Origin: a virus
IMG/VR virus record: IMGVR_UViG_3300049473_000108
Coordinates: 1-57,880 of that record
Length of the DNA: 57,880 nucleotides
Strand: one strand, 5' to 3'
Position 1 is the first letter of the stretch. Each line of letters begins with the position of its first letter. This document shows, in pieces, positions 1 through 57,880 of this stretch. The notes below the pieces were generated by a model. It saw nothing but the letters and a program-made list of their open reading frames with translations, did no database searches and was not told where the DNA came from. Made by a program: the position numbers and the translations under genes.

Positions 1-127
1 TTTATCTCTGGAGGCATTTCCTCAACCAACCCCCATTTGTCCTCTAGTTTCCACATTCGCTCTTGCAGAGCATTCGCCCTATCCTGAGCTATTTTCTGTT
101 CAAGGCGAATGGAAAGTTCCTGGACAT
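1..127. repeat. Terminal overlap identical to 57754-57880
   Basis: Bases 1-127 match the last 127 bases exactly. An exact overlap of this length at the two ends is what a k-mer assembler leaves when a molecule is circular or terminally redundant. The overlap lies inside an open reading frame that is intact only when the ends are joined, so I read it as a circle-closing overlap rather than a packaged terminal repeat. The true unit is then 57,753 bp. Confidence 0.93.
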
Positions 128-224
128 TTTTGGCCTTAGCCCAGCGGTTATCGAATTGAGAGAGAATGCCAAGGAGTACAGATAGAGATATTATTAAGCT
201 CAGAATTAGGCTAAACTTCTTCAC
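1..224 (-). CDS. Membrane-anchored coiled-coil protein, N-terminal part (joins 57687-57753)
   Basis: On the joined circle this is a 96-residue protein starting at GTG (222-224) and ending with TGA at 57687-57689. The first 25 residues are a hydrophobic anchor (VKKFSLILSLIISISVLLGI). The rest is charged, predicted helical and Glu/Arg/Lys-rich, and looks like a coiled coil. Its stop overlaps the ATG of the secreted beta-helix gene (ATGA), so the two are translationally coupled. The form (one N-terminal membrane helix plus periplasmic coiled coil) resembles inner-membrane spanins, but no homology was recognised. A clear Shine-Dalgarno is lacking; it starts 13 bases after the stop of the 238-687 gene. 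Confidence 0.75.
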   Translation of the reverse strand, partial: MKKFSLILSLIISLSVLLGILSQFDNRWAKAKNVQELSIRLEQKIAQDRANALQERMWKLEDKWGLVEEMPPEI

Positions 225-237
225 ATTTTCAAGGATT

Positions 238-687
238 TTAATCTGCATCAGCCCATGCTCCGATGCGCCCAGTTGAAAGCCATTGAGTTGAATTGATTCC
301 TACAAGTGTTATCCCTGAGCCTACGGTGGCATCACTGCTGATTTTGTCGCCGTTCGCATTAGTCAAGACTAGAATTCTCTCCGAGCCGTTAGGGTCTATG
401 TCGATATCATAGGCTGCTGTAAGCAGAATACTTACTTTCATGTTGGTCGCAACATCTGGCAGGCTCGCAGTTATTGCACCCGTAGCTCCTGTATTCGTGA
501 AAATGTAATTCCCTGACTTAGCCTGGGTCGCTGTTATCTCAAAATTGGTGGCATTATCGACAATGATTGGCGGTCCTGAGGTGCCTGAATTCTGCGGTGT
601 CCCGCCTACTATCTCAAGCGCCGTCGCGGAGACTTGCAGGAAAAAGAGACTCGCCACCAACATAGTTAGAAATGTTAGCTTTTTCAT
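238..687 (-). CDS. Small secreted protein of the late operon
   Basis: A 149-residue protein. I place the start at the ATG at 687 because it follows a GGAGG and directly overlaps the end of the upstream gene. It also gives a classic Sec signal peptide (MKKLTFLTMLVASLFFLQVS, then ATALE). The mature part is Thr/Ala/Gly-rich with beta character (NATNFEITATQAKSGNYIF) and may be a small beta-sandwich surface or fibre-associated domain. A signal peptide on a protein encoded among virion genes is unusual. Function unknown. Confidence 0.7.
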   Translation of the reverse strand: MKKLTFLTMLVASLFFLQVSATALEIVGGTPQNSGTSGPPIIVDNATNFEITATQAKSGNYIFTNTGATGAITASLPDVATNMKVSILLTAAYDIDIDPNGSERILVLTNANGDKISSDATVGSGITLVGINSTQWLSTGRIGAWADAD

Positions 688-688
688 C

Positions 689-1270
689 TTATCTCGCCCT
701 CCTCCAGAATGCCTCGAGACCGAAAGTTCTGGCGTTCGTGTTTGTCCACGCAAAGACAAGCATGTCATCATCGTTATAGAACGGAATTGCCTCTGCGTCC
801 GATATCCTCCAGATAACATTTTGGATTGTATTCATGTCCTTGCTATAGACCAGTGCATCATATTCTGCCCCGTCACCTGAATCCACCGTGGCTGTCAGAT
901 TCTCGGCTGTTGCGGAGGCGGCACTAAGATGGAGTTTAAACCCTCCGAACTTGAAGGGAACCCCAGGGGCAACCACTGGCCCTACGGTTTCGGTCCCCGC
1001 AAAGGTCTCAGCCGCATAAGTCCAGCCAAAGGTAAAATCATTCGTGTCAACGGCGAGAAGCTTATGCAGCCCGTCATAGTTCGTACTTCCTCGGATGTAA
1101 ACCTCGCTGTTCACTTTGTAACCGTGCCCCGTGCAGGTCACCTTCACAAGGCCGCCACCCACGTCCACTGCCGCTGCATTATCAAGCACGGTGGAAAGGG
1201 CTCCTGTTCCTGCTACAATGAGCCGTTCTTCGACTAAATAATGCTCATCCCATACTATTGGTGTTGACAT
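689..1270 (-). CDS. Probable virion structural protein, 193 aa
   Basis: The protein has no signal peptide and is beta-rich (VKVTCTGHGYKVNSEVYI, FGGFKLHLSAASATAENLTATV). That pattern is typical of phage tail or fibre accessory proteins. Its ATG is preceded by AGGAGG and lies just after the stop of the giant internal virion protein, so it belongs to the same operon. No specific family is recognised. A small fibre or decoration component is the most likely role, by position. Confidence 0.6.
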   Translation of the reverse strand: MSTPIVWDEHYLVEERLIVAGTGALSTVLDNAAAVDVGGGLVKVTCTGHGYKVNSEVYIRGSTNYDGLHKLLAVDTNDFTFGWTYAAETFAGTETVGPVVAPGVPFKFGGFKLHLSAASATAENLTATVDSGDGAEYDALVYSKDMNTIQNVIWRISDAEAIPFYNDDDMLVFAWTNTNARTFGLEAFWRRAR

Positions 1271-1271
1271 T

Positions 1272-4200
1272 TTATCCTCCTGTTGCCCTTCGTTTTAGAC
1301 TTTCTGAGGCTGCTTCACTCTTGATTATATTTACTCCTTTCTTGGCCACGGTTGACCAGGAAATGGGAATTCCTTTTTCTCCTAGCTGTCTTTGCCTGTC
1401 GTTATATCTCTCTATCCTATCTTTGAGCGCAAAAAAAGAACCGCCTTCTTTTTTCAGCCTCACCCATTCTTCGACAAACTCATCAGTCATTTTCTTCTTA
1501 GTCGGATAGGTCGTTGCCGTATAAAGGCCCAGATTCCGGGTTATTGTGTCAAAACCATCTATCTCGCCTTGCAGCATGGCGAGGAAGTTCTGGACCTGAA
1601 CGGGCGTAACGCCTCTCAGTTGATTGATTATGTAGGAAGGAACCTGTGACGGGGATATGGCCCACCCTATGCGTCCGCTAGGCGCAACGGTTTTCCAGCG
1701 CAGTCTTCCGCCTTTCCGCTCGCCGAGTTTGTGTTCTTTCGTGGTTGTGAGATAAAGTCCCTTATCATCAAAACCCAGTATCTCATCAAGCGTCGTGAAT
1801 CTCTGTCCCTTCCAATCAGTCCCCGTAAATGCCTCAAATATGGTCCTGAACAATACAGATCCCTTGTTTTTCATGGATCTAAAGGGATGTATTATAAATT
1901 TCAGGGGATCAGTAAAATGTCCAAAAAGGTTAAAATATTTGCGCGCTTCTGTCTTACCACCAAGCAGCTTGTAAATCGGTGTCACGTCTATATACAGCCA
2001 CCTGAAGTACCCAGCTTTCCAGGCCTTTTTGAATCGACTGGTGAAATCATCATCTTTATCCAACAACGAAAGCAGGAAGTTCGTAAGAAGCGTAGCCGTA
2101 AGCCCTTTCGTTATAACTGACGCCCAGAATCTACGGTAAAGCCCAGTCTTTGCTTTATCGCCCGATTTGAAGGACTTCCACATCGTATTGACATTACTTT
2201 CGGTCCAGTCGGGTGCCAATGCAAACAGCCTATAAAGGTGTTGCATGGTTGGATCGCGCTTCATCCTTCCGAGATGCAGACCACCAAAGTCATCGTTTAC
2301 CAGCTCAGCTACCATTTTTGCCCGTTCCTCGGGCTGCATCTCAGGATGCTCTTTCAGTGCATTCCTATACTCGATAAGCGCAGCCTGCGCTTTCAAGCCT
2401 GCTCCGAAATTTCGGAAAAGGAAATCTGCCTGTCGCCGTCTGAGTTCGTTGGCCCAGTCCACAAATTCCTTCCCATACTTACTCTTGCTCAATACGCGCC
2501 CGAAAATGGTATCTTCCTCCTCAAGGATGGACTCTTCCCAGTCTTGCATCCTGCCCAGTGTGAGCCCATTTCTGACAAGTAATTCGATCTCAGGTCTCAT
2601 CTCTTTGATGGCTTTGAGGCCTTCCTTGTACATCCTGAACGGATTCCATTCATAAACGGTCTTGTGCCTAGTCCCGAACAGATAGGAGCGCATGAAGGCT
2701 TGGTGGTGGAAAAATGATGTAAGGAGAATCGTAGATTTAAACACGGCATTGTATTTAGTCAGGGCATCGATTAGCGAGATACCCCCGATTTCCCATCTGC
2801 CTTTCAGCTTCGAGACTCCGAGAATCTTATTCAACTGCTTGGCGACCTCGTCAGGAGCATAAAGCTTCTGCCGTTTCCAAATCGTTCTTCTCTCTTCTAT
2901 TCGGAATTGCCCCGGCTTATCCTGACCCTGTATGAAAAGGTTTGCCTCCTCTTCGCTTTCAAACAGCTTCGTTGCCCTCGTATTTCCTTCCTTTATGGCT
3001 CCCCAAAAAGTCATAACTCGGAAGTCCCTGCCGTATGTACGGGCCTTTCCGCCTTTGATGTAACCCACTGGCGCCCAATAGGTGAAATTCGGATGTTCTA
3101 TCCCGGTATATCCTTCAAGCTGTTTGTCTGAGATGACAGGTTCCCCAGTATCTCTCCATTCGAGCGTTCGCAATTCCTTGACCAGAGCTCTATCTTCAAC
3201 AGTCCGCGCAATTTCATTTTTCAGAAGTTCCAGGTTATTTGACGCCCCAGTGACAAGCAGTTCATAGCCATGCGCCTGACCTTCAAGTATGGTCTCAAAG
3301 ACGCGATGCTTTGCATGTCGGCTGCTCGTCTTGAATTTCTGAAGGACGTCAGTCGAGAGTTTTTTCGGTATCTTCCATGCCCTTGCAACATAGTTGTCTA
3401 TGGTATTAAAAATGACGTTGTTCCCCAGGGCGCGTACTCCCGTTTTTTCATATTCCTCTGAGATGTACTTGGCTATGGCCCTCAGCCCAGGTTCCTGTGC
3501 AACTCTGCGCGTCAGATCTACGATCCGCTTTTGCTCATCAGTCAGATCCCAATAATATTCTTCAAGGTGCTCAGGATTTCTTTTCAAATCGAGGTAGATG
3601 TGAATGGCTTGGTCAATATCCCTTGCCTCGGCATCATACCGCTTTTTACCTAAGGCATCCTTTATAGCATCCTGTATCTTGGAGCATTGAATACTATTAA
3701 CTTGAACGGCCCAATCCTTATTACCGAACCAATCGTCTTTCGCGGTCTCAAAATTCGAGGGCTCCTTGGGCCTGTCTTCTGCCTTTGGGATGTCTCTATA
3801 GTATTTACGGTCATATTCCTTTCCTGCCTTTGCCACTTCTTCCTTGTCGGCTATTTCCTTTAGGGCTGTTTTCACATACTGGGCGGCCCATGCGCTCATT
3901 TCCTCGGGCGTTTCGGGAGGTTTTACCGTAATTGCCCCTGTTTCTTCTTTCAACAGCTTCGTGGCATCCCTCCATACCCGCATCATCAGGCCCCTGATTT
4001 TTTCCCAGGCATTAGCAAACGCGCTTTTCATCCTGCGGGCGAAATCAGAGTATTTTCTATGCCCCTCCCTGATGAAGTCTTTACCAACGGTCACGAGATT
4101 ATCGTATATCGTGCCTTCTTTGGCTTTTGCAAAAGAAATGGCCCCGGTTTCATCCTGAAGTTGGTCAGATAGGATCTTGACGAGGGTGGAGGAAGGTTTC

Positions 4201-7200
4201 CTTGCAGGTTTCCCCCTTACTTCCTTAAGTTGCCAGCGCACCGTCTTTGGCTCTCTATCTCTTATTTTTTCGGCTTCCATCAACGTAGCAACTTGCTCAG
4301 CAGTTTTAGGTGCGGCCTTTTGCGATTTCTCCTCCAGATAGGAGGCCTGCCAATCTAGCCATTCGGAGTCAGATAATTCTGACTTATCTACTATTTCGTG
4401 TGGCTCGGATTTTAGGACGTAGGATTCGTGTTTTTGCCTGCTGAGGCTCCTGGTTAAATAGCGGTCCTCAGTTTCATCGATAATTTGAGCTACGCCTGAT
4501 CTTGACCTTATAAGTTTTGACTGGTGAAGTGCTTTTCTGGCAGGTTCTTTTTTTGCGGGGGGCTTTGAGATTTCCTCGAAATAGTCTCTCAGCTCTTGGT
4601 AGGTTGTTTCCTCGTCTGGATACGTCTGTGCAGAAATTTCAGCATCAAGGCCTTTCTCAGCTCTTGCAATCTGCTTGTCGGTATAGCCTTGGTTTCTGAG
4701 TTCTTGTCGGGCATGTTCGATAGCTCCTTCAATGAATTCCTTTTCCGTTGTGGGTTCAGCAGGAATTCTTGTTATTCTCCCCTTTATATCATTTTCCTGA
4801 GCAGATTTCAAGTCTCTTTCTATAAGTTCAAGGAGATGGTCTTCGTCTCTTACATCGAATCCCTGCTCTCTTGCATCTCTCACCACCACATCAAGGGATT
4901 TGCCGTTTTTCCTTAGGAATCCTGGGGGAATGCCCCTCACAAGTTTCTTTTTGCCTCTGGCATCCGTGGTGTAGATAATGTCCCTTATTTCGCCTGACAG
5001 GATTGTGGGATTAACTCCTCCCGCTGCGGCAATCCAGGGAACTAGGTATTCCTGTTGTGCGGCCTTTTTTCTGCGTGTCTCACGCATCGCCATCTCCGCC
5101 TCAGCCGCCTTTGCCCTCGCCTCTTCGATTGTCACACCGGGACCCTCCATCTCAGGCTTAGCGTGTTCCCATTTTCCGTATTTTGTCACGGGAAAGCCTT
5201 TCTTTCCTCCCTCAAAGAAAGCAAGGACTGCCCCGCTTCGGACCCTTGCAACTCTGTCTATTTTGCCAGTGGTAACTTCCCCCGTTTTCGCATTGGTATA
5301 TTTATACCAGCCGCCTTTTGTTGGCCTTACAGAGATTTCTTTAGCTTCTCTAGGGGATACTTCAGCCTTCGCTGGCTTTTCTTCCTTGACCCTTACCTCA
5401 GGTATTGCTTTTGCCTTTTCTTCGATTCTAGGGGGTATTTTGGCCCTTTCTTTGGCATAGGCAATCATTTCCCTTTGCAACTCAGGATTTTCCCGCCACA
5501 TTCGTTTCCATTCGGTAGTGCCGGGGGTGAGGTCAACATATGGCTTTGCAGCCGCTTTTCTTGCGGCCCTTTTTATTGCCACTCGTTCTCTGGCTTCTTT
5601 CACCGATATCGAAGTTCTTCTGTTCAACTCATCATTAACTGCCACCATTCTTCGGGCATCTTCGGGAGATAGATGCTCAATACCAGCTTCTCCAAATCTT
5701 TGGCGCTCGGGATGGAGTCTATTTAATCGCTCTGTTTCTGCTGCAATTTTCTTATCAAATGCAGCAGATTCGTTCTGCAATTCTTGAATATTCATCTCCC
5801 ACGGTTCTTTTTCCGCTGTGGGCTTGAGCTCAGGATATTCCTCCAAGATCTTAGCGGGAACTGGTTTGCCTTCGGAGAGGGCTTGTTGGACAAATCTTTG
5901 ATGCTCAAATTCTAAGACTGCTTCTGGTGTTTTAAATGTTTTTGTTTTATCTAAAGGCGTAACATATACAACTTTACCCGCGAATTTTCGTGTTTCAACG
6001 GCAATTTGAGTAGGCTTCGCTTTAAACCATTCCTCTCTCGTCATCTCCCATGGCTGCTTTTCTGCTTTGGGTTCAGGTTTTTCAACCTTGACCCTTGCTA
6101 GTTCTGACGGAGGCGGTACCTTCTCTTCAGCAACGACTTCGGGGACCTTTGCAATTTCCTCAGCCTCAGCTTTTGGCCTAATCCCTGTAGGGCCTGCCTC
6201 TACTTCTTCCCATTCCTCGGGCAAAGGCTGATATCGTGCCATTTCCTCAGCTTCCGCTCCGCGTGCTTCCTCTTCTGCGAGCTGCTGACGCAACAATCTG
6301 CGGCCTTCCTCGGACCTTCGCAGTTCCTCTGCTTGGCCAAGCTGCTCCTCAAGGACACGTGCAGATTCCTGGGCTGGCTTGGTAAGGGGGCCTACAACCT
6401 CGGTGAGTTCTATGACCTCCTCTGGCAGAGTTGCCGCTAACCTGTCAATCTCTTTGCCTACGGCATTATCCCCAGGGAAATGTTCCGCCCTTAATCGTTC
6501 AAGCATCGGACGGGTTAGTGCGCCTGCCTTGACATCTTTTTCAACCTTGCTGATAAGTCCTGACTGCTCAGGGGTGAGTGCTTCGAGCAGGTCAATGGGG
6601 GCTTCTTCTTCCACCTCGGGCGCTGTTGGGATTGCTTCTTCCTTGGCTCTTGCCCCTATGTCATAGGCTCGGCTTCCGATTGCGCCTAGCCCTCCTGTAA
6701 CGGTTGTAAGCAGCGTTGTTTGGGGATACTGTTCCTTGGCAGCTTGTGCCAAGCGTCCAAGTCTCGTTTCAGGAACGGGTTTACGCAATCCGGCTTCTGC
6801 CTCGATTGCAGCCTGCCCATATTGAGTGACGGTTTCCTGAGCCTGCTCGCCCACTTGCATTGCCCCGTACTTAGAACCAACGGTTGCCAAGGTGCGTGCG
6901 AACCGGTTTCTTATTGCGGGAATCTTGAGGAATTTAAGAATCGGCAGTTTCCCTACGGGTAGCCTGATAATCTTTAAACCTGCAGCCTGGCCTATCGCCT
7001 CTGGTATTGCCTCCCATAAGCCATAATCTCTGGCCTTGGCCTCGTATTTTTCTCGTATGGAATCCCATTCATTCTCAGTGATTTCCCTTTTTTGATTTTT
7101 GAGACATTCCTGGCTAACCAAATCATAGAGGTCCGATACGAACTGGTCTTTAGCCATACGGTATGCGGCTACTCCAGATGCGGCAGTCCCCGCCGTCCAG

Positions 7201-7880
7201 GCTAAAGCTCTCGCACCTGGCACAGGGACTGCAGCGGTAGGGATGCCAACACCTAAACCCGCAAGCATACTTGTTACGGTGTAGCCAAGTTGTTGGGGGA
7301 GTCGAGCAACGTCTTCAACTGTGATGCCGGGAGCAACCAAGTTTTTAGTTCCGTGTTCTTTTACGAACGCCTCCGAACGCCTTTTGGTGCTTTCAATAAA
7401 TTCATCGGACCAACCTTTCTCTAGGTCGATATCACCTGCTCGAATAGCGGACATGACAGAAGCGGCCATTTCCTCTGGCACACGTAATAAGGCTCTGCCT
7501 AGTGTCTTAAATCCTTTGCCTACGGCATATTCTTTTTCCTGTGCCGCAGCACGCATACCCATAAGCCTTGCCTCTTCAGGCCAGATTTTTTCGTATTCTT
7601 CGGGCGGGGTTTCCTCCCATTCCGGCCCAAGCTCTGGAGGTTTTGCTGGTTGAATTGCGGGCTGTGGTTGCTGAGCAATAAGTCCCATTTGCTGCACAGA
7701 AGGCGTAGCTGGCGCTGTTCGCCTCAGAGGCTGTTGGGCTGGCTTTTCGGCTACACTCGGCTCAAGCCCGAGGATTTCCCTTTGGGCCTCCTCCGGGGTA
7801 AATTCCTCCCATTCAGGCCCTAGACTCTCCGGGGCGGGGATGAATCGTCTATCTCGTGGTGTTAATCCAAGTCCGTTCAT
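1272..7880 (-). CDS. Giant internal virion / polyvalent protein, 2202 aa
   Basis: The largest protein of the phage. The N-terminus (to about residue 115) is Glu/Pro-rich and carries the motif LGPEWEE twice. A Gly/Ala-rich hydrophobic stretch follows (about 195-245, GYTVTSMLAGLGVGIP). A long Glu/Ala/Lys-rich, probably coiled-coil and disordered region runs to about 1400. A globular C-terminal part (about 1500-2150) contains several hydrophobic helices, such as FKSTILLTSFFHHQAF. Very large proteins of this make-up sit last among the internal virion genes of short-tailed phages and are ejected with the DNA; many carry 'large polyvalent protein' domains. I see no convincing transglycosylase or protease motif. 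Its ATG overlaps the upstream gene by four bases. Confidence 0.7.
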   Translation of the reverse strand: MNGLGLTPRDRRFIPAPESLGPEWEEFTPEEAQREILGLEPSVAEKPAQQPLRRTAPATPSVQQMGLIAQQPQPAIQPAKPPELGPEWEETPPEEYEKIWPEEARLMGMRAAAQEKEYAVGKGFKTLGRALLRVPEEMAASVMSAIRAGDIDLEKGWSDEFIESTKRRSEAFVKEHGTKNLVAPGITVEDVARLPQQLGYTVTSMLAGLGVGIPTAAVPVPGARALAWTAGTAASGVAAYRMAKDQFVSDLYDLVSQECLKNQKREITENEWDSIREKYEAKARDYGLWEAIPEAIGQAAGLKIIRLPVGKLPILKFLKIPAIRNRFARTLATVGSKYGAMQVGEQAQETVTQYGQAAIEAEAGLRKPVPETRLGRLAQAAKEQYPQTTLLTTVTGGLGAIGSRAYDIGARAKEEAIPTAPEVEEEAPIDLLEALTPEQSGLISKVEKDVKAGALTRPMLERLRAEHFPGDNAVGKEIDRLAATLPEEVIELTEVVGPLTKPAQESARVLEEQLGQAEELRRSEEGRRLLRQQLAEEEARGAEAEEMARYQPLPEEWEEVEAGPTGIRPKAEAEEIAKVPEVVAEEKVPPPSELARVKVEKPEPKAEKQPWEMTREEWFKAKPTQIAVETRKFAGKVVYVTPLDKTKTFKTPEAVLEFEHQRFVQQALSEGKPVPAKILEEYPELKPTAEKEPWEMNIQELQNESAAFDKKIAAETERLNRLHPERQRFGEAGIEHLSPEDARRMVAVNDELNRRTSISVKEARERVAIKRAARKAAAKPYVDLTPGTTEWKRMWRENPELQREMIAYAKERAKIPPRIEEKAKAIPEVRVKEEKPAKAEVSPREAKEISVRPTKGGWYKYTNAKTGEVTTGKIDRVARVRSGAVLAFFEGGKKGFPVTKYGKWEHAKPEMEGPGVTIEEARAKAAEAEMAMRETRRKKAAQQEYLVPWIAAAGGVNPTILSGEIRDIIYTTDARGKKKLVRGIPPGFLRKNGKSLDVVVRDAREQGFDVRDEDHLLELIERDLKSAQENDIKGRITRIPAEPTTEKEFIEGAIEHARQELRNQGYTDKQIARAEKGLDAEISAQTYPDEETTYQELRDYFEEISKPPAKKEPARKALHQSKLIRSRSGVAQIIDETEDRYLTRSLSRQKHESYVLKSEPHEIVDKSELSDSEWLDWQASYLEEKSQKAAPKTAEQVATLMEAEKIRDREPKTVRWQLKEVRGKPARKPSSTLVKILSDQLQDETGAISFAKAKEGTIYDNLVTVGKDFIREGHRKYSDFARRMKSAFANAWEKIRGLMMRVWRDATKLLKEETGAITVKPPETPEEMSAWAAQYVKTALKEIADKEEVAKAGKEYDRKYYRDIPKAEDRPKEPSNFETAKDDWFGNKDWAVQVNSIQCSKIQDAIKDALGKKRYDAEARDIDQAIHIYLDLKRNPEHLEEYYWDLTDEQKRIVDLTRRVAQEPGLRAIAKYISEEYEKTGVRALGNNVIFNTIDNYVARAWKIPKKLSTDVLQKFKTSSRHAKHRVFETILEGQAHGYELLVTGASNNLELLKNEIARTVEDRALVKELRTLEWRDTGEPVISDKQLEGYTGIEHPNFTYWAPVGYIKGGKARTYGRDFRVMTFWGAIKEGNTRATKLFESEEEANLFIQGQDKPGQFRIEERRTIWKRQKLYAPDEVAKQLNKILGVSKLKGRWEIGGISLIDALTKYNAVFKSTILLTSFFHHQAFMRSYLFGTRHKTVYEWNPFRMYKEGLKAIKEMRPEIELLVRNGLTLGRMQDWEESILEEEDTIFGRVLSKSKYGKEFVDWANELRRRQADFLFRNFGAGLKAQAALIEYRNALKEHPEMQPEERAKMVAELVNDDFGGLHLGRMKRDPTMQHLYRLFALAPDWTESNVNTMWKSFKSGDKAKTGLYRRFWASVITKGLTATLLTNFLLSLLDKDDDFTSRFKKAWKAGYFRWLYIDVTPIYKLLGGKTEARKYFNLFGHFTDPLKFIIHPFRSMKNKGSVLFRTIFEAFTGTDWKGQRFTTLDEILGFDDKGLYLTTTKEHKLGERKGGRLRWKTVAPSGRIGWAISPSQVPSYIINQLRGVTPVQVQNFLAMLQGEIDGFDTITRNLGLYTATTYPTKKKMTDEFVEEWVRLKKEGGSFFALKDRIERYNDRQRQLGEKGIPISWSTVAKKGVNIIKSEAASESLKRRATGG

Positions 7881-9742
7881 CTCTTTTTCTTCTTTTTCTT
7901 CCTTCTGCGAGTTGTAGGTTCTACTATACCTTGGGCCTTCTGTTCTCCGGGTTGGGCAAATGGACTCTTACCTTCTGTAATCCTTCCCTTCGCATGGTCA
8001 ACTGCTTTCCTATAGACGGCCTGGCCCGTAGGCGTTGTCAACAGGTCGCTATCCGAAGGCGATTTGGTGAGCAAGTAATTTATCTCGTCCTTTGTCAACG
8101 TGGGCACAAGTAAGGGTATCTCGGTCTCGCCTTGCCCAAAATCCACACCAACAGATATTTCAGTTGATACCCCGCCTTGAGCCCTTTTAAGTTCGCCAAA
8201 GTAGCCAGGACCTTTTTCCCTGGGCATCTTCATTTTATAGACAGCGCCACTGGGCGGAGTAATTTCCACTTGTCTGCCATCGGGGTAAAGCTGAATCCAT
8301 TTGTCGGTTTCCTTATTGTGAAAGACCCTAACTCCGGGTTCTGCCTGGGGTTGAAACTTTTCCGAAGGTGGTGTAACCCCTCCTGGGACTTGCGAAGGCT
8401 TGATCGGTTCCTGTTGTGGGGGAAGCACGCGGTTTACGTATTCCTCAATGTAGTCTTGCATATTTGGGATCTCTGACATATCGGCATTCAAGGCCCTTTT
8501 TGCTGTCTCCAGTTCTGCGCCGCGTAGGGTCCCCTCTCGCTCATCGCGCTGGATTATGTACATTTGTCTGCGATTGGCCGCTTCGCGTTCGCCAAATACC
8601 CTATTATATTCCTTAACGGCAGCGCCCCTGATGGCCGCTATATTGCGTTCAGTTAATTCACCTTTTGGCACGTCGGTGAGTCCCTCGACATGGTGGAATT
8701 GATTCTCGGTATCTATCCAGCCCACTCTGCCGTCGGCAAGTTTAACCCAGCTAGCCGCACTTACTGCCGTTGGTTTGCGAGCACCTGGACGTGCCCTTAG
8801 GCCAGCCACTATCTCGCGCTGCTCTGTTGTGGGCTTGGTTATTCCTAAACCATAGAGTTTTGTCATCTCAGGGGACATCGGGGGAGCTGGGCTTCCGTAA
8901 GGAACTATTTCCTTTACTACAGTCCCCTCTTCATTGACCCTGTGTCTGGCTATCCAGTATTTTCCATCCTGTCCTAAATACGGTTTTTCCGTGGCATTCC
9001 TATCCGCTGCTTCTTGCTGTGCCCTGGTGTATTCAGTTCTTTCCTTTTCCGACATGCCACGACCGGCACCAACGCCACCGAACATTGCATTGTATTGCTC
9101 AAGGCTGAGTGTTTGCCTCTGTATCTTGCCATTCTTATCCTTCTGGAAAAGCCTGTAGCCTGTAATGTTGCCTTGTTTATCCTTCAGCACTTCAGGATTT
9201 ATTGCCTGTTGTTCATTGAATGTCCGGATTCCCTCCTGGAGATTCATCATAGTCTTGATGTAGGTCTGAGGCTGTAGAAATGCGAGGGCCTGCATCAGGT
9301 ATTCATCTACTGCCTCCTTGGTATTGCGATGTGGGATGAACTTATCCTTGCCCTCAGGCGTATTGACCTGCACTACAAGTTCCTCGTTTGCCCATGCACT
9401 ACCTGGGTAACCGTAAGCAAATCCGGCCTGCGCCGCTTTTTTGGGCTGATGGATTGCTTTGATTTCTACGCCGTCCGGGATGCGCTTATAGATATTTTGC
9501 AGTCGGGCTAAGGCTGGCTCGTCCTGGCCTTGCTTGTGTAGTTCAAAAGCAGCAGCCAAGTCCTCAAGGCTTTGCTTTTGATTTCTTAGCATCTCGCGTT
9601 CTTCTTCCTGGGCCTTTGCCTCTTTCTCACGTAACCCGAACTGCCTTTCCCAGCGCTCGACATCCCCTGCGCTTTCTATTGCCCTTATGCCAAGGGGCAC
9701 GCCCTGCTGAAATCCCCGTGTCATTCCTTCCCAGAAAGGCAT
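7877..9742 (-). CDS. Internal virion protein, 621 aa
   Basis: The N-terminal 60 residues are strongly charged and helical, followed by a mixed region. The C-terminal part has a recognisable phage segment (ISVGVDFGQGETEIPLLVPT, then AVDHAKGRITEGKSPFA) that I know from internal and tail-associated proteins of other phages. It ends in a Lys/Arg tail (RRRKKKKKKR) that could bind DNA. It lies between the 320-aa and 2202-aa proteins, the position of the second ejection protein in T7-like gene order. ATG with SD at 9742. Confidence 0.65.
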   Translation of the reverse strand: MPFWEGMTRGFQQGVPLGIRAIESAGDVERWERQFGLREKEAKAQEEEREMLRNQKQSLEDLAAAFELHKQGQDEPALARLQNIYKRIPDGVEIKAIHQPKKAAQAGFAYGYPGSAWANEELVVQVNTPEGKDKFIPHRNTKEAVDEYLMQALAFLQPQTYIKTMMNLQEGIRTFNEQQAINPEVLKDKQGNITGYRLFQKDKNGKIQRQTLSLEQYNAMFGGVGAGRGMSEKERTEYTRAQQEAADRNATEKPYLGQDGKYWIARHRVNEEGTVVKEIVPYGSPAPPMSPEMTKLYGLGITKPTTEQREIVAGLRARPGARKPTAVSAASWVKLADGRVGWIDTENQFHHVEGLTDVPKGELTERNIAAIRGAAVKEYNRVFGEREAANRRQMYIIQRDEREGTLRGAELETAKRALNADMSEIPNMQDYIEEYVNRVLPPQQEPIKPSQVPGGVTPPSEKFQPQAEPGVRVFHNKETDKWIQLYPDGRQVEITPPSGAVYKMKMPREKGPGYFGELKRAQGGVSTEISVGVDFGQGETEIPLLVPTLTKDEINYLLTKSPSDSDLLTTPTGQAVYRKAVDHAKGRITEGKSPFAQPGEQKAQGIVEPTTRRRKKKKKKR

Positions 9743-9754
9743 TTTATTTTCTCC

Positions 9755-10717
9755 TTAATAGAGCGTTTTCTGGGCTAATCCGTAGCCCAGACCACCAGTG
9801 TAAGCTCCTGCTCCGTACCCAAGCGCCGTCCCAGCAAATCCCCAGAAATCATTACCGCCACTGGTTGTCTGCGTGGTCCCAGTGTTATATTTCGCCATGC
9901 CGGGGACGTTGGCTTGAATGGCTTGCCCATAGAGTTGTGCAGCCCTATCAGCAGCGTTCTGGAGCGTATATCCTCCGAGTTGTGTTGCAGCGGTCTGGTA
10001 AGGAGTTGCACTGGTAGCCCCCGCCGCTGTGCTTTCCACACCGGGCAATCCTGTTGCTCTTCCTCGAACACCCATGGCGGTTTGCAAACGACCAAAGCTT
10101 TCTGTCTCTGCCCCGCGTCTTGCCAGGGTCCTCGCCCCTCCGATACTTTTTGCCCGCTGGTAAAGCAAATCTTCCAGGGCTTCTGCCTGCCTGGCCGAAC
10201 CAGGCATAACCCCGGCTCTAGCAAGTTCTCTGCTCATAATGCCTCTTGTGCCAGCATACCCCTGTTCAATGTCAGCCTGGGCTTCTGCCATGCGTTGACC
10301 GACATCCACTCCCTCAAGGGCCTGACGGTAAAACTCTGCGCTAACTGGTGCAGCCTGCTCAAGTTCTGCTAATTGTTGCTGAACAAGGGCCTCTTTCACG
10401 GGTCTGCCCATCTCGATGTCTCGTATTTGTTCTTCAAGGCCAAGGCGCGTTGCTTCCTCTCTTGGAGCTGCAAGTCTCGCCTGCGCCCCATATTCCGCTT
10501 CCATCATCTGCTGATAGTAAGGCAATACCGCTCGGTTTGTGCTGACAAGCTCCTGCTCATAGGGGGCAAAGATATTTTGATAAGTGCCCCATTGCTGTTC
10601 AGCTAGTTGCTGCGACCGCTCGGCAACCGCGGCCATGCGTCTTGCAGCTTCGGGATCTACTTGAGAGACCTGCGTAGTTTCAGTGACGGTTGTTTCTCCG
10701 CCTTTTCCTCCCCCCAT
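9755..10717 (-). CDS. Internal virion (DNA ejection) protein, 320 aa
   Basis: The sequence is Ala/Gln/Glu-rich and mostly helical (RRMAAVAERSQQLAEQQWGT). It has a Gly-rich start (MGGGKGG) and a Gly-rich hydrophobic end (FAGTALGYGAGAYTGGLGYG) resembling a membrane-inserting segment. This is the usual look and place of the first internal virion protein (T7 gp14-like), just upstream of two larger ejection proteins. The assignment rests on composition and gene order. Confidence 0.65.
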   Translation of the reverse strand: MGGGKGGETTVTETTQVSQVDPEAARRMAAVAERSQQLAEQQWGTYQNIFAPYEQELVSTNRAVLPYYQQMMEAEYGAQARLAAPREEATRLGLEEQIRDIEMGRPVKEALVQQQLAELEQAAPVSAEFYRQALEGVDVGQRMAEAQADIEQGYAGTRGIMSRELARAGVMPGSARQAEALEDLLYQRAKSIGGARTLARRGAETESFGRLQTAMGVRGRATGLPGVESTAAGATSATPYQTAATQLGGYTLQNAADRAAQLYGQAIQANVPGMAKYNTGTTQTTSGGNDFWGFAGTALGYGAGAYTGGLGYGLAQKTLY

Positions 10718-10718
10718 C

Positions 10719-11279
10719 TCAGTTCTCCTTAATGCGGGTTGCGTATGTCAGAACAGCATCCACCCGCTTTTGTTCGTAGTAGTCGTAAATCGCATTGGGC
10801 AGAATGCCCAGGGTAATCATCCCCACCTTTTCACTGAACTTAATGGCGAGCCGATTATTGACAGGCATAAAGCCGATAAGCAGGTCAAAGATTGGTTCCT
10901 GCTCGTATTCAAGACCAAGAAGTTCAGCCAAGCTCCATCTTATCGCTTCGATACTGCCATTTCCCCATAGCTTTTTGAAAAGGCAAAAGTGGATATAAGC
11001 CCTCCTTTGGTTGAAGGAAAACCCATTGAGCCATATTATTCCTGCCTCATTGCCGTCCTTTACTTCCCCGTGAAACAGGACGTAAAATGAGTTCACGTGG
11101 CTCTTGCAGAACTTGACGAAGTCCGCCAGGCACTGCACAGAACCGTCATAGAAAACCTTGTGCACAGAACCTTCCTCTTTCATCCTGCGGTAAAGGCCCC
11201 CAAAATAGAGGTCTGGCAGATTCCGCATACCGTCCTTATCGGTTCGGTAAAGAAAAAGTTGGTAGTCGTCGTTTTTCAT
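10719..11279 (-). CDS. GNAT-like acetyltransferase of the tail cluster
   Basis: A 186-residue protein. The C-terminal half matches the acetyl-CoA-binding end of GNAT proteins (IGFMPVNNRLAIKFSEKVGM, followed by a Gly-Ile-Leu-Pro stretch). A GNAT-like gene between tail fibre and internal virion genes is common in short-tailed phages; the substrate is unknown. I chose the ATG at 11279, immediately after the tailspike stop, over an upstream in-frame start inside that gene. Confidence 0.6.
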   Translation of the reverse strand: MKNDDYQLFLYRTDKDGMRNLPDLYFGGLYRRMKEEGSVHKVFYDGSVQCLADFVKFCKSHVNSFYVLFHGEVKDGNEAGIIWLNGFSFNQRRAYIHFCLFKKLWGNGSIEAIRWSLAELLGLEYEQEPIFDLLIGFMPVNNRLAIKFSEKVGMITLGILPNAIYDYYEQKRVDAVLTYATRIKEN

Positions 11280-11280
11280 C

Positions 11281-12822
11281 TTAAGCTGTGCAATCATGGC
11301 ACGCACAAAGCCAGGTATTATCTATTCTCACTGCATCCAACCAATCATAGATGAGGGGAGACCAATCAGCCCCTTGGTTTCCTTTAAGGTTGCTAGTGGT
11401 AAAGTCAAATATCGTGTTCATATCGAGAATAAGTATCCTAATGGGCTTACCTATATAGCCTCCCTTGAAATCCGTAATGACGGTACGCTTCGTATTGTGT
11501 GTTATAAATAAGCTGCCCTCGCTAATGTCGGGAGTTGTTTCACCATCTGGAAATTCAATATAACCTCCAGCAACGTCCTTGAGGTACTTTATAGCTACAG
11601 TTTCCGGCATATTAACGCCGCCTCCCGTGGCATTCCGAACATTTTCTAGTCCTCCGTAAATACACCCATTGCCTATGTCTATGGCATACTTTGGTGCCAC
11701 AGCCCCGGCTTTGTTAAGTTCAATAAAATCAAATGCAAAATTGCTAATCGTGTAGTTGCCTGCTCTGTGCATATATATGGCTTTCTCTCCGGAATCGAAG
11801 CCCTTCATTTGGCAATAGAAATTTCTGAGTCCGTATCGTCCAAGATGCTGGTTTTCGGCGTAGATCTCAATGCCGTACTCTCTGCATACACTTGCGTGCA
11901 AGTGGTCGAACATCAAGAAAAACGCAGCCCCACTGCCAGGGTTAATATAAACTCCTTTGTTATTTGCACCGAAGTTGCATTTTCTGAAGTCGCCCACGAT
12001 AAGCTGACCGACCACGTTAAGTCCATTGCTATTGAAATCGTTTGCCACGACCTCCTCGCAAAATAAGAATTCTCGCAGTACAAGTTCCTCGTCTGAAATA
12101 ATTGTAATCCCGTTTTGGCTTGTGCAATTGTTGCCGAGTAAATTCAGCCTCTTAAGTACAAGATATGAAAATCCATCTAGTCTTAGGGCGTCCCGCCCTA
12201 CTCCGAAGATGCTTAGGTCATGAATTTGACTTGACCTAGGTACAGAGCCACCGCTTGTTTTTAGATATATCCCATCGTCCGTGCTCCCATCTCCAAGTAG
12301 ATGCATATAGGCAATCTCAAACCCGTATCCGGTTGCACCTTCAATCGTAATTGCTGGACCTGAGCCATTATTATGCAGGACAGTTCCAGTACCCATACCA
12401 CCAGTGCCGTTAAAACTATCAGCATTCCCCATCAAACGCACGCCATCGTAAAGGAATAGGCCATCGTGGTCGTAATGATTTGAGTCGAGCCATACGACAC
12501 CACCTCCACAGTTCCTAGCCTCATCAATGGCTCCCTGAACCCCTCCATATTTCTCAGGGAAGAAATAATGCTTTCGAGAATGCACTGGAAAAAGTAGACC
12601 AGCGAAGTCATAGGAAGGGTAATCATCTTTCAGTGAACCAAGGTTAATTCCTATCCTGCTCAAGTCCCGCCTCGTCACGGCTCTATCTAAATCTTGGGCT
12701 CGGCCCTCTCTGATCTCGACTCTCTCCTTTATCGCATTGAGGAAGGACAAGAGCGTGGGATCGACATTCTTGACTGTCGATATATCAGGTATGGAAGGAA
12801 GCGCTGTTTCCCTACTCGCCAT
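11281..12822 (-). CDS. Tailspike-like beta-helix protein, 513 aa
   Basis: Residues about 85-420 have the repeating short beta-strand pattern of a right-handed parallel beta-helix with pectate-lyase-like coils (GGVQGAIDEARNCGGGVVWL is the typical entry). The N-terminal 70 residues are helical and would attach to the tail. Such proteins bind or degrade surface polysaccharide. The ATG at 12822 has a GGAGGA six bases upstream and follows the nozzle gene by one base; an upstream in-frame start at 12852 would overlap that gene and is less likely. The end has Cys residues (CACHDC). Confidence 0.7.
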   Translation of the reverse strand: MASRETALPSIPDISTVKNVDPTLLSFLNAIKERVEIREGRAQDLDRAVTRRDLSRIGINLGSLKDDYPSYDFAGLLFPVHSRKHYFFPEKYGGVQGAIDEARNCGGGVVWLDSNHYDHDGLFLYDGVRLMGNADSFNGTGGMGTGTVLHNNGSGPAITIEGATGYGFEIAYMHLLGDGSTDDGIYLKTSGGSVPRSSQIHDLSIFGVGRDALRLDGFSYLVLKRLNLLGNNCTSQNGITIISDEELVLREFLFCEEVVANDFNSNGLNVVGQLIVGDFRKCNFGANNKGVYINPGSGAAFFLMFDHLHASVCREYGIEIYAENQHLGRYGLRNFYCQMKGFDSGEKAIYMHRAGNYTISNFAFDFIELNKAGAVAPKYAIDIGNGCIYGGLENVRNATGGGVNMPETVAIKYLKDVAGGYIEFPDGETTPDISEGSLFITHNTKRTVITDFKGGYIGKPIRILILDMNTIFDFTTSNLKGNQGADWSPLIYDWLDAVRIDNTWLCACHDCTA

Positions 12823-12823
12823 C

Positions 12824-14674
12824 CTATTCCTCCGCCGCCTGTATAAGCTCATCTATGGAAGTGGCTATTGCCATCAGATCAATGTCCGAAGTGCCAACTA
12901 CCTCTAGTTCTATATCCTTCCCTGTGTAACCTCCCGGCATCCTGAATATCTCATCGGATTGTATGTTCTTGCTCCATTTCAGAACGCCATCCACATAAAG
13001 CCTGAAATCCACCTCATCATCTGCCACAATCCTGCCCGCATTGAAATTGAAGGGCGAAAAGAGATGAAATACCTTCGATTTCCAAGTATAGGTCAGCTCT
13101 GTTGCGGCTTCTTCCCACGTATAAACATCATAGGAACCAGTATCGGGGTCCTCTATTAGCACATAAAGGTAATCCCCTACCGTGATTACGTCATAAAACG
13201 TTTTCCCGCTGATGGAAAAGTCGATAATCCTCATTTTCTGCATGTTGAGGATAAAACCCGTGGAGGCCCCGCTAAAGAAGGCAAAGTATTTATCATCGTA
13301 GAAAGCGCTCATCAGATTGGCGAGACTCTTGGCTTGCCATTGTTCCTTCGTGAAAAGTTCCCTCGTAAGCAGCGTTCCTCCCTCGCGGCTGACCATAAAG
13401 AGTCCATCGTCAGACGGATAAATAACTCCGCCCTCGGTCGAGACTACGCTTTTAGCTCCTCCAACGCAGGGGCGCTCATAAGGCAAATCCATAAGAGTCA
13501 TGCTTGAGGGGTCCGTGCCCGTAGCATAGTAAGGTACGCCATCCGTTACGGCGACGAGTGTTTCCCCAAAGTGACCCACGCCGACAATATCGTGCCTAGC
13601 CTGGAGAGCGTAACCGTCCGGCCATGCGTAAGGATAGCCAGGCACAGAAAGATAGACCTCGCTGCCCTTGAAACCCGCAAGGATGTTATTGACAAAGAGG
13701 TGCAATCCGGCGAGTTCCTCAGGAGGAGGTTCCCAATCCTCGGTCGCTATTGCCTCGAGGAGCTCATCATCTTCCCGTTTGTCATCGAACCCGTTAGCTA
13801 TGGCATCCTCGATCAGGCAGTCATCGAGGTCTTCTTCCCAATAATCGCCCTCGTTTGGGGCATGTTCGGGCGGAGGAGTGAATGCCTGAATACATTTGTA
13901 TGTTTTGCTCCCATAAGTCACTCGGTCGTCCAGGGAGTAAGCAGTATTTGCCTCATATTCAGGGATGTTATCGGGAGGGTAAGGCACAAGCTGGTACTCC
14001 GCAAGGCTGGTGCCTGTGTTTAGCCGGTAGACTCTAATATGCGTTGCGTTCACCATATCGGCTGGCGGATTTGCAAACCCGCTTAGATGAATGTATTCAT
14101 CCTCCTGCAAATCAACAACATCAGAGGGCGGTGATGGTGCGGATTCCTCCCCCCATCCCGTCACGTAAGTCCAGACATAAGAAATTGACTCCTGGACAAT
14201 GCCATTTCCTTCGCCTTCCCGCACGACTTTCAAAGGCACAATGGGCGCAGGCACACCCAATCTGTAACTTGTAGTGGGCCAGGTGTAAGAAGGTCCTTCT
14301 GTTGCCATATCATAGTTAGTCTGCTTGGGCACGCCATCGCCCGTGAAATAAATGCGAGGCGTGACATCCGGGATGAAGGATTTCACTACATCCACATCTT
14401 CGCCCTTCCAGTTGAGCCATTTATCCACAAGCTTATAGATTGTCTTGGCACCCGCTATAATAACCTGGTCTCCACTGGCAGTTACTTTATCCGAGCCTGA
14501 ATCAATGACGTCCTGGCCCCCTACGTTGAACTCGAACTCCAAATCTCTGAGCGGCTGAATCATGCCGCGCTCGAGTTCGCAGTTCTCAGCAATCTGGGCC
14601 TGATTTTCAGCTAGCAATTTGGGGGAAGTCTTTGGTATCGTCCCCTCAAAATTGGATATTCGGATTACAGGCAC
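12824..14674 (-). CDS. Tail nozzle / propeller protein with an embedded carbohydrate-binding module
   Basis: A 616-residue protein. The N-terminus (NFEGTIPKTSPKLLAENQAQ, then AENCELERGMIQPL) is typical of the tail nozzle or stabilization proteins of short-tailed phages, which form beta-propellers. A FN3-like stretch follows (YVWTYVTGWGEESAPSPPSD). At about 230-275 there is a chitin-binding-type module (AYSLDDRVTYGSKTYKCIQA, then the closing NEGDYWEE), the CBM5/12 pattern. Propeller-like repeats fill the rest. The protein probably closes the tail end and may touch cell-surface glycans. Confidence 0.7.
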   Translation of the reverse strand: MPVIRISNFEGTIPKTSPKLLAENQAQIAENCELERGMIQPLRDLEFEFNVGGQDVIDSGSDKVTASGDQVIIAGAKTIYKLVDKWLNWKGEDVDVVKSFIPDVTPRIYFTGDGVPKQTNYDMATEGPSYTWPTTSYRLGVPAPIVPLKVVREGEGNGIVQESISYVWTYVTGWGEESAPSPPSDVVDLQEDEYIHLSGFANPPADMVNATHIRVYRLNTGTSLAEYQLVPYPPDNIPEYEANTAYSLDDRVTYGSKTYKCIQAFTPPPEHAPNEGDYWEEDLDDCLIEDAIANGFDDKREDDELLEAIATEDWEPPPEELAGLHLFVNNILAGFKGSEVYLSVPGYPYAWPDGYALQARHDIVGVGHFGETLVAVTDGVPYYATGTDPSSMTLMDLPYERPCVGGAKSVVSTEGGVIYPSDDGLFMVSREGGTLLTRELFTKEQWQAKSLANLMSAFYDDKYFAFFSGASTGFILNMQKMRIIDFSISGKTFYDVITVGDYLYVLIEDPDTGSYDVYTWEEAATELTYTWKSKVFHLFSPFNFNAGRIVADDEVDFRLYVDGVLKWSKNIQSDEIFRMPGGYTGKDIELEVVGTSDIDLMAIATSIDELIQAAEE

Positions 14675-14680
14675 CTTGAT

Positions 14681-15049
14681 TTAACCCTTCTCGAGGATGT
14701 ATGCTCTATTGGCGTTTTGCAAAGCCATGGTTCTTAGCATGTGCACAAGTTCGCTGACCGATACATCTGGTCTTGGTCGTGCTTTGCCGTCCTCATCGAC
14801 TTCCAGCATCCCATTTCTGAACGATTCAGTTGCACGCTGGTTGCCTTCTAAAAGGCCAAGCATGGCCCATTGAAAGTCAAAAAGCCATAGGTCAAGACAT
14901 TGCTTCCTGATCTCCTTGGTTAGTGGATCCGCTCTCTTCGATACTGCCATCTCAATCCAGCATGGGCAACCTTCTTCGCCGTTCCAGGACCTTTCCGGAC
15001 ATCCCGATTTGCGAAAGGCTTCAAGACTTCGTATACACGGTTTTTTCAT
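14681..15049 (-). CDS. Small Cys-containing protein, unknown
   Basis: A 122-residue protein with four Cys near the N-terminus (CIRSLEAFRKSGCPERSWNG, then CPCW) and a helical remainder. The N-terminal Cys could bind zinc or iron. I prefer the ATG at 15049 (AAGG seven bases upstream) over a TTG two codons earlier. It lies between the fibre-tip-like gene and the nozzle gene, suggesting a tail assembly or chaperone role. No family recognised. Confidence 0.55.
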   Translation of the reverse strand: MKKPCIRSLEAFRKSGCPERSWNGEEGCPCWIEMAVSKRADPLTKEIRKQCLDLWLFDFQWAMLGLLEGNQRATESFRNGMLEVDEDGKARPRPDVSVSELVHMLRTMALQNANRAYILEKG

Positions 15050-15051
15050 GC

Positions 15052-15483
15052 TCAATCCTTCGTGGCAGCAATAACCTCTTGATAGTAAGGTGCCGTATTG
15101 GGATCAACGCTTTCTTCAGCGACTTCGGAAGTCGTCATAAGATTCTTGCTGGAATAAGTCCCGGTCTCGGTATATGCCATCCGAATATCGAATCCACTGG
15201 TCCCAGAATAACCTGTACTGTCAATAAAGAGATACGCATCCCCTACCGATCCTATGCCAAGCGGTATCGCGTGGTCGTGCGGGGGGATAACGTGGTCGTG
15301 TGGACTTTGCGGATTGGCAGATCCTCCCGAGGCTGGGGTTCCCGTTGTATAGCAGAGCATTGCACTGTCCTGCCAATCCGTCTTTTTGGTCCAGCCCGTG
15401 GGTGCTGTTGCATTTCCAAAAAGAGCGATTACGCCCGATTCAAAAGCTACGTTAATTCCAAAAAGCTTTGCAATAACTGCCAT
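15052..15483 (-). CDS. Tail tip / collar-type protein with HxH metal motif
   Basis: The 143 residues follow the phage tail-collar pattern: APTGWTKKTDWQDSAMLCYT, a Gly/Ser linker, then PHDHVIPPHDHAIP with repeated HDH pairs. Such HxH motifs bind iron in trimeric tail needles and fibre tips. The end is a small beta domain. It sits among tail genes and is probably part of a fibre or needle tip. Confidence 0.6.
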   Translation of the reverse strand: MAVIAKLFGINVAFESGVIALFGNATAPTGWTKKTDWQDSAMLCYTTGTPASGGSANPQSPHDHVIPPHDHAIPLGIGSVGDAYLFIDSTGYSGTSGFDIRMAYTETGTYSSKNLMTTSEVAEESVDPNTAPYYQEVIAATKD

Positions 15484-15486
15484 GTC

Positions 15487-16149
15487 TTATACCTCCGCAG
15501 TCACTAAAGCCGGATTAAACAACATCCTGTCGGCGTGGGTTGCAACGCCAACGGCCTGCACTTGGTCACCGCTTCCTGAAGGAGCAGTCTGCGTTAGACT
15601 TCCGGCAGTGGTCGAAGCATAGATGACACCGCCGACTGTCCAGGCCCAGCTATCGTCTCTTGCAAACCCAAAAAGGAGTACAAGTCCGCTATTGTCAGCG
15701 TTGATAGTCTCGGCTGCCATAGCCGCCACTGGCATCGTTGAGGATGCATCTGCGTCCGCTTTCCACCACTTGCCATCTGATTTCATGTAAAGGGCATGAC
15801 CGAAAGAGACATTTTCCCCGACGGTCATGGTGGCTACAGCACCGCTATAACCGTGGTCGCTGGGAGTGGGCCACAGTTCAAGCTCAATCCCCTGGCTTAC
15901 ATCGGCAGCCTTATTGAGCTCCGCAGCAGTGGCCGTGATGTCCGGATCATAGGAAATCTGAACCCAAGTCACAGGATCATGGTCTGTTAAAACCCAAAAA
16001 GAATTGTTATCCGTTTGCAGGGCCACCTTTTTCACGTCGGAGGCCGTCAGTCCGCTTGCGCCCGTCCTGGCCGCAGCATTTGCGTATTCATTGAAATGAA
16101 TCACATGCTGCTCAGCATAAGTAAGCGTCTTATGTTCAACATCAGCCAT
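15487..16149 (-). CDS. Virion structural protein (fibre/decoration), 220 aa
   Basis: A short helical N-terminus with KKVALQTDNNSFWVLTDHDP is followed by a beta domain (GHALYMKSDGKWWKADADAS, VVYAST-like repeats, VQAVGVATHADRMLFNP). This domain type recurs in phage fibre and capsid accessory proteins. SD (AAGGAG) and ATG at 16149; it overlaps the upstream 62-aa gene by eight bases. Confidence 0.6.
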   Translation of the reverse strand: MADVEHKTLTYAEQHVIHFNEYANAAARTGASGLTASDVKKVALQTDNNSFWVLTDHDPVTWVQISYDPDITATAAELNKAADVSQGIELELWPTPSDHGYSGAVATMTVGENVSFGHALYMKSDGKWWKADADASSTMPVAAMAAETINADNSGLVLLFGFARDDSWAWTVGGVIYASTTAGSLTQTAPSGSGDQVQAVGVATHADRMLFNPALVTAEV

Positions 16150-16330
16150 CCGTTAACTCCTTCTTCTCGAAGCAGATGTCTCTTCTTTTGTCGATGATAT
16201 CCCAACCCGAAGTATAGAAGGCAAAACCTTCCTTTTTAAAAAAATCCCGTATCTTGCGCTCAAACGCGATATTTTCTTCTCTCACCGGCAGATGTCCATT
16301 ATCGGGCCAGTATCGGATGTGGAGTTTCAT
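16142..16330 (-). CDS. Small protein, 62 aa, unknown
   Basis: A charged small protein (MKLHIRYWPDNGHLPVREEN) with aromatic residues, overlapping both neighbours by a few bases, so it is translationally coupled to the HExxH protein upstream. GAGG precedes the ATG. No family recognised. Confidence 0.5.
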   Translation of the reverse strand: MKLHIRYWPDNGHLPVREENIAFERKIRDFFKKEGFAFYTSGWDIIDKRRDICFEKKELTDG

Positions 16331-16656
16331 TCGTCCTCCGACTTCAGATGCCCATTATCGACCAAAAAGCCATAGACCATTTCGGCTAAGCAATCTAAGT
16401 ACTTTTCTCCATCATCGTCCTTAAAATAGTTTCTTCCAGTCAATTCATCGAGAGCGTGAAAGACTTCGTGTATGAAAGTAACTGCTATGGCAGAGTCAAC
16501 TCGTTGACACCCAGAACCGTCCCTGTCATTGATGCGGATTTCCATTGCATACCCATCGCGCTGGCCGTCCGCCTTGTTGAGTTCCTTGAAGTGATACGGA
16601 AAAATCACCTTGTACCAATGGCCACCGATCTTTACTTTCTCAGGCAACTTGATCAT
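16327..16656 (-). CDS. HExxH metallopeptidase-like protein, 109 aa
   Basis: Residues 62-75 read FIHEVFHALDELTG: a HExxH zinc site with an Asp shortly after, as in short phage-encoded zincin-like (SprT/ImmA-type minimal) peptidases. The likely third ligand is in the later EKYLDCLAEMVYG helix. It is encoded between the duplicated head-tail adaptors and the tail fibre genes, so it may process a virion protein or a host target. Activity is inferred from the motif only. Confidence 0.65.
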   Translation of the reverse strand: MIKLPEKVKIGGHWYKVIFPYHFKELNKADGQRDGYAMEIRINDRDGSGCQRVDSAIAVTFIHEVFHALDELTGRNYFKDDDGEKYLDCLAEMVYGFLVDNGHLKSEDE

Positions 16657-17324
16657 ACAAATCTCCTCATTCTGACCATCATCGGTCTTTTGGTATACCC
16701 CGTTTGTTTCAGGAGTTTCGCATCGTCTATCGCATTACGGAATAATCCATTGAAGGTAAGCGCAAGGTTCGGGTCATACCAGGGCTGTGCTCGGCGCGAA
16801 AGTAAGTCGGCCCGAGCCCCGTAGCCAATAGTTTCAAAATGGTCGTCATAAAGGAATTGTTGCACGGAACTGCAAGCCCTGTCTGGCTTAAGATTGACCC
16901 GCACTAAGAGGCCGGCATCGCTTTTGACTGAAGGTGTATCGATGAGGTATAACTTCTTATCCTTGTCGAGGTAATAATAAGTTGGTGTCGGCGCGGTTTT
17001 GAACTTCCAGGAACCAAAGTTTATTAAGTCCTCTTGGTTTTCAGAAATGGGATCTAGCGTCACGAACTGGTCGTCACTTAAACCATCTTGCTTGTACTTT
17101 ACGTCATCAGCAGAAATGATTACGCTATCTGAAGGCGCTGTTAACGTGTAGCTTTGCTGGCTGGCAACAATGCTGATGCGAGTCAGTTCGTACGTCCAAA
17201 GAAGCGTATCTTCGCAGAACTTAATGCAAGCATTCCGGACACTGTGCTCTAGTGCAGGAAGAGTTACACCTGGTACGTCCGAAACTACGTCTGGCATCCA
17301 TTCGGAGAGTGCCTTGGTTGCCAT
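16653..17324 (-). CDS. Head-tail adaptor-like protein, copy B
   Basis: A 223-residue protein clearly paralogous to the one encoded just upstream (17344-18021). Both begin MATKAL and share RNACI(A/K)FCE(Q/D)TLLW, ALTAPSDS-like and LLVKVNL(R/K)P segments in the same order. The helical N-terminus plus beta middle fit the adaptor/gatekeeper proteins placed between portal and nozzle in short-tailed phages. It ends with a basic RPMMVRMRRFV tail absent from copy A. Confidence 0.65.
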   Translation of the reverse strand: MATKALSEWMPDVVSDVPGVTLPALEHSVRNACIKFCEDTLLWTYELTRISIVASQQSYTLTAPSDSVIISADDVKYKQDGLSDDQFVTLDPISENQEDLINFGSWKFKTAPTPTYYYLDKDKKLYLIDTPSVKSDAGLLVRVNLKPDRACSSVQQFLYDDHFETIGYGARADLLSRRAQPWYDPNLALTFNGLFRNAIDDAKLLKQTGYTKRPMMVRMRRFV

Positions 17325-17343
17325 ATGCTATTCTCCCTTTCCC

Positions 17344-18021
17344 CTAAGCTACGATCGGCTTTGTCTGGGCCTGTACGGAATCCAATATGTCGCCAGTGGT
17401 CTTCCTTGCCTTGGCTGCTATTATGACATCACTGAAAAGCTTCGCATAGATGACCGCTGTTTCTGGATTAGCCCAAGGTTGTCCTACCCTTGCTAAAAGG
17501 TCTGCCTTTGCACCTGCGCCTATTGCCTTGTAGTAATCGGTATAAAGGAATTCCGGAACAGTTGTGCAACCATGCTCAGGTCTTAGGTTTACTTTTACGA
17601 GTAGGCCTTCGCTGCTCGCCACAGACGGAATTGGATGAAGATGCAAATTCTTGTCAGTGTCCAGGTAATAACCACTTGGTGCCGTTGCACTCTGGAATTG
17701 CCACTGAGTATTGCCTGCATAGAGGTCTTTTTGCGCCTGTGAGAATGGATACAAATATACGAAAGTTGTGTCCGCTGCCGCATCCGCTTTAAATAAGACC
17801 CGCTCCACGGATATGATCTCAGAATCTGAAGGGGCAGTAAGCGCATAACTTTCTTGGTCCTTGACAATACTGATCCGACTGAGTTCTTCTTCCCAGAGTA
17901 AAGTCTGCTCGCAGAAAGCAATGCAGGCATTTCTCGCTGCGCTTTCAGCGGCTGGCATCGGAACTCCCCTGATATCTGGTGCGATTTCTGAAAACCATTC
18001 AGTCAAAGCTTTTGTTGCCAT
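17344..18021 (-). CDS. Head-tail adaptor-like protein, copy A
   Basis: A 225-residue paralogue of the next gene downstream. It has the N-terminal helical stretch (ARNACIAFCEQTLLWEEELS), the beta segment ending HLHPIPSVASSEGLLVKVNL, and the conserved YYKAIGAGAKADLLARVGQP. Tandem duplication followed by divergence gives two adaptor-type subunits, perhaps successive rings. SD GGAGG lies upstream of the ATG at 18021. Confidence 0.65.
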   Translation of the reverse strand: MATKALTEWFSEIAPDIRGVPMPAAESAARNACIAFCEQTLLWEEELSRISIVKDQESYALTAPSDSEIISVERVLFKADAAADTTFVYLYPFSQAQKDLYAGNTQWQFQSATAPSGYYLDTDKNLHLHPIPSVASSEGLLVKVNLRPEHGCTTVPEFLYTDYYKAIGAGAKADLLARVGQPWANPETAVIYAKLFSDVIIAAKARKTTGDILDSVQAQTKPIVA

Positions 18022-18055
18022 ATTTTACCTCTTTTCCTCCCTTAACTAATGCTTC

Positions 18056-18700
18056 CTATTGCTGCTGCGTTTGTACTCCCAAGGACTGAAGGAATGCATT
18101 TCTATGGTTCATAGCTTTTTGCTCCATCCCAAGACCGCCGATATTCTCGGTGAAGGCACGGTAAAGGATATAGTCCACCAAGGCATCGAGGCAGTTATCT
18201 CTTATGCTCGGTTTGCTGGCTTTCCAAGCTCCCTCCGCGTCATAGGGGATCGTGGTGGGAACCTTGGAATGCTCAATCTCGGCATAGTTCGTCCCATCGG
18301 AAGGAGGGTAAATGTAATAGATTTCCGGATTCTGGGGGTCAGGCATAGCGTTATAGACTACAGCCGTTGCTGTCTCGCTGCTCCAGGATGGGAGAAAAGC
18401 CGCCAGAGATTCCATGACGGTCATAGTGATAGAATTCCCTGGAGTGGTTCCATCTGTACCCATGTTGCGGATAGCCCTGATAAAGGCTATGCCACCGGTA
18501 GGAATAGTTTGTTTGGCGCCTGAAGTGAGCAAAATAGAAACGATAACACTGTAGGCCTGCGGTGCAAGCGAGACGATTTCCCTTTGGCCCTGGTTTGACC
18601 AGTCAAGTAATGTCTCCTGGCTCCAATGGTCCGTATCTACGTCATTGAGCGTGACCTGGATAAGGTTCTCGATTATATGGCCTATGGTGATTGTCGCCAT
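18056..18700 (-). CDS. Head-tail connector / adaptor protein, 214 aa
   Basis: The N-terminus VTLNDVDTDHWSQETLLDWS followed by IVSLAPQAYSVIVSI is the familiar start of phage adaptor proteins that assemble under the portal. The middle has NPEIYYIYPPSDG, and the C-terminal helix (LDALVDYILYRAFTEN) is also characteristic. The gene follows the head genes and precedes the paralogous pair, matching the order portal, coat, adaptor, nozzle. Confidence 0.7.
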   Translation of the reverse strand: MATITIGHIIENLIQVTLNDVDTDHWSQETLLDWSNQGQREIVSLAPQAYSVIVSILLTSGAKQTIPTGGIAFIRAIRNMGTDGTTPGNSITMTVMESLAAFLPSWSSETATAVVYNAMPDPQNPEIYYIYPPSDGTNYAEIEHSKVPTTIPYDAEGAWKASKPSIRDNCLDALVDYILYRAFTENIGGLGMEQKAMNHRNAFLQSLGVQTQQQ

Positions 18701-18706
18701 CGGTAA

Positions 18707-19018
18707 TTAACGCGCTTTTTTGCCTTTGCGGGCTGTTGCCCTGCCAGCAGCTAAGGCACCCTTGAAGGCAAGTGTTGCCTGCTTCTTTGCCTTGGGACCG
18801 TATTTGCCAGCTAATGCTGCGGCTTTCTTGCCTGCTGGTATCGGTTGTCCTTGCGGGACGCCCAGACTCTCGTGAAGTCCGCCTTTTGTGAAAGCGATCT
18901 GCTTTTGTCCCTTCCTCTGCGGTTGAATAATCTGCGTTCCTCCAGGGCTTACCGTCTTACCTGGGGTCTTTTTTGCCCGGGCCGTTGAGATAAATGGCCC
19001 ACGCTTTGTCTTTGCCAC
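18707..19018 (-). CDS. Very basic Lys/Gly-rich head protein, 103 aa
   Basis: The protein is about 25% Lys/Arg with Ala and Gly (AAALAGKYGPKAKKQATLAF; ends ATARKGKKAR) and only a few acidic residues. It is probably DNA-binding or packaged in the head. GTG start at 19018 with TAGGAGA upstream. No known domain is visible. Confidence 0.55.
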   Translation of the reverse strand: MAKTKRGPFISTARAKKTPGKTVSPGGTQIIQPQRKGQKQIAFTKGGLHESLGVPQGQPIPAGKKAAALAGKYGPKAKKQATLAFKGALAAGRATARKGKKAR

Positions 19019-19044
19019 GTTCGTTTCTCCTACTTAAAAGGCTG

Positions 19045-19518
19045 CTAAACCGTAGCCTTTAGTTGTGTTTTCCTGTGATCGATGGCAATTTTCTTCAATC
19101 TTGCCAAGGGAAGCCTCCGGTCAATATCCACTCCAAAGTGTTCAAGCACATACTGCTCAACTTGGTTCTTTTTGGTCATGCTTCTAATGGAACTAATTTC
19201 AGGGTCGGTTTTAGTCGAGCGAGGCTTTTTGTCGCCACCCTCATCGCCCGCTCGCTGATCAGGCTCAATTTCTGTATCAACCTCATCCAGCACTGGATTT
19301 TCTTCCTGCGTTGCAGGCTCTGGAATCTTTGTGGCCCTATTCCCTTCTTCAGCGAGTTTTTCCGATTTGGTTTTCCGCTGACCGGCCAGAATCTTTGCCG
19401 CATCCTCCTCTGTTATTCGCCGCATATCCATCCTTTTGGCAAGCTCATCGGTAAAGACGTAAACATAGGTTCCCTGCCCGTCAGCATCTATCTGCTGGAG
19501 ATACTTCGGTTTTGCCAT
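19045..19518 (-). CDS. Head-cluster protein with C-terminal helix-extended-helix-like domain
   Basis: A 157-residue protein. The N-terminal part is a small beta/helix segment (YLQQIDADGQGTYVYVFTDE), the middle is an acidic linker (EENPVLDEVDTEIEPDQRAG), and the C-terminal 45 residues (KKNQVEQYVLEHFGVDIDRR, LPLARLKKIAIDH) resemble HeH/LEM-like domains found in small phage head proteins. I chose the second ATG (19518) because GGGAGG lies at correct spacing to it, whereas it abuts the first. Confidence 0.55.
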   Translation of the reverse strand: MAKPKYLQQIDADGQGTYVYVFTDELAKRMDMRRITEEDAAKILAGQRKTKSEKLAEEGNRATKIPEPATQEENPVLDEVDTEIEPDQRAGDEGGDKKPRSTKTDPEISSIRSMTKKNQVEQYVLEHFGVDIDRRLPLARLKKIAIDHRKTQLKATV

Positions 19519-19548
19519 CCTCATCCTCCCAGTTTGTTGGTTAAAGAG

Positions 19549-19584
19549 GCGAGGGACGCGGACAGAACCTGCTACGTCCCCCGC
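19549..19584. other. Stem-loop between head genes
   Basis: GCGAGGGACG (19549-19558) pairs with CGTCCCCCGC (19575-19584): ten positions, one mismatch, 16-nt loop. In the minus-strand reading the hairpin is not followed by a U-run (TCTTTAACC), so it is more likely an mRNA-stability or attenuation structure than a full terminator. The plus strand has five T after it. Confidence 0.5.
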
Positions 19585-19615
19585 GCTTTTTGCCTGGTCT
19601 CACCTACTCAGACAA

Positions 19616-20131
19616 TTAGAAGCCCTTGCAGCCTCTTACCCAGATATCGAAGATTGCAGCGCCTTCGTCATCTGAAGCGTTGAATACGATGTCGATGCTG
19701 CCGTTGGTAATATAGACGTCTTCGTAATACTGAGTGTTAAACGCATCGCCGTCCGCATGATCGAATACCAGGACAGCGGCTGCGCTCAGTGGGCCAGCAT
19801 CAAGCCAGTAATCAATATCCTGCCCGTGCTGGGTCTGTGTTGAACTCTGGACCCCGACATCGATTGTGGTGGCTGTCCCGTCGCCAACGGTGACAACCCT
19901 TACACCCCCGCCTAAGGCATGAAATCCTAACGGCACCCTGAATATCTGAAGGATGTCGCCGGTATCAAAGCCGATGGCGGGCAATGCGGTTCTCACCTCG
20001 CTGACGGCCAGGGGTCCGTTTGCCCCTTTAGCGATTATTGCGGGTATATCGACCCTTTTTCGGAGTACCGCCATCCCGAATGCATCGTAGGGAACGGCGT
20101 ACCCTTCCTTGTAGTAATGATAAGTAGCCAT
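19616..20131 (-). CDS. Capsid accessory (decoration) protein, 171 aa
   Basis: It lies directly downstream of the coat gene behind a strong hairpin, with GGGAGG before its ATG. The protein is beta-rich (LQIFRVPLGFHALGGGVRVV; VGVQSSTQTQHGQDIDYWLD) with no hydrophobic signal. Position and size fit a head decoration or minor capsid protein. Family not recognised with certainty. Confidence 0.6.
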   Translation of the reverse strand: MATYHYYKEGYAVPYDAFGMAVLRKRVDIPAIIAKGANGPLAVSEVRTALPAIGFDTGDILQIFRVPLGFHALGGGVRVVTVGDGTATTIDVGVQSSTQTQHGQDIDYWLDAGPLSAAAVLVFDHADGDAFNTQYYEDVYITNGSIDIVFNASDDEGAAIFDIWVRGCKGF

Positions 20132-20148
20132 GAAGCTGTCCTCCCTAG

Positions 20149-20174
20149 AGTCGGGGGATTTATGTCCCCCGACT
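20149..20174. other. Perfect hairpin after the major capsid gene
   Basis: AGTCGGGGGA (20149-20158) and TCCCCCGACT (20165-20174) form a perfect ten-base-pair stem with a six-base loop. It lies 18 bases past the capsid stop and before the next SD. No U-run follows on the minus strand, so it probably protects the abundant capsid mRNA or attenuates rather than stops transcription. Confidence 0.7.
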
Positions 20175-20192
20175 ATTTTAGTTTCCTACGCC

Positions 20193-21758
20193 TTACTTCT
20201 TTACGTACAGGTCCACGAGCGCCTCGGTTTTCAGGCACTTGTACCCATATACGTTCAAGCCTCTCACGATTGTACCGAAGGTGCTTTCCGAACGCAGGCT
20301 TTCCATGTTGGACATTTGAGCGGCAAAACAGAGGGCGCTCTTATGTCCGCAAAGAATGTGCCAGCATGTGTCGTTCCCATCGGTAACGCTGGTCAGGAGA
20401 TTGGAGATATACAGGGTAAGCCTGTCTATCATCCCGATCCGCCCGTTTCTCAGGGTGCTCGTCCCGTCTCCGGTAAGCGAGGCGTCCTTGAGATCGGACT
20501 TCTTGATCATTCCAGCCATCCAGGGAGGAATGACCATCCAGCGACTTTCCTCTGGCACGTTTTGCTCATCCAGAACCGAACCGCAATCCACCATAACGTC
20601 GAGCACATTGGTTTTGGTCAGCAAAACTGCGCTTCCCGTTGTCCCCATGTTGTAGCTTGAGGACTTGGCCCCTGCGGTTGTCCCTTTATTGCTGGCGTGT
20701 GCGTCCGCATAGACATCAGCCAAGAAACCGGTATCAATGGTTATTTTCATCTGCTGGCCGGCATCATCTGACCATCTGTCCATCAAGGGGATGTCTGACT
20801 GATGCTCGTCGATATCATCGCAAATGAAGTTGAAATACTTGGCCTTGTCTATCACCAGCTCCGTGGTTTCCTTCTCGGGATTCTCGATAACAAGGGACTG
20901 ACCCTTGACGTAATCCCGAATGGTAATGTCGGGAGTCTGGCGGATAATGACCTTATCGCCTTGGTTCTTAATCTCTCCAGCGTAGTCCGTGTTTGAGATG
21001 GCGGCGATAACGGTGGCCGCATAGAACTTGACAAGCAACTTTGAACTCCATATTTCCTGACAGCATTTATGCTGTTTGGACTATTGCATCAGCTTTCAAT
21101 ATTTTTATAATATTGCGAACTGCCACCTCGCTTAGTCTCTGTGGGTCGGCTTTCATAGCGGATAGTTCCTTTTTGGCGCACAATCGAGCAGCATCAATGT
21201 TCTCATATCCATGCTGCTTAATTTGCTTGCCTCTGAGATTATCAATTACCCAGATAAGAAATTTTGCCTGTTCCTTTTTTAAATACATATGGTTCACGAT
21301 GTTTTGAAGAAAAGGTCGTAAGCGTCTATTTTCAAGTTGCCAATAATAGGCATCATGCCAATTGGGATTGTGGCGTCTCGTTGCACACCATACGTTCCCG
21401 CCATGATTTGCTTGAAGGATATCCAGAATGAATTTACAGGTTTCAGAAAGTGCTATTCTTAATCTTGGACAGATATAGATTGAGACTGATATCTCTCCAC
21501 TAACCTTTTCATATTTGCTTCTTTCAATCTGGAAATCCAAACACCCTTCTCCATCTACTAATCCTGCTATGTACTTCCAAGGTAATCGCTTCATGGATTC
21601 TATCTCCGAACTGCATTTTACCTTTACCGTTCCCTCTGGTTCTGGCACCCAAAGTCCAGTTCCAGTTATTCAGAGGTGGTTTTACATCCCCGAAATTAAA
21701 GGTCAGGGATAAACGTCCCACTATATTGCGGATATCCCGCTGCAACTCCTACTGCCAT
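20193..21758 (-). CDS. Major capsid protein, split by a group I intron: join(21705..21758, 20193..21056)
   Basis: Exon 1 (ATG 21758, AGGAGG six bases upstream) encodes MAVGVAAGYPQYSGTFIP and runs into a stop two codons later. Exon 2 starts EIWSSKLLVKFYAATVIAAI. Joined after codon 18 they give a 305-residue coat protein with the familiar phage segment FIPEIWS..LLVKFY and NTDYAGEIKNQGDKVIIRQT. It lies between scaffold and decoration genes. The splice sites are set by the intron pairings described at 21057-21704. Without splicing only a 20-residue peptide would be made from this start; a TTG-initiated fragment from 21038 is the fallback reading. Confidence 0.85.
21057..21704 (-). ncRNA. Group I self-splicing intron in the major capsid gene (648 nt)
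   Basis: The 5' exon ends in U and the intron ends in G, as the class requires. P1: exon UAUCCCU pairs with intron GGGGAUG (intron positions 14-20) with the hallmark terminal U.G. P10: exon 2 GAAAU pairs with AUUUC directly before it. P7: GACTA in CACAGAGACTAAG (21137-21133) pairs with TAGTC in AATAGTCC (21083-21079), matching the conserved R and S elements. P8: CAATATT/AATATTG (21115-21097). A six-base-pair P9-type hairpin lies at 21075-21060. The 5' region also has CCTCTG/CAGAGG. P3-P6 were not resolved. All this is read from sequence. Confidence 0.88.
21067..21594 (-). CDS. LAGLIDADG homing endonuclease encoded in the capsid intron
   Basis: A 175-residue protein from the ATG at 21594 (GGAG upstream). 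Residues 9-17 read AGLVDGEGC, a LAGLIDADG motif with the acidic catalytic residue. Only one motif is visible, so it would act as a homodimer or carry a degenerate second copy. It cleaves intronless capsid alleles so that the intron is copied in. The stop lies ten bases from the 3' splice site, and the last ~25 codons are also the P7-P8-P9 part of the ribozyme, so one stretch of DNA serves both protein and RNA. Confidence 0.82.
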   Translation of the reverse strand: MKRLPWKYIAGLVDGEGCLDFQIERSKYEKVSGEISVSIYICPRLRIALSETCKFILDILQANHGGNVWCATRRHNPNWHDAYYWQLENRRLRPFLQNIVNHMYLKKEQAKFLIWVIDNLRGKQIKQHGYENIDAARLCAKKELSAMKADPQRLSEVAVRNIIKILKADAIVQTA

Positions 21759-21780
21759 AACTTACCTCCTAAACAGGGGA

Positions 21781-22791
21781 TTACCTTCCTGCGGCAATTC
21801 CCCTTTGGATTGTTCGTTGAAAATCGTCCGAAATCTTTTGAAACTGCTCCTCGGTTATCCTTCCATGGATCCTGTCAGCGGCTGCCTTTCTCAACTCGGC
21901 GGCGCTAACAACAGGCATTTGCGGTGCCCCCGTATCAAAACCAGCGGGTCCCCTTGGGGCCTCCACCTGGTCCTCGAGTTTCGGGGTTTCCTGGGAAGAA
22001 GTTTCGGAAGGAACAGTCTGCGGTTGCCGTCCGCTCTCCCCTTTCCAGAGGTTCACGATTGCAGCAACCCTTTCGGCGTCTAATTTGTTCTGGGCATCAT
22101 CCAGCAAATCCTGGCGTCGCCTGCCTGAAAGAGTGTCAACTTTGGACAACCATTGCAGCCAGTTCGGGTCAGCGTTGATTTTGGGGGAACCATCATCGCC
22201 AAAAAGATCGGGCACAAGGTCGTCGAGTCTGTCGTAGTATCTTTCCTTTGCTGACTTGATTACGGTTTGCCCGACTGTCTTGAATTCACCCGTAAGTTTC
22301 TGGTTTTCAGCTTTAAGGCCCTGGTTCTCCTTAATCAGCTCGTTGACTGTTTTGACCATCTGCAACATCTCTTCTCCATATCCCTCGAAGTCACCCGCCT
22401 GTAGTTCCTTGACGGCGGGTATCTCTACGGGCTTCTTGCTTTCCTCTTCTTCGCCCTCTAAAGGCTTGGGTTGGGAAGCGATGATGGAATTGAGATGCGT
22501 GACGGTCTGTTGCAGATTGGCTATCTGTTCCCTCAAGCGGGGCATCTCGGCGTTGTACTTGCCTTGAAGAACCTCATACTTCTGCTTGAAGGATTCCTCT
22601 GTTTCCTCTTTCACGGGCTTTTGGGGAGTTTCCTTCTCTTGCGCTTTCGGAACTTCCTCTTTGCCCTTTTCAGGTTCTGGAGCCTGGCCCTGTTTTTCCT
22701 TCTCAGTGCCGGTCTTCCCTGCCTCGGCTAGTTGTCTTTGCTTTTCCTCGGCTTCTTTCGCCTGTTTTTCGATCTTTGCTAGAGTACCCAT
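21781..22791 (-). CDS. Scaffolding protein, 336 aa
   Basis: The N-terminal half is dense in Glu, Lys and Gln and coiled-coil (IEKQAKEAEEKQRQLAEAGK), the middle has a second coiled coil (LREQIANLQQTVTHLNSIIA), and the C-terminal helices end in GRITEEQFQKISDDFQRTIQ. This is the classic make-up of a phage scaffold, and it is the gene directly before the coat gene. Start set at the ATG 22791 with GGGAGGAAAACA before it. An in-frame ATG at 22914 exists but lies in the terminator region. Confidence 0.78.
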   Translation of the reverse strand: MGTLAKIEKQAKEAEEKQRQLAEAGKTGTEKEKQGQAPEPEKGKEEVPKAQEKETPQKPVKEETEESFKQKYEVLQGKYNAEMPRLREQIANLQQTVTHLNSIIASQPKPLEGEEEESKKPVEIPAVKELQAGDFEGYGEEMLQMVKTVNELIKENQGLKAENQKLTGEFKTVGQTVIKSAKERYYDRLDDLVPDLFGDDGSPKINADPNWLQWLSKVDTLSGRRRQDLLDDAQNKLDAERVAAIVNLWKGESGRQPQTVPSETSSQETPKLEDQVEAPRGPAGFDTGAPQMPVVSAAELRKAAADRIHGRITEEQFQKISDDFQRTIQRGIAAGR

Positions 22792-22885
22792 TGTTTTCCT
22801 CCCTGCGAGTTTCCCAGTTTGGGAAGTGTTCGCGTCTAGCCCGCACCGAGCAAGGAACCCATTTCCTGTTTTCGGAGCAGGGAAT

Positions 22886-22939
22886 AAAAAAGCCCCCCTG
22901 GAACCTAAAGCCAAATCACCCTAGGTCCAGAGAGGCTTT
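22886..22939 (-). terminator. Rho-independent terminator upstream of the scaffold gene
   Basis: On the minus strand AAAGCCTCTCTGGACCTA (22939-22922) pairs with TAGGTTCCAGGGGGGCTTT (22907-22889) with few mismatches, followed by a T-run (22891-22886). It stops or attenuates the terminase-portal transcript before scaffold and capsid. The 22792-23100 gap also has a TTCCCAAACTGGGAA hairpin near 22810-22825. A separate promoter for scaffold/capsid would be expected between the terminator and 22791, but I could not identify one with confidence. Confidence 0.75.
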
Positions 22940-22990
22940 CCTTACGCTTCTGGCTTGGCCTGATCCGCTATCGAGCAGCCCCTGGGTCTG

Positions 22991-23007
22991 GTGTATTTAC
23001 AATACAC
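22991..23007. promoter_or_regulatory. Perfect 17-bp inverted repeat, operator-like
   Basis: GTGTATT TAC AATACAC is a perfect 7+3+7 palindrome in the gene-free stretch between the 43-aa gene and the terminator. As DNA it looks like a regulator site; as RNA it would be a weak hairpin. No matching copy was noticed elsewhere. Confidence 0.45.
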
Positions 23008-23100
23008 TTATGACGCCCAATTGGGCCTCACAGTTTCCCCAGGATTTACCCGCTTGAGGGATGAGGCCGTTATGCGATTATCTGATCTCTATTCACCCCC

Positions 23101-23232
23101 TCAGAGTTTCTCTCCTCTCCTGGCCTTTTTCAGCATACTTACGGTAAACAAAAATCCCCTGATAAGGGCTTCGAAGAGAAGGTCCACTCTGCTTATCAGT
23201 TGCTCAAGTCTTTTGTTGGTCTCGCTATTCAT
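23101..23232 (-). CDS. Small helical protein, 43 aa
   Basis: ATG at 23232 seven bases after the stop of the upstream structural gene, with AAGG before it. It encodes MNSETNKRLEQLISRVDLLF followed by EALIRGFLFTVSMLKKARRG, an amphipathic helix, a hydrophobic stretch and a basic end. It may be a membrane-touching small protein. It is the last gene before the terminator. Unknown function. Confidence 0.5.
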   Translation of the reverse strand: MNSETNKRLEQLISRVDLLFEALIRGFLFTVSMLKKARRGEKL

Positions 23233-23238
23233 GCCTTA

Positions 23239-24030
23239 TTAGGCTGACAGCCCGCACTCCCATTCCTTAAGAACGACTGCACCCGCTAGGTCGGTATGGT
23301 TCAAGAAATACATGAACGGCACTATGACTTCGGAGGCATCAAAGGCGAATGCTACCGTTACGGTCGGAGCAGCACCGTCTATTTTGTAGGTGACGTTACC
23401 GCCCAGATCGACATAGATTTCAAGCGTATGTGTTTCCGTATCTTCCCAGTCATCCGTGGTATCCGTACTGGTGGTTCCTCCACCGTTCAGGATGGTCTCA
23501 ATTGTGATGTTCTTGCTGATAACATTCAATGCAGCCATCTCATCGTAATCATCAATGGCTGCTTGGTAGTCCTCCGCCTTTCTGAAACCGACTGCACAAT
23601 CATCCGTCCCTGATACGTCCTCAATGCTGAACTGGACTTTCAAGAAGCAAGCGTCAGTGCCCACTACGAAGGCCATGTCGGAGTTAGCTAGAATACCCTG
23701 GCTTATCTCCACACCATCATCTGCCGTCTGGTCCATGCCAATGTTGAGGCCAGTGGCTCCCATGACCGGCGCAGTAATGGTTTGGGTCCCAAGGATGTGA
23801 AACTCAAACTGGTTGTTCAAGAAGCGCATCAGGTTTTCATGGCCTCCCGTTCCCGTTGCAGCTCCGCCCGCCGTTTTGTTAGCAAAGATTGGCGGATTTT
23901 CAAAGAACTCATGGCTATGCCGTGCTAATACAATCGCTGGGTCAATCAGCGTGCCTAACAAGCCGTTCAACGTGCCAAGATAAAGGCTGTTGATTCTGGC
24001 CTGCCCTATGGTTAATTCCTCGTATCTCAT
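23239..24030 (-). CDS. Virion structural protein with a LamG/jelly-roll-like domain, 263 aa
   Basis: SD AGGAGG eight bases before the ATG. After a short N-terminal helix (MRYEELTIGQARINSLYLGT) the rest is beta-rich, with a pattern seen in concanavalin-like sandwich domains (THTLEIYVDLGGNVTYKIDG). It lies between portal and scaffold, so a head-associated decoration is plausible. No specific family recognised. Confidence 0.6.
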   Translation of the reverse strand: MRYEELTIGQARINSLYLGTLNGLLGTLIDPAIVLARHSHEFFENPPIFANKTAGGAATGTGGHENLMRFLNNQFEFHILGTQTITAPVMGATGLNIGMDQTADDGVEISQGILANSDMAFVVGTDACFLKVQFSIEDVSGTDDCAVGFRKAEDYQAAIDDYDEMAALNVISKNITIETILNGGGTTSTDTTDDWEDTETHTLEIYVDLGGNVTYKIDGAAPTVTVAFAFDASEVIVPFMYFLNHTDLAGAVVLKEWECGLSA

Positions 24031-24115
24031 CTCTCAATCCTCCTGTTGTGATTAACTCTCGGAGCTTTACGCCCCTCTCGGACCCTGCCCTATGCAGAAT
24101 CCTCTTGTTAATCGG

Positions 24116-24379
24116 TTAAAGTCTCTTCTTCGTCTCTCTAAGCGAATTCTCTTTCTGGAGAACTTCCCTGGAAGTCTCAATCTGCTCTTCTATCTCGTCA
24201 AGGCACAATGCACAGCCCTGTGTCCTGAACATGGTTTCCCCGCTTAATATCAGGCTTTTCCTTTCCAGCCTTGCACATTGGCCCTTGAGATATTCCCTGA
24301 ATCTTTGGAAATCAGTGTCATAAGTCAGTTTTACAACCGATTCCAGGACTTCATCATATTCGCTTATTGCTTCGAGCAT
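24116..24379 (-). CDS. Small protein after the portal, 87 aa
   Basis: A mostly helical protein with three Cys (GQCARLERKSLILSG; QGCALCLDEIEEQIE) and a basic C-terminus. Small helical proteins are often encoded immediately after the portal; the role is unknown. The ATG follows the portal stop by one base. The 24031-24115 gap is a leader for the next gene with no other feature seen. Confidence 0.55.
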   Translation of the reverse strand: MLEAISEYDEVLESVVKLTYDTDFQRFREYLKGQCARLERKSLILSGETMFRTQGCALCLDEIEEQIETSREVLQKENSLRETKKRL

Positions 24380-24380
24380 A

Positions 24381-26429
24381 CTAAACTACTCTTTCACCCA
24401 TTGGCTGCCCCGCAGGAGTTAATGCCTGTGATTGTGCAGTTTGCGGAGCAGGCAGTTGTCTCTGTGGTGGTGGCTGCATAGCAGCCTGTTCTCGTCTCTC
24501 AATCTCTTCCCTTGTCGGCACGATGTCTTCAACAGGCATCTTGAGGTTCCTTACAGCCTCCCTCAGTACCTCTGCCCTTCCCTTTATGCCAACAATCGCA
24601 AAGTCAGTCGGATTATTCGTAGCATCCAGGAATTCTCTCTGGCGTGCCTGAAGCTGTTCTTGAATCACGAGGTATTCACTTGCCCTAGCAACTACGTTAA
24701 TATCCCCTGTCTTGGGTATGTCGTTATCGAACAGCATCACATGGAGCCAATGTTCCCGCACTGCTTCTATCACCGCATCATTGTCGATATTTCTTATCGC
24801 ATCTTTTAGTGTCTTAGAGGCCGCATTGAGCAGCATTGAAAGGCCTGAGGCGGTTTTGCCAGCGCCGCTTACATCCTGCGAACCATAGATATACGCTGGT
24901 ATCCCGCTTTGTTCTGAAGCCTGCTGAAAGTAATATTCGTAGATCCTCATCAACGGCTCAGCGTTCATATTGGGCTGGTAAAAATACACGGCCTGCCGGT
25001 TTCTGCCTTGTTCGTCACTTTTGGTTTTGATAATCTTCCAGGGAAATATGTCCTCAATGTTTTCCCCAGCCTCAACTCTGTCCTTATGCACCTCCACTAA
25101 AGGTCCGCTTGCAAGGCCCATATTATTTACAATCGACCTTGCAGTGGCATTGCATATACGTTGAATGTCTCTCATCCGTTCGGGGACGCCTTTTCCATAG
25201 ATACTATCGTTGGCTTCCTCGAATGAAGCGGAGTAATACGGCCTTCTGCCGAGCGGATGCGGATTCAGACGTGCCATAATCACATAGGGACCGACTTTGA
25301 TAGCGCACACCTGATAATCCATTTCAGGATCGGGAATATCCTTATCCTTCATTCCCCATTCGCGAAGTTTTTTCCCCTGCACTTGGCCCCAGAATCGAAG
25401 CCCGTCTATGGTTGCCTCGGGGTCCCAGCTTTCCTGTGGCCTATCCTCAATTTGCGAGCGCTCGGTGTCGGTCCACAACCAGTCTTTCAGCCCGCCCTCA
25501 CCATACAGGTCGAGCACTGCTCTGATAGACGCTTCATTGCATCCGGGTGTGCCGATGAGGGCAATCAAATCCGATCTTCTGAAGCGTTCGCGCTCAATGA
25601 AATACCCGTCTTGAATCGACCTGGCTCCTGGGCTCGGGTAGGCATCGAATGGGGATAGTCGGTCATATTCGCGCTGCAATGCAGTTTTGACCCTTGGAGT
25701 TGACCTTCCATTATTGCCTTGCTCCCAGACGAGCTTTTTCTTTTTCCTGACCGTAGGGCCTTTCATAAATGCTGCGGGATAGGTGACAAGATCGCGTATG
25801 AATTTCCTTAGCGCGGTATAAAAACCTCCCTCGCGGAAGTCATCCTCGATCCTTCTTTCCTGGACGTGTGCGATTTCCTTTGCCTGCTTCATTATCCGGG
25901 AATGAATCTGTTCCCGTATCTGGTTAATCCTGCCCCTTACATCCTCGACGCTGAGGGCATTAGGACCCTGTGCCATCAGTACCTGAGTGGTCTCCCCGAT
26001 AACCTGTCTGGCGATCTGCATTTCAATGTCATTCGGCAAATCAGGCTCGGGAGTCGGGTCAATTCCCCAGGGCTTTTCACCGGGGGGAAGCATAATATCG
26101 CTGATCCATGCCTCTGCTGCCCTGCATTTCATATTGGTAAGCATCATGTAGATATCGCAGCCACCGAATTTCCTTATCTCTGCCAGGTCTTCGGGGTCAT
26201 ATTGACCCTTTCTCTGGCGAGCACATTGCAAAAGGCGCTGTTCGATGTCCATCTTTGCTATTTTTGCTGCTTCCCAGCAGGTTTGAATATGGGCAGCCAG
26301 GGATAGAATCTCAGGCTTGTTCTGCTCCTTTTTGGCCTGCTCTTTGGCTTTTTCCGTCTCAAGGAGCTGCTTGTTGGATACGACCTGGACCAGACCAACT
26401 CCGACTGCTTCTGTCGCTTGTAAAGGCAT
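24381..26429 (-). CDS. Portal protein, 682 aa
   Basis: The long helical N-terminus, the clip/stem region (YYSASFEEANDSIYGKGVPE, RMRDIQRICNATARSIVNNM) and a crown helix with Gln-rich tail (QPPPQRQLPAPQTAQSQALT) are typical of the large portals of short-tailed phages. It forms the dodecameric DNA channel. The gene order TerL, small genes, portal, scaffold, coat supports it. Residues near 330 read GGLKDWLWTDT, nearly the same as the TerL N-terminus. Confidence 0.85.
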   Translation of the reverse strand: MPLQATEAVGVGLVQVVSNKQLLETEKAKEQAKKEQNKPEILSLAAHIQTCWEAAKIAKMDIEQRLLQCARQRKGQYDPEDLAEIRKFGGCDIYMMLTNMKCRAAEAWISDIMLPPGEKPWGIDPTPEPDLPNDIEMQIARQVIGETTQVLMAQGPNALSVEDVRGRINQIREQIHSRIMKQAKEIAHVQERRIEDDFREGGFYTALRKFIRDLVTYPAAFMKGPTVRKKKKLVWEQGNNGRSTPRVKTALQREYDRLSPFDAYPSPGARSIQDGYFIERERFRRSDLIALIGTPGCNEASIRAVLDLYGEGGLKDWLWTDTERSQIEDRPQESWDPEATIDGLRFWGQVQGKKLREWGMKDKDIPDPEMDYQVCAIKVGPYVIMARLNPHPLGRRPYYSASFEEANDSIYGKGVPERMRDIQRICNATARSIVNNMGLASGPLVEVHKDRVEAGENIEDIFPWKIIKTKSDEQGRNRQAVYFYQPNMNAEPLMRIYEYYFQQASEQSGIPAYIYGSQDVSGAGKTASGLSMLLNAASKTLKDAIRNIDNDAVIEAVREHWLHVMLFDNDIPKTGDINVVARASEYLVIQEQLQARQREFLDATNNPTDFAIVGIKGRAEVLREAVRNLKMPVEDIVPTREEIERREQAAMQPPPQRQLPAPQTAQSQALTPAGQPMGERVV

Positions 26430-26441
26430 AGTTGCCTGTCC

Positions 26442-26618
26442 TTAGCTTGTCGCTTTTTCCCGTTTCCTGGCTTTTTTGCCCGTAGGCTTCCATCCCCGGT
26501 CAATGCCTTCGAGAAGATTCCTTTGGGCTATTGCTTTGCTCAAAGTTGTATGCTTTGCTTTGACTCCTCCCGGCGTGGAAACTCGATAACCATCGACTTT
26601 CCTGATACGTACTGGCAT
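26442..26618 (-). CDS. Small basic head protein, 58 aa
   Basis: It begins MPVRIRKVDGYRVSTPGGVK and has a Lys/Arg-rich tail. Proteins of this form (short, with YRV(S/T)TPGGVKA) are common between terminase and portal in tailed phages; role unknown. I chose the ATG at 26618, with GAGGAG overlapping the upstream stop, over a TTG five codons earlier. Confidence 0.65.
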   Translation of the reverse strand: MPVRIRKVDGYRVSTPGGVKAKHTTLSKAIAQRNLLEGIDRGWKPTGKKARKREKATS

Positions 26619-26629
26619 ATCTTTTCTCC

Positions 26630-26836
26630 TCAAACCTCGTTAAAAATAAACTCGATAAAGCCCTGCATATTCGCTACACGTTCAGCGTTGAAATCGCGCA
26701 AACGCATCGGCGTGTCGTCTTCCGTATGTGCAAACTCTTCAATCCAGCGTTCTGCAACTCTGCACACATCTTGAAGGGCCTTGACATGTTCACCATCTAT
26801 CTCAACTGTTGGATTTTTCTGTACTACGATCGCCAT
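26630..26836 (-). CDS. Small acidic protein, 68 aa
   Basis: It encodes MAIVVQKNPTVEIDGEHVKA, a helix with CRVAERWIEEFAHTEDD, and ends FIEFIFNEV. No family is recognised. It is tightly packed between the 43-aa ORF and the basic small head protein in the terminase-portal segment. Confidence 0.55.
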   Translation of the reverse strand: MAIVVQKNPTVEIDGEHVKALQDVCRVAERWIEEFAHTEDDTPMRLRDFNAERVANMQGFIEFIFNEV

Positions 26837-26846
26837 TTTTGTCTCA

Positions 26847-26978
26847 TTATGACCATAAAATAATGCCGAGTCTGCCCCAACATCTTGTGTGCCCCAGTAA
26901 CCTAAATCCTAGATTGTAAATCTTCCAACGAATCTCTTTCGTTATTGACCATTCGGGCCATCTGCATAATTCACACAT
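26847..26978 (-). CDS. Possible 43-aa Cys/Trp-rich microprotein
   Basis: The ATG shares its A with the TAA stop of the large terminase gene (TAATG), a common coupling arrangement. It encodes MCELCRWPEWSITKEIRWKI, then YNLGFRLLGHTRCWGRLG. It has a CxxC plus a further Cys and is rich in Trp. No family known. It could be spurious, but it fills an otherwise empty gap in a tightly packed operon. Confidence 0.45.
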   Translation of the reverse strand: MCELCRWPEWSITKEIRWKIYNLGFRLLGHTRCWGRLGIILWS

Positions 26979-28567
26979 TACGTCCATCCCCTCGCGCTCG
27001 GCTTTTCTTTGCTGGAATAAGTTTCCCCCATCGGCACCGCTTCCTTGAACTTGTGGGCCACGGCAAGCGTACGGAAGGCATCGGCGGTATTGGAGTTTTC
27101 ATCATGGAGAGGACTGTCACGGTAACATGCTAAGGTTTCATTCCACTCTTTGCGGTACCTCTCAAGTCGGTCTGTGCCTTCCGCAGTAGCCTCTTCATCA
27201 AACCAACAGATTCTTAATACTTGACGCATCTGTTCAATGCCGCTTAGGATTGAGAGTTTTGGCGCCACACGGAACTTGATACCCATCTCCTTGGCAGCAT
27301 CTATTATTGTCCGGCCCGTTTGATACTCGTGTTTTTTGACATCATGGGGAGCCCAATGCTGTCCGTATTCAAATCTCCGCTTTTCTTTTTTTTGAAGCAG
27401 GATATTCCTGTAATGCTCAAGGCCTTCCCCTGAGTTACGGTAAAAATCCACGATATGAATATTGCGACCAATATCCTGCGTGAACCAGATGACATTCTCA
27501 TCATTATATCCAAGATCCCACCATGTATCGACAAGAGCGCCGGATTGAATGGGGACTCGAGTGATTCTACCTTCGTTCCTTATCAATTTGAATTCATTGG
27601 CGAAATATGTCCCTTTCAGAACAATTTCGAAGGCTTCTTCAGGCGTGGAGGGATCTTCCCTTTTCATATCGTCGCCTTGTACGTTCCACTCCTTGACGTA
27701 CCATGCCTTTTGCGCTGCACTCAATTTGATGCGAAGACTCGCTTCCAGCTGCTCGAAATATTCCTTTTGGTAATCGTAAATTACAATGCCGTGAGGATTA
27801 ATGACGTTCTCAGGGTTTCTGAACCATGGAAAGAAAAAGAACTTATAATCCATTTTGGAAAGAACGGCTTGCTTGTTAGCAATCTGCTTTTCGAGGTCCT
27901 GGGCCATCTTGCACATGTCATGGAAATCGCCACCGCTTCCATAGCTTGTAGACTCGATACTGATAACGCCCCCTGCGGTGGGATGCACGGACCGTACTGT
28001 GCCTGTTTTGACCTCCCTCGCCGCTTTGGGGTTCTTAGCGCACATATAGCCGTATTCACTGATGTGAACTCGATGATAGGTGCCGGAACGCCCGGAAGTG
28101 GTAACACGCATTGACGAGCCATTGGCGAAGTAGAGGACTTTGCCGGTAACTTCCTTGGTTAAGGGATTTGCATCCTTGATGAATTGCGGTAAATTCTTAT
28201 AGGCAAAGTGAATTTTGTCGTTGAAAATACGTTCAGCATCGTCTTGCCTGTGGGCTACGATGCAAGCGTGGAGATTGGAATTGAAAAGGCAATCATCGAG
28301 ATAGAGGATGCAGAAAAATGTAGTTACGCCTGGCTGTCGGTGCTTGAGCACGATGTTGCAAAACCAAAGACCGAGATAAAGGATTTTCTGTACGAGATTC
28401 ATCTTGAACTTAATCTTATTAGCCCCCCTATCCACAATCCAATACAGATTATCCAGCCTCCATCTCCGGCTGCCGAGCTTCCGCATCCGTTCTTCTCTGG
28501 CTTCGTCAGTCCAGAGCCAATCGTTTAAACCTTGTTCCGTCTGCTGCTGTGTTGCTAATTCCTGCAT
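26978..28567 (-). CDS. terL: Terminase large subunit, 529 aa
   Basis: The ATPase has a deviant Walker A at about 75-83 (KHRQPGVTT) and a Walker B ending HISE at 168-171. The nuclease domain has DLGYND at about 351, APHD near 410 and the final ADAFR Asp. This is the packaging motor that cuts concatemers and drives DNA through the portal. Length and order of motifs are complete. The N-terminus (QGLNDWLWTDEARE) contains a short motif also present in the portal. Confidence 0.92.
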   Translation of the reverse strand: MQELATQQQTEQGLNDWLWTDEAREERMRKLGSRRWRLDNLYWIVDRGANKIKFKMNLVQKILYLGLWFCNIVLKHRQPGVTTFFCILYLDDCLFNSNLHACIVAHRQDDAERIFNDKIHFAYKNLPQFIKDANPLTKEVTGKVLYFANGSSMRVTTSGRSGTYHRVHISEYGYMCAKNPKAAREVKTGTVRSVHPTAGGVISIESTSYGSGGDFHDMCKMAQDLEKQIANKQAVLSKMDYKFFFFPWFRNPENVINPHGIVIYDYQKEYFEQLEASLRIKLSAAQKAWYVKEWNVQGDDMKREDPSTPEEAFEIVLKGTYFANEFKLIRNEGRITRVPIQSGALVDTWWDLGYNDENVIWFTQDIGRNIHIVDFYRNSGEGLEHYRNILLQKKEKRRFEYGQHWAPHDVKKHEYQTGRTIIDAAKEMGIKFRVAPKLSILSGIEQMRQVLRICWFDEEATAEGTDRLERYRKEWNETLACYRDSPLHDENSNTADAFRTLAVAHKFKEAVPMGETYSSKEKPSARGWT

Positions 28568-28573
28568 TGCTTT

Positions 28574-28678
28574 CTAATCCGGCTTAGGCCATCCACAATG
28601 GTTGCAATACCATACGCCCTTGATTTGCTTCATCCTCCTCCCGCATCGGGGACAGTGAACACGCTCTAGCTTTGTCAT
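28574..28678 (-). CDS. Zinc-ribbon microprotein, 34 aa
   Basis: It begins MTKLERVHCPRCGRRMKQIK and ends with WYCNHCGWPKPD. Two CxxC knuckles (CPRC, CNHC) spaced as in a zinc ribbon fill almost the whole chain. Its ATG overlaps the stop of the upstream membrane protein (ATGA) and its stop lies just before terL, so it is embedded in the operon. Similar tiny zinc ribbons are often encoded beside phage terminase genes. Role unknown. Confidence 0.75.
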   Translation of the reverse strand: MTKLERVHCPRCGRRMKQIKGVWYCNHCGWPKPD

Positions 28679-29583
28679 TTGATGAATCCATCAGCAAATC
28701 CGTATTCCACGGGTTGTTGCCTTGTGGCACAGTCCAAACGGGCAGGTTTTGATTGCCAATTTAGTTGTGTTTTGACGAAATCCTTTAGCTCTTCAAGGGT
28801 AGTAGGAACAGGTTCTCCTGTCCTGTAAATCCAGACGTTTTTGGGTTCGAGACGCACAAAGAAGACAAGCCCGAACACTGTCACCGGATTCGAGCACTGT
28901 ATCCACACGGCGTAGTTCTCGATAGCTATGTCGCCCTCCACCCTGTCCGGGTCCCAAAATGTGAAAGCGCAGAGGTCATCGATCTCCGCACTCATGTAAA
29001 GCGCCGAATCGAAGGAACTGAAATCTTCAATTTCTGAAGGAATAGCAATAGGAATCCTTCCAAACAGCAAAATATTCCTGAAGTGTTCGGTAGATGTGTT
29101 CACCGGCCAAGGAAGCGGCTCAGGAACTCCGGGGCTAACCCATGAGACCGGATCAAGTTTTGCCCGCCAGCATGGAACGGGCAATCCAATTACATCCTCA
29201 AAGATCTCTTGGCTGACCGGATTCGGCTTCCCCAAAACGTAAAGCCAAAAAAGACGCTCATCCTGGGCGACTCTAAGAACAGCCTGAACATAAGGCACGG
29301 GCTTACCAAGGATAAGATAATACGCAGCATTATTGTCCTTGTCTTTGAGTGCCAAAAACGATTCATTTTCCCATACCTTCTCGCTTTCGGTGAACGCATT
29401 GGAGGGAATTTGAGAGGGGAGAAATATGAGCAGGGAGCCATAAGGCGTTTGGGCATAGGTGCGGTTGTAGTATTCATCGGCATGAACCATCTTCATGCAG
29501 GCACGTCCTGCTAGGATAAGGGCGGCCATCATAAGGGCAAGCATGAAAAAGGACCATATTGCTTGGATGCGGGGTTTCATCAT
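28675..29583 (-). CDS. Membrane-anchored protein of the lysis region, 302 aa
   Basis: Residues 9-29 form one transmembrane helix (IWSFFMLALMMAALILAGRA); the rest is soluble and probably periplasmic. The start overlaps the amidase stop by four bases, so the two are coupled. No enzyme motif is recognised. Given the amidase neighbour it could help lysis or exclusion, but that is inference. Confidence 0.6.
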   Translation of the reverse strand: MMKPRIQAIWSFFMLALMMAALILAGRACMKMVHADEYYNRTYAQTPYGSLLIFLPSQIPSNAFTESEKVWENESFLALKDKDNNAAYYLILGKPVPYVQAVLRVAQDERLFWLYVLGKPNPVSQEIFEDVIGLPVPCWRAKLDPVSWVSPGVPEPLPWPVNTSTEHFRNILLFGRIPIAIPSEIEDFSSFDSALYMSAEIDDLCAFTFWDPDRVEGDIAIENYAVWIQCSNPVTVFGLVFFVRLEPKNVWIYRTGEPVPTTLEELKDFVKTQLNWQSKPARLDCATRQQPVEYGFADGFIK

Positions 29584-30131
29584 GTTCCTTTAGCGTATTG
29601 CTTAATCCCGGCAACCAGGAGGTGCCCGATTCGTCGCAATGCTGCATTGCTGCTCATTATGTCCGCAGTCCGAGGGTTATCTATAAAGCCGACTTCTACC
29701 AGGACAGCGGGCATCTTTGTATATTTCAGCACCTGAAAGGGAGCTTCTTTTATACCCCTGAATTTTTCTCCTGGGAAAAACTCAGCAACGTAACTTTGTA
29801 AATCGGCAGCTAATTTAACGCCGCTAATTGAGCCAGGATAAATCCACATTTCACTTCCTGAAGCTTCTGGCATTCCGGGTTCATCTTCGTCTGGGTCTGC
29901 GTTTGTATGAACAGAAACGAAAACATCCGCCTTCCATTCATTTGCTAACCGCGCACGAGACGAAAGAGGAACGTCGATGTCCATATTGCGCGTCATTGCA
30001 GTCCAGAAATGATATTGCAATCTGTCCTGGGCGAACCGGCATATCTCAAGAACTACGTCTTTTTCCGCTAGGCCCATAAAGCTAGCGCCCGGCTTTCCTC
30101 CACCATGGCCTGGGTCGAGCATGACTTTCAC
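29580..30131 (-). CDS. N-acetylmuramoyl-L-alanine amidase (endolysin), Amidase_3 type
   Basis: A 183-residue zinc amidase cleaving the MurNAc-L-Ala bond of peptidoglycan. Metal ligands are visible: His9 in DPGHGG, Glu23 in AEKD and His75 in FVSVHTNA, with the catalytic Glu146 in VEVGFIDN. There is no signal peptide and no separate wall-binding domain, so it would need a holin to reach the wall. GTG start at 30131. It is encoded early in the late operon next to the terminase genes. Confidence 0.88.
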   Translation of the reverse strand: MKVMLDPGHGGGKPGASFMGLAEKDVVLEICRFAQDRLQYHFWTAMTRNMDIDVPLSSRARLANEWKADVFVSVHTNADPDEDEPGMPEASGSEMWIYPGSISGVKLAADLQSYVAEFFPGEKFRGIKEAPFQVLKYTKMPAVLVEVGFIDNPRTADIMSSNAALRRIGHLLVAGIKQYAKGT

Positions 30132-30136
30132 AGCGA

Positions 30137-30259
30137 TTATCCCTTGCTTTTGTATGGAACGCCTAAGGGTCCCTTGCCTTTGCCTCGCCCCAGCCCACGA
30201 CCTTTACCTTTACTGCGAATCTTGGAACCTGGGCAGGGTTTGTTAGTTCTCTTTGCCAT
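30137..30259 (-). CDS. Small Lys/Gly-rich protein, 40 aa
   Basis: It encodes MAKRTNKPCPGSKIRSKGKG followed by RGLGRGKGKGPLG, extremely basic and Gly-rich with one Cys. GAGG lies before the ATG at 30259. Likely nucleic-acid binding. Its stop lies six bases before the amidase start. Confidence 0.55.
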   Translation of the reverse strand: MAKRTNKPCPGSKIRSKGKGRGLGRGKGKGPLGVPYKSKG

Positions 30260-30328
30260 TATCCGAACCTCGGGTTGTGACAATCTTCGTCTCGGTCACA
30301 ATAGTTGTAATGTTCGCAATATCTAGTT

Positions 30329-30478
30329 TTATTGCTCGTTCCTTTTTGCCTTTTTATACTTAGCCCTTATGCCTATATTCTTTGTGCCGTGGTTATCCAT
30401 GACATAACTGCGCAGTCTCGGTGAATAATCTTCCCCATAGGTTTCCTTTCTCAATCTCTTAGCTTTAGTCCCCCTCAT
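30329..30478 (-). CDS. Small basic protein, 49 aa
   Basis: It encodes MRGTKAKRLRKETYGEDYSP, then RLRSYVMDNHGTKN and a basic end. Short proteins with RLRKE.YG.D.SPR are recurrent near phage terminase genes; function unknown. ATG at 30478, just after the stop of the 114-aa gene. Confidence 0.65.
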   Translation of the reverse strand: MRGTKAKRLRKETYGEDYSPRLRSYVMDNHGTKNIGIRAKYKKAKRNEQ

Positions 30479-30488
30479 TGCTGCCTGA

Positions 30489-30833
30489 TCATGCCCTTCC
30501 CGGCATCATATGGACTTTGGGCAACACCAAACCGCTAACTAGCTGTTTATACTTGCGATAAAGGTCACCCCGGGGATCGAGAGTAAACATGAAAAAGGGC
30601 ACTGTGCTTTCCTTGACATCCAATAGAATTTCTACTGAATCCAAATAGTTCGTATTGTTATCCAGCTTATCCATGAGCAGATGCAGCTCCCCTTTCTGCC
30701 CTCGTTGGTATCTTATACGGCAAGCCTGGTTGAGCTGGAGGAAACGGGCCCCGTTGCTTTTGTACTGAGCCTCATCGGTCTCACCGATGAACTCGGCTCC
30801 CCCTATTACAACTTGGACGACCTTAACGCTCAT
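30489..30833 (-). CDS. Hypothetical protein, 114 aa
   Basis: A soluble mixed alpha/beta protein (RFLQLNQACRIRYQRGQKGE) with no recognised motif. It overlaps the upstream 60-aa gene by four bases and is part of the operon starting with the small terminase. Confidence 0.55.
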   Translation of the reverse strand: MSVKVVQVVIGGAEFIGETDEAQYKSNGARFLQLNQACRIRYQRGQKGELHLLMDKLDNNTNYLDSVEILLDVKESTVPFFMFTLDPRGDLYRKYKQLVSGLVLPKVHMMPGRA

Positions 30834-31012
30834 TCTTTCTGACTTACTTTGCCTGCTATTGAAAAGAGTCTGCTGTCTTTATCCGATGGATTGCCTTCTT
30901 TGAGCCATTTGCTCAAATCTCTTATTATGATTTGCGCCAAAGAGGGGTCCACGATAATCCGAACCCAATCCGGGCCCTTTCCAGGTTGTAATAAATATTC
31001 TTGCGAACTCAC
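30830..31012 (-). CDS. Hypothetical protein, 60 aa
   Basis: It encodes GPDWVRIIVDPSLAQIIIRD and KWLKEGNPSDKDSR. GTG start overlapping the terminase small subunit stop (GTGA) and four-base overlap with the next gene; a coupled operon gene. Family unknown. Confidence 0.55.
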   Translation of the reverse strand: MSSQEYLLQPGKGPDWVRIIVDPSLAQIIIRDLSKWLKEGNPSDKDSRLFSIAGKVSQKE

Positions 31013-31383
31013 TCCCCGTCCTCATCCTCCTCGCAAGGCAACGTTGCGCGAGTCTTGCCATCTATTGCATGGAATAGTTCGACCATTTCCTGAGTAGCAT
31101 CAACGGTGAGGCTGTGTTTTTCTGCGGGGTAGAGATCAAGGAGTTTTTGGGCATCCATGCGGGCGTTTTGCCGGATTTTCCAAGTAATTAGTTGGTCTGA
31201 ATACTGGATTTGCCCTCGCTTGCTGTCATAGAACACCGATTGATGCGTGGCGCTGAGTTCTTCGAGGAGTTTTTGGGCAAGCAAGTCCTCATCAATCCCT
31301 TTTTTGGCAAGCCTTTCAATAGTTTCCTTCCTGACTTGCCTCAGGGCTGCTTGACCGGCAGTGTAATCCGATACTTCAGTCAC
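31009..31383 (-). CDS. terS: Terminase small subunit-like protein, 124 aa
   Basis: The core (LLEELSATHQSVFYDSKRGQ, then YSDQLITWKIRQNARMDAQK and LLDLYPAEKH) matches the conserved end of small terminases that pair with this terminase type. It recognises phage DNA for packaging. First gene of the late operon, GTG start, about 50 bases after a candidate promoter. Confidence 0.72.
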   Translation of the reverse strand: MTEVSDYTAGQAALRQVRKETIERLAKKGIDEDLLAQKLLEELSATHQSVFYDSKRGQIQYSDQLITWKIRQNARMDAQKLLDLYPAEKHSLTVDATQEMVELFHAIDGKTRATLPCEEDEDGE

Positions 31384-31396
31384 GTCATAAGCTCTA

Positions 31397-31408
31397 CTTT
31401 AGCTAAAG
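31397..31408. promoter_or_regulatory. 12-bp perfect palindrome in the terS leader
   Basis: CTTTAGCTAAAG lies between the candidate late promoter and the terS start codon. It could be a regulator site or a weak leader hairpin. Confidence 0.35.
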
Positions 31409-31431
31409 AAGTTTATCGAATCGCTGAAATA

Positions 31432-31461
31432 ACCCTACAGTAGGGCGATTCCATTTGTCAA
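31432..31461 (-). promoter_or_regulatory. Candidate late promoter with palindromic operator over the -10
   Basis: TTGACA (31461-31456) is followed after 18 bases by TAGGGT (31437-31432), matching the three most conserved -10 positions. A perfect palindrome CCCTAC A GTAGGG (31433-31445) overlaps the -10, as expected for a repressor site. It drives terS and the late arm. Confidence 0.55.
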
Positions 31462-31472
31462 GTCAGGTAGAT

Positions 31473-31540
31473 ATATGAAAAAGGTAGGAAAATAGGGGGA
31501 AAATGCTATGAAAATTATATGAATCTTATATGAAAATTAA
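31473..31540. repeat. Four TATGAA-type repeats upstream of the late promoter
   Basis: ATATGAAA (31473), TATGAAAAT (31507), TATATGAAT (31516) and TATATGAAAAT (31527) lie in an AT-rich stretch 12-80 bp upstream of the -35 box. The position fits activator sites or an UP element for late transcription. The last copy overlaps the stop of the adjacent HTH gene. Confidence 0.45.
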
Positions 31541-31731
31541 CGGTGCTTTCTTTTCTTCTCCTTGCTAAAGATCTCAAGCCATCTCAGAAACTCATCCCTG
31601 ATCATATAAACCCCTCCACCAGGTCCTTTTATCACTGGCATCCCTAATCTGGCATACTTTCTTGCGGTATCCACGCAGACCTGCGCTAACTCTGCGATGC
31701 GTTTCCATCCTCGGACTATAGGTTCATCCAC
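31537..31731 (-). CDS. MerR/excisionase-like HTH protein, 64 aa
   Basis: It encodes GWKRIAELAQVCVDTARKYA, then GMPVIKGPGGGVYMIRDEFL: the winged HTH of AlpA/Xis-type proteins with the Gly-rich wing. The tail is basic (KEKKRKHR). It lies immediately upstream of the late promoter repeats, so it may be the late activator, a repressor, or a directionality factor for the integrase. GTG start. Confidence 0.7.
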   Translation of the reverse strand: MDEPIVRGWKRIAELAQVCVDTARKYARLGMPVIKGPGGGVYMIRDEFLRWLEIFSKEKKRKHR

Positions 31732-31765
31732 TTGTTATGCCTGATACTCCAGCTTTCCATGTTTT

Positions 31766-31879
31766 CTATCCGGCTTTCTCGCCTGCGCTTGCGTCAAGCA
31801 TATTAAGACTGTATCTGACAGCCTCAATTTCTTTTAGTTCATGCTCCGCAATCTTTATCAGCTCGGTGAGTTGATGCAT
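31766..31879 (-). CDS. Small helical protein, 37 aa
   Basis: It encodes MHQLTELIKIAEHELKEIEA and VRYSLNMLDASAGEKAG, a single amphipathic helix with a short tail. ATG four bases after the replication gene's stop. It may be a small coiled-coil partner. Unrecognised. Confidence 0.45.
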   Translation of the reverse strand: MHQLTELIKIAEHELKEIEAVRYSLNMLDASAGEKAG

Positions 31880-31882
31880 TTT

Positions 31883-32914
31883 CTAAGGACTCCTACCCTT
31901 CGGGACTTCTTTCCCAAACCTCTTATCCAATATCCCGTGTATCTCCGCCATCCTCCTTTTATGCTTCTCCATCTGCTCAGGACTGACGGAAGGCAGATGC
32001 TTCTCTGCCAATTCAATCCCCGCTTCGAGCTCTGGCTTTCTCGCTTGGGCTTCTGCCAGCCATCTGTTGATATGCTTCAGGATGCCGCTCTGCGTTTTCC
32101 TTTTCCCGGGGTTGTCGATATTCCACTGGATGCATTTCAGTAGCTCCTCCCCTACGTTTATGCGACGGTAGGTCTTTTTATATTCGGATAGCTTTTCCTC
32201 GGTAAGTTCAAATTGCTTTCCGTTCTCTAATAGGAAAAAGAATTTCATATTTTCTTTTTCTTTATATATTTCTTTTTCTTTTAAGGAATCAGGAATCAGA
32301 GAATCAGGGCGTCTAACTGCACTTGTTTTAAGCCGACTTTGGTTTAACGTTGAGCCGAGTTCGGCTGAAGCTTGAGCCGAACTTAACCTATTATTCTTGA
32401 CCGAATTGCAAGACCGGCATAAAACTTGAAGATTAGTCGGATCATTTGTGCCACCTAGCGATCCTGGTATAATATGGTCGATTGTCAAATCTTCAGTCTT
32501 CCCACAGTAAGTACATTTCCTCCCATCCCTTTCAAAAATTTCCTCTCTCTCCTTTTCGGTTAAACGCTGTGCGGTCAAGTAATCCTTTATTCCCGGTGGT
32601 GGCGGAATTACACTGGGAGCCTCTTTGTAGTGTGGTTTCTGATGCTTTACAAAATTGGGCACATATCCGTAATCCTTACCATTTACGGAATATTTGCCTA
32701 TTAATTCCTTGGTAACTAGCTGATTGAGTAACTCATTTATATCACAGTTGTCGTACGGTAAAACTTCCGCTTTAATCTTCAATGGCCTCCATTCAAATCT
32801 TCCTTCTCGGTCAGCGTAACACCATAATCCAGCAAAAAGTAACCTAGCCAAAAGGTCACATTGTGCAACATCCTCATTATGAAAAAATCCCGGCTTAAGA
32901 TTGCGGGCTCTCAT
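31883..32914 (-). CDS. Phage replication organizer interrupted by an HNH nuclease domain, 343 aa
   Basis: The N-terminal 110 residues (MRARNLKPGFFHNEDVAQCD, LARLLFAGLWCYADREGRFE) are typical of phage replisome-organizer/DnaD-like winged-helix proteins that load helicase at the origin. At about 120-190 an HNH domain is inserted: CTYCGKTEDLTIDHIIPGSL, then GG.ND..NLQVLCRSCNSVK, with both zinc CxxC pairs. The C-terminal helical part resumes (GILKHINRWLAEAQARKPEL). Start set at ATG 32914; a TTG 13 codons earlier is possible. Either a working fusion or a homing element frozen in frame. Confidence 0.7.
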   Translation of the reverse strand: MRARNLKPGFFHNEDVAQCDLLARLLFAGLWCYADREGRFEWRPLKIKAEVLPYDNCDINELLNQLVTKELIGKYSVNGKDYGYVPNFVKHQKPHYKEAPSVIPPPPGIKDYLTAQRLTEKEREEIFERDGRKCTYCGKTEDLTIDHIIPGSLGGTNDPTNLQVLCRSCNSVKNNRLSSAQASAELGSTLNQSRLKTSAVRRPDSLIPDSLKEKEIYKEKENMKFFFLLENGKQFELTEEKLSEYKKTYRRINVGEELLKCIQWNIDNPGKRKTQSGILKHINRWLAEAQARKPELEAGIELAEKHLPSVSPEQMEKHKRRMAEIHGILDKRFGKEVPKGRSP

Positions 32915-33203
32915 TCTTCTTCTTAACCGTCTCTTTTTCGTCTCTGACTTCAACTATCCCTTCAGGCTTGCAAAGGTACATTTTGTCAGCATAATGAATT
33001 ACCGGCGCAGTTTGCCAGGGCTTATGCATAATGCCCATACCCATTCCTTCCGGGTATTGTTCGCAGACATTGTGCTGAGGGAACTCAATGCCTATAAATT
33101 CATTCTCAGAATTTGGGGCCACTTTTATACTATATGATGGTTTTATCTCTAGTTCAATCGTGACTTCGTGGATTCCGCAACTCGTTCTAAATGTTTGCTT
33201 CAT
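32895..33203 (-). CDS. Hypothetical protein, 102 aa
   Basis: A beta-rich start (TFRTSCGIHEVTIELEIKPS) and a basic Lys-rich end (ETVKKKNESPQS). It overlaps the replication gene by about 20 bases and the upstream gene by four. No domain recognised. Confidence 0.55.
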   Translation of the reverse strand: MKQTFRTSCGIHEVTIELEIKPSYSIKVAPNSENEFIGIEFPQHNVCEQYPEGMGMGIMHKPWQTAPVIHYADKMYLCKPEGIVEVRDEKETVKKKNESPQS

Positions 33204-33736
33204 GACAAAGTACTTTCTTTAAAAGTTGTAACCTCAAATCTTCCTCTTCCCCAATTTCTTCGCCCACCTATGCCAGAAAATTGGCCCCCTGTTTTTAGTG
33301 CTTCTACTATAGCAGCAGAAGGTACTATATCTGGAAATTGTAGGTCAAATTCCGCTCCCCATTTTGTTGAGATTCGCGCGTACCAATTTAACCTCACTTT
33401 ATTCCTTTCAACATTGGTTCGCTCTTTCACCAACTTTACATTTTTATCAGACATTTCTGGCTTAAAAATAACGAACTCCCATATTTGAACAGATGAATTG
33501 ACATAATCAATTAGCCTCTGCATGGATGTTTCGAGTTTAATCTTTGCAAGCCTTATACCTGAAATGATGCAACCTTTAATTTGTATGCCAGGAAAGCATA
33601 AAGCTCCATCCTGAAAATGTACAGTTTTCATGGCATATTCTTTCTCAGCCTTGTCGCCTTTTCCCGGCTTTTCCTCCAAATATCTGTTGAAATAATAAGG
33701 ACTGAGACCACCTATTTCTAAGTGTATGTTCTGCAT
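33200..33736 (-). CDS. Phage protein with a Gly-rich RAMP-like C-terminal motif, 178 aa
   Basis: The N-terminus MQNIHLEIGGLSPYYFNRYL and the core FPGIQIKGCIISGIRLAK are followed by a C-terminal beta/Gly motif (GGQFSGIGGRRNWGRGRFEV). The same layout (substrate-pocket N-terminus, then GIG..R...GRF.V) occurs in a phage family found near recombination and replication genes and resembles the glycine-rich loop of RAMP-fold RNA-binding proteins. Function unknown; RNA or ssDNA binding is inferred only. AGGAGG precedes its ATG. Confidence 0.55.
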   Translation of the reverse strand: MQNIHLEIGGLSPYYFNRYLEEKPGKGDKAEKEYAMKTVHFQDGALCFPGIQIKGCIISGIRLAKIKLETSMQRLIDYVNSSVQIWEFVIFKPEMSDKNVKLVKERTNVERNKVRLNWYARISTKWGAEFDLQFPDIVPSAAIVEALKTGGQFSGIGGRRNWGRGRFEVTTFKESTLS

Positions 33737-33806
33737 GGTGAGCCTCCTGGTTTAGCTTAGGTTAAATCAACATAAAAAAACCCGTCCCATGTGAAACTAA
33801 CGCAAG

Positions 33807-33873
33807 TCATATTTCTAAGTATATGCTTTGCATGGCGACTTCTCCTCCCTTAAAATAGGTTAATTTAGGTTAG
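33807..33873 (-). pseudogene. Partial duplicate of the start of the 33736 gene
   Basis: Here an SD (GGGAGGAG) is followed by ATG (33833) and codons for MQSIYLEI and then TGA. The neighbouring gene starts MQNIHLEIGG behind a similar SD, and both are preceded by related TAACCTAA(A/G)(T/C)TAA(A)CC sequence (33858-33873 here, about 33752-33767 there). So roughly 60 bp containing leader and first eight codons exists twice. It could act as a short leader peptide or be a leftover of duplication or deletion. Confidence 0.6.
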
Positions 33874-33904
33874 CAGAGCGCAACTGAAATAAATTCAAGT
33901 GAAG

Positions 33905-34204
33905 TTATTTTTCTGAAAGCAACCCTTGTTTCTTAAGCATCTTTTTCAACTCTTCCCTGTCCTCCGCAATAGACCTACTAATCGCAAAGTCAATCATCTT
34001 ATGCTGACCACTAGTTGCTAAATATTTGTGATACTCCTTAACTGACATTTCTCTGATTCTAAGCCCATCCGTGCCAAAATCCTTTTCCCCTTTCAAGACT
34101 TTATTCAGATCCTGGAGACTTATTTCGGCATTTTCTTTTAATGTATCTTCATACATAACTTCAACCTTTCCCTCGATGTTCGGAATTTTTGTCTTCCATT
34201 GCAT
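33905..34204 (-). CDS. Hypothetical protein, 99 aa
   Basis: A charged protein with a beta start (MQWKTKIPNIEGKVEVMYED) and helical remainder, ending EDREELKKMLKKQGLLSEK. No SD is evident at the ATG. No family recognised; it belongs to the replication block by position. Confidence 0.55.
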   Translation of the reverse strand: MQWKTKIPNIEGKVEVMYEDTLKENAEISLQDLNKVLKGEKDFGTDGLRIREMSVKEYHKYLATSGQHKMIDFAISRSIAEDREELKKMLKKQGLLSEK

Positions 34205-34233
34205 ATTCGCAATTTAGACATGGACTGGGCACT

Positions 34234-34311
34234 TCACGAATGCTCCCACCAGTAACATGCAAAAAATCCCGCTGCGAAGCATATCAGGCCAACTACGATA
34301 TATGCCCACAT
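34234..34311 (-). CDS. Possible single-helix membrane microprotein, 25 aa
   Basis: It encodes MWAYIVVGLICFAAGFFACY and WWEHS: nearly all one transmembrane helix. It starts directly after the stop of the exonuclease gene. Small size makes it uncertain. Confidence 0.4.
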   Translation of the reverse strand: MWAYIVVGLICFAAGFFACYWWEHS

Positions 34312-34314
34312 TGC

Positions 34315-34947
34315 TTATAACGGCCTATATTTCTGGATTTTCACTACTCTGCCCGCTTTATCCACAAGGAAACCATATTTTTGGCTAAAATCGAACAGGG
34401 CTTTGGTTAATCTTACATCGTGAAGATTGTATTGAAGTAACTCGTCGTATCGTTTTTCCTGATATAACAAAGGTGCCTTCGCTCCATGCCCAATCTTCCC
34501 CATGCCCAAGGTCCCCTCCGCAAGTCCATCAAGTCCGAAAGAACCATCGTGGATTTCTTTTGCCCCGAGTTTTAACTCTGCTTCCGCCACAGTATGGCAC
34601 GCAAACCGACTTTTGACGTATTCCAAAAGCAAATCGTAATTGTACCAGCCTATAGGGAATGCTGTCGAGGATACTACTGCACCACTGGCATAGCCAAGTC
34701 CTCTCTCGTTACCGAGTATTACTCTGCTATCAAACTTAATCCCGTTGAATGTTATCGCGATTTGATTGAGGAGAAGCGATATAAGCTCTTGCCGTCCTTT
34801 CTCGTGCAGAAAGAGGAAATATTGGTTTCTGTTATAGAAGTAGGCTACGCCGGAAGCGAAACCCATTCCTTGCGGATTGTCCCATCCGCCTTGGACATCA
34901 TCAGGTGAAATAGCTACTTCCACATCGTAAACGATTAATTCTTTCAC
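34315..34947 (-). CDS. DEDD (RNase H-fold) 3'-5' exonuclease, 210 aa
   Basis: Exo motifs are in order: VYDVEVA (D8, E10), ITFNGIKFDSRV with NG..FD, and a late Asp motif QYNLHDVRLTKALFDF (YN..D). This matches the DnaQ-like/YprB-type ribonuclease-H-fold exonucleases in phage replication blocks. Probably DNA repair, proofreading or recombination. ATG at 34947 just inside the hairpin region. Confidence 0.72.
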   Translation of the reverse strand: MKELIVYDVEVAISPDDVQGGWDNPQGMGFASGVAYFYNRNQYFLFLHEKGRQELISLLLNQIAITFNGIKFDSRVILGNERGLGYASGAVVSSTAFPIGWYNYDLLLEYVKSRFACHTVAEAELKLGAKEIHDGSFGLDGLAEGTLGMGKIGHGAKAPLLYQEKRYDELLQYNLHDVRLTKALFDFSQKYGFLVDKAGRVVKIQKYRPL

Positions 34948-34975
34948 GGTTCACCTATATGCAGCCATCTTTTAA

Positions 34976-35055
34976 AGAGGGCGGACTCGGCTGTGTTAAG
35001 CCCGCCCTCTCCGAGGAGGTAGGAATGAAGGGAAAGGAGTGAAAGCCTTCATTCC
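34976..35055. terminator. Two tandem strong hairpins between exonuclease and FN3 genes
   Basis: AGAGGGCGG (34976-34984)/CCGCCCTCT (35002-35010) forms nine perfect pairs, and GGAATGAAGG (35022-35031)/CCTTCATTCC (35046-35055) ten. The first is followed by TTT on the minus strand, so minus-strand transcription of the secreted FN3 genes probably ends or is attenuated here. Together they mark the left border of the FN3 cassette. Confidence 0.6.
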
Positions 35056-35078
35056 CCCGCGTTACAGTCGCGGCCCTG

Positions 35079-35882
35079 TTATTGCTCTGCAATTTCCTTT
35101 ATCCTCAGATTCCCTGGCACCGAAGGCGGTTCATTCTCAGGTTCAACTTGTGCCTCAGGGGGTGAAACAACCACAAATGACGAGAATACTTTGTTGGAAA
35201 GGCCACTTTCCAGGCCTTCAGTATCATACGCGGTCACAGCATAGTAAAAAATGCCCGGAGTTAAACCGGTTACCAACAGTTCAGTCACATTTTTTACGTC
35301 GACTGCTTCAGCATCGCTCAGGTCTTTGTTATTTCCGTAATAGACTTTATATCCTGCTAAGTCTGACTCTGTATTCGCATCCCAGGCTAAAGTGATGCTG
35401 ACTGTTTCTACATCATCCTCAAGTATATCGATGAAGTCGATGCGTGCATATTCCCCTTGGTCTGCCTTACCGATGATGCTTATTACATCTCCCTGTTTGA
35501 GAGCTATGCCAGTTAAATCCTTCACGGTATAGCTTGACGTATCTGTAGCATCGGCCAAGTCCTCATTTAGAGCCCACATTGAGATAAGAGTTTCGCCGAT
35601 AAACAACGATAGCATTCCGGCGCCGTCTGATTCATCAACATAACCTATTCTAAAGCGATACCTACCGTCAGCTCCCTCAAATGTATAAGTAGCTGTGCCT
35701 GTCCCGTCAGTTGTAGAGACGCGGATTACTTTACCACCCGAGAACCAACTGTGCCCGGTAACATCGACTTTATAGCCACCTAGAGTCATATTTTCTGCCT
35801 CGACTCTGACCTCAGCCATGGCAAATCCTTGGGGAAGAAACATAACAAGAATTGCCGAGATGATGATTAATAGTTTTTTCAT
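35079..35882 (-). CDS. Secreted CBM6-like + fibronectin III protein, 267 aa
   Basis: A signal peptide (MKKLLIIISAILVMFLPQGF, then AMAEVRVEAE) is followed by a CBM6/malectin-like domain (VEAENMTLGGYKVD) and one FN3 domain (VSITLAWDANTESDLAGYKV). The C-terminus ends PGNLRIKEIAEQ. It is exported, probably to the envelope or beyond. Start at the ATG 35882, behind GGAGG. It is coupled to the larger secreted gene upstream, which ends with the same NLRIKEI. A typical cargo (moron) type of gene in a temperate phage. Confidence 0.72.
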   Translation of the reverse strand: MKKLLIIISAILVMFLPQGFAMAEVRVEAENMTLGGYKVDVTGHSWFSGGKVIRVSTTDGTGTATYTFEGADGRYRFRIGYVDESDGAGMLSLFIGETLISMWALNEDLADATDTSSYTVKDLTGIALKQGDVISIIGKADQGEYARIDFIDILEDDVETVSITLAWDANTESDLAGYKVYYGNNKDLSDAEAVDVKNVTELLVTGLTPGIFYYAVTAYDTEGLESGLSNKVFSSFVVVSPPEAQVEPENEPPSVPGNLRIKEIAEQ

Positions 35883-35896
35883 AACTCTTTCCTCCA

Positions 35897-37636
35897 TTAT
35901 TTTATTTCCTTTATCCTCAAATTCTTAGGATTAGAAATCGGTTGTGGCTCTACAATTGGCACCAGCGAAGATACCTCATCATTGAAATCCGATTCCAGAC
36001 CATCTGCATCATAAGCAGTGATGTTCCAGTAATAAGGGCCTCCCGCTGATACATCTGGGAGGATATACTGTGGCTTGTTTGGGTCAGCTAATTCTTCAAC
36101 CAGGATTTGAGCTATGGGCTCACCCTTGGTATATCCCCCCGATTCCAGCGATTGATAGAGCCTGTAGCCGGCTAAATTATCGTCAGGATCGGTTGATGCA
36201 TCCCATTCAAATGTCACACTATATTTCTTTTCCTGCTCTTCCGGCGCTACATAAGGAGGAGGCACAGGATATTCTCCAGCGGCTATGTCTTCTCTCCACG
36301 TCTCAGGCAAGGTGATTTGAAAAATGTCTATTTCGCAGCCCTCATCATTTCCATAACTGCATCCCCATCCACTGGAAAAATACAGCCTTTTTCCATCCCT
36401 TGTTATCTTGCCAAATGGATCATCAACCCCATCAGTCCTTTGGCCTAGAGTATGAGTATGACAAACTCTCCATACTTTTGGAGGAGGATCAGTTCTTGTG
36501 GTGAGCTCCACCAAGTCAATCTCGTGCTGTCCCCATTGAAATGGAACTTCAGGCCAGCGTGGATGATAGCAAGAGTAGACTCCCCATCCAGGGGTAAGAT
36601 GGCAGTTGCCGGAAGCGTGATAACCAGCGTTAGGCTTTTCAACCAGATAGGTGAGTTCCCCTGTTTCCAGGTCCTCCATCGCATACCAGTATTTGCCATC
36701 CTTTATGCTGTATCCGAATATAACTTCCCTCCCTTCGGCGCTAATAGCCATGTCCGCATGGCCCCATTCCAGATTCATATCCCGCAGCATGTTAAGATTG
36801 CGGTCATAAAGCCTATGAGCATCGCCGGTCCAGACATATTTTCCGCTCGGAGACATAGAACAGAATCCGGGATGTCTCCAGCCGGGCTGATCCCATCGTA
36901 ATGTGGCTATTGTCTTTCCGTTATCCTTGCCATAATGATCCTTGTCGTAGACCAATATCCCTGGCCTGGGCCATCTGGTGCCAAGCGTTCTGGCTTCGTC
37001 ATAGGCTACTATCGACCACACCCAATATCTGCTATTGTCAGATGAGTCGCCTTCCTCCCAGAACTCTACAGATTGTACATTCCACTCGCTCCAGTGTGCG
37101 TCTATATCTTCCTGGAAGTTATGGAGCATAGTCATCTGACCATCTTTAAGTGTGCCGTCCTCCTTGAATTCCAAGATGTATTTGTAGAAAGCTTTAGTGC
37201 CATAGCTCATCGTGAAGTAGCAAACATGAGGATCTTGGTAATCCCATCTCACGTCCAATCTTCTTTTCCACTCTACCCATTTAGTCGGTATGCAACCGAG
37301 TTTCTTATAGGGAGGAACTGCCTGCCAGAAGCACCAGCCTGAGTCGTAGCTACCTTGGACAGTAATAATGGTGCCGTCCGCATTCTCGCAGCTATGCTTA
37401 GGGTAGCCAGAATAAAACCATTTTTTGCCTTCGCAGTTATCGAGGACGGAATCAGTTATCCTGACTATCTGAGAATGGAAAATGGGATCAGTATAGATTT
37501 CACCCTTGGCTGGTTTTGAGACGGCGGGGATAGGATAGAAGTTTAGGTCGTCTATGACATAATCGAAAGCGAAAGCCCAAGAGCTAATTACAATGGCTAG
37601 CCCCGCAAGTGCTAGCAGGATCATGGACCTTTTCAT
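35897..37636 (-). CDS. Secreted beta-propeller + fibronectin III protein, 579 aa
   Basis: A signal peptide (MKRSMILLALAGLAIVISSW) is followed by six or so propeller-type blades (GFCSMSPSGKYVWTGDAHRL; DPFGKITRDGKRLYFSSGWG), then an FN3 domain (VTFEWDASTDPDDNLAGYRL) and the tail NPKNLRIKEIK. The propeller resembles TolB/oligogalacturonate-lyase-like blades, but no active site is assigned. Probably a secreted or surface factor expressed by lysogens. Its C-terminal tail matches its partner. Confidence 0.68.
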   Translation of the reverse strand: MKRSMILLALAGLAIVISSWAFAFDYVIDDLNFYPIPAVSKPAKGEIYTDPIFHSQIVRITDSVLDNCEGKKWFYSGYPKHSCENADGTIITVQGSYDSGWCFWQAVPPYKKLGCIPTKWVEWKRRLDVRWDYQDPHVCYFTMSYGTKAFYKYILEFKEDGTLKDGQMTMLHNFQEDIDAHWSEWNVQSVEFWEEGDSSDNSRYWVWSIVAYDEARTLGTRWPRPGILVYDKDHYGKDNGKTIATLRWDQPGWRHPGFCSMSPSGKYVWTGDAHRLYDRNLNMLRDMNLEWGHADMAISAEGREVIFGYSIKDGKYWYAMEDLETGELTYLVEKPNAGYHASGNCHLTPGWGVYSCYHPRWPEVPFQWGQHEIDLVELTTRTDPPPKVWRVCHTHTLGQRTDGVDDPFGKITRDGKRLYFSSGWGCSYGNDEGCEIDIFQITLPETWREDIAAGEYPVPPPYVAPEEQEKKYSVTFEWDASTDPDDNLAGYRLYQSLESGGYTKGEPIAQILVEELADPNKPQYILPDVSAGGPYYWNITAYDADGLESDFNDEVSSLVPIVEPQPISNPKNLRIKEIK

Positions 37637-37930
37637 ATTTTTTTCCTTTCCTTTGATTTACTCCTTTAATCATCTCTGCGATAACGCGGTCTACTGCGCT
37701 TTGGTCCAGCTTTATTTCTGATTGGGGACTCCTCGCGTCCAAAGTCAAATACCAAAGGCCGGACCAGAGCATGAGAGCCTGGAGATCCGCATCTTCGTCT
37801 CGTTGAAGCGCTTTCGTATGTTCATCACTAGATGCGCCAGAAACCTTGCTTTATGCTTTAGTGAATCTATACACTTATGGAGTCCACACCTTTATCTCTA
37901 GTATCGGCTTGTTGTCATCACGGCATCACA
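37637..37930. other. Intergenic stretch upstream of the secreted FN3 pair
   Basis: About 290 bases separate the HNH gene from the propeller gene. One open frame (MLWSGLWYLTLDARSPQSEI...) crosses into the propeller gene but lacks SD and domain signals, so I do not call it. The region probably holds the cassette's promoter and may be an insertion border. No clear promoter or terminator stood out. Confidence 0.4.
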
Positions 37931-38572
37931 TCAAAATGCCAAAGATGGTTGAAATGCTCTGCTCAATTTGTTGCTCTTATGTCTATTTTCTGATTTCCAA
38001 AGTGGTTGTAAATTTGAAAGTGACCAGCATTTTCTGAAATCTAAATCAGAGGTTGACTTGTAATTAAAAGCAGAGATCGGAACAATATGATCAAGCTCCC
38101 ATTTGCCATAATTGCTCCATGTCATTCCAAGTTTAAAATGTTTTTCTAGATGTTTCTTTAAATCTTGTAAACTATATCCCAATAGATCAAAATACTTTGA
38201 CTTGCCTTTACTGTTTGCGAGCGTTTCATGCATTCTTCTACTTATGCAGACGCTCAACCTGAACATTGAATCGTTGCTTCTTCTTTTTTTATTGTAAGCT
38301 TTAAGGTATTCATTGACCTTTTTTCTATATTTTCTCTTTGATTCACGTTCTATTTCTCTAACTCTCTCAAGATTGTCCGATCTGTAGCGCTTTTTAGCTT
38401 CTTTGATCTTCTTAGCATTGATCTGCTTATAAGTTTCATAATAAAGTTTCATGCAGGCTTTACACCAACACTGATATACAACTTTTCCACTTTTCCTCTT
38501 TCCTTTTTTAGAAAAGCAGTTAAGAGATTTTAGCTTTTGGCACTTTGAGCACTTTTTCGTCAAGGCTTCCAT
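37931..38572 (-). CDS. Free-standing HNH homing endonuclease with N-terminal zinc finger, 213 aa
   Basis: An N-terminal Cys cluster (CSKCQKLKSLNCFSKKGKR, then CWCKACMKLYYETY) is followed by a Lys/Arg-rich helical linker and a C-terminal HNH: WELDHIVPISAFNYKS and CWSLSNLQPLWKSENRHKSN. This is the DHIVP...NLQPL...N..K pattern. It nicks or cuts specific DNA to spread itself. It follows the resolvase gene and overlaps its end by 13 bases. Confidence 0.75.
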   Translation of the reverse strand: MEALTKKCSKCQKLKSLNCFSKKGKRKSGKVVYQCWCKACMKLYYETYKQINAKKIKEAKKRYRSDNLERVREIERESKRKYRKKVNEYLKAYNKKRRSNDSMFRLSVCISRRMHETLANSKGKSKYFDLLGYSLQDLKKHLEKHFKLGMTWSNYGKWELDHIVPISAFNYKSTSDLDFRKCWSLSNLQPLWKSENRHKSNKLSRAFQPSLAF

Positions 38573-38823
38573 ACAGCTATCTTTAAAATTGGTTTTTGAT
38601 CGTCCCGACAAAGAATATAACGGTGTTCGCTCAATTCGTGATACATCCAGCCAAATGCCCTTCTGCGTCTTTTGCATGATACCTTTTCGTTGTCTATCCG
38701 AACGTCAGGCTTGCGGCTCATAGGAGTGCGCCCGGCTTCGTGGCCGTAAGCCCTTGCGATGTTGACGACTTCCCTTTCAAAGTTGTCGCCTTTACGTTTG
38801 GGGGATTTGCCGCCCTTGCTCAT
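38560..38823 (-). CDS. Holliday-junction-resolvase-like PD-(D/E)XK protein, 87 aa
   Basis: KGDNFEREVVNIARAYGHEA, then KPDVRIDNEKVSCKRRRRAF and YILCRDDQKPILKIAV match small phage Hjc-like resolvases: N-terminal Glu, PD, then xCK on the second core strand. The usual Glu two before the Lys (E-x-K) is Ser here, so catalysis may be changed. Start set at ATG 38823 with GAGAGG at good spacing. Confidence 0.65.
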   Translation of the reverse strand: MSKGGKSPKRKGDNFEREVVNIARAYGHEAGRTPMSRKPDVRIDNEKVSCKRRRRAFGWMYHELSEHRYILCRDDQKPILKIAVWKP

Positions 38824-39002
38824 GGGTTTGCCTCTCCCGTTACCCACACAATCCTGATTCCTGGAATTCGCATAAAAACAAGCCTTCCCGTTCTTTTGAA
38901 CCCGAACCAATTTTCAAAAGGATTCCACACATACAAGGCAATGCGGACAATACCGAATACTGGCTTATGTTTGATCGAGCCTAGCTTTAAAATTCGGTTC
39001 AT
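38820..39002 (-). CDS. Small basic protein, 60 aa
   Basis: It encodes MNRILKLGSIKHKPVFGIVR and ends in GEANP, with several aromatic and Arg residues. SD GGGAG before the ATG, which lies just after the stop of the upstream gene; four-base overlap with the resolvase. No family recognised. Confidence 0.5.
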   Translation of the reverse strand: MNRILKLGSIKHKPVFGIVRIALYVWNPFENWFGFKRTGRLVFMRIPGIRIVWVTGEANP

Positions 39003-39004
39003 CT

Positions 39005-39442
39005 CTACAATTCCACTCCCCTCACATAGTATATCCTCGGCCTCCATCCTGTCCTTTCCAGAGGAAATACCTCGCCTATCGTCTTCAACATCTCAAAGAT
39101 ATCCCACTTATTGATGGTTACGCTCGCTTGCAGTTCCTTAAACGTGATAGGCCTGGTAAGCAGCTTGAGAAAGGCATAATGGCGCTTGATTCTCGAATGC
39201 CTTCCCCGATGGCCTGCCTTGGAGATGAAGGCTTGCATCTCCTTGTTGCATTCCATGCATTCCCAGTGCTCTATTTTGGCATCGTCAGACATTGGGCTTC
39301 GAGGTCCATAGTGATTGAGGCTGCTCCGCCTCCAGATGCAATAGGATTTCCGGATAGTGGCTTTGATGCGGGGGCAGTAGAAGTAGTCGAGGCTATTGAG
39401 TTGGCTGTTTATGATATGTTGTGCGGGGAGAGGCAATGTCAT
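39005..39442 (-). CDS. Cys-containing DNA-binding-like protein, 145 aa
   Basis: The N-terminal half has Cys residues with zinc-binding spacing (YFYCPRIKATIRKSYCIWRR; ECMECNKEM). The C-terminal half looks like a winged helix (HYAFLKLLTRPITFKELQAS; WDIFEMLKTIGEVFPLERTG). Possibly a transcriptional or replication regulator of this block. Unnamed family. Confidence 0.5.
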   Translation of the reverse strand: MTLPLPAQHIINSQLNSLDYFYCPRIKATIRKSYCIWRRSSLNHYGPRSPMSDDAKIEHWECMECNKEMQAFISKAGHRGRHSRIKRHYAFLKLLTRPITFKELQASVTINKWDIFEMLKTIGEVFPLERTGWRPRIYYVRGVEL

Positions 39443-39484
39443 TGATATAGACGGACTTTACTTTATTAAATTAATTTTTGTTTT

Positions 39485-39703
39485 TTATTGTTTTGACTCC
39501 TCAAAGGTCTCTGTGTAATACTTATCCCAGAATTCGGGAGTGTCCTGTTTATCAGTAATATCCTGGAGAATGTATTTGCGGATAGCGTCGGAAACCACTT
39601 GGCTTCGGCTTGTGAAGCGTTCTCGGGCGAGAGCATCAATCATCCTGACGAGTCGAGGATCAAGGGAGATAGAAAATTGCTCTTTATCTAAATTTCTAGG
39701 CAT
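39485..39703 (-). CDS. Ribbon-helix-helix (CopG/Arc-like) regulator, 72 aa
   Basis: It encodes FSISLDPRLVRMIDALARER, then FTSRSQVVSDAIRKYILQDI: the RHH fold (beta strand, two helices with the FTSRSQVV turn). It is first gene of the minus-strand replication block. Its ATG lies 11 bp from the divergent ATG of the secreted protein at 39715, so its promoter must lie inside that gene. Probably autoregulatory. Confidence 0.78.
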   Translation of the reverse strand: MPRNLDKEQFSISLDPRLVRMIDALARERFTSRSQVVSDAIRKYILQDITDKQDTPEFWDKYYTETFEESKQ

Positions 39704-39714
39704 AGGAGGTCTCC
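39704..39714. promoter_or_regulatory. Shared ribosome-binding region of two divergent genes
   Basis: AGGAGGTCTCC separates the divergent ATGs. AGGAGG is the SD of the plus-strand gene and the complement of CTCC gives GGAG as SD of the minus-strand gene. The two mRNAs must overlap at their 5' ends by at least this segment. Confidence 0.65.
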
Positions 39715-39987
39715 ATGAGAAAAGTAGCTCTAATACTTATCGCTCTGCTTTTATCCGTGGGTCTGGCATATGGGCAGGATAAGTGGACTGTTGAGCCCAT
39801 GTATCCGGACCTTGTGCCGAATGATGGCTTTCTGGATAAAGGCACGTGGCAAAATCCATATGTAATCAGGGATTTCTTAGGTAATACAAAAGGCACAATT
39901 AAGCCCCTGTACCCGGACTTGCATCCAAATGACGGGTTCCTCGATTCGGGCACTGTGTTTAACCCATGGGTCATCGAACCTGAATAA
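39715..39987 (+). CDS. Small secreted protein with two 24-residue repeats, 90 aa
   Basis: Signal peptide MRKVALILIALLLSVGLAYG is followed by two near-identical repeats: PMYPDLVPNDGFLDKGTWQN(PYVI) and PLYPDLHPNDGFLDSGTVFN(PWVI), 10 residues apart. No known domain. Encoded alone in the switch region with its own hairpin downstream, it may be a lysogenic conversion or superinfection-exclusion factor, but that is inference. Confidence 0.65.
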   Translation: MRKVALILIALLLSVGLAYGQDKWTVEPMYPDLVPNDGFLDKGTWQNPYVIRDFLGNTKGTIKPLYPDLHPNDGFLDSGTVFNPWVIEPE

Positions 39988-40003
39988 CTAATCTCACATT
40001 GAA

Positions 40004-40027
40004 AGGGGAGCGTGTCGGCGCTCCCCT
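40004..40027. terminator. Nine-base-pair hairpin between convergent genes
   Basis: AGGGGAGCG TGTCGG CGCTCCCCT is a perfect stem-loop placed between the plus-strand secreted gene and the minus-strand HTH gene. It has no long U-run on either side, but its location between convergent stops suggests a bidirectional terminator. Confidence 0.6.
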
Positions 40028-40043
40028 CCTCCTAAAACGACTC

Positions 40044-40256
40044 CTAATCGAGGCCGGGAGCCGTTTTTTGTTGTGGACATAAAAGCTCAGTTAGACTTAC
40101 CAAGCCGCTAGTGGCCTTTTCTATTTTGAACGCATTACTTGCGGATACCGCTTTCCCGTTTACAGCTCGGGAGATAGTAGATTGACTGAGATTATGTTTT
40201 TTGGCGAATGCCAGGCCGCTAAGATTCTGGGTTTCAAGGAAATTTTTTAGATACAT
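40044..40256 (-). CDS. Cro/CI-type HTH regulator, 70 aa (minus side of switch)
   Basis: GLAFAKKHNLSQSTISRAVN is a lambda-repressor-like HTH with the SQSTISRAVNG recognition helix. It has no cleavage domain. Its -10 (CATAAT, 40264-40269) is so close to the ATG that the mRNA should begin at or one base before the start codon, as in leaderless cI transcripts. It faces the HTH gene at 40298. Confidence 0.72.
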   Translation of the reverse strand: MYLKNFLETQNLSGLAFAKKHNLSQSTISRAVNGKAVSASNAFKIEKATSGLVSLTELLCPQQKTAPGLD

Positions 40257-40263
40257 GAATCGG

Positions 40264-40291
40264 ATTATGCATATTTGATTAAAAATGTCAA
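40264..40291 (-). promoter_or_regulatory. Switch promoter with 15-bp operator-like element (copy 1)
   Basis: On the minus strand TTGACA (40291-40286), 16 bases, CATAAT (40269-40264). The -10 lies inside TCAAATATGCATAAT (40278-40264), which is repeated upstream of 40623. No SD is present, and the expected transcription start is at about 40257. Confidence 0.65.
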
Positions 40292-40297
40292 GAGGAA

Positions 40298-40522
40298 ATG
40301 ATTCCTGAAAGCACTAAGCAGGCCATTATTGCCAAAGCCAAAGAAATGGGCTATGCTGATCATTCTGGCAAAATCTCGCAAGTGGGCATAAATACTACAA
40401 GATTGGCTAAAGATGCTGGCTTAAATCAATCCACTCTCTGGAGATTTCTAAATGGCAAAACCGATATGGGATATAAAAAGCTGCAAAAGCTTTATCGTTA
40501 TCTCGGAATTCCCTACCTTTAA
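40298..40522 (+). CDS. HTH regulator, 74 aa (plus side of switch)
   Basis: It encodes TTRLAKDAGLNQSTLWRFLN and GKTDMGYKKLQKLYRYLGI: Xre-type HTH. It is divergent from the 40256 gene across 41 bp containing the operator-like element, the arrangement of a CI/Cro switch. Which of the two is the lysogenic repressor cannot be told from sequence. AGAGGA lies close to the ATG. Confidence 0.7.
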   Translation: MIPESTKQAIIAKAKEMGYADHSGKISQVGINTTRLAKDAGLNQSTLWRFLNGKTDMGYKKLQKLYRYLGIPYL

Positions 40523-40584
40523 AAAAAACATTTCAATAAAATCGAATAGTTAGAGCTGCTCTTGAAACTCCATTCATTTTTTTG

Positions 40585-40612
40585 TTGTGTTTATTATTCA
40601 AATATGCATAAT
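40585..40612 (+). promoter_or_regulatory. Promoter with the 15-bp operator-like element (copy 2)
   Basis: TTGTGT (40585-40590), 16 bases, CATAAT (40607-40612). TCAAATATGCATAAT (40598-40612) is identical to copy 1 in opposite orientation. The next ATG is at 40623 with no SD, so this transcript would have a leader of only a few bases. It controls the early plus-strand operon. Confidence 0.62.
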
Positions 40613-40622
40613 AAACCTTAAA

Positions 40623-41117
40623 ATGACAAAGCAAGAACAGTCCAAAAATTCCGAAATCTGTATCTACTGTGCCGAACGGCCCGTCTGGATAAGGACAAGG
40701 AAATTGTGTCGTCCGTGTTATAACAAGCTGTATCGCGAAGGAAAACTCATTCGTATGTCTGACATTAGGCATGTAAAAAAACATTTTAGGACCAAAGGTT
40801 TAAATTCACTTACTTCTCGTCAAATCATCAATCAGTACGAACAACTAGGGGAACTGGAGTTCATTAAGAATTATTTCAATCACAAAAATTGGATCCCCCA
40901 ACCCGCTAACTTTTACCTCGATGGTCTGAAGTATACCCCTGACTTCTATGATGCGGAAAGAAACGTCTTCGTCGAAGTCTCCCGGACAAGGCAAGCTTAT
41001 GGGCAAAACAAGCACAAATATCAATTATTTCGGGAACTGTTCCCTCAACTGAATTTTGAAATCCGCAAGCCTTCTGGAGAACTATTGGATGAAACCACCA
41101 GACAAAAACAACCCTAA
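40623..41117 (+). CDS. Zinc-finger plus PD-(D/E)XK-like nuclease, 164 aa
   Basis: CIYCAERPVWIRTRKLCRPC is a four-Cys zinc knuckle. Later LKYTPDFYDAERNVFVEVSR has the shape of a PD-(D/E)XK site (PDF...VEV.) but with Ser where Lys is usual. This may be a DNA-binding nuclease or an inactive derivative. ATG at 40623 chosen because an upstream in-frame start would lie inside the promoter. First gene of the early operon. Confidence 0.55.
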   Translation: MTKQEQSKNSEICIYCAERPVWIRTRKLCRPCYNKLYREGKLIRMSDIRHVKKHFRTKGLNSLTSRQIINQYEQLGELEFIKNYFNHKNWIPQPANFYLDGLKYTPDFYDAERNVFVEVSRTRQAYGQNKHKYQLFRELFPQLNFEIRKPSGELLDETTRQKQP

Positions 41118-41223
41118 GTTCAGGCCCCCCCGCACTATGGTTTGCAAGGGCAAACGCAAGAAGAAAGAGCGCCCTTTAGCTACCCTGCGGGAGGTGTGGC
41201 CTAAGAAGGAAACAAAAACATGA
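41089..41223 (+). CDS. Small basic protein, 44 aa
   Basis: It encodes MKPPDKNNPKFRPPRTMVCK and GKRKKKERPLATLREVW. It overlaps both neighbours (29 bases and ATGA), which argues for real translation. Very basic with one Cys; probably nucleic-acid or ribosome interacting. Family unknown. Confidence 0.55.
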   Translation: MKPPDKNNPKFRPPRTMVCKGKRKKKERPLATLREVWPKKETKT

Positions 41224-41402
41224 AAATGCCCAAATCCGACCTCGGCTACGTAGAAAGGCAATTCAGACAGTGTATCGGTTTAGGCTACTGTAAAGCGTGC
41301 CGTCAATGGGACGCATTGGTACTGCCTCGGCGGATATGCTTTGATTGCCTTAAATTGAGGCTAAAGGATGTCCGAGAAAGGATGCGGAAGGAACGCAAAT
41401 GA
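41220..41402 (+). CDS. Zinc-finger small protein, 60 aa
   Basis: GYCKACRQWDALVLPRRICF followed by DCLKLRLKDVRERMRKERK: two CxxC-type pairs (CKAC, CFDC) and a basic helix. ATGA overlaps on both sides. Likely nucleic-acid binding. Confidence 0.6.
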   Translation: MKMPKSDLGYVERQFRQCIGLGYCKACRQWDALVLPRRICFDCLKLRLKDVRERMRKERK

Positions 41403-41500
41403 AAACCATCGAAGAGACTAGAAACTTCTTTAAGGGCCTCCTAATAGCCTCGGCTATATCCTTAGCTTTCTGGCCCCTAATGGGATGGATATTCCTATGA
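41399..41500 (+). CDS. Single-helix membrane microprotein, 33 aa
   Basis: It encodes MKTIEETRNFFKGLLIASAI and SLAFWPLMGWIFL. A charged N-terminus precedes one membrane helix. ATGA coupling at both ends supports it as a gene. Confidence 0.5.
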   Translation: MKTIEETRNFFKGLLIASAISLAFWPLMGWIFL

Positions 41501-41691
41501 TGAAGATAAATCTCCTCCGCAACCTTGGCTGGTCAGGCCAATATTACCTCATCAGCCGAAAAAGGTTTGAACTCCTTGCTGAATCTCATCGCAATTTCGG
41601 AAAGGCGAAAGGGATCCGAGCCTTAAAGGAAGCTGCTTGCAGGAACGTGGCTATTGAGCATTTAATCGCACAACTAAAGGATGAAAAATGA
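41497..41691 (+). CDS. Small helical protein, 64 aa
   Basis: It encodes MMKINLLRNLGWSGQYYLIS and a basic/acidic helical end. I use the ATG overlapping the upstream stop (41497); an ATG four codons earlier is possible. Unknown. Confidence 0.5.
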   Translation: MMKINLLRNLGWSGQYYLISRKRFELLAESHRNFGKAKGIRALKEAACRNVAIEHLIAQLKDEK

Positions 41692-41777
41692 ACATGAAAG
41701 GCGTTGTCATCGCTATGGCAATCAGTCTAGGCCTTTGGGCCTTGATCTTGTGGGCGCTGTTTAAACTGTGGGACTAA
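41688..41777 (+). CDS. Single-helix membrane microprotein, 29 aa
   Basis: It encodes MNMKGVVIAMAISLGLWALI and LWALFKLWD. Starts by ATGA overlap with the upstream gene. One transmembrane helix, function unknown. Confidence 0.45.
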   Translation: MNMKGVVIAMAISLGLWALILWALFKLWD

Positions 41778-41787
41778 GGGAGACAAC

Positions 41788-41940
41788 ATGCTCGAAATCG
41801 TACTGATAGGCTTCGGTTTTGCCTGCTTTTACTTTTTCTATCCCCGTCGCAAAGAGCCGAGAAAATTCAGGAAGGGCGAGCAAGTTCTGGACAATGCCGC
41901 TTTAGGCTTGCTGGCTGGACGCTTAAAGGAGAAAAACTGA
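41788..41940 (+). CDS. Membrane-anchored small protein, 50 aa
   Basis: It encodes MLEIVLIGFGFACFYFFYPR and a basic cytoplasmic tail ending LAGRLKEKN. GGGAGA precedes the ATG. One N-terminal membrane helix. Confidence 0.5.
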   Translation: MLEIVLIGFGFACFYFFYPRRKEPRKFRKGEQVLDNAALGLLAGRLKEKN

Positions 41941-41941
41941 A

Positions 41942-42181
41942 ATGTCTAAGAAGAAGCGATACATCGATATTTGTAGAGAACGCAATGAGCCTATATTTGA
42001 TTATGAATGCCCTAAATGCGGTTGGAATGCTATCCGCGAGCAGGGACTTAGAACCGGTTATTGTGAAATTGTGGAATCGCAAAAGACTGTGACTGACTTC
42101 GGCCCCGGAGTGGGATTCTTAATAAAGTGCGTTTGTCCGGTTTGTGGCAGTCAATTTGAATACAGTGACGGGGCACCATAA
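41942..42181 (+). CDS. Zinc-ribbon protein, 79 aa
   Basis: YECPKCGWNAIREQGLRTGY and later CVCPVCGSQFEYSDG form two CPxCG knuckles. AAGGAG lies ahead of the ATG. Probably a zinc-ribbon nucleic-acid or protein-binding module. Its TAA overlaps the next ATG. Confidence 0.62.
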   Translation: MSKKKRYIDICRERNEPIFDYECPKCGWNAIREQGLRTGYCEIVESQKTVTDFGPGVGFLIKCVCPVCGSQFEYSDGAP

Positions 42182-42339
42182 TGAGCAGCTATCTCACTGT
42201 CGAAATCTACGAAGACGATAAACTAGTCGAAACCAGACAAATCCCGGTTGACGTGCCAACTCCTGTCTTAATCGAAATCCTCCGCCAAGAAGAGGAGCGA
42301 GGAAGAGAATGGAAAGAGAAGACACAATCATCACAATAA
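42181..42339 (+). CDS. Small acidic protein, 52 aa
   Basis: It encodes MSSYLTVEIYEDDKLVETRQ, a beta start, and a Glu/Arg-rich helix. TAATG overlap with the preceding gene. It overlaps the next gene by 31 bases in another frame. Confidence 0.5.
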   Translation: MSSYLTVEIYEDDKLVETRQIPVDVPTPVLIEILRQEEERGREWKEKTQSSQ

Positions 42340-42629
42340 CATGGTGGAACATACTGAAACTCCTTTGGGTATTCATCGTTACCATTTTCATCGCCTATTC
42401 CTTGCTTATTGACACCGATAATCTGAGAAAGTGGGACATTCAATATCGGCGCGACCAGCTTCAGGAGGAAATCCTGGCACAGCATAACGTCATAAATGGT
42501 AAGCTCATAGAGATACTTACAAAGTTAGCGAAATCGTTGCCTGATTTAGGAGCGCAGCAACCAGATGAACCTGGCGGGCAAGAATCCCAGAGTGCCATTG
42601 ATAAGTCTCATTGGCCATGCCACATATGA
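42309..42629 (+). CDS. Membrane protein with coiled-coil tail, 106 aa
   Basis: One membrane helix (ILKLLWVFIVTIFIAYSLLI) is followed by a helical charged segment and a flexible Gln/Pro/Glu-rich end. GAGGAAGAGA precedes the ATG. It is the last gene before the structured-RNA region. Confidence 0.55.
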   Translation: MEREDTIITITWWNILKLLWVFIVTIFIAYSLLIDTDNLRKWDIQYRRDQLQEEILAQHNVINGKLIEILTKLAKSLPDLGAQQPDEPGGQESQSAIDKSHWPCHI

Positions 42630-43226
42630 GCTGATGGCAAGGGACTAGCTCTAAATAGCCGAGCAACTGGAGCGATTGTTCTTTGAAATTATGCTGGCAA
42701 GTAGCTCAGATTGCAAGAGCACGGACAGGTTCCGAGGTCGATGTCGTGAATAGGCGCCCTTTGCCAGCGGCGGCCAAATTCTCGGTTAATGGCACCCGCA
42801 CACCGAGTTCGGGTTAAAACCGCTGGCAGAAAATGCCTATAGCCGTGGGGGAGTCAAGCGCAAAGAGACGCACGACGATGATCCTGTGAGGGCAACACAA
42901 GGGAAATTACCTCTCCGTTGTTGCTACGGCAAAGACGGACCAAAGAAACGGCCTCCTTGTGGCATCAAATGGGCTGCGTGGCGTTCTGGGAAAACGCTGA
43001 GCAGCGTCAAGTCGGCTACTTCACCCTTCGTGGTCGCCTTTAAGTAGGTGGACAGTACCGATGCAAGTCGCAGATAGAGAAACTGTAAAGCCAGGCCGAT
43101 GCCGACAAATTAGGTTCGAATCCTGGCGCAGCCCATCAAATCTTTCCCCGCCCTCCGCATAGAGCGGACAGGCCAGATTACAAGCGTGGAAGAGGGTCAA
43201 TAAGCCTGAAGGGCGGGGAAGATAAA
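42630..43226 (+). ncRNA. Large structured non-coding RNA candidate with tRNA-like domains
   Basis: About 600 bases without a gene, dense in stems. Element 1 (42693-42768): an 8-bp closing stem GCTGGCAA/TTGCCAGC spanning 76 nt and enclosing a tRNA-type D arm (GCTC AGATTGCAA GAGC) and CGGA/TCCG. Middle: AGCGG/CCGCT around CTCGGT/ACCGAG. Element 2 is the tRNA-like domain 42971-43134 (separate entry). 3' end: CCCCGCCCT (43146-43154)/AGGGCGGGG (43210-43218), capped by CCGC/GCGG. Large phage RNAs such as GOLLD can carry tRNA parts; identity to a known family is untested. Confidence 0.6.
42971..43134 (+). ncRNA. tRNA-like domain within the structured RNA
   Basis: Acceptor-type stem GGGCTGCG (42971-42978)/CGCAGCCC (43127-43134) is followed, with exact tRNA geometry, by a T arm TTAGG-TTCGAAT-CCTGG (43110-43126) abutting the acceptor. 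A GCGTT/AACGC hairpin sits in the D-arm place. Instead of an anticodon arm there is a long arm closed by GTCGGC/GCCGAC with CTACTT/AAGTAG and ACAGT/ACTGT inside. No CCA follows (ATCA). Not a standard tRNA, and half the length of tmRNA. Confidence 0.6.
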
Positions 43227-43241
43227 ATAAGGAGGACCAAT

Positions 43242-43451
43242 ATGTTTTCAATACGCCAAAAGCGCGAGATAGCAGATAAGGTCCAACAGATATTGCGCGA
43301 GACTGAACACCCTGAATTGCCGAAAGGGGAAATACGCTTTCTTCTGCATGTAGAAGGTGCGGAAGCGTGGTCATGGGCTGATATTCGCAATAATGGTGCA
43401 GTTACAAATCCAATCGTAAATCCGTTTAACGAAATACAAGATAAACGCTAA
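43242..43451 (+). CDS. Conserved phage protein, 69 aa
   Basis: It encodes MFSIRQKREIADKVQQILRE, then FLLHVEGAEAWSWADIRNNG. I recognise this (I..KV..IL..T.HPELP.GEI.F.LHV.GAE.WSWADI.NNG) as a recurring small phage protein of unknown function. Strong AGGAGG before the ATG, just after the RNA region. Confidence 0.68.
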   Translation: MFSIRQKREIADKVQQILRETEHPELPKGEIRFLLHVEGAEAWSWADIRNNGAVTNPIVNPFNEIQDKR

Positions 43452-43455
43452 GATC

Positions 43456-43527
43456 AGCCGGAAGAGTCCCATTGCCGTGAGGCATGGGCGGGTTTAACTC
43501 CTTTCCCCGTGTGGTGCTCTTCCGGCT
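43456..43527 (+). ncRNA. Three-way-junction structured leader
   Basis: AGCCGGAAGAG (43456-43466) pairs perfectly with CTCTTCCGGCT (43517-43527). Inside are a hairpin CCCA-T-TGCC GTGA GGCATGGG (43468-43488) capped by a GNRA tetraloop and a second stem CGGG (43489-43492)/CCCG (43506-43509). It ends 14 bases before the next ATG with the SD just outside, so it is a leader RNA that may regulate translation. Confidence 0.65.
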
Positions 43528-43540
43528 TGGAGAAAAAACG

Positions 43541-43780
43541 ATGAAAAGGAACTATCTTAAATACATATCAATCACCAGTAAAGATATAAAAGAGCAACGC
43601 ATAGGTGAGTACATTATCCTATCCGATAGGCCTCCAAGGGTTCCTTATTATGCTGTAAGAATAAAAATCGTTCGATACGAGTCCAGATATATGATGGATA
43701 GACCAGCCCCCCCATTGTTACGGCGGCTTCTTTGTGCCTGCAGGGAGGCAAAAATTATATTTGCGAATGCTATGCAATAA
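43541..43780 (+). CDS. Hypothetical protein, 79 aa, behind a structured leader
   Basis: It encodes MKRNYLKYISITSKDIKEQR and a basic, Pro-containing middle. I start at 43541 because TTGGAG lies at good spacing and an upstream in-frame ATG would lie in the leader structure. No family recognised. Confidence 0.55.
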   Translation: MKRNYLKYISITSKDIKEQRIGEYIILSDRPPRVPYYAVRIKIVRYESRYMMDRPAPPLLRRLLCACREAKIIFANAMQ

Positions 43781-43835
43781 TCATGGAGCTAGCCTTTGTT
43801 TTACCTGAGTGAGCTCTTCCGGCTAGGGAGGAAAA

Positions 43836-43982
43836 ATGAAATATACTCCAGAGTTTATAAAGGCTTGGGAAAAATATAGTGGCTTAAAATGGGACGAGGA
43901 TCGTCAAGGCGGCTTCAATCTATCTTTCAGGGATTTCAAGGCTGGATGGGATGCCTGCCAAGAAGCAAGGAGAATTAAATAA
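43836..43982 (+). CDS. Small protein, 48 aa
   Basis: It encodes MKYTPEFIKAWEKYSGLKWD and FKAGWDACQEARRIK. The F..AW..G pattern with final GWDAC..A is common in small phage proteins of unknown role. AGGGAGG precedes the ATG. The leader repeats the 12-mer GCTCTTCCGGCT (43813-43824) found in the structured leader upstream. Confidence 0.55.
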   Translation: MKYTPEFIKAWEKYSGLKWDEDRQGGFNLSFRDFKAGWDACQEARRIK

Positions 43983-44188
43983 TGGGCTTTCTTAGCAGAA
44001 TGTATGGCAAACGAAACAAAGACTTTGTGCAGGGCGTCTTGGTCGGAATAGCTTTTTACCATGATTACGTTGACTGTTTCGGAACCGCCAAAAACATGAA
44101 GGATGCCCTCAAGGAAGCAATAGAGGACTTAGCTGAAAATCCAGAGGATTTCAATATCGAGGAGATATTGGAAAAAGGTTACATTTAG
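43982..44188 (+). CDS. Small protein, 68 aa
   Basis: It encodes MGFLSRMYGKRNKDFVQGVL and an acidic helical end (DALKEAIEDLAENPEDFNIE). TAATG coupling to the gene before. Unrecognised. Confidence 0.52.
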   Translation: MGFLSRMYGKRNKDFVQGVLVGIAFYHDYVDCFGTAKNMKDALKEAIEDLAENPEDFNIEEILEKGYI

Positions 44189-44192
44189 AGCA

Positions 44193-44309
44193 ATGGATCC
44201 CGAAGAAATATTTTTAATTGGTTTCAGTCTAGGCATGGCAATAACAGCCTTGATGGTGATTGTAGTTATTTTGTTGATGGAGCCGAAAGGTGGAATATCT
44301 AAGAGTTAG
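44193..44309 (+). CDS. Single-helix membrane microprotein, 38 aa
   Basis: It encodes MDPEEIFLIGFSLGMAITAL and MVIVVILLMEPKGG. Acidic outer end and one hydrophobic helix. It overlaps the nuclease gene by 20 bases. Confidence 0.5.
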   Translation: MDPEEIFLIGFSLGMAITALMVIVVILLMEPKGGISKS

Positions 44310-44823
44310 CACAATTCTTGAGCCTTTCATAGATTGGACCAACATTCCAGTTGACCGGAAGGAATACGCTGCTGAAAGGGGAACTCAAGTCCATCGGATT
44401 TGTCTTGAAGGATTGGCAAGAGGTATATGGATCCCACACATCCCAGAGGATTGCAAGGGCTATGTGAAGAGCTTCGAGATATTCCTGAAGGAAATGGTCG
44501 TTTTAGTAGTCGAAACCGAAATCAGGCTTTATGACAATGACTATGGATACACAGGCCAGCTCGATCTGATATGCCAGATGCTGAACCAGGGAATTGTCAT
44601 CCTAGATTTAAAAACTCCAATCACAAAATACAAGGTCTGGCAGGGAGCTTTGGCTGCATATAAGAATCTTGCAGTAAAGAATGGCTATCCCATTAGAAAG
44701 GCCGGAACATTGCAACTCGATCCAAAAGGGGGAAGCCCAAAAGTAGATTGGTTGAAGGATGAGGCCCAGGCATTTCAGGCATTCTTGTGTGGGCTGCATG
44801 CTGTGAGGTGGTTTAGCAGCTAA
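44290..44823 (+). CDS. RecB/Cas4-like PD-(D/E)XK exonuclease, 177 aa
   Basis: ERGTQVHRICLEGLARGIWI carries the G(T)xVH motif. YTGQLDLICQMLNQGIVILD then LKTP gives the core D...(hhh)DLKT (D, D-x-K), and the QxxxY-type helix WQGALAAYKNLA follows. This is the phage RecB-like nuclease family that works with RecT-type annealing proteins. GTG start at 44290 with GGAG upstream. Confidence 0.75.
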   Translation: MEYLRVSTILEPFIDWTNIPVDRKEYAAERGTQVHRICLEGLARGIWIPHIPEDCKGYVKSFEIFLKEMVVLVVETEIRLYDNDYGYTGQLDLICQMLNQGIVILDLKTPITKYKVWQGALAAYKNLAVKNGYPIRKAGTLQLDPKGGSPKVDWLKDEAQAFQAFLCGLHAVRWFSS

Positions 44824-44830
44824 AAAACGC

Positions 44831-45019
44831 ATGGAAGCATATAAGATATTGACATCGATCCGTCAGATGGCCTGGCAAAGAGCCAAAGGCGAGTTAATGG
44901 CATTCTTGGAGACATTTTGGCCCGAATGCGATAGTAGAGGTCAGCTAGCCGATAATGGCTTTGATGATGCGAAGAACAGGATCGAGAACTTCATCGAAGA
45001 TATGGAAAACAATCTATAA
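44831..45019 (+). CDS. Small helical protein, 62 aa
   Basis: It encodes RQMAWQRAKGELMAFLETFW and ends in an acidic helix. It sits between the nuclease and the RecT accessory gene. Unknown; may be an accessory of recombination by position. Confidence 0.52.
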   Translation: MEAYKILTSIRQMAWQRAKGELMAFLETFWPECDSRGQLADNGFDDAKNRIENFIEDMENNL

Positions 45020-45041
45020 CGATAAAAGGTAGGAGGAGTTT

Positions 45042-45830
45042 ATGCCTAAATCAGTCAATATAGACTTCAGCGCCATAAGCTCAGGAAAGAAAGACGAAGC
45101 ATTAGCACCAATAGTGCCCGAGGTTACTGTCTTCAACGGCGAGGCCATGCTTATCAAAGTCCCGCAAGCCAAGGCCGCCATTGATGCCTATTATTTCCAG
45201 GCCATCGAAATAAGGGACGGTGCCCTCAGTATAAAGGTTGCGGATGCGAAAACTCGTGAGCAGGCCTCGGAGATGGGAGTCAGGATTAAAAACCTAGTTA
45301 AAGACATAGACCTTGCGGTCGAGAATGTCACGGGGGAGGCAAAGAAATTCGTTTCCGAGATAACTAATTCCGCCAAAAAAATCAAGATCGAGCTAGAGAA
45401 AGGGAAGCATTATCTAGCTGATGAACTCCTAAAAGATAAACAGCGCCAGGATCTTGAGCGCAGAAAGCAAGAAGAGGCAATGCGGAAAGCGGACGAGGCG
45501 AGAAGGAAAGCCCTCGAAAAAGAAGCCAAAAGACTTCATATCGAACCTCCTCCGATAGTAGAGACACCAGCATTGCCAAAAGATACTAAAGAGCAAAGGC
45601 AGACAAGAACCGATGTGGGCGTGAGTTTCGCAAGAGGAAAGTGGACTTACGAACTCTTGGATATAAATCAAGTGCCCCGAGAGTATCTTTTGCCCAAAGA
45701 GAATGGCGCTCTCATCAATCAGAAGATTAAACAGGGATTGCGGGATAAGGTGGATGAGAAAACAGGAAAAACCATTCCAGCTATACCCGGTTTGAAGATT
45801 ATTTATAAAGAGGATATTGCCTTCCGATGA
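45042..45830 (+). CDS. RecT-associated coiled-coil protein, 262 aa
   Basis: The central part is a long charged coiled coil (KDKQRQDLERRKQEEAMRKA). The C-terminus reads GKWTYELLDINQVPREYLLP and IPGLKIIYKEDIAF, the ending of phage proteins encoded beside recT/exonuclease genes (W.(F/Y)E..D...VP.EY; IPG..IY.E). It probably supports single-strand annealing recombination. SD AGGAGG before the ATG. Confidence 0.65.
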   Translation: MPKSVNIDFSAISSGKKDEALAPIVPEVTVFNGEAMLIKVPQAKAAIDAYYFQAIEIRDGALSIKVADAKTREQASEMGVRIKNLVKDIDLAVENVTGEAKKFVSEITNSAKKIKIELEKGKHYLADELLKDKQRQDLERRKQEEAMRKADEARRKALEKEAKRLHIEPPPIVETPALPKDTKEQRQTRTDVGVSFARGKWTYELLDINQVPREYLLPKENGALINQKIKQGLRDKVDEKTGKTIPAIPGLKIIYKEDIAFR

Positions 45831-46381
45831 AAGAAGTTAATGCCACGTCCGAACGATGGCGATATATTCCAGAATTTCCTGATTATGCCATATCAAATAT
45901 CGGCAGAATAATAAGGATAACTAAAGCCCAAGGAACTTATCCTAGCTATGTATATAAGCTTACATTGGATAAAAAAGGATATCAAACAATTTGTCTCACA
46001 AAAAATGGTAAGGAATATGGGAAAAAAGTGCATCAATTAGTTGCTCTTGCATTTTTAGGACCTTGTCCGGATAAGCATGAGATAAATCATAAAGACGGCG
46101 TTAAAGCAAATAATCAACTAAATAATCTTGAATATGTCACTTCAAGTGAAAATCAAAGGCATGCACTTCGCATGGGATTGAAACGGAAACTGCGGGGATC
46201 ACAAAGTGGACATGTGAAATTGACTGAAGCTAAAGTTCTGGAAATCTTGGGCCTCTGGCGATTAGGCTGGCCTATAGCAAATATTGCTAGAGCATTTAAA
46301 GTGGCAGAAAGAACTATTGATCACATTGTTAGGGGCGATAGTTGGAATTGGCTTACTGGAATTAACAAACATAAGATTTAG
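45827..46381 (+). CDS. HNH homing endonuclease with NUMOD4-like N-terminus, 184 aa
   Basis: ERWRYIPEFPDYAISNIGRI is the NUMOD4 signature. The nuclease core is VHQLVALAFLGPCPDKHEIN, then HKDGVKANNQLNNLEYVTSS. A C-terminal HTH (LTEAKVLEILGLWRLGWPIA) determines the DNA target. It is inserted by ATGA overlap between the RecT accessory gene and recT, a mobile passenger in the recombination operon. Confidence 0.82.
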   Translation: MKEVNATSERWRYIPEFPDYAISNIGRIIRITKAQGTYPSYVYKLTLDKKGYQTICLTKNGKEYGKKVHQLVALAFLGPCPDKHEINHKDGVKANNQLNNLEYVTSSENQRHALRMGLKRKLRGSQSGHVKLTEAKVLEILGLWRLGWPIANIARAFKVAERTIDHIVRGDSWNWLTGINKHKI

Positions 46382-46394
46382 ATAGGAGGCAATC

Positions 46395-47807
46395 ATGACA
46401 AAAGAACTAATAGTACAGGAAAAAATCAATACGGTAAGGAAGTACATCAATCAACCTTATATTCTGGATCAGCTCAAGGCAGCATTACCCTCTTTTCTTA
46501 CGCCTGCACGGTTCCTGCGTGTGTTTTTCACAGCCATGCTCAGGAATCCCGCCCTTTTGGATTGCAGTAAAGAAAGTATGCTCAGCGCCATGATCGAAAG
46601 CGCTCAGCTCGGTCTCGAACCTATATTACGGAAAGCTGCTTTAGTGCCTTACGGAAAAGAAGTGCAATTCCAGCCTATGTATGGCGGATTAATAGATTTG
46701 GCGAGAAGAACGGGCCGAATAAAAATCACTGGGCATGTAGTATATGAAAAGGATGATTTCAATATCGAATACGGAACCCAAGATCGCCTTCTTCATAAGC
46801 CTTATATGGGAAATGATCCAGGTGTGATGATAGGAGCGTATACAGTATGGACTTTCGAGGATGGATTCCAAACCTTTCTTTTTATGCCTGCACATGAAAT
46901 CTACAAGGTGCGAGCCACATCTAAAGCTTGGCAAAAAGCACAGAGAGAGCCTAAGAATCCAAATGCCCAGGAAACGCCCTGGATTCAGTGGGAAGATCAG
47001 CAATGGGTTAAAACGGTGCTCAAAAGGCACAGCAAGCTTCAGCCATGTTCTATCGAAATGGAAAGAGCCGTGGAATTGGATAACCGCGTGGAAGCTGGAT
47101 TATCTCAGACGGATATACTCGGGAGATTGGGTGAAACTGTAACACCGGAAAAGGAGCCAGAATTGCCGGATATAGAAAAGCTGATTGAGGATTTCGACAA
47201 AGCAATGGCAGATATGGACACAGAAAATGTCAATGCCTTTCTGGACTTGGTTGCAGCTACCCAGGAAGATATGACAAGAGACCAAGTTAAAATCGCCGCC
47301 ATGGTGCAGGGGATAGACGGATTTCGCGAATCCTATATGAAATGGCCTGGATATAAGCCGAAGGAAGAGGCAGGAAGGGATAATGAAGATCCCATCCGCA
47401 AGCTCTATTGGAACCTTAAAGGCTCAGGTTTCAGAAAGTTCGTAATGGATCATCAAAGCGCCATTCTTAGCATGGCCCAGGAATACCAGGATGAGATCAG
47501 GCAAAAATGGGAGCGGATATTCCCTAAGGAACTGTATCCGATCGGCAAGATTGAGACTGGAGATGAGATTATACCAGGAACACCGCCGGGAAGTCCCATT
47601 GTCCAAGAATCCGAAGATGAAAGAATACTAAAGCTTGTCGATGGCGCAGAGATTGAGGATCACCTGGGTGGAAAGGCAATATTCGTAAACTGCCCAAACG
47701 AGGCAAAGGGCGAGAAGCGGACGGTAAAGTGGTGCAACAAGAACTGCCGCGAGCGGAAAGGTTGCCCGACATGGAGCAAATACGATGCAGAGAATCTAAA
47801 GGAATGA
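46395..47807 (+). CDS. recT: RecT-family single-strand annealing protein with extended C-terminus, 470 aa
   Basis: The N-terminal 220 residues match RecT: MLSAMIESAQLGLEPILRKA, then ALVPYGKEVQFQPMYGGLID, the well-known core. Typical RecT is about 270-300 residues; here an additional ~200-residue tail ends in a Cys cluster (CPNEAKGEKRTVKWCNKNCR, then ERKGCP) that could bind zinc. It anneals ssDNA in phage recombination/replication with the nuclease at 44290. AGGAGG before the ATG. Confidence 0.85.
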   Translation: MTKELIVQEKINTVRKYINQPYILDQLKAALPSFLTPARFLRVFFTAMLRNPALLDCSKESMLSAMIESAQLGLEPILRKAALVPYGKEVQFQPMYGGLIDLARRTGRIKITGHVVYEKDDFNIEYGTQDRLLHKPYMGNDPGVMIGAYTVWTFEDGFQTFLFMPAHEIYKVRATSKAWQKAQREPKNPNAQETPWIQWEDQQWVKTVLKRHSKLQPCSIEMERAVELDNRVEAGLSQTDILGRLGETVTPEKEPELPDIEKLIEDFDKAMADMDTENVNAFLDLVAATQEDMTRDQVKIAAMVQGIDGFRESYMKWPGYKPKEEAGRDNEDPIRKLYWNLKGSGFRKFVMDHQSAILSMAQEYQDEIRQKWERIFPKELYPIGKIETGDEIIPGTPPGSPIVQESEDERILKLVDGAEIEDHLGGKAIFVNCPNEAKGEKRTVKWCNKNCRERKGCPTWSKYDAENLKE

Positions 47808-48289
47808 AACTCCCCTACGCTGAAAGTATAGTAAATCGATTTTGGTTAAAGGTAGATAAGAAAAGTCCTTATGCCTGTTGGGAATGGCGAGGTGCATTGA
47901 GGAATGGATATGGAAATTTAGCAAAAGGATCAAGAGGAAGCGGCACAGAGTATGCACATCGAATATCTTGGCAAATTCATAACGGATCGATTCCGCCTAG
48001 ATTATGTGTTTTACATATTTGTGACAATCGAAAGTGCGTTAACCCCTTTCATTTATTTTTGGGCACAAAAAAAGATAACACTCAAGACATGATTTCAAAA
48101 AGTCGGACAAATGGCCCCGCAGGAGAAAGAAACCATAAGGCCAAATTAAAAAGCAGCGATGTCAAAAAAATTAGGCAGCTTTTTAGTCTAGGAATCACTC
48201 GGGATGAATTGCAATCGATTTATCCGATCATAGATCGATCAAGCCTTAATGCCATTTTGAGAATGGCAACTTGGAAGCATCTAATATGA
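47804..48289 (+). CDS. HNH endonuclease that starts with a copy of the next gene's N-terminus, 161 aa
   Basis: HNH core: WEWRGALRNGYGNLAKGSRG, then YAHRISWQIHNGSIPPRLCV and LHICDNRKCVNPFHLFLGTK (HNH_3 zinc type). Its start MKLPYAESIV parallels MKLPYAERIN of the gene that begins at its stop. ATGA overlaps on both sides. It looks like a mobile endonuclease that landed at the start of that gene and took over its ribosome entry site; DNA of the copied codons differs almost only synonymously. Confidence 0.8.
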   Translation: MKLPYAESIVNRFWLKVDKKSPYACWEWRGALRNGYGNLAKGSRGSGTEYAHRISWQIHNGSIPPRLCVLHICDNRKCVNPFHLFLGTKKDNTQDMISKSRTNGPAGERNHKAKLKSSDVKKIRQLFSLGITRDELQSIYPIIDRSSLNAILRMATWKHLI

Positions 48290-48711
48290 AATTACCTTAT
48301 GCCGAAAGAATTAATTATTGGATGACCTCCCGCACCTCGCCAGACACCTGGATAGAAAAAGCCAAGAATCAAATCGAGAAACTTGGCGGCAGGATACTCG
48401 CCGAAGGTTTTGGGAAGGATGCGGAAGGAAATGCAGCTTATCTCCTGGGCTTTGAGATACATGGAACCAAATTTAAGGCCATATGGCCCGTACTTCCCAC
48501 GGAAACAGGAAATGAAAAAGCGGCCCGAATACAGGCGGCCACGATGCTTTATCACGATATCAAAGCTAAGTGCATCGAGGCTACGGTGAAAGGCGCAAGG
48601 GTTGCCTTTTTTGAATACCTTTTATTGTCAGATGGAAGGACAGCGGCGCATGCCAGCGAGAAGGAACTATTGGAAGGCATCCCTAAACAACTGCTGATTG
48701 CAGAGGAGTGA
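48286..48711 (+). CDS. Recombination-cluster protein, 141 aa
   Basis: It encodes MKLPYAERINYWMTSRTSPD and later YLLGFEIHGTKFKAIWPVLP, ending in a conserved-looking FFEYLLLSDGRTAAHASEKE. I recognise the pattern (P...R...W..........AR........A........L.DGRT) from phage proteins encoded near recT or replication genes, of unknown function. The start at 48286 is supported by the coupled ATGA and by the duplicated start in the HNH gene. Confidence 0.65.
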   Translation: MKLPYAERINYWMTSRTSPDTWIEKAKNQIEKLGGRILAEGFGKDAEGNAAYLLGFEIHGTKFKAIWPVLPTETGNEKAARIQAATMLYHDIKAKCIEATVKGARVAFFEYLLLSDGRTAAHASEKELLEGIPKQLLIAEE

Positions 48712-48712
48712 A

Positions 48713-49030
48713 ATGAAAGATTTCACAGCAAGGATAGATAAAAAGAGCGAACGCGCTCAAGATTGGGAGCAGATATTCGGCACAGATGAAATCAATATCA
48801 AGTCGCCCATTCCGATACGCGTAAACGTGCCTAATCATCCGAACACATTGGCCTACGAGCTCGACCTAAAGCTTATAACAAAAGAGCAGAAAGCGAGACT
48901 TATAGAGCACATAGCGAGACGTTTTAATATACCGAAGCAGGAAGTCGAAAAGGACTTGGAAAGCATAGGCGTTCCGATACTCACAGACGACGTGATTGTC
49001 ACCGTTCATAATCCACAAAAGTGGATTTGA
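48713..49030 (+). CDS. Hypothetical protein, 105 aa
   Basis: It encodes MKDFTARIDKKSERAQDWEQ, then IPIRVNVPNHPNTLAYELDL and a helical segment. ATG at 48713 with GAGGAG, one base after the preceding stop. No family recognised. Confidence 0.55.
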   Translation: MKDFTARIDKKSERAQDWEQIFGTDEINIKSPIPIRVNVPNHPNTLAYELDLKLITKEQKARLIEHIARRFNIPKQEVEKDLESIGVPILTDDVIVTVHNPQKWI

Positions 49031-49095
49031 TGTTGACCCTTTCCCTCCAAAATACTATTCCTACCTTCTATCACCGACAGAAGGAGGGAATAGCT

Positions 49096-50145
49096 ATGCC
49101 CGCCACGATAACGCCGCGTGGTTATATTCGCGTTGTGCATCACGGCTTCGACGGAACCTTGACGGCTTGGAGGAATAAAAAGCTTTCCGAGCACCCCGAT
49201 ATAACCAAAATGCTTTGCGGGCTCTTTAACAGTCTCATCCTCGTGGGTAATTTCAAAGTGGAGGACTGGTTCCCTAAGGAGAGATCTAAAGTCCTTGTTA
49301 AGAATCTCGTCTGGACATGGCTTGGGCATAAGAGGAAAAGGCCGGCCACAATCGAGACGCAAGGCTATGTCCTCAGGCGTTATATCTTGCCAGCGATAGG
49401 GCCAAAAAGCATCAAAGAGCTTACTAGACACGATTTCTGGTGGATAAGAGAAAATCACGGCGATACTGCTATGGCTTTGAGAATACGCCGTGTCGCTCAA
49501 GCTTTCCTCAATTGGTGCTGGCGGGAAGGCATGATGGACAGGCAGCTTTTTCTGCCCACAATTTCGGTACAAAAAAAGCCAACCCCTTTCATCGAACTAA
49601 AGGATAGGCAAAGCATATACACTAGGATTGATGCACGATTTAAAGATGCTTTCCTTCTTAGCCTGGAAATGGGCATGAGAGTGGGAGAAATCGTTGCCCT
49701 CAAATGGGATGCCACAGACTTCGAAAGGGGCCGCATCCGGATCATAAGATCCCTTTCTGGACAGCAAGTTGTCGACATGCCCAAAGGTGGAGACGAAGTA
49801 TGGCTTCCCATGACTGGACGGATTAAGGCTATGCTTCTGAGAAGGAGGCAAGAAAGGAAATCGCACTGGGTATTCCCGGGCATCAGGGGAAACCATATCT
49901 GGCCTTATGATATGAGGCAAGCCTTCAAGAAGGCAGCAAGGGAATGCGGAATGCCCCAGGCCAAGCTGCACCATTGCAGACATTCTTTCGCACAGGACAT
50001 GATAGACGAAGGGCGTTCGTTGGAGGAAGTGAGTGCTCTCTTAGGCCACAGCAGCATCTTGACCACGGAGAGGGCATATAAGGGAAGGGGAATAAGGAGC
50101 TTGGGAAGGATTGAGAGGATAAGAAAACATGAAATATCCAACTAG
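49096..50145 (+). CDS. int: Tyrosine recombinase (phage integrase), 349 aa
   Basis: The catalytic C-terminal domain is complete: Arg in LEMGMRVGEIVALKWD, Lys region, HHCRH (HxxR), LGHSS and nucleophile Tyr in TERAYKG. The N-terminal SAM-like core-binding domain is at about 60-150. The ATG at 49096 has AAGGAGGG upstream; an earlier in-frame ATG would overlap the previous gene. It integrates the phage genome into a host attB. No attP was identified near it. Confidence 0.9.
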   Translation: MPATITPRGYIRVVHHGFDGTLTAWRNKKLSEHPDITKMLCGLFNSLILVGNFKVEDWFPKERSKVLVKNLVWTWLGHKRKRPATIETQGYVLRRYILPAIGPKSIKELTRHDFWWIRENHGDTAMALRIRRVAQAFLNWCWREGMMDRQLFLPTISVQKKPTPFIELKDRQSIYTRIDARFKDAFLLSLEMGMRVGEIVALKWDATDFERGRIRIIRSLSGQQVVDMPKGGDEVWLPMTGRIKAMLLRRRQERKSHWVFPGIRGNHIWPYDMRQAFKKAARECGMPQAKLHHCRHSFAQDMIDEGRSLEEVSALLGHSSILTTERAYKGRGIRSLGRIERIRKHEISN

Positions 50146-50380
50146 ATGCAGAATAGTTGACGTGAGCGGCAATGAAGTTTTCCCTGGCTTAACCGCAAAT
50201 ACTCCTGAAATTAGCAAGCCGCATATCGGGAAATTAGGATTAGCTGAAAAAATCAATGACATAGTTCGTATCACACTTGACGATGGTAATCTTTTATATG
50301 GCTATGAATGTTGGTGGGAACCGATAATTCCAGAACCATCCCCGGACAAAGATCCTGAAAGCCTTAATGGGGAGGGTTGA
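50129..50380 (+). CDS. Small protein, 83 aa
   Basis: It overlaps the integrase end by 17 bases. The C-terminal half has a GNLLYGYECWWEPI segment and a Pro-rich tail. Unknown family. Confidence 0.52.
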   Translation: MKYPTRCRIVDVSGNEVFPGLTANTPEISKPHIGKLGLAEKINDIVRITLDDGNLLYGYECWWEPIIPEPSPDKDPESLNGEG

Positions 50381-50401
50381 GAGGATGAGGAGGAAACAGA
50401 T

Positions 50402-50626
50402 ATGTATGAAAAGCGAATAGGCAAGATTTTGATAACATCTGGACTACGCAAACCCAGCAAAAACAAAATTTATCCAACCTGTAAAATATGTGGTGTAAAA
50501 ATAAAAGAGGACGATCTGACAGTTACGATACATAAAGTTGGAGAATATCCCACAGAATTACACAAAAATTGTGCAGGTCGACTAATAGACGTTTTAAAAG
50601 GCGCAGTGATAGGGGCATCTCCGTAA
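50402..50626 (+). CDS. Zinc-binding small protein, 74 aa
   Basis: CKICGVKIKEDDLTVTIHKV and later LHKNCAGR give CxxC plus HxxxC ligands, a treble-clef/HIT-like knuckle. GAGGAGGAAACAGAT before the ATG. Function unknown. Confidence 0.58.
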   Translation: MYEKRIGKILITSGLRKPSKNKIYPTCKICGVKIKEDDLTVTIHKVGEYPTELHKNCAGRLIDVLKGAVIGASP

Positions 50627-50697
50627 ATTGGTTCTGAAAGCCGCAGTGGATAAGCACTAATCAAGTCTGTGTTAGTACTGATTTTTTGAGGTAAATT

Positions 50698-50741
50698 GTT
50701 GATATGGCTAATATTATTTTCAGGAGGGCTTCGGAAAAATG
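50698..50741 (+). repeat. Leader repeat, copy 1
   Basis: GTTGATATGGCTA, then ATTTTCAGGAGGGCTTCGG and AAAA, directly before the ATG at 50739. It supplies that gene's SD. It is nearly identical to 51002-51045. The stretch 50627-50697 before it contains an ACTAA/TTAGT stem with a T-run and may end the preceding transcript. Confidence 0.6.
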
Positions 50742-50993
50742 AAAATGCCAAGGGAAAGATATTTGACCGACAATACTTTCAAGACTTTAGTGGACGTAAT
50801 GGTAGCCCATATCCAAGAATGCCATTTCACGCCATCAGAAATGAGGGATGCTGCTATACTCGCCTCGATCATGTATGAAGAAAGATCAATTCGCAAAATA
50901 ATTGTACCTAAAATTCCAGAGGTAATTGAAGAATGCTTAGATGCGCTCCATGAATGGGAAAAGAAATGGCTGAAAGATGGAAAGATAGAATAG
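50739..50993 (+). CDS. Hypothetical protein, 84 aa
   Basis: A helical protein (HFTPSEMRDAAILASIMYEE) of unknown function, with start defined by the SD within the leader repeat. Confidence 0.55.
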   Translation: MKMPRERYLTDNTFKTLVDVMVAHIQECHFTPSEMRDAAILASIMYEERSIRKIIVPKIPEVIEECLDALHEWEKKWLKDGKIE

Positions 50994-51001
50994 ATTAAGC
51001 T

Positions 51002-51045
51002 GTTGATATGGCTATAGATTTTTTCAGAAAGGCTTCGGAAAAGTA
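51002..51045 (+). repeat. Leader repeat, copy 2
   Basis: About 85% identical to 50698-50741 but GGAGGGC has become GAAAGGC and the ATG has become GTAG, so no gene starts here; the next ATG is at 51059. Possible duplicated leader or protein-binding RNA/DNA element. Confidence 0.6.
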
Positions 51046-51058
51046 GGGAACTGCCCTT

Positions 51059-51289
51059 ATGGCTAAACTAATAGCAATAGTCCTAACTTTAGCTTTTCTC
51101 ACAGGCTGCGCCCATGGTAATACTGGTCCTCAGTGGGCGGTATGGACCCATTCCGAGGATAAGGAGGAATGCGAGATTAAATCTGTCTTCTGGATGGCTG
51201 TAAGTACGGCGATAGTGATTTACCTGGTTGAAAGGAATCACAAAAGGCACTTACGTGAGAAGAACGTGAGGATCGAAAGGCAGGAGTAA
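51059..51289 (+). CDS. Small lipoprotein with a membrane helix, 76 aa
   Basis: The start is MAKLIAIVLTLAFLTGCAHG, a signal peptide with lipobox LTGC, so Cys17 should be lipidated. A second hydrophobic segment (FWMAVSTAIVIYLVE) follows, then a basic tail. An envelope lipoprotein expressed from the early arm suggests superinfection exclusion or similar; inferred. Confidence 0.6.
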   Translation: MAKLIAIVLTLAFLTGCAHGNTGPQWAVWTHSEDKEECEIKSVFWMAVSTAIVIYLVERNHKRHLREKNVRIERQE

Positions 51290-51294
51290 ATTCT

Positions 51295-51843
51295 GTGGAA
51301 GATAAAGGAATCAAGTGGCTAAGCGTAAAAGATGAACTACCAGAATCAGGCACGTGGGGCAGTATGAGGGTTCTTGTTTATTCCCCTTTGCGCGGAATAG
51401 AAATAGGATATTTGTGGGGCAATGAATGGCGCACAGATTCCGGCGCAAACATCACCAAAAAGATTACGCATTGGGCATGCCTGCCTCCTAAGCCAGAAAA
51501 GGAGGACTCGGTTATGAACGAAAACTTAATCCCCGGACTTTCCGTCCTTTTACCCCTTAGTGCGGAGAGAAAATTGCTATTAAAAGACATAGCCGAAATC
51601 AAAATGTCCATGCGATTGTCTAATGCTCTTCGATATGCTGGGATACGGTGTTTAGCAGAGATCGTGATAAGAGAACGCTCAGATTTATTGCGCCTAAAAA
51701 ATTTCGAACGTCGATCTCTAAGAGAACTGGAGGCAATACTAAGCAGTCATAATTTAAGTCTCCAGCCTTACGGGAAAGGTCTGAGAATGGCTTTGCTGAG
51801 AAGCATGGGAAAATCAGGCGTTCCAGAGACAAATGAATTATAA
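51295..51843 (+). CDS. DUF551 joined to an RNA polymerase alpha-CTD-like domain, 182 aa
   Basis: Residues 1-68 are DUF551 (IKWLSVKDELPESGTWGSMR; ITHWACLPPKP). Residues about 105-160 follow the alpha-CTD pattern: MSMRLSNALRYAGIRCLAEI, then the Arg/Asn/Arg/Ser/Leu motif in LLRLKNFERRSLRELEAILS. The second part has its own strong SD (AAGGAGG) and ATG at 51514, so a separate 109-residue alpha-CTD protein may also be made. It may engage promoter DNA, activators or host RNA polymerase. GTG start at 51295 with AGGAG. Last gene of the early arm. Confidence 0.72.
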   Translation: MEDKGIKWLSVKDELPESGTWGSMRVLVYSPLRGIEIGYLWGNEWRTDSGANITKKITHWACLPPKPEKEDSVMNENLIPGLSVLLPLSAERKLLLKDIAEIKMSMRLSNALRYAGIRCLAEIVIRERSDLLRLKNFERRSLRELEAILSSHNLSLQPYGKGLRMALLRSMGKSGVPETNEL

Positions 51844-52011
51844 ATCTGGAATATCCCCAACATCGCGCTCGAAAAACCTAATGCGTTCCGCCTCAAACTC
51901 TTCTTTTATCTGCTCCTCCGTCATGCCTGCGAGCCTGGCCTTCTCAAGGTAAATCTGCAACAGTACCTTGGCCGCTTCCGCAGCAGCGGCTGCTATCATC
52001 TCTGCACTCAT
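51838..52011 (-). CDS. Small helical protein, 57 aa
   Basis: It encodes MSAEMIAAAAAEAAKVLLQI, a linker with GMTEEQIKEEF, and an acidic end. SD GGAGGT nine bases before the ATG. Last gene of the late arm: its TAA and that of the convergent gene share the hexamer TTATAA, so no room is left for a terminator between them. Unknown role. Confidence 0.6.
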   Translation of the reverse strand: MSAEMIAAAAAEAAKVLLQIYLEKARLAGMTEEQIKEEFEAERIRFFERDVGDIPDL

Positions 52012-52017
52012 AATCTG

Positions 52018-52374
52018 CTAACCTCCTAATGCTACCATCTGATTCAAGATTGCCGTTATTTCCTGCTCCTGTTCTGCACTGGGAGTTTGCCCCATGTCCA
52101 CTATAGTCACATAAGCCGCAATTAATGGCTTGGATTTGGCGAGAAATTCCTTTTTCTTCCTTACCATTTCCTTCTGTGCATCGGTCAAATTTGGCATCAG
52201 GGCCATGGCCTTTGTATCGTCGTACTGTACATTCCACAGATGCATGAAATGAATAGCCTTTTCCTGAGCAGTCATGGGTTTAGTTGTCTGGAACATAGCG
52301 CATCCTGCCAGTGCAGACATGGCAATGAGGCTTAGCAAAAGACCCAGAAGCAATCCTTTTCTTAGTCTTGACAT
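52018..52374 (-). CDS. Lipoprotein, possible outer-membrane spanin-like factor, 118 aa
   Basis: The signal sequence MSRLRKGLLLGLLLSLIAMS is followed by ALAGC, a clear lipobox (Cys25), then a helical mature part. It follows two candidate holins. Outer-membrane spanins are small lipoproteins, though usually Pro-rich, which this is not. Lysis is suggested by context; exclusion is an alternative. Confidence 0.58.
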   Translation of the reverse strand: MSRLRKGLLLGLLLSLIAMSALAGCAMFQTTKPMTAQEKAIHFMHLWNVQYDDTKAMALMPNLTDAQKEMVRKKKEFLAKSKPLIAAYVTIVDMGQTPSAEQEQEITAILNQMVALGG

Positions 52375-52388
52375 TGTATTTGTCCTTC

Positions 52389-52568
52389 CTACTTATTGTT
52401 TTTTACTAGATTCTCACCTACAACCATGCCAGCTAGGGCACCAATGATAGCATTTACATATTGACCCGCTTCGGTGGGCATCCTCCACAGCATGATTATG
52501 GCGAGTGCTAGTAGGGCGATAATGACCTGAGTTTTATCGTCCAACCAGTCGAGAAACATTTGCAACAC
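52389..52568 (-). CDS. Two-helix holin candidate, 59 aa
   Basis: From GTG 52568 (GGAGG nine bases upstream) or ATG 52559. It encodes MFLDWLDDKTQVIIALLALA, then IIMLWRMPTEAGQYVNAIIG and ALAGMVVGENLVKNN: two membrane helices with a short loop and a charged end, typical of class II holins. It would release the amidase encoded at 29580-30131. Confidence 0.6.
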   Translation of the reverse strand: MLQMFLDWLDDKTQVIIALLALAIIMLWRMPTEAGQYVNAIIGALAGMVVGENLVKNNK

Positions 52569-52588
52569 TTTTTGTCACCTCCCCCCGA

Positions 52589-52786
52589 TTAAAAATTCCC
52601 GATTCTCCACTTAATCAAAAGGATGACCAGGTTCGCGATAATACCGCCTAATATGACAAGCATCAATTTCTGATTATTGTCCCATTTCTTCCGAAGCGCC
52701 TTTACATTCTCCTCACAGGATTCGATTCGGGCTATTAGACCGGAATGAGCTTTGCAAACTGTATTATTAGTCTTATTGGGATCCAT
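52589..52786 (-). CDS. One-helix holin-like protein, 65 aa
   Basis: It encodes HSGLIARIESCEENVKALRK (a coiled-coil start) and KLMLVILGGIIANLVILLIK (one C-terminal membrane helix). This layout matches XhlA-type holin-associated proteins. It is adjacent to the two-helix candidate, so the two may act together. Confidence 0.58.
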   Translation of the reverse strand: MDPNKTNNTVCKAHSGLIARIESCEENVKALRKKWDNNQKLMLVILGGIIANLVILLIKWRIGNF

Positions 52787-52789
52787 TTT

Positions 52790-53134
52790 TCAGGTCACCG
52801 CCACTAAGTTATCCACAATGAATTTGGCACTGGCTTTTAAAGGGAGATCGCTACCTAGCGCCGAGTCGTATTTAGTATTTACAGTCAGAATGCGAATACC
52901 TTTTGTTTCGCCTGCACTTAAGGCTAAATCGTCCCCCTTGAGCACAATGTCAACGGAAGTGCCTGGAGTTTCGACCACATCTTCCCTGCTATTAATGACA
53001 TTACCATCCTGATCGGTCAGGGTCCATTTGACCTCGTTAGGGGTCGCAGCATTGCCATCTTCGTCTTTAAAACTTGCAGTGACAATGAATGTCGCTTCCT
53101 CCACGGCGTGCGTGGTCAGAAGAACTGTCGCCAT
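52790..53134 (-). CDS. Ig-like small structural protein, 114 aa
   Basis: A beta-sandwich pattern (ATFIVTASFKDEDGNAATPN; VDIVLKGDDLALSAGETKGI) typical of Ig-like virion surface or fibre accessory proteins. GGAGGG before ATG. No exact family. Confidence 0.6.
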   Translation of the reverse strand: MATVLLTTHAVEEATFIVTASFKDEDGNAATPNEVKWTLTDQDGNVINSREDVVETPGTSVDIVLKGDDLALSAGETKGIRILTVNTKYDSALGSDLPLKASAKFIVDNLVAVT

Positions 53135-53158
53135 TTATACCCTCCGTTAGCGCTTCTA

Positions 53159-53719
53159 TTAAGCGCCGTCATCGCTAGCTGAAAGCGTATAGGTTACGCT
53201 CAGGGTATCGTCGTCCTCAACTGGTTTTGATGAGGAGAACTTACAGGAGCAGAATAAGGTTCCACCTCCTGCGGTGTTGCCCTTCGTGCTCGGGGCACTA
53301 CCACCGCCAACCAGGGCTGCCCCATAGATGGTCTTCGTAGCATTGAATGTAAAGACGGCTTTATTTGCGCTATTGGTAATAGACTGACCAGAAGCAGCGG
53401 CTTCAACATATTCAGGCCTTGTTCCTTCATCGTAAGCGGTGCACTCGGTATAGCCCGGGCTGGCGTATGTATGTGTAGCCAAGGGCGTAGTATCGCTTTC
53501 AAAAATGGCAACATACCAGGTAGTGATCTGCGTGGAGGCATGAAACATGATATTGAGAAGAGCATTCAAGCCTTCGTTGACCACTAGGTTTCTGGCTATT
53601 TCGGTCCATTTAATGTTGCCGTATTTATCTCGGCATGTTATGTGAAAGCGGCCCCCGAACAGGGCGCCTGCCCGCAGCCCGAAGATTTGAAGCATTTTGC
53701 CTATAGCCCAATTTTTCAT
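53159..53719 (-). CDS. Virion surface/fibre-associated protein, 186 aa
   Basis: It contains FHITCRDKYGNIKWTEIARN, then LVVNEGLNALLNIMFH and TWYVAIFESDTTPLATHTYA. This pattern (G.I.W....N.V...GLN.LL...F) recurs in phage fibre-cluster proteins. Beta-rich end. GGAGG before ATG. Confidence 0.6.
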   Translation of the reverse strand: MKNWAIGKMLQIFGLRAGALFGGRFHITCRDKYGNIKWTEIARNLVVNEGLNALLNIMFHASTQITTWYVAIFESDTTPLATHTYASPGYTECTAYDEGTRPEYVEAAASGQSITNSANKAVFTFNATKTIYGAALVGGGSAPSTKGNTAGGGTLFCSCKFSSSKPVEDDDTLSVTYTLSASDDGA

Positions 53720-53734
53720 CGACGTCCTCCAATA

Positions 53735-54967
53735 CTATTGAAAGTTTATTCCTGGCTTCCTTGCTGTAAAATCAATACCTGGAACCTTGACTCTAAATTC
53801 TATTTTGGCTCCTCTGGCAGAGAGTGTAATGGAGAGTTCGCCTGTCGCCGTGAACCAATACGTAATATCGCCCGTCTTGAATCCGTCTGAAATAGCAGCG
53901 AGAAAGGCCATTAGCGTGCCAAGGGTATCTCCTAAATTCAGCCCGTCCAGAACCTCGACTTCAAAAACATTAGCGTAGTGCGGGGCATCTCCCATAGTTG
54001 CCCCATCAAGGATATTGGCAAGCAGCGCAGCTATTCTCGATGGAACATCCCCTGTTGAAAGGCCGTCACTAAGTATACCTTGAAGTGCAGCGACCTTGGC
54101 GGGAACATCGCTCCCTGTGAGGCCATCACTAAGTTGACCTTGGAATGCCGCTTGTCTCAGCAGAATTTCTCCCATACTCAGGCCATCAGATACCTCAGCC
54201 TCATAAGCCTCGCCTACACCGTAAATACCTTGCCTTATCTGATCTATCTCGTCAGTCGTTAGAAGATCCTTAAAAATTACGACTTCATCAATAATCCCAT
54301 CAAACCCATAAAAATATGAACCACTACTTAATGCGGCCCCTATACAAAAAGCTGCATTTTCAATACTCATTTGCTGCCCCAGATCATCGCTATCAGTATC
54401 CAAACCACCGCTTTGAAGAATGGCTCCGGCGTTATCATCCCATATCCTAGTTTTAACATTTCCCTTGCCATCGCCGCCCCCATCATTATCATAAATTATA
54501 CCAACGTGATACCATTGGCCATCAACACATACGCCTGCGTGTTCAGAGGAAACGTACCTATCGCCATTATCGTATCCAATTAAAACTTCGATTAAATTTC
54601 CACTCGTCATCCTAATACCCCATACCCGTTTTCCGCCGACATCATATTTTGCAACTATGTATTGGGACTGGATGGAGCTTTCTGCCTTAATCCAGAAGCA
54701 CACTGAAAAATCAGGATTGGCTTCTCCACTTTTCCCAGGAAAACCAGAATCTAAATTGGCATCGGCAATACTGAAATATTCGCTATTATTATATTCACAA
54801 TCTGCTGAATAAGTACCCTCTTTCTCATCTTCGCTTCTCGTGACAGTATTGTTGTCAGTCATATCATTGCTGCCCTTTTCATCATCAAGAACACCCGAGG
54901 TAGGCCAATCATTTTCGAACGTGTAGAGAGCTACACAATTTGCATCGCCTGAGAACTTATTCGCCAC
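53735..54967 (-). CDS. LamG-domain surface protein with DGL..GD repeats, 410 aa
   Basis: Residues 1-235 form a concanavalin/LamG domain (CVALYTFENDWPTSGVLDDE; FDGIIDEVVIFKDLLTTDEI). Then come about six short repeats with core DG(L/A/F)..GD, e.g. LSDGLTGSDVPAKVAALQG and ILSDGLSTGDVPSRIAALLA, roughly 19-20 residues each. LamG domains bind glycans or proteins, so this is a likely adhesin or fibre part. GTG start overlapping the upstream gene's end region. Confidence 0.68.
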   Translation of the reverse strand: MANKFSGDANCVALYTFENDWPTSGVLDDEKGSNDMTDNNTVTRSEDEKEGTYSADCEYNNSEYFSIADANLDSGFPGKSGEANPDFSVCFWIKAESSIQSQYIVAKYDVGGKRVWGIRMTSGNLIEVLIGYDNGDRYVSSEHAGVCVDGQWYHVGIIYDNDGGGDGKGNVKTRIWDDNAGAILQSGGLDTDSDDLGQQMSIENAAFCIGAALSSGSYFYGFDGIIDEVVIFKDLLTTDEIDQIRQGIYGVGEAYEAEVSDGLSMGEILLRQAAFQGQLSDGLTGSDVPAKVAALQGILSDGLSTGDVPSRIAALLANILDGATMGDAPHYANVFEVEVLDGLNLGDTLGTLMAFLAAISDGFKTGDITYWFTATGELSITLSARGAKIEFRVKVPGIDFTARKPGINFQ

Positions 54968-54970
54968 GGT

Positions 54971-55420
54971 TTAGACTTCCTCTTCCTCGATAATGAACCA
55001 TTCGTCCCAAATGCCTACCCGCTTTTCAGGTCCTTCATGATGCTGGTAGACCCAGTGGTTGCCCTCGTGTCCATATCCATCGGGGCCAAGTTTTTCCCTC
55101 CATAGCTCAAATTGCAAAATCCAGCCAGGTCCACTGGGACCTGTATAGCCCCCAACGGAAACGTGTATTGGAAATTTGACATCCCTTTTGAAGGTTGCCG
55201 AATCGAAGTCATTCCAACTGTACGCCTGGTCATCGGGCTTAAGACCATATTGGATGTCGGCTAGTGTACTGCCATCAAGGGTTCCCACCGCTGGCGTTCT
55301 TAGTCCCTGGAAATATCGTTTGTACTTCGTGAAAAACTCGGCTTGTTTATTCCTGATAGTGAGAATCATGCTTTCTGCAAAGGTCTGAATAGTTCCGTAA
55401 TTCGGATGCTCGGTAAACAT
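54971..55420 (-). CDS. Virion-associated protein, 149 aa
   Basis: A helical N-terminus (MFTEHPNYGTIQTFAESMIL) and a beta-rich middle with HVSVGGYTGPSGPGWILQFE. AAGGAG before the ATG. It is the first gene after the terminator at 55446, so it probably has its own promoter. Unknown. Confidence 0.55.
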   Translation of the reverse strand: MFTEHPNYGTIQTFAESMILTIRNKQAEFFTKYKRYFQGLRTPAVGTLDGSTLADIQYGLKPDDQAYSWNDFDSATFKRDVKFPIHVSVGGYTGPSGPGWILQFELWREKLGPDGYGHEGNHWVYQHHEGPEKRVGIWDEWFIIEEEEV

Positions 55421-55445
55421 AAGCTTTTCTCCTTCCTTGTAATGC

Positions 55446-55479
55446 CTATAAAAAAGCCCCGTTTTCTCAACGAGGCTTT
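55446..55479 (-). terminator. Rho-independent terminator after the secreted beta-helix gene
   Basis: Minus strand: AAAGCCTCGTT (55479-55469), five-base loop, AACGGGGCTTT (55463-55453), then a T-run (55452-55447). Eleven pairs with one G.T. It separates the beta-helix gene from the LamG/holin segment and implies a further promoter within about 55420-55540. Confidence 0.85.
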
Positions 55480-55542
55480 CAAGCGCTGCCGAGTCCTTCC
55501 CTGCGCTTTAAAAGAGGCAGGAAAAAGTTGATTTCTTTTATT

Positions 55543-57690
55543 CTATAACAAAGGTCCCCACTTCGGAAATCTGATTGCTCCTATGTCATAAAGGCCGTCA
55601 CCGTATTGACTTTCAATTATGACGTTTGAGGGCCAAGCAGAACCTTGGCCAATAGCATTAGGATAACCTGTATTCGTCCCTGCATCTATGCACGGCGAAC
55701 CGGCTTGCAACGTAAAATCTCCACCAACGGGATTGGTGAAGAGGGGATTACCGGAAATATTTGAGCTAAAACCATCTAGCAACTCGTTTGCCTCCTCGAC
55801 TGTATAAAGAGTGCCGTCATCGCTTATCCTGTCCTCAGTTCCGGAGTCATATAGACAGTTGTTCTGAAAAGTGGTATTGGTTATTTCCGCGCCATCCTCA
55901 TTCATATAGAAACCAAGGCCAGCCCCGCTCGTATCATTTTCCAGGAAAATATTATTTTTAACAGTGATAGCGTCGATTGGGTAACTCCAAGCATCGAATT
56001 CAATTCCCGCATCATAAGCGTTATAGAAGCAGTTGCCATAGATATAGAGATTTTTTGCCCTGTAATTTTCTACAGCATAAATGCATAGAGCTGGTCCGAA
56101 GTTATCGCCGTTGACGCTTCGAGTCGTGTCAAAAATATTATAGTAAATATAATTGCCATTAGAAGCCATTTGAGCTGGACCAGAATAGTCATGCATGTAA
56201 TTATATCTGACGATATTTCCGGTAGCTTTATTTTCATATCCAACCACCGAAAATGGTTTGCAGTATAAGGAAATTGGGGCGCTCATATCATTGTATTCGA
56301 TGACGTTGTTATTTACACCTGCGCACGAGGCGTTGGTTCCATACAAACCGATATGGTCATGGCCGAAATCTACTATCGTATTTCCGGAAATCGTGTTATT
56401 CTCGGCAGAATTACAAAAAATTATGCCATCACCATGTGGCTCACCGGAAGCTGGATTCTCTGTTGTCGTCCACTTTCTATCTACGGTATTATTTCGTATG
56501 ATATTATATTCAGCCTTGGTGCTGTCACTATAAGTCAGGTGGTATATACCGTTCAAACCGGCATACTCAAAGATGCAGTTTTCAACTATATTGTAGTCAT
56601 GGCCGCTAAGCGTGTACTGGTAATTGGCTCCGCCGATCACACGGATGTTTTGAAAAGTTATGTAGTCTTGAAGAATGATGGCAGAGTCATCATAACTCAG
56701 TATTTCAACGCCAGGGGATGTATAGGAAGTAGCAGGATTACCGCTCGGGGAATATACGTAAAGATCGTGTGTGCTATCATCAAAGTACCAGCATGACGTC
56801 GCATCAACAGCTCCAGCGTTCGCCGCCTGTTTTTGTCCCGCTCGGTCAAGGAACAAACGGGTTGGCTCTATCCTACATCCATTGGTGTTTTTTATTGTTA
56901 CTGAATCAGCATAGACAATATCACCACTTGTTTCTATCCATAGCCAGAGATTAGCTGTCGTTGCATAAGTTGTCCTGAAAACTAAGGAGGTTTTTGTCCA
57001 ATCTGCGTATTCTGCATAGCTTCCAACCTTTGCGAACCCTGTTCCAGCAATATATAATCTGACCCTAGCTCCTACAGCAGTTTTAAAATACGCTTCGACA
57101 ACATAATATGTTTCAGTCGAAAGACCACTAATGCCCTGAGTAAAACATTTGCTATCTCCATTGGCAGTCAATTTAACCGAATGCAAGCCAGCTTGGACAT
57201 CTACGACCTCATCTTCTACGGTAATATCTGCGCCGGGATCATTCCAATTATCGGGCAAACCGCCTGTCCAGTTTTCAAATCCGCCATTTAGTACATTATC
57301 AGATCCATAGGAGTAAGCCGCTTTCCAGACATTTCCGCCTTGGTCCGACCACATAGCCGAATCGTCCAGAAGTTGGGCCGCATTTATGATCGGAAGGCCA
57401 TCGGCTGGGGTGCCGTAAGCTCCCCAAGTTATCCTGCTTTCCTCAGATATGCCACTGCCATTATCATACAAAGCTTCTCTAAATTCAGAACCATATTTAA
57501 GCAGAATGGAATCGCCAGCATTTAAGGTAAGCGAGGAAGTTTTGGCCAGTGTTTTAAATGCTGTCTCTTCCGATAGACCGTTGTTGGAATCGCTACCAGA
57601 CGCAGAATCGACATAATATGTCGCTGCCCACCCCCATATCGGCATGAGGCAGAGGAAGGCGGTGAGGAGAATGATTGATAGGCGTTTCAT
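55543..57690 (-). CDS. Secreted right-handed beta-helix protein, 715 aa
   Basis: A signal peptide (MKRLSIILLTAFLCLMPIWG, then WAATYYVDSA) and the entry YYVDSASGSDSNNGLSEETA is the DUF1565/NosD-like start of parallel beta-helices. A carbohydrate-binding-like sandwich is inserted at about 135-275 (VLNGGFENWTGGLPDNWNDP). Helix coils (NIIRNNTVDRK, NTISGNTIVDFGHDHIGLYG) fill 340-640. It is exported by Sec, which is unusual for a tailspike. It could act outside the producing cell on polysaccharide, or mature on the envelope. Coupled to the junction-spanning anchor protein by ATGA. Confidence 0.72.
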   Translation of the reverse strand: MKRLSIILLTAFLCLMPIWGWAATYYVDSASGSDSNNGLSEETAFKTLAKTSSLTLNAGDSILLKYGSEFREALYDNGSGISEESRITWGAYGTPADGLPIINAAQLLDDSAMWSDQGGNVWKAAYSYGSDNVLNGGFENWTGGLPDNWNDPGADITVEDEVVDVQAGLHSVKLTANGDSKCFTQGISGLSTETYYVVEAYFKTAVGARVRLYIAGTGFAKVGSYAEYADWTKTSLVFRTTYATTANLWLWIETSGDIVYADSVTIKNTNGCRIEPTRLFLDRAGQKQAANAGAVDATSCWYFDDSTHDLYVYSPSGNPATSYTSPGVEILSYDDSAIILQDYITFQNIRVIGGANYQYTLSGHDYNIVENCIFEYAGLNGIYHLTYSDSTKAEYNIIRNNTVDRKWTTTENPASGEPHGDGIIFCNSAENNTISGNTIVDFGHDHIGLYGTNASCAGVNNNVIEYNDMSAPISLYCKPFSVVGYENKATGNIVRYNYMHDYSGPAQMASNGNYIYYNIFDTTRSVNGDNFGPALCIYAVENYRAKNLYIYGNCFYNAYDAGIEFDAWSYPIDAITVKNNIFLENDTSGAGLGFYMNEDGAEITNTTFQNNCLYDSGTEDRISDDGTLYTVEEANELLDGFSSNISGNPLFTNPVGGDFTLQAGSPCIDAGTNTGYPNAIGQGSAWPSNVIIESQYGDGLYDIGAIRFPKWGPLL

Positions 57691-57880
57691 TTAAGCTCCC
57701 TCAAGTTTTCGATTATTTGTCTCCATTCTCTTTCAAGTTGTCTGTACTCATCTTTTATCTCTGGAGGCATTTCCTCAACCAACCCCCATTTGTCCTCTAG
57801 TTTCCACATTCGCTCTTGCAGAGCATTCGCCCTATCCTGAGCTATTTTCTGTTCAAGGCGAATGGAAAGTTCCTGGACAT
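57687..57880 (-). CDS. Membrane-anchored coiled-coil protein, C-terminal part (gene crosses the junction)
   Basis: Only 57687-57753 is unique; the rest (57754-57880) repeats 1-127. In the circle the frame continues from GTG at 224 to TGA at 57687-57689, ending RQIIENLRELK. See the entry at 1-224. Confidence 0.75.
   Translation of the reverse strand, partial: VQELSIRLEQKIAQDRANALQERMWKLEDKWGLVEEMPPEIKDEYRQLEREWRQIIENLRELK

Follow-up and report, generated by a model that had tools for sequence, protein, structure and literature searches.

Results

A Capsid Gene in Two Parts

The locus described here lies in the window, by which we mean the whole 57,880-nt stretch of DNA that was analysed (positions 1 to 57,880 of IMG/VR virus record IMGVR_UViG_3300049473_000108). 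On its minus strand is a major capsid gene whose exon 1 (21758-21705) is separated from exon 2 (21056-20193) by an insertion (21704-21057).

21765-21770, minus strand: capsid-gene Shine-Dalgarno sequence AGGAGG, lying six bases ahead of the ATG at 21758 (sequence)
21705-21758, minus strand: capsid exon 1, 18 codons, ending TTT ATC CCT (F I P); uninterrupted homologues share this N-terminus
20193-21056, minus strand: capsid exon 2, from E19 to the stop

From the ATG at 21758, exon 1 reads MAVGVAAGYPQYSGTFIP, its last base being 21705. The codons that follow are GAC CTT TAA, placing an in-frame stop at the third codon of the insertion, and the capsid frame resumes at 21056 as EIWSSKLLVKFY, to end at the stop at 20193. 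The opening of the frame behind a perfect Shine-Dalgarno sequence, the stop shortly inside the insertion and the 648-nt gap had all been noted in the original prediction and are borne out. That prediction also held that joining Pro18 to Glu19 (...GTFIP^EIWSSK...) restores a coat protein, and it does: the joined protein of 305 amino acids matches the profile of PHROG 267, "major head protein," with an E value of 2.4e-60, which places it in that family. The predicted junction peptide of the spliced capsid is YSGTFIPEIWSSK, and the predicted junction in the spliced RNA is ACGTTTATCCCT^GAAATATGGAGT.

Empty sites were sought by scanning IMG/VR with exon 2, which yielded 80 capsid loci. Most of those that reach the N-terminus, dozens of intronless homologues, encode a protein that is unbroken across the junction; one example, L004, is 71% identical and reads MAINVAAGTPQYSGTFIPEVWAGKILVKFY. 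Because these relatives read straight across the junction, the boundaries of the insertion are exact. In another relative, L017, the codon boundary that is split in the window's capsid gene is likewise occupied by an intron.

Anatomy of the Insertion

The insertion can be folded, element by element, as a group I intron.

21057-21704, minus strand: group I intron, 648 nt, ending in G (comparative and covariance-model support)
21696-21698, minus strand: in-frame UAA stop in the P1 loop (sequence)
21692-21696, minus strand: P10 5′ strand AUUUC, pairing with exon 2 GAAAU (21056-21052)
21685-21691, minus strand: internal guide sequence GGGGAUG, forming P1 with exon 1 UAUCCCU (21711-21705), U.G at the splice site
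21673-21679, minus strand: P3 5′ strand CCACCUC, pairing with GAGGUGG (21129-21123)
21636-21665, minus strand: P4, CUGG (21665-21662) with CCAG (21639-21636), P5 inside (comparative alignment)
21627-21634, minus strand: P6 5′ strand GGG-AA-CGG, 21634-21632 and 21629-21627 paired with 21145-21143 and 21150-21147
21143-21150, minus strand: P6 3′ strand GCCG-A-CCC, pairing with the P6 5′ strand
21133-21137, minus strand: P7 5′ strand GACUA, R element CACAGAGACUA, pairing with UAGUC (21083-21079)
21123-21129, minus strand: P3 3′ strand GAGGUGG, pairing with CCACCUC (21679-21673)
21090-21122, minus strand: P8 stem-loop (comparative alignment)
21079-21083, minus strand: P7 3′ strand UAGUC, S element, pairing with GACUA (21137-21133)
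21061-21074, minus strand: P9 hairpin CAGCAUAAAUGCUG (comparative alignment)
21057, minus strand: terminal intron G (omega G) (sequence)

P1 with its U.G pair, P10, P7 within the R and S elements, P8 and the P9 hairpin had been predicted, and each is present where it was placed. That reading was correct as far as it went; it was incomplete in lacking the pairings of P3 and P6, the homing endonuclease and the capsid-targeted family, all described here. The pairing of CCACCUC with GAGGUGG in P3 creates the P3/P7 pseudoknot of group I introns, and the features by which the group is recognised are all in place: a P1 with U.G and a guide that matches the exon, a core of P3-P8 and P4-P6 with the pseudoknot, a terminal G and P10. 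As for peripheral features relevant to subgroup, inspection by eye finds no P2 in the window's intron, and a J7/3 of 3 nt without P7.1 or P7.2. A group II intron was considered and rejected, there being no group II match and the group I core being complete.

One might propose that a once-working intron has become inactive and that the capsid is now made in N-terminally truncated form from the TTG at 21038, which has a GGAG about 7 nt upstream and from which the exon 2 frame stays open for 281 amino acids. That GGAG, however, is merely the Trp-Ser codons of a conserved motif, and a capsid begun at the TTG would lack the FIPEIW segment, some form of which is retained in nearly all relatives. All core helices and the endonuclease frame are intact, moreover, and the exon junction is exact. 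We regard decay of this kind as very improbable; judged from its sequence, the intron is most likely active and very probably splices itself out.

Comparative and Covariance Support

A set of 40 distinct related introns allowed the fold to be examined comparatively, and P1, P3, P6, P8 and P9 covary across it. For P3, the 3′ halves were located by the R motif alone and P3 itself was not used; 278 of 280 cells are paired (shuffles: mean 225, maximum 242), with sixteen different sequence combinations. P6a is paired in 160 of 160 cells and has three covarying pairs with double changes, and P10 is paired in 120 of 128, against 105 in shuffles. In a 24-sequence alignment from which the window was left out, P7, P8 and P9 together are 97.5% paired (P7 and P8 each 100%, the rates for P7, as for P1, being partly built in since these two helices were used in locating the elements); 9 of the 15 pairs show double changes, and the covariation score is 0.634, compared with 0.172 after shuffling and at most 0.097 in slid controls. 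P1 and P4 are 97.7% paired, though most of their columns are invariant. The guide in P1 follows changes in the exon, as in UAUUCCU/GGGAAUG, UGUCCCU/GGGGACA and UUUGGUU/GGCCAAA.

Covariance models of the family were trained on other introns, with the window excluded. The 5′-half model matches the window at 21713-21626 (79 bits, E 3.6e-17) and the 3′-half model at 21151-21051 (60 bits, E 4.6e-11), both searches being made in 129 kb, and both matches fall exactly on the predicted halves of the intron. Together with the 40 related introns and the dozens of intronless homologues, these models uphold the predicted identity of the element as a group I intron and its exact splice sites.

The original prediction had proposed a search with the Rfam group I model as a check and had named the lack of a covariance match as evidence against itself. 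Taken nominally, the outcome goes against it: the best match of RF00028 in the window is 15.1 bits at 21292-21059 (E 0.44), beneath the gathering cut-off of 50. The same model finds no match in ten related loci, at least nine of which contain sister introns, and it scores 66 bits on L076 and 64 bits on L033, where other introns interrupt the capsid genes of relatives and served as positive controls. Because it falls below threshold on the window and on the sister loci alike, we conclude that the family is group I by architecture and yet is overlooked by RF00028.

All 32 intron-bearing genes have CCT as the proline codon at the P^E splice site, against 5 of 38 intronless ones (Fisher p 5e-15), a contrast that is partly built in, since the 32 were picked by a script seeking U at the exon end; intronless relatives mostly use CCG. 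Among introns at this site, none was seen with a proline codon other than CCT. CCT is what the U.G splice-site pair needs, and the preference fits a requirement on the RNA, on the homing target or on both.

A stop occurs within the first three intron codons in 31 of the 32 introns at the P^E site, and in-frame stops of this kind have been interpreted as a means of preventing ribosomes from entering the intron while it folds (PMC3984707). The lengths of the insertions at this site span all three classes modulo 3. Both observations bear on the idea of an intein or an inserted in-frame domain, as the open reading frame within the insertion might suggest, or of a gene expressed by recoding. The stop that closes the exon 1 frame two codons past the junction, mirrored in the same-site elements, is at odds with it, as are the mixed lengths and the covariation of the RNA, and Pfam gives no intein match; we find any such explanation scarcely credible.

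The Intron-Encoded Endonuclease

Within the group I intron lies a gene for a putative homing endonuclease.

21604-21607, minus strand: Shine-Dalgarno sequence GGAG of the endonuclease gene (sequence)
21067-21594, minus strand: single-motif LAGLIDADG homing endonuclease, 175 amino acids (profile, motif, structure model)

The protein begins MKRLPWKYIAGLVDGEGC. Its match to Pfam LAGLIDADG_1 is 22.3 bits, 0.8 below the cut-off of 23.1; its one LAGLIDADG motif, GLVDGEG, is of the single-motif I-CreI type, and the enzyme is presumably homodimeric. An AlphaFold model (pLDDT 90.7) has I-CvuI and I-CreI as its best matches in the PDB (Foldseek, E 6.5e-9). I-CreI, I-CvuI and I-MsoI belong to organelle group I introns hosted by chloroplast rRNA genes. 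The window's endonuclease shares their single-motif fold (Foldseek E 6.5e-9 to 1e-6) but differs in sequence, at about 20% identity, in its presumed target, a phage capsid gene, and in that the 3′ part of its gene doubles as ribozyme core. The frame starts in the loop of P6, crosses the 3′ strand of P6, P7, the 3′ strand of P3 and P8, and enters P9. The R element writes the C-terminal motif of the protein, DPQRLSE or DPHRLSE, so that the same bases serve both the catalytic core and the protein. The endonuclease is present in all 40 related introns, and it is under purifying selection (dN/dS 0.06-0.25 for pairs with non-zero dN and measurable dS).

A Family Found in Capsid Genes

A DNA pattern drawn from the intron core found 73 stretches in IMG/VR, and in nearly all of the first exons listed the intron is directly preceded by F[IV]P or a close variation on it. 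Scanning with an endonuclease profile brought up 123 relatives; 80 of them, from environmental viral DNA, were taken for analysis of their loci. The downstream exon is a capsid gene by HMM in 79 of the 80; the last has a capsid first exon with the same FIP end. The insertions lie within the codons for F-[IV]-P^E-[IV]-W or 6-10 nt farther, the variant sites being 6 nt downstream (EV^W) or about 10 nt downstream (W-S), and the guides of the W-S introns are changed to match. In all loci examined here, the lineage is confined to the capsid genes of diverse tailed phages.

This breadth speaks to the concern that the split gene, known from a single environmental virus contig, might be an assembly chimera. 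The same arrangement recurs in the 80 loci found by profile, with many distinct introns, some of them near-identical across several contigs, and L017 has its intron at the same site; such an artefact would be extraordinary, and we take the interruption to be genuine.

The capsids that host these introns can be no more than about 20-25% identical to that of the window, while the endonucleases are 36-64% identical. Between the window and L081 the endonucleases are 64% identical and the capsids 41%; with L154 the order is reversed, at 43% and 54%. Trees of the two proteins reject each other (AU p 1e-139 and 3e-7, exact values that are unreliable because the alignment of distant capsids is imperfect), and this incongruence indicates that the intron moves between lineages.

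Searched for in 84,980 bacterial and archaeal genomes, the core pattern had no credible match. Two stretches that it did find there were dismissed as ordinary read-through coding sequence, a Poribacteria protein spelling LNNW..TRGN at the motif. The endonuclease search of 50,697 phage records returned distant LAGLIDADG proteins only, those looked at being located within methylase genes or adjacent to genes for ThyX or portal proteins, and blastn with the window's 101-nt 3′ core found no match among the phage records. The lineage is known here from environmental virus contigs only.

Some capsid genes of this group hold other insertions. In L083, at 2884-4400, two intron 3′ ends stand in series (3′-half model matches at 3396-3468 and 4327-4400) along with a second LAGLIDADG frame, an arrangement of tandem or nested introns at almost one site; L096, L120 and L147 each have two adjoining weak matches to the 3′-half model, possibly duplicated intron ends. 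L072 has a further intron, with a double-motif LAGLIDADG frame, displaced downstream by a few codons in its capsid gene, at about 2035-3003 (3′-half model E 5e-4). Farther still, near NTDY^EGE, genes of this capsid family in L033, L035 and L076 are split by a different group I intron (about 1900-3000), and that of L076 seems to hold an HNH endonuclease frame.

The Rest of the Window

On the plus strand, the window encodes a phage integrase (49021-50145; Pfam E 1e-24) and a RecT protein (46395-47807; E 4e-36), and the phage is therefore probably temperate. The minus strand has a frame of 2202 amino acids without a PHROG match (1272-7880) and a 616-amino-acid protein with a CBM_5_12 carbohydrate-binding module (12824-14674), perhaps a tail or host-surface protein.

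Discussion

We put at roughly 94% the probability that a mobile group I intron splits the major capsid gene behind its codon 18, with splicing and homing inferred from its organization. In the capsid mRNA, the intron would fold into P1, P3-P8 with the P3/P7 pseudoknot, P9 and P10. Attack by guanosine at the CCU^ junction would then lead to ligation of the exons, Pro18 being followed by Glu19 in a restored capsid frame, and the stop just inside the intron would halt translation of any unspliced message before ribosomes reached the ribozyme. At the level of DNA, the endonuclease probably cuts intronless capsid genes where the DNA specifies the conserved FIPE[IV]W motif; a copy of the intron would then be introduced as the break is repaired. 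We speculate, more tentatively, that the lineage jumps between distant tailed phages by way of this DNA, and that, in co-infections, its endonuclease harms rivals without the intron by damaging their capsid gene. This wider scenario is possible, though we would sooner bet against it than for it.

A capsid gene that depends on splicing was originally described as uncommon, a statement that needs to be tempered. In mycobacteriophage LittleE, splicing of an intron in the major capsid gene has been proven by RT-PCR and N-terminal sequencing; there, too, a phage major capsid gene contains an intron that is group I-like and has a LAGLIDADG-like endonuclease frame, but the intron is about 819 nt long, the endonuclease is on the opposite strand and the capsid gene is of the HK97/Omega type (PMC3706429). 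Group I introns also occur in core genes of crAss-like phages, including the capsid gene in the Delta and Zeta groups; these differ in numbering several per gene, and the parts of that report consulted do not describe one family associated with a particular capsid motif (PMC7886860). In the open-access literature, to which our search was confined, we found no capsid-restricted intron lineage at the FIPE[IV]W motif, and the capsid specialist appears to be undescribed there.

A phage intron endonuclease is known to act in conflict between phages. The enzyme encoded in the PhiPA3 gp210 intron nicks PhiKZ gp178 and blocks the progeny of the co-infecting phage; it is an HNH enzyme for which interference has been shown, whereas that of the window is a LAGLIDADG protein for which homing alone would be proposed from its sequence (PMC11620839).

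Since the family escapes the standard Rfam model and its first exons span only about 14-30 codons, environmental capsid genes of this kind are liable to be annotated in truncated form or missed. Production of the protein that the virion uses most heavily would rest on RNA splicing, and phages with scarcely similar capsid proteins have apparently been colonised by one intron family at the same handful of capsid codons. The natural collection of homing sites and empty sites offers a test set for how intron endonucleases keep to a protein motif as its coding sequence diverges, and the same set of sites could be used to test intron endonucleases as weapons in phage competition.
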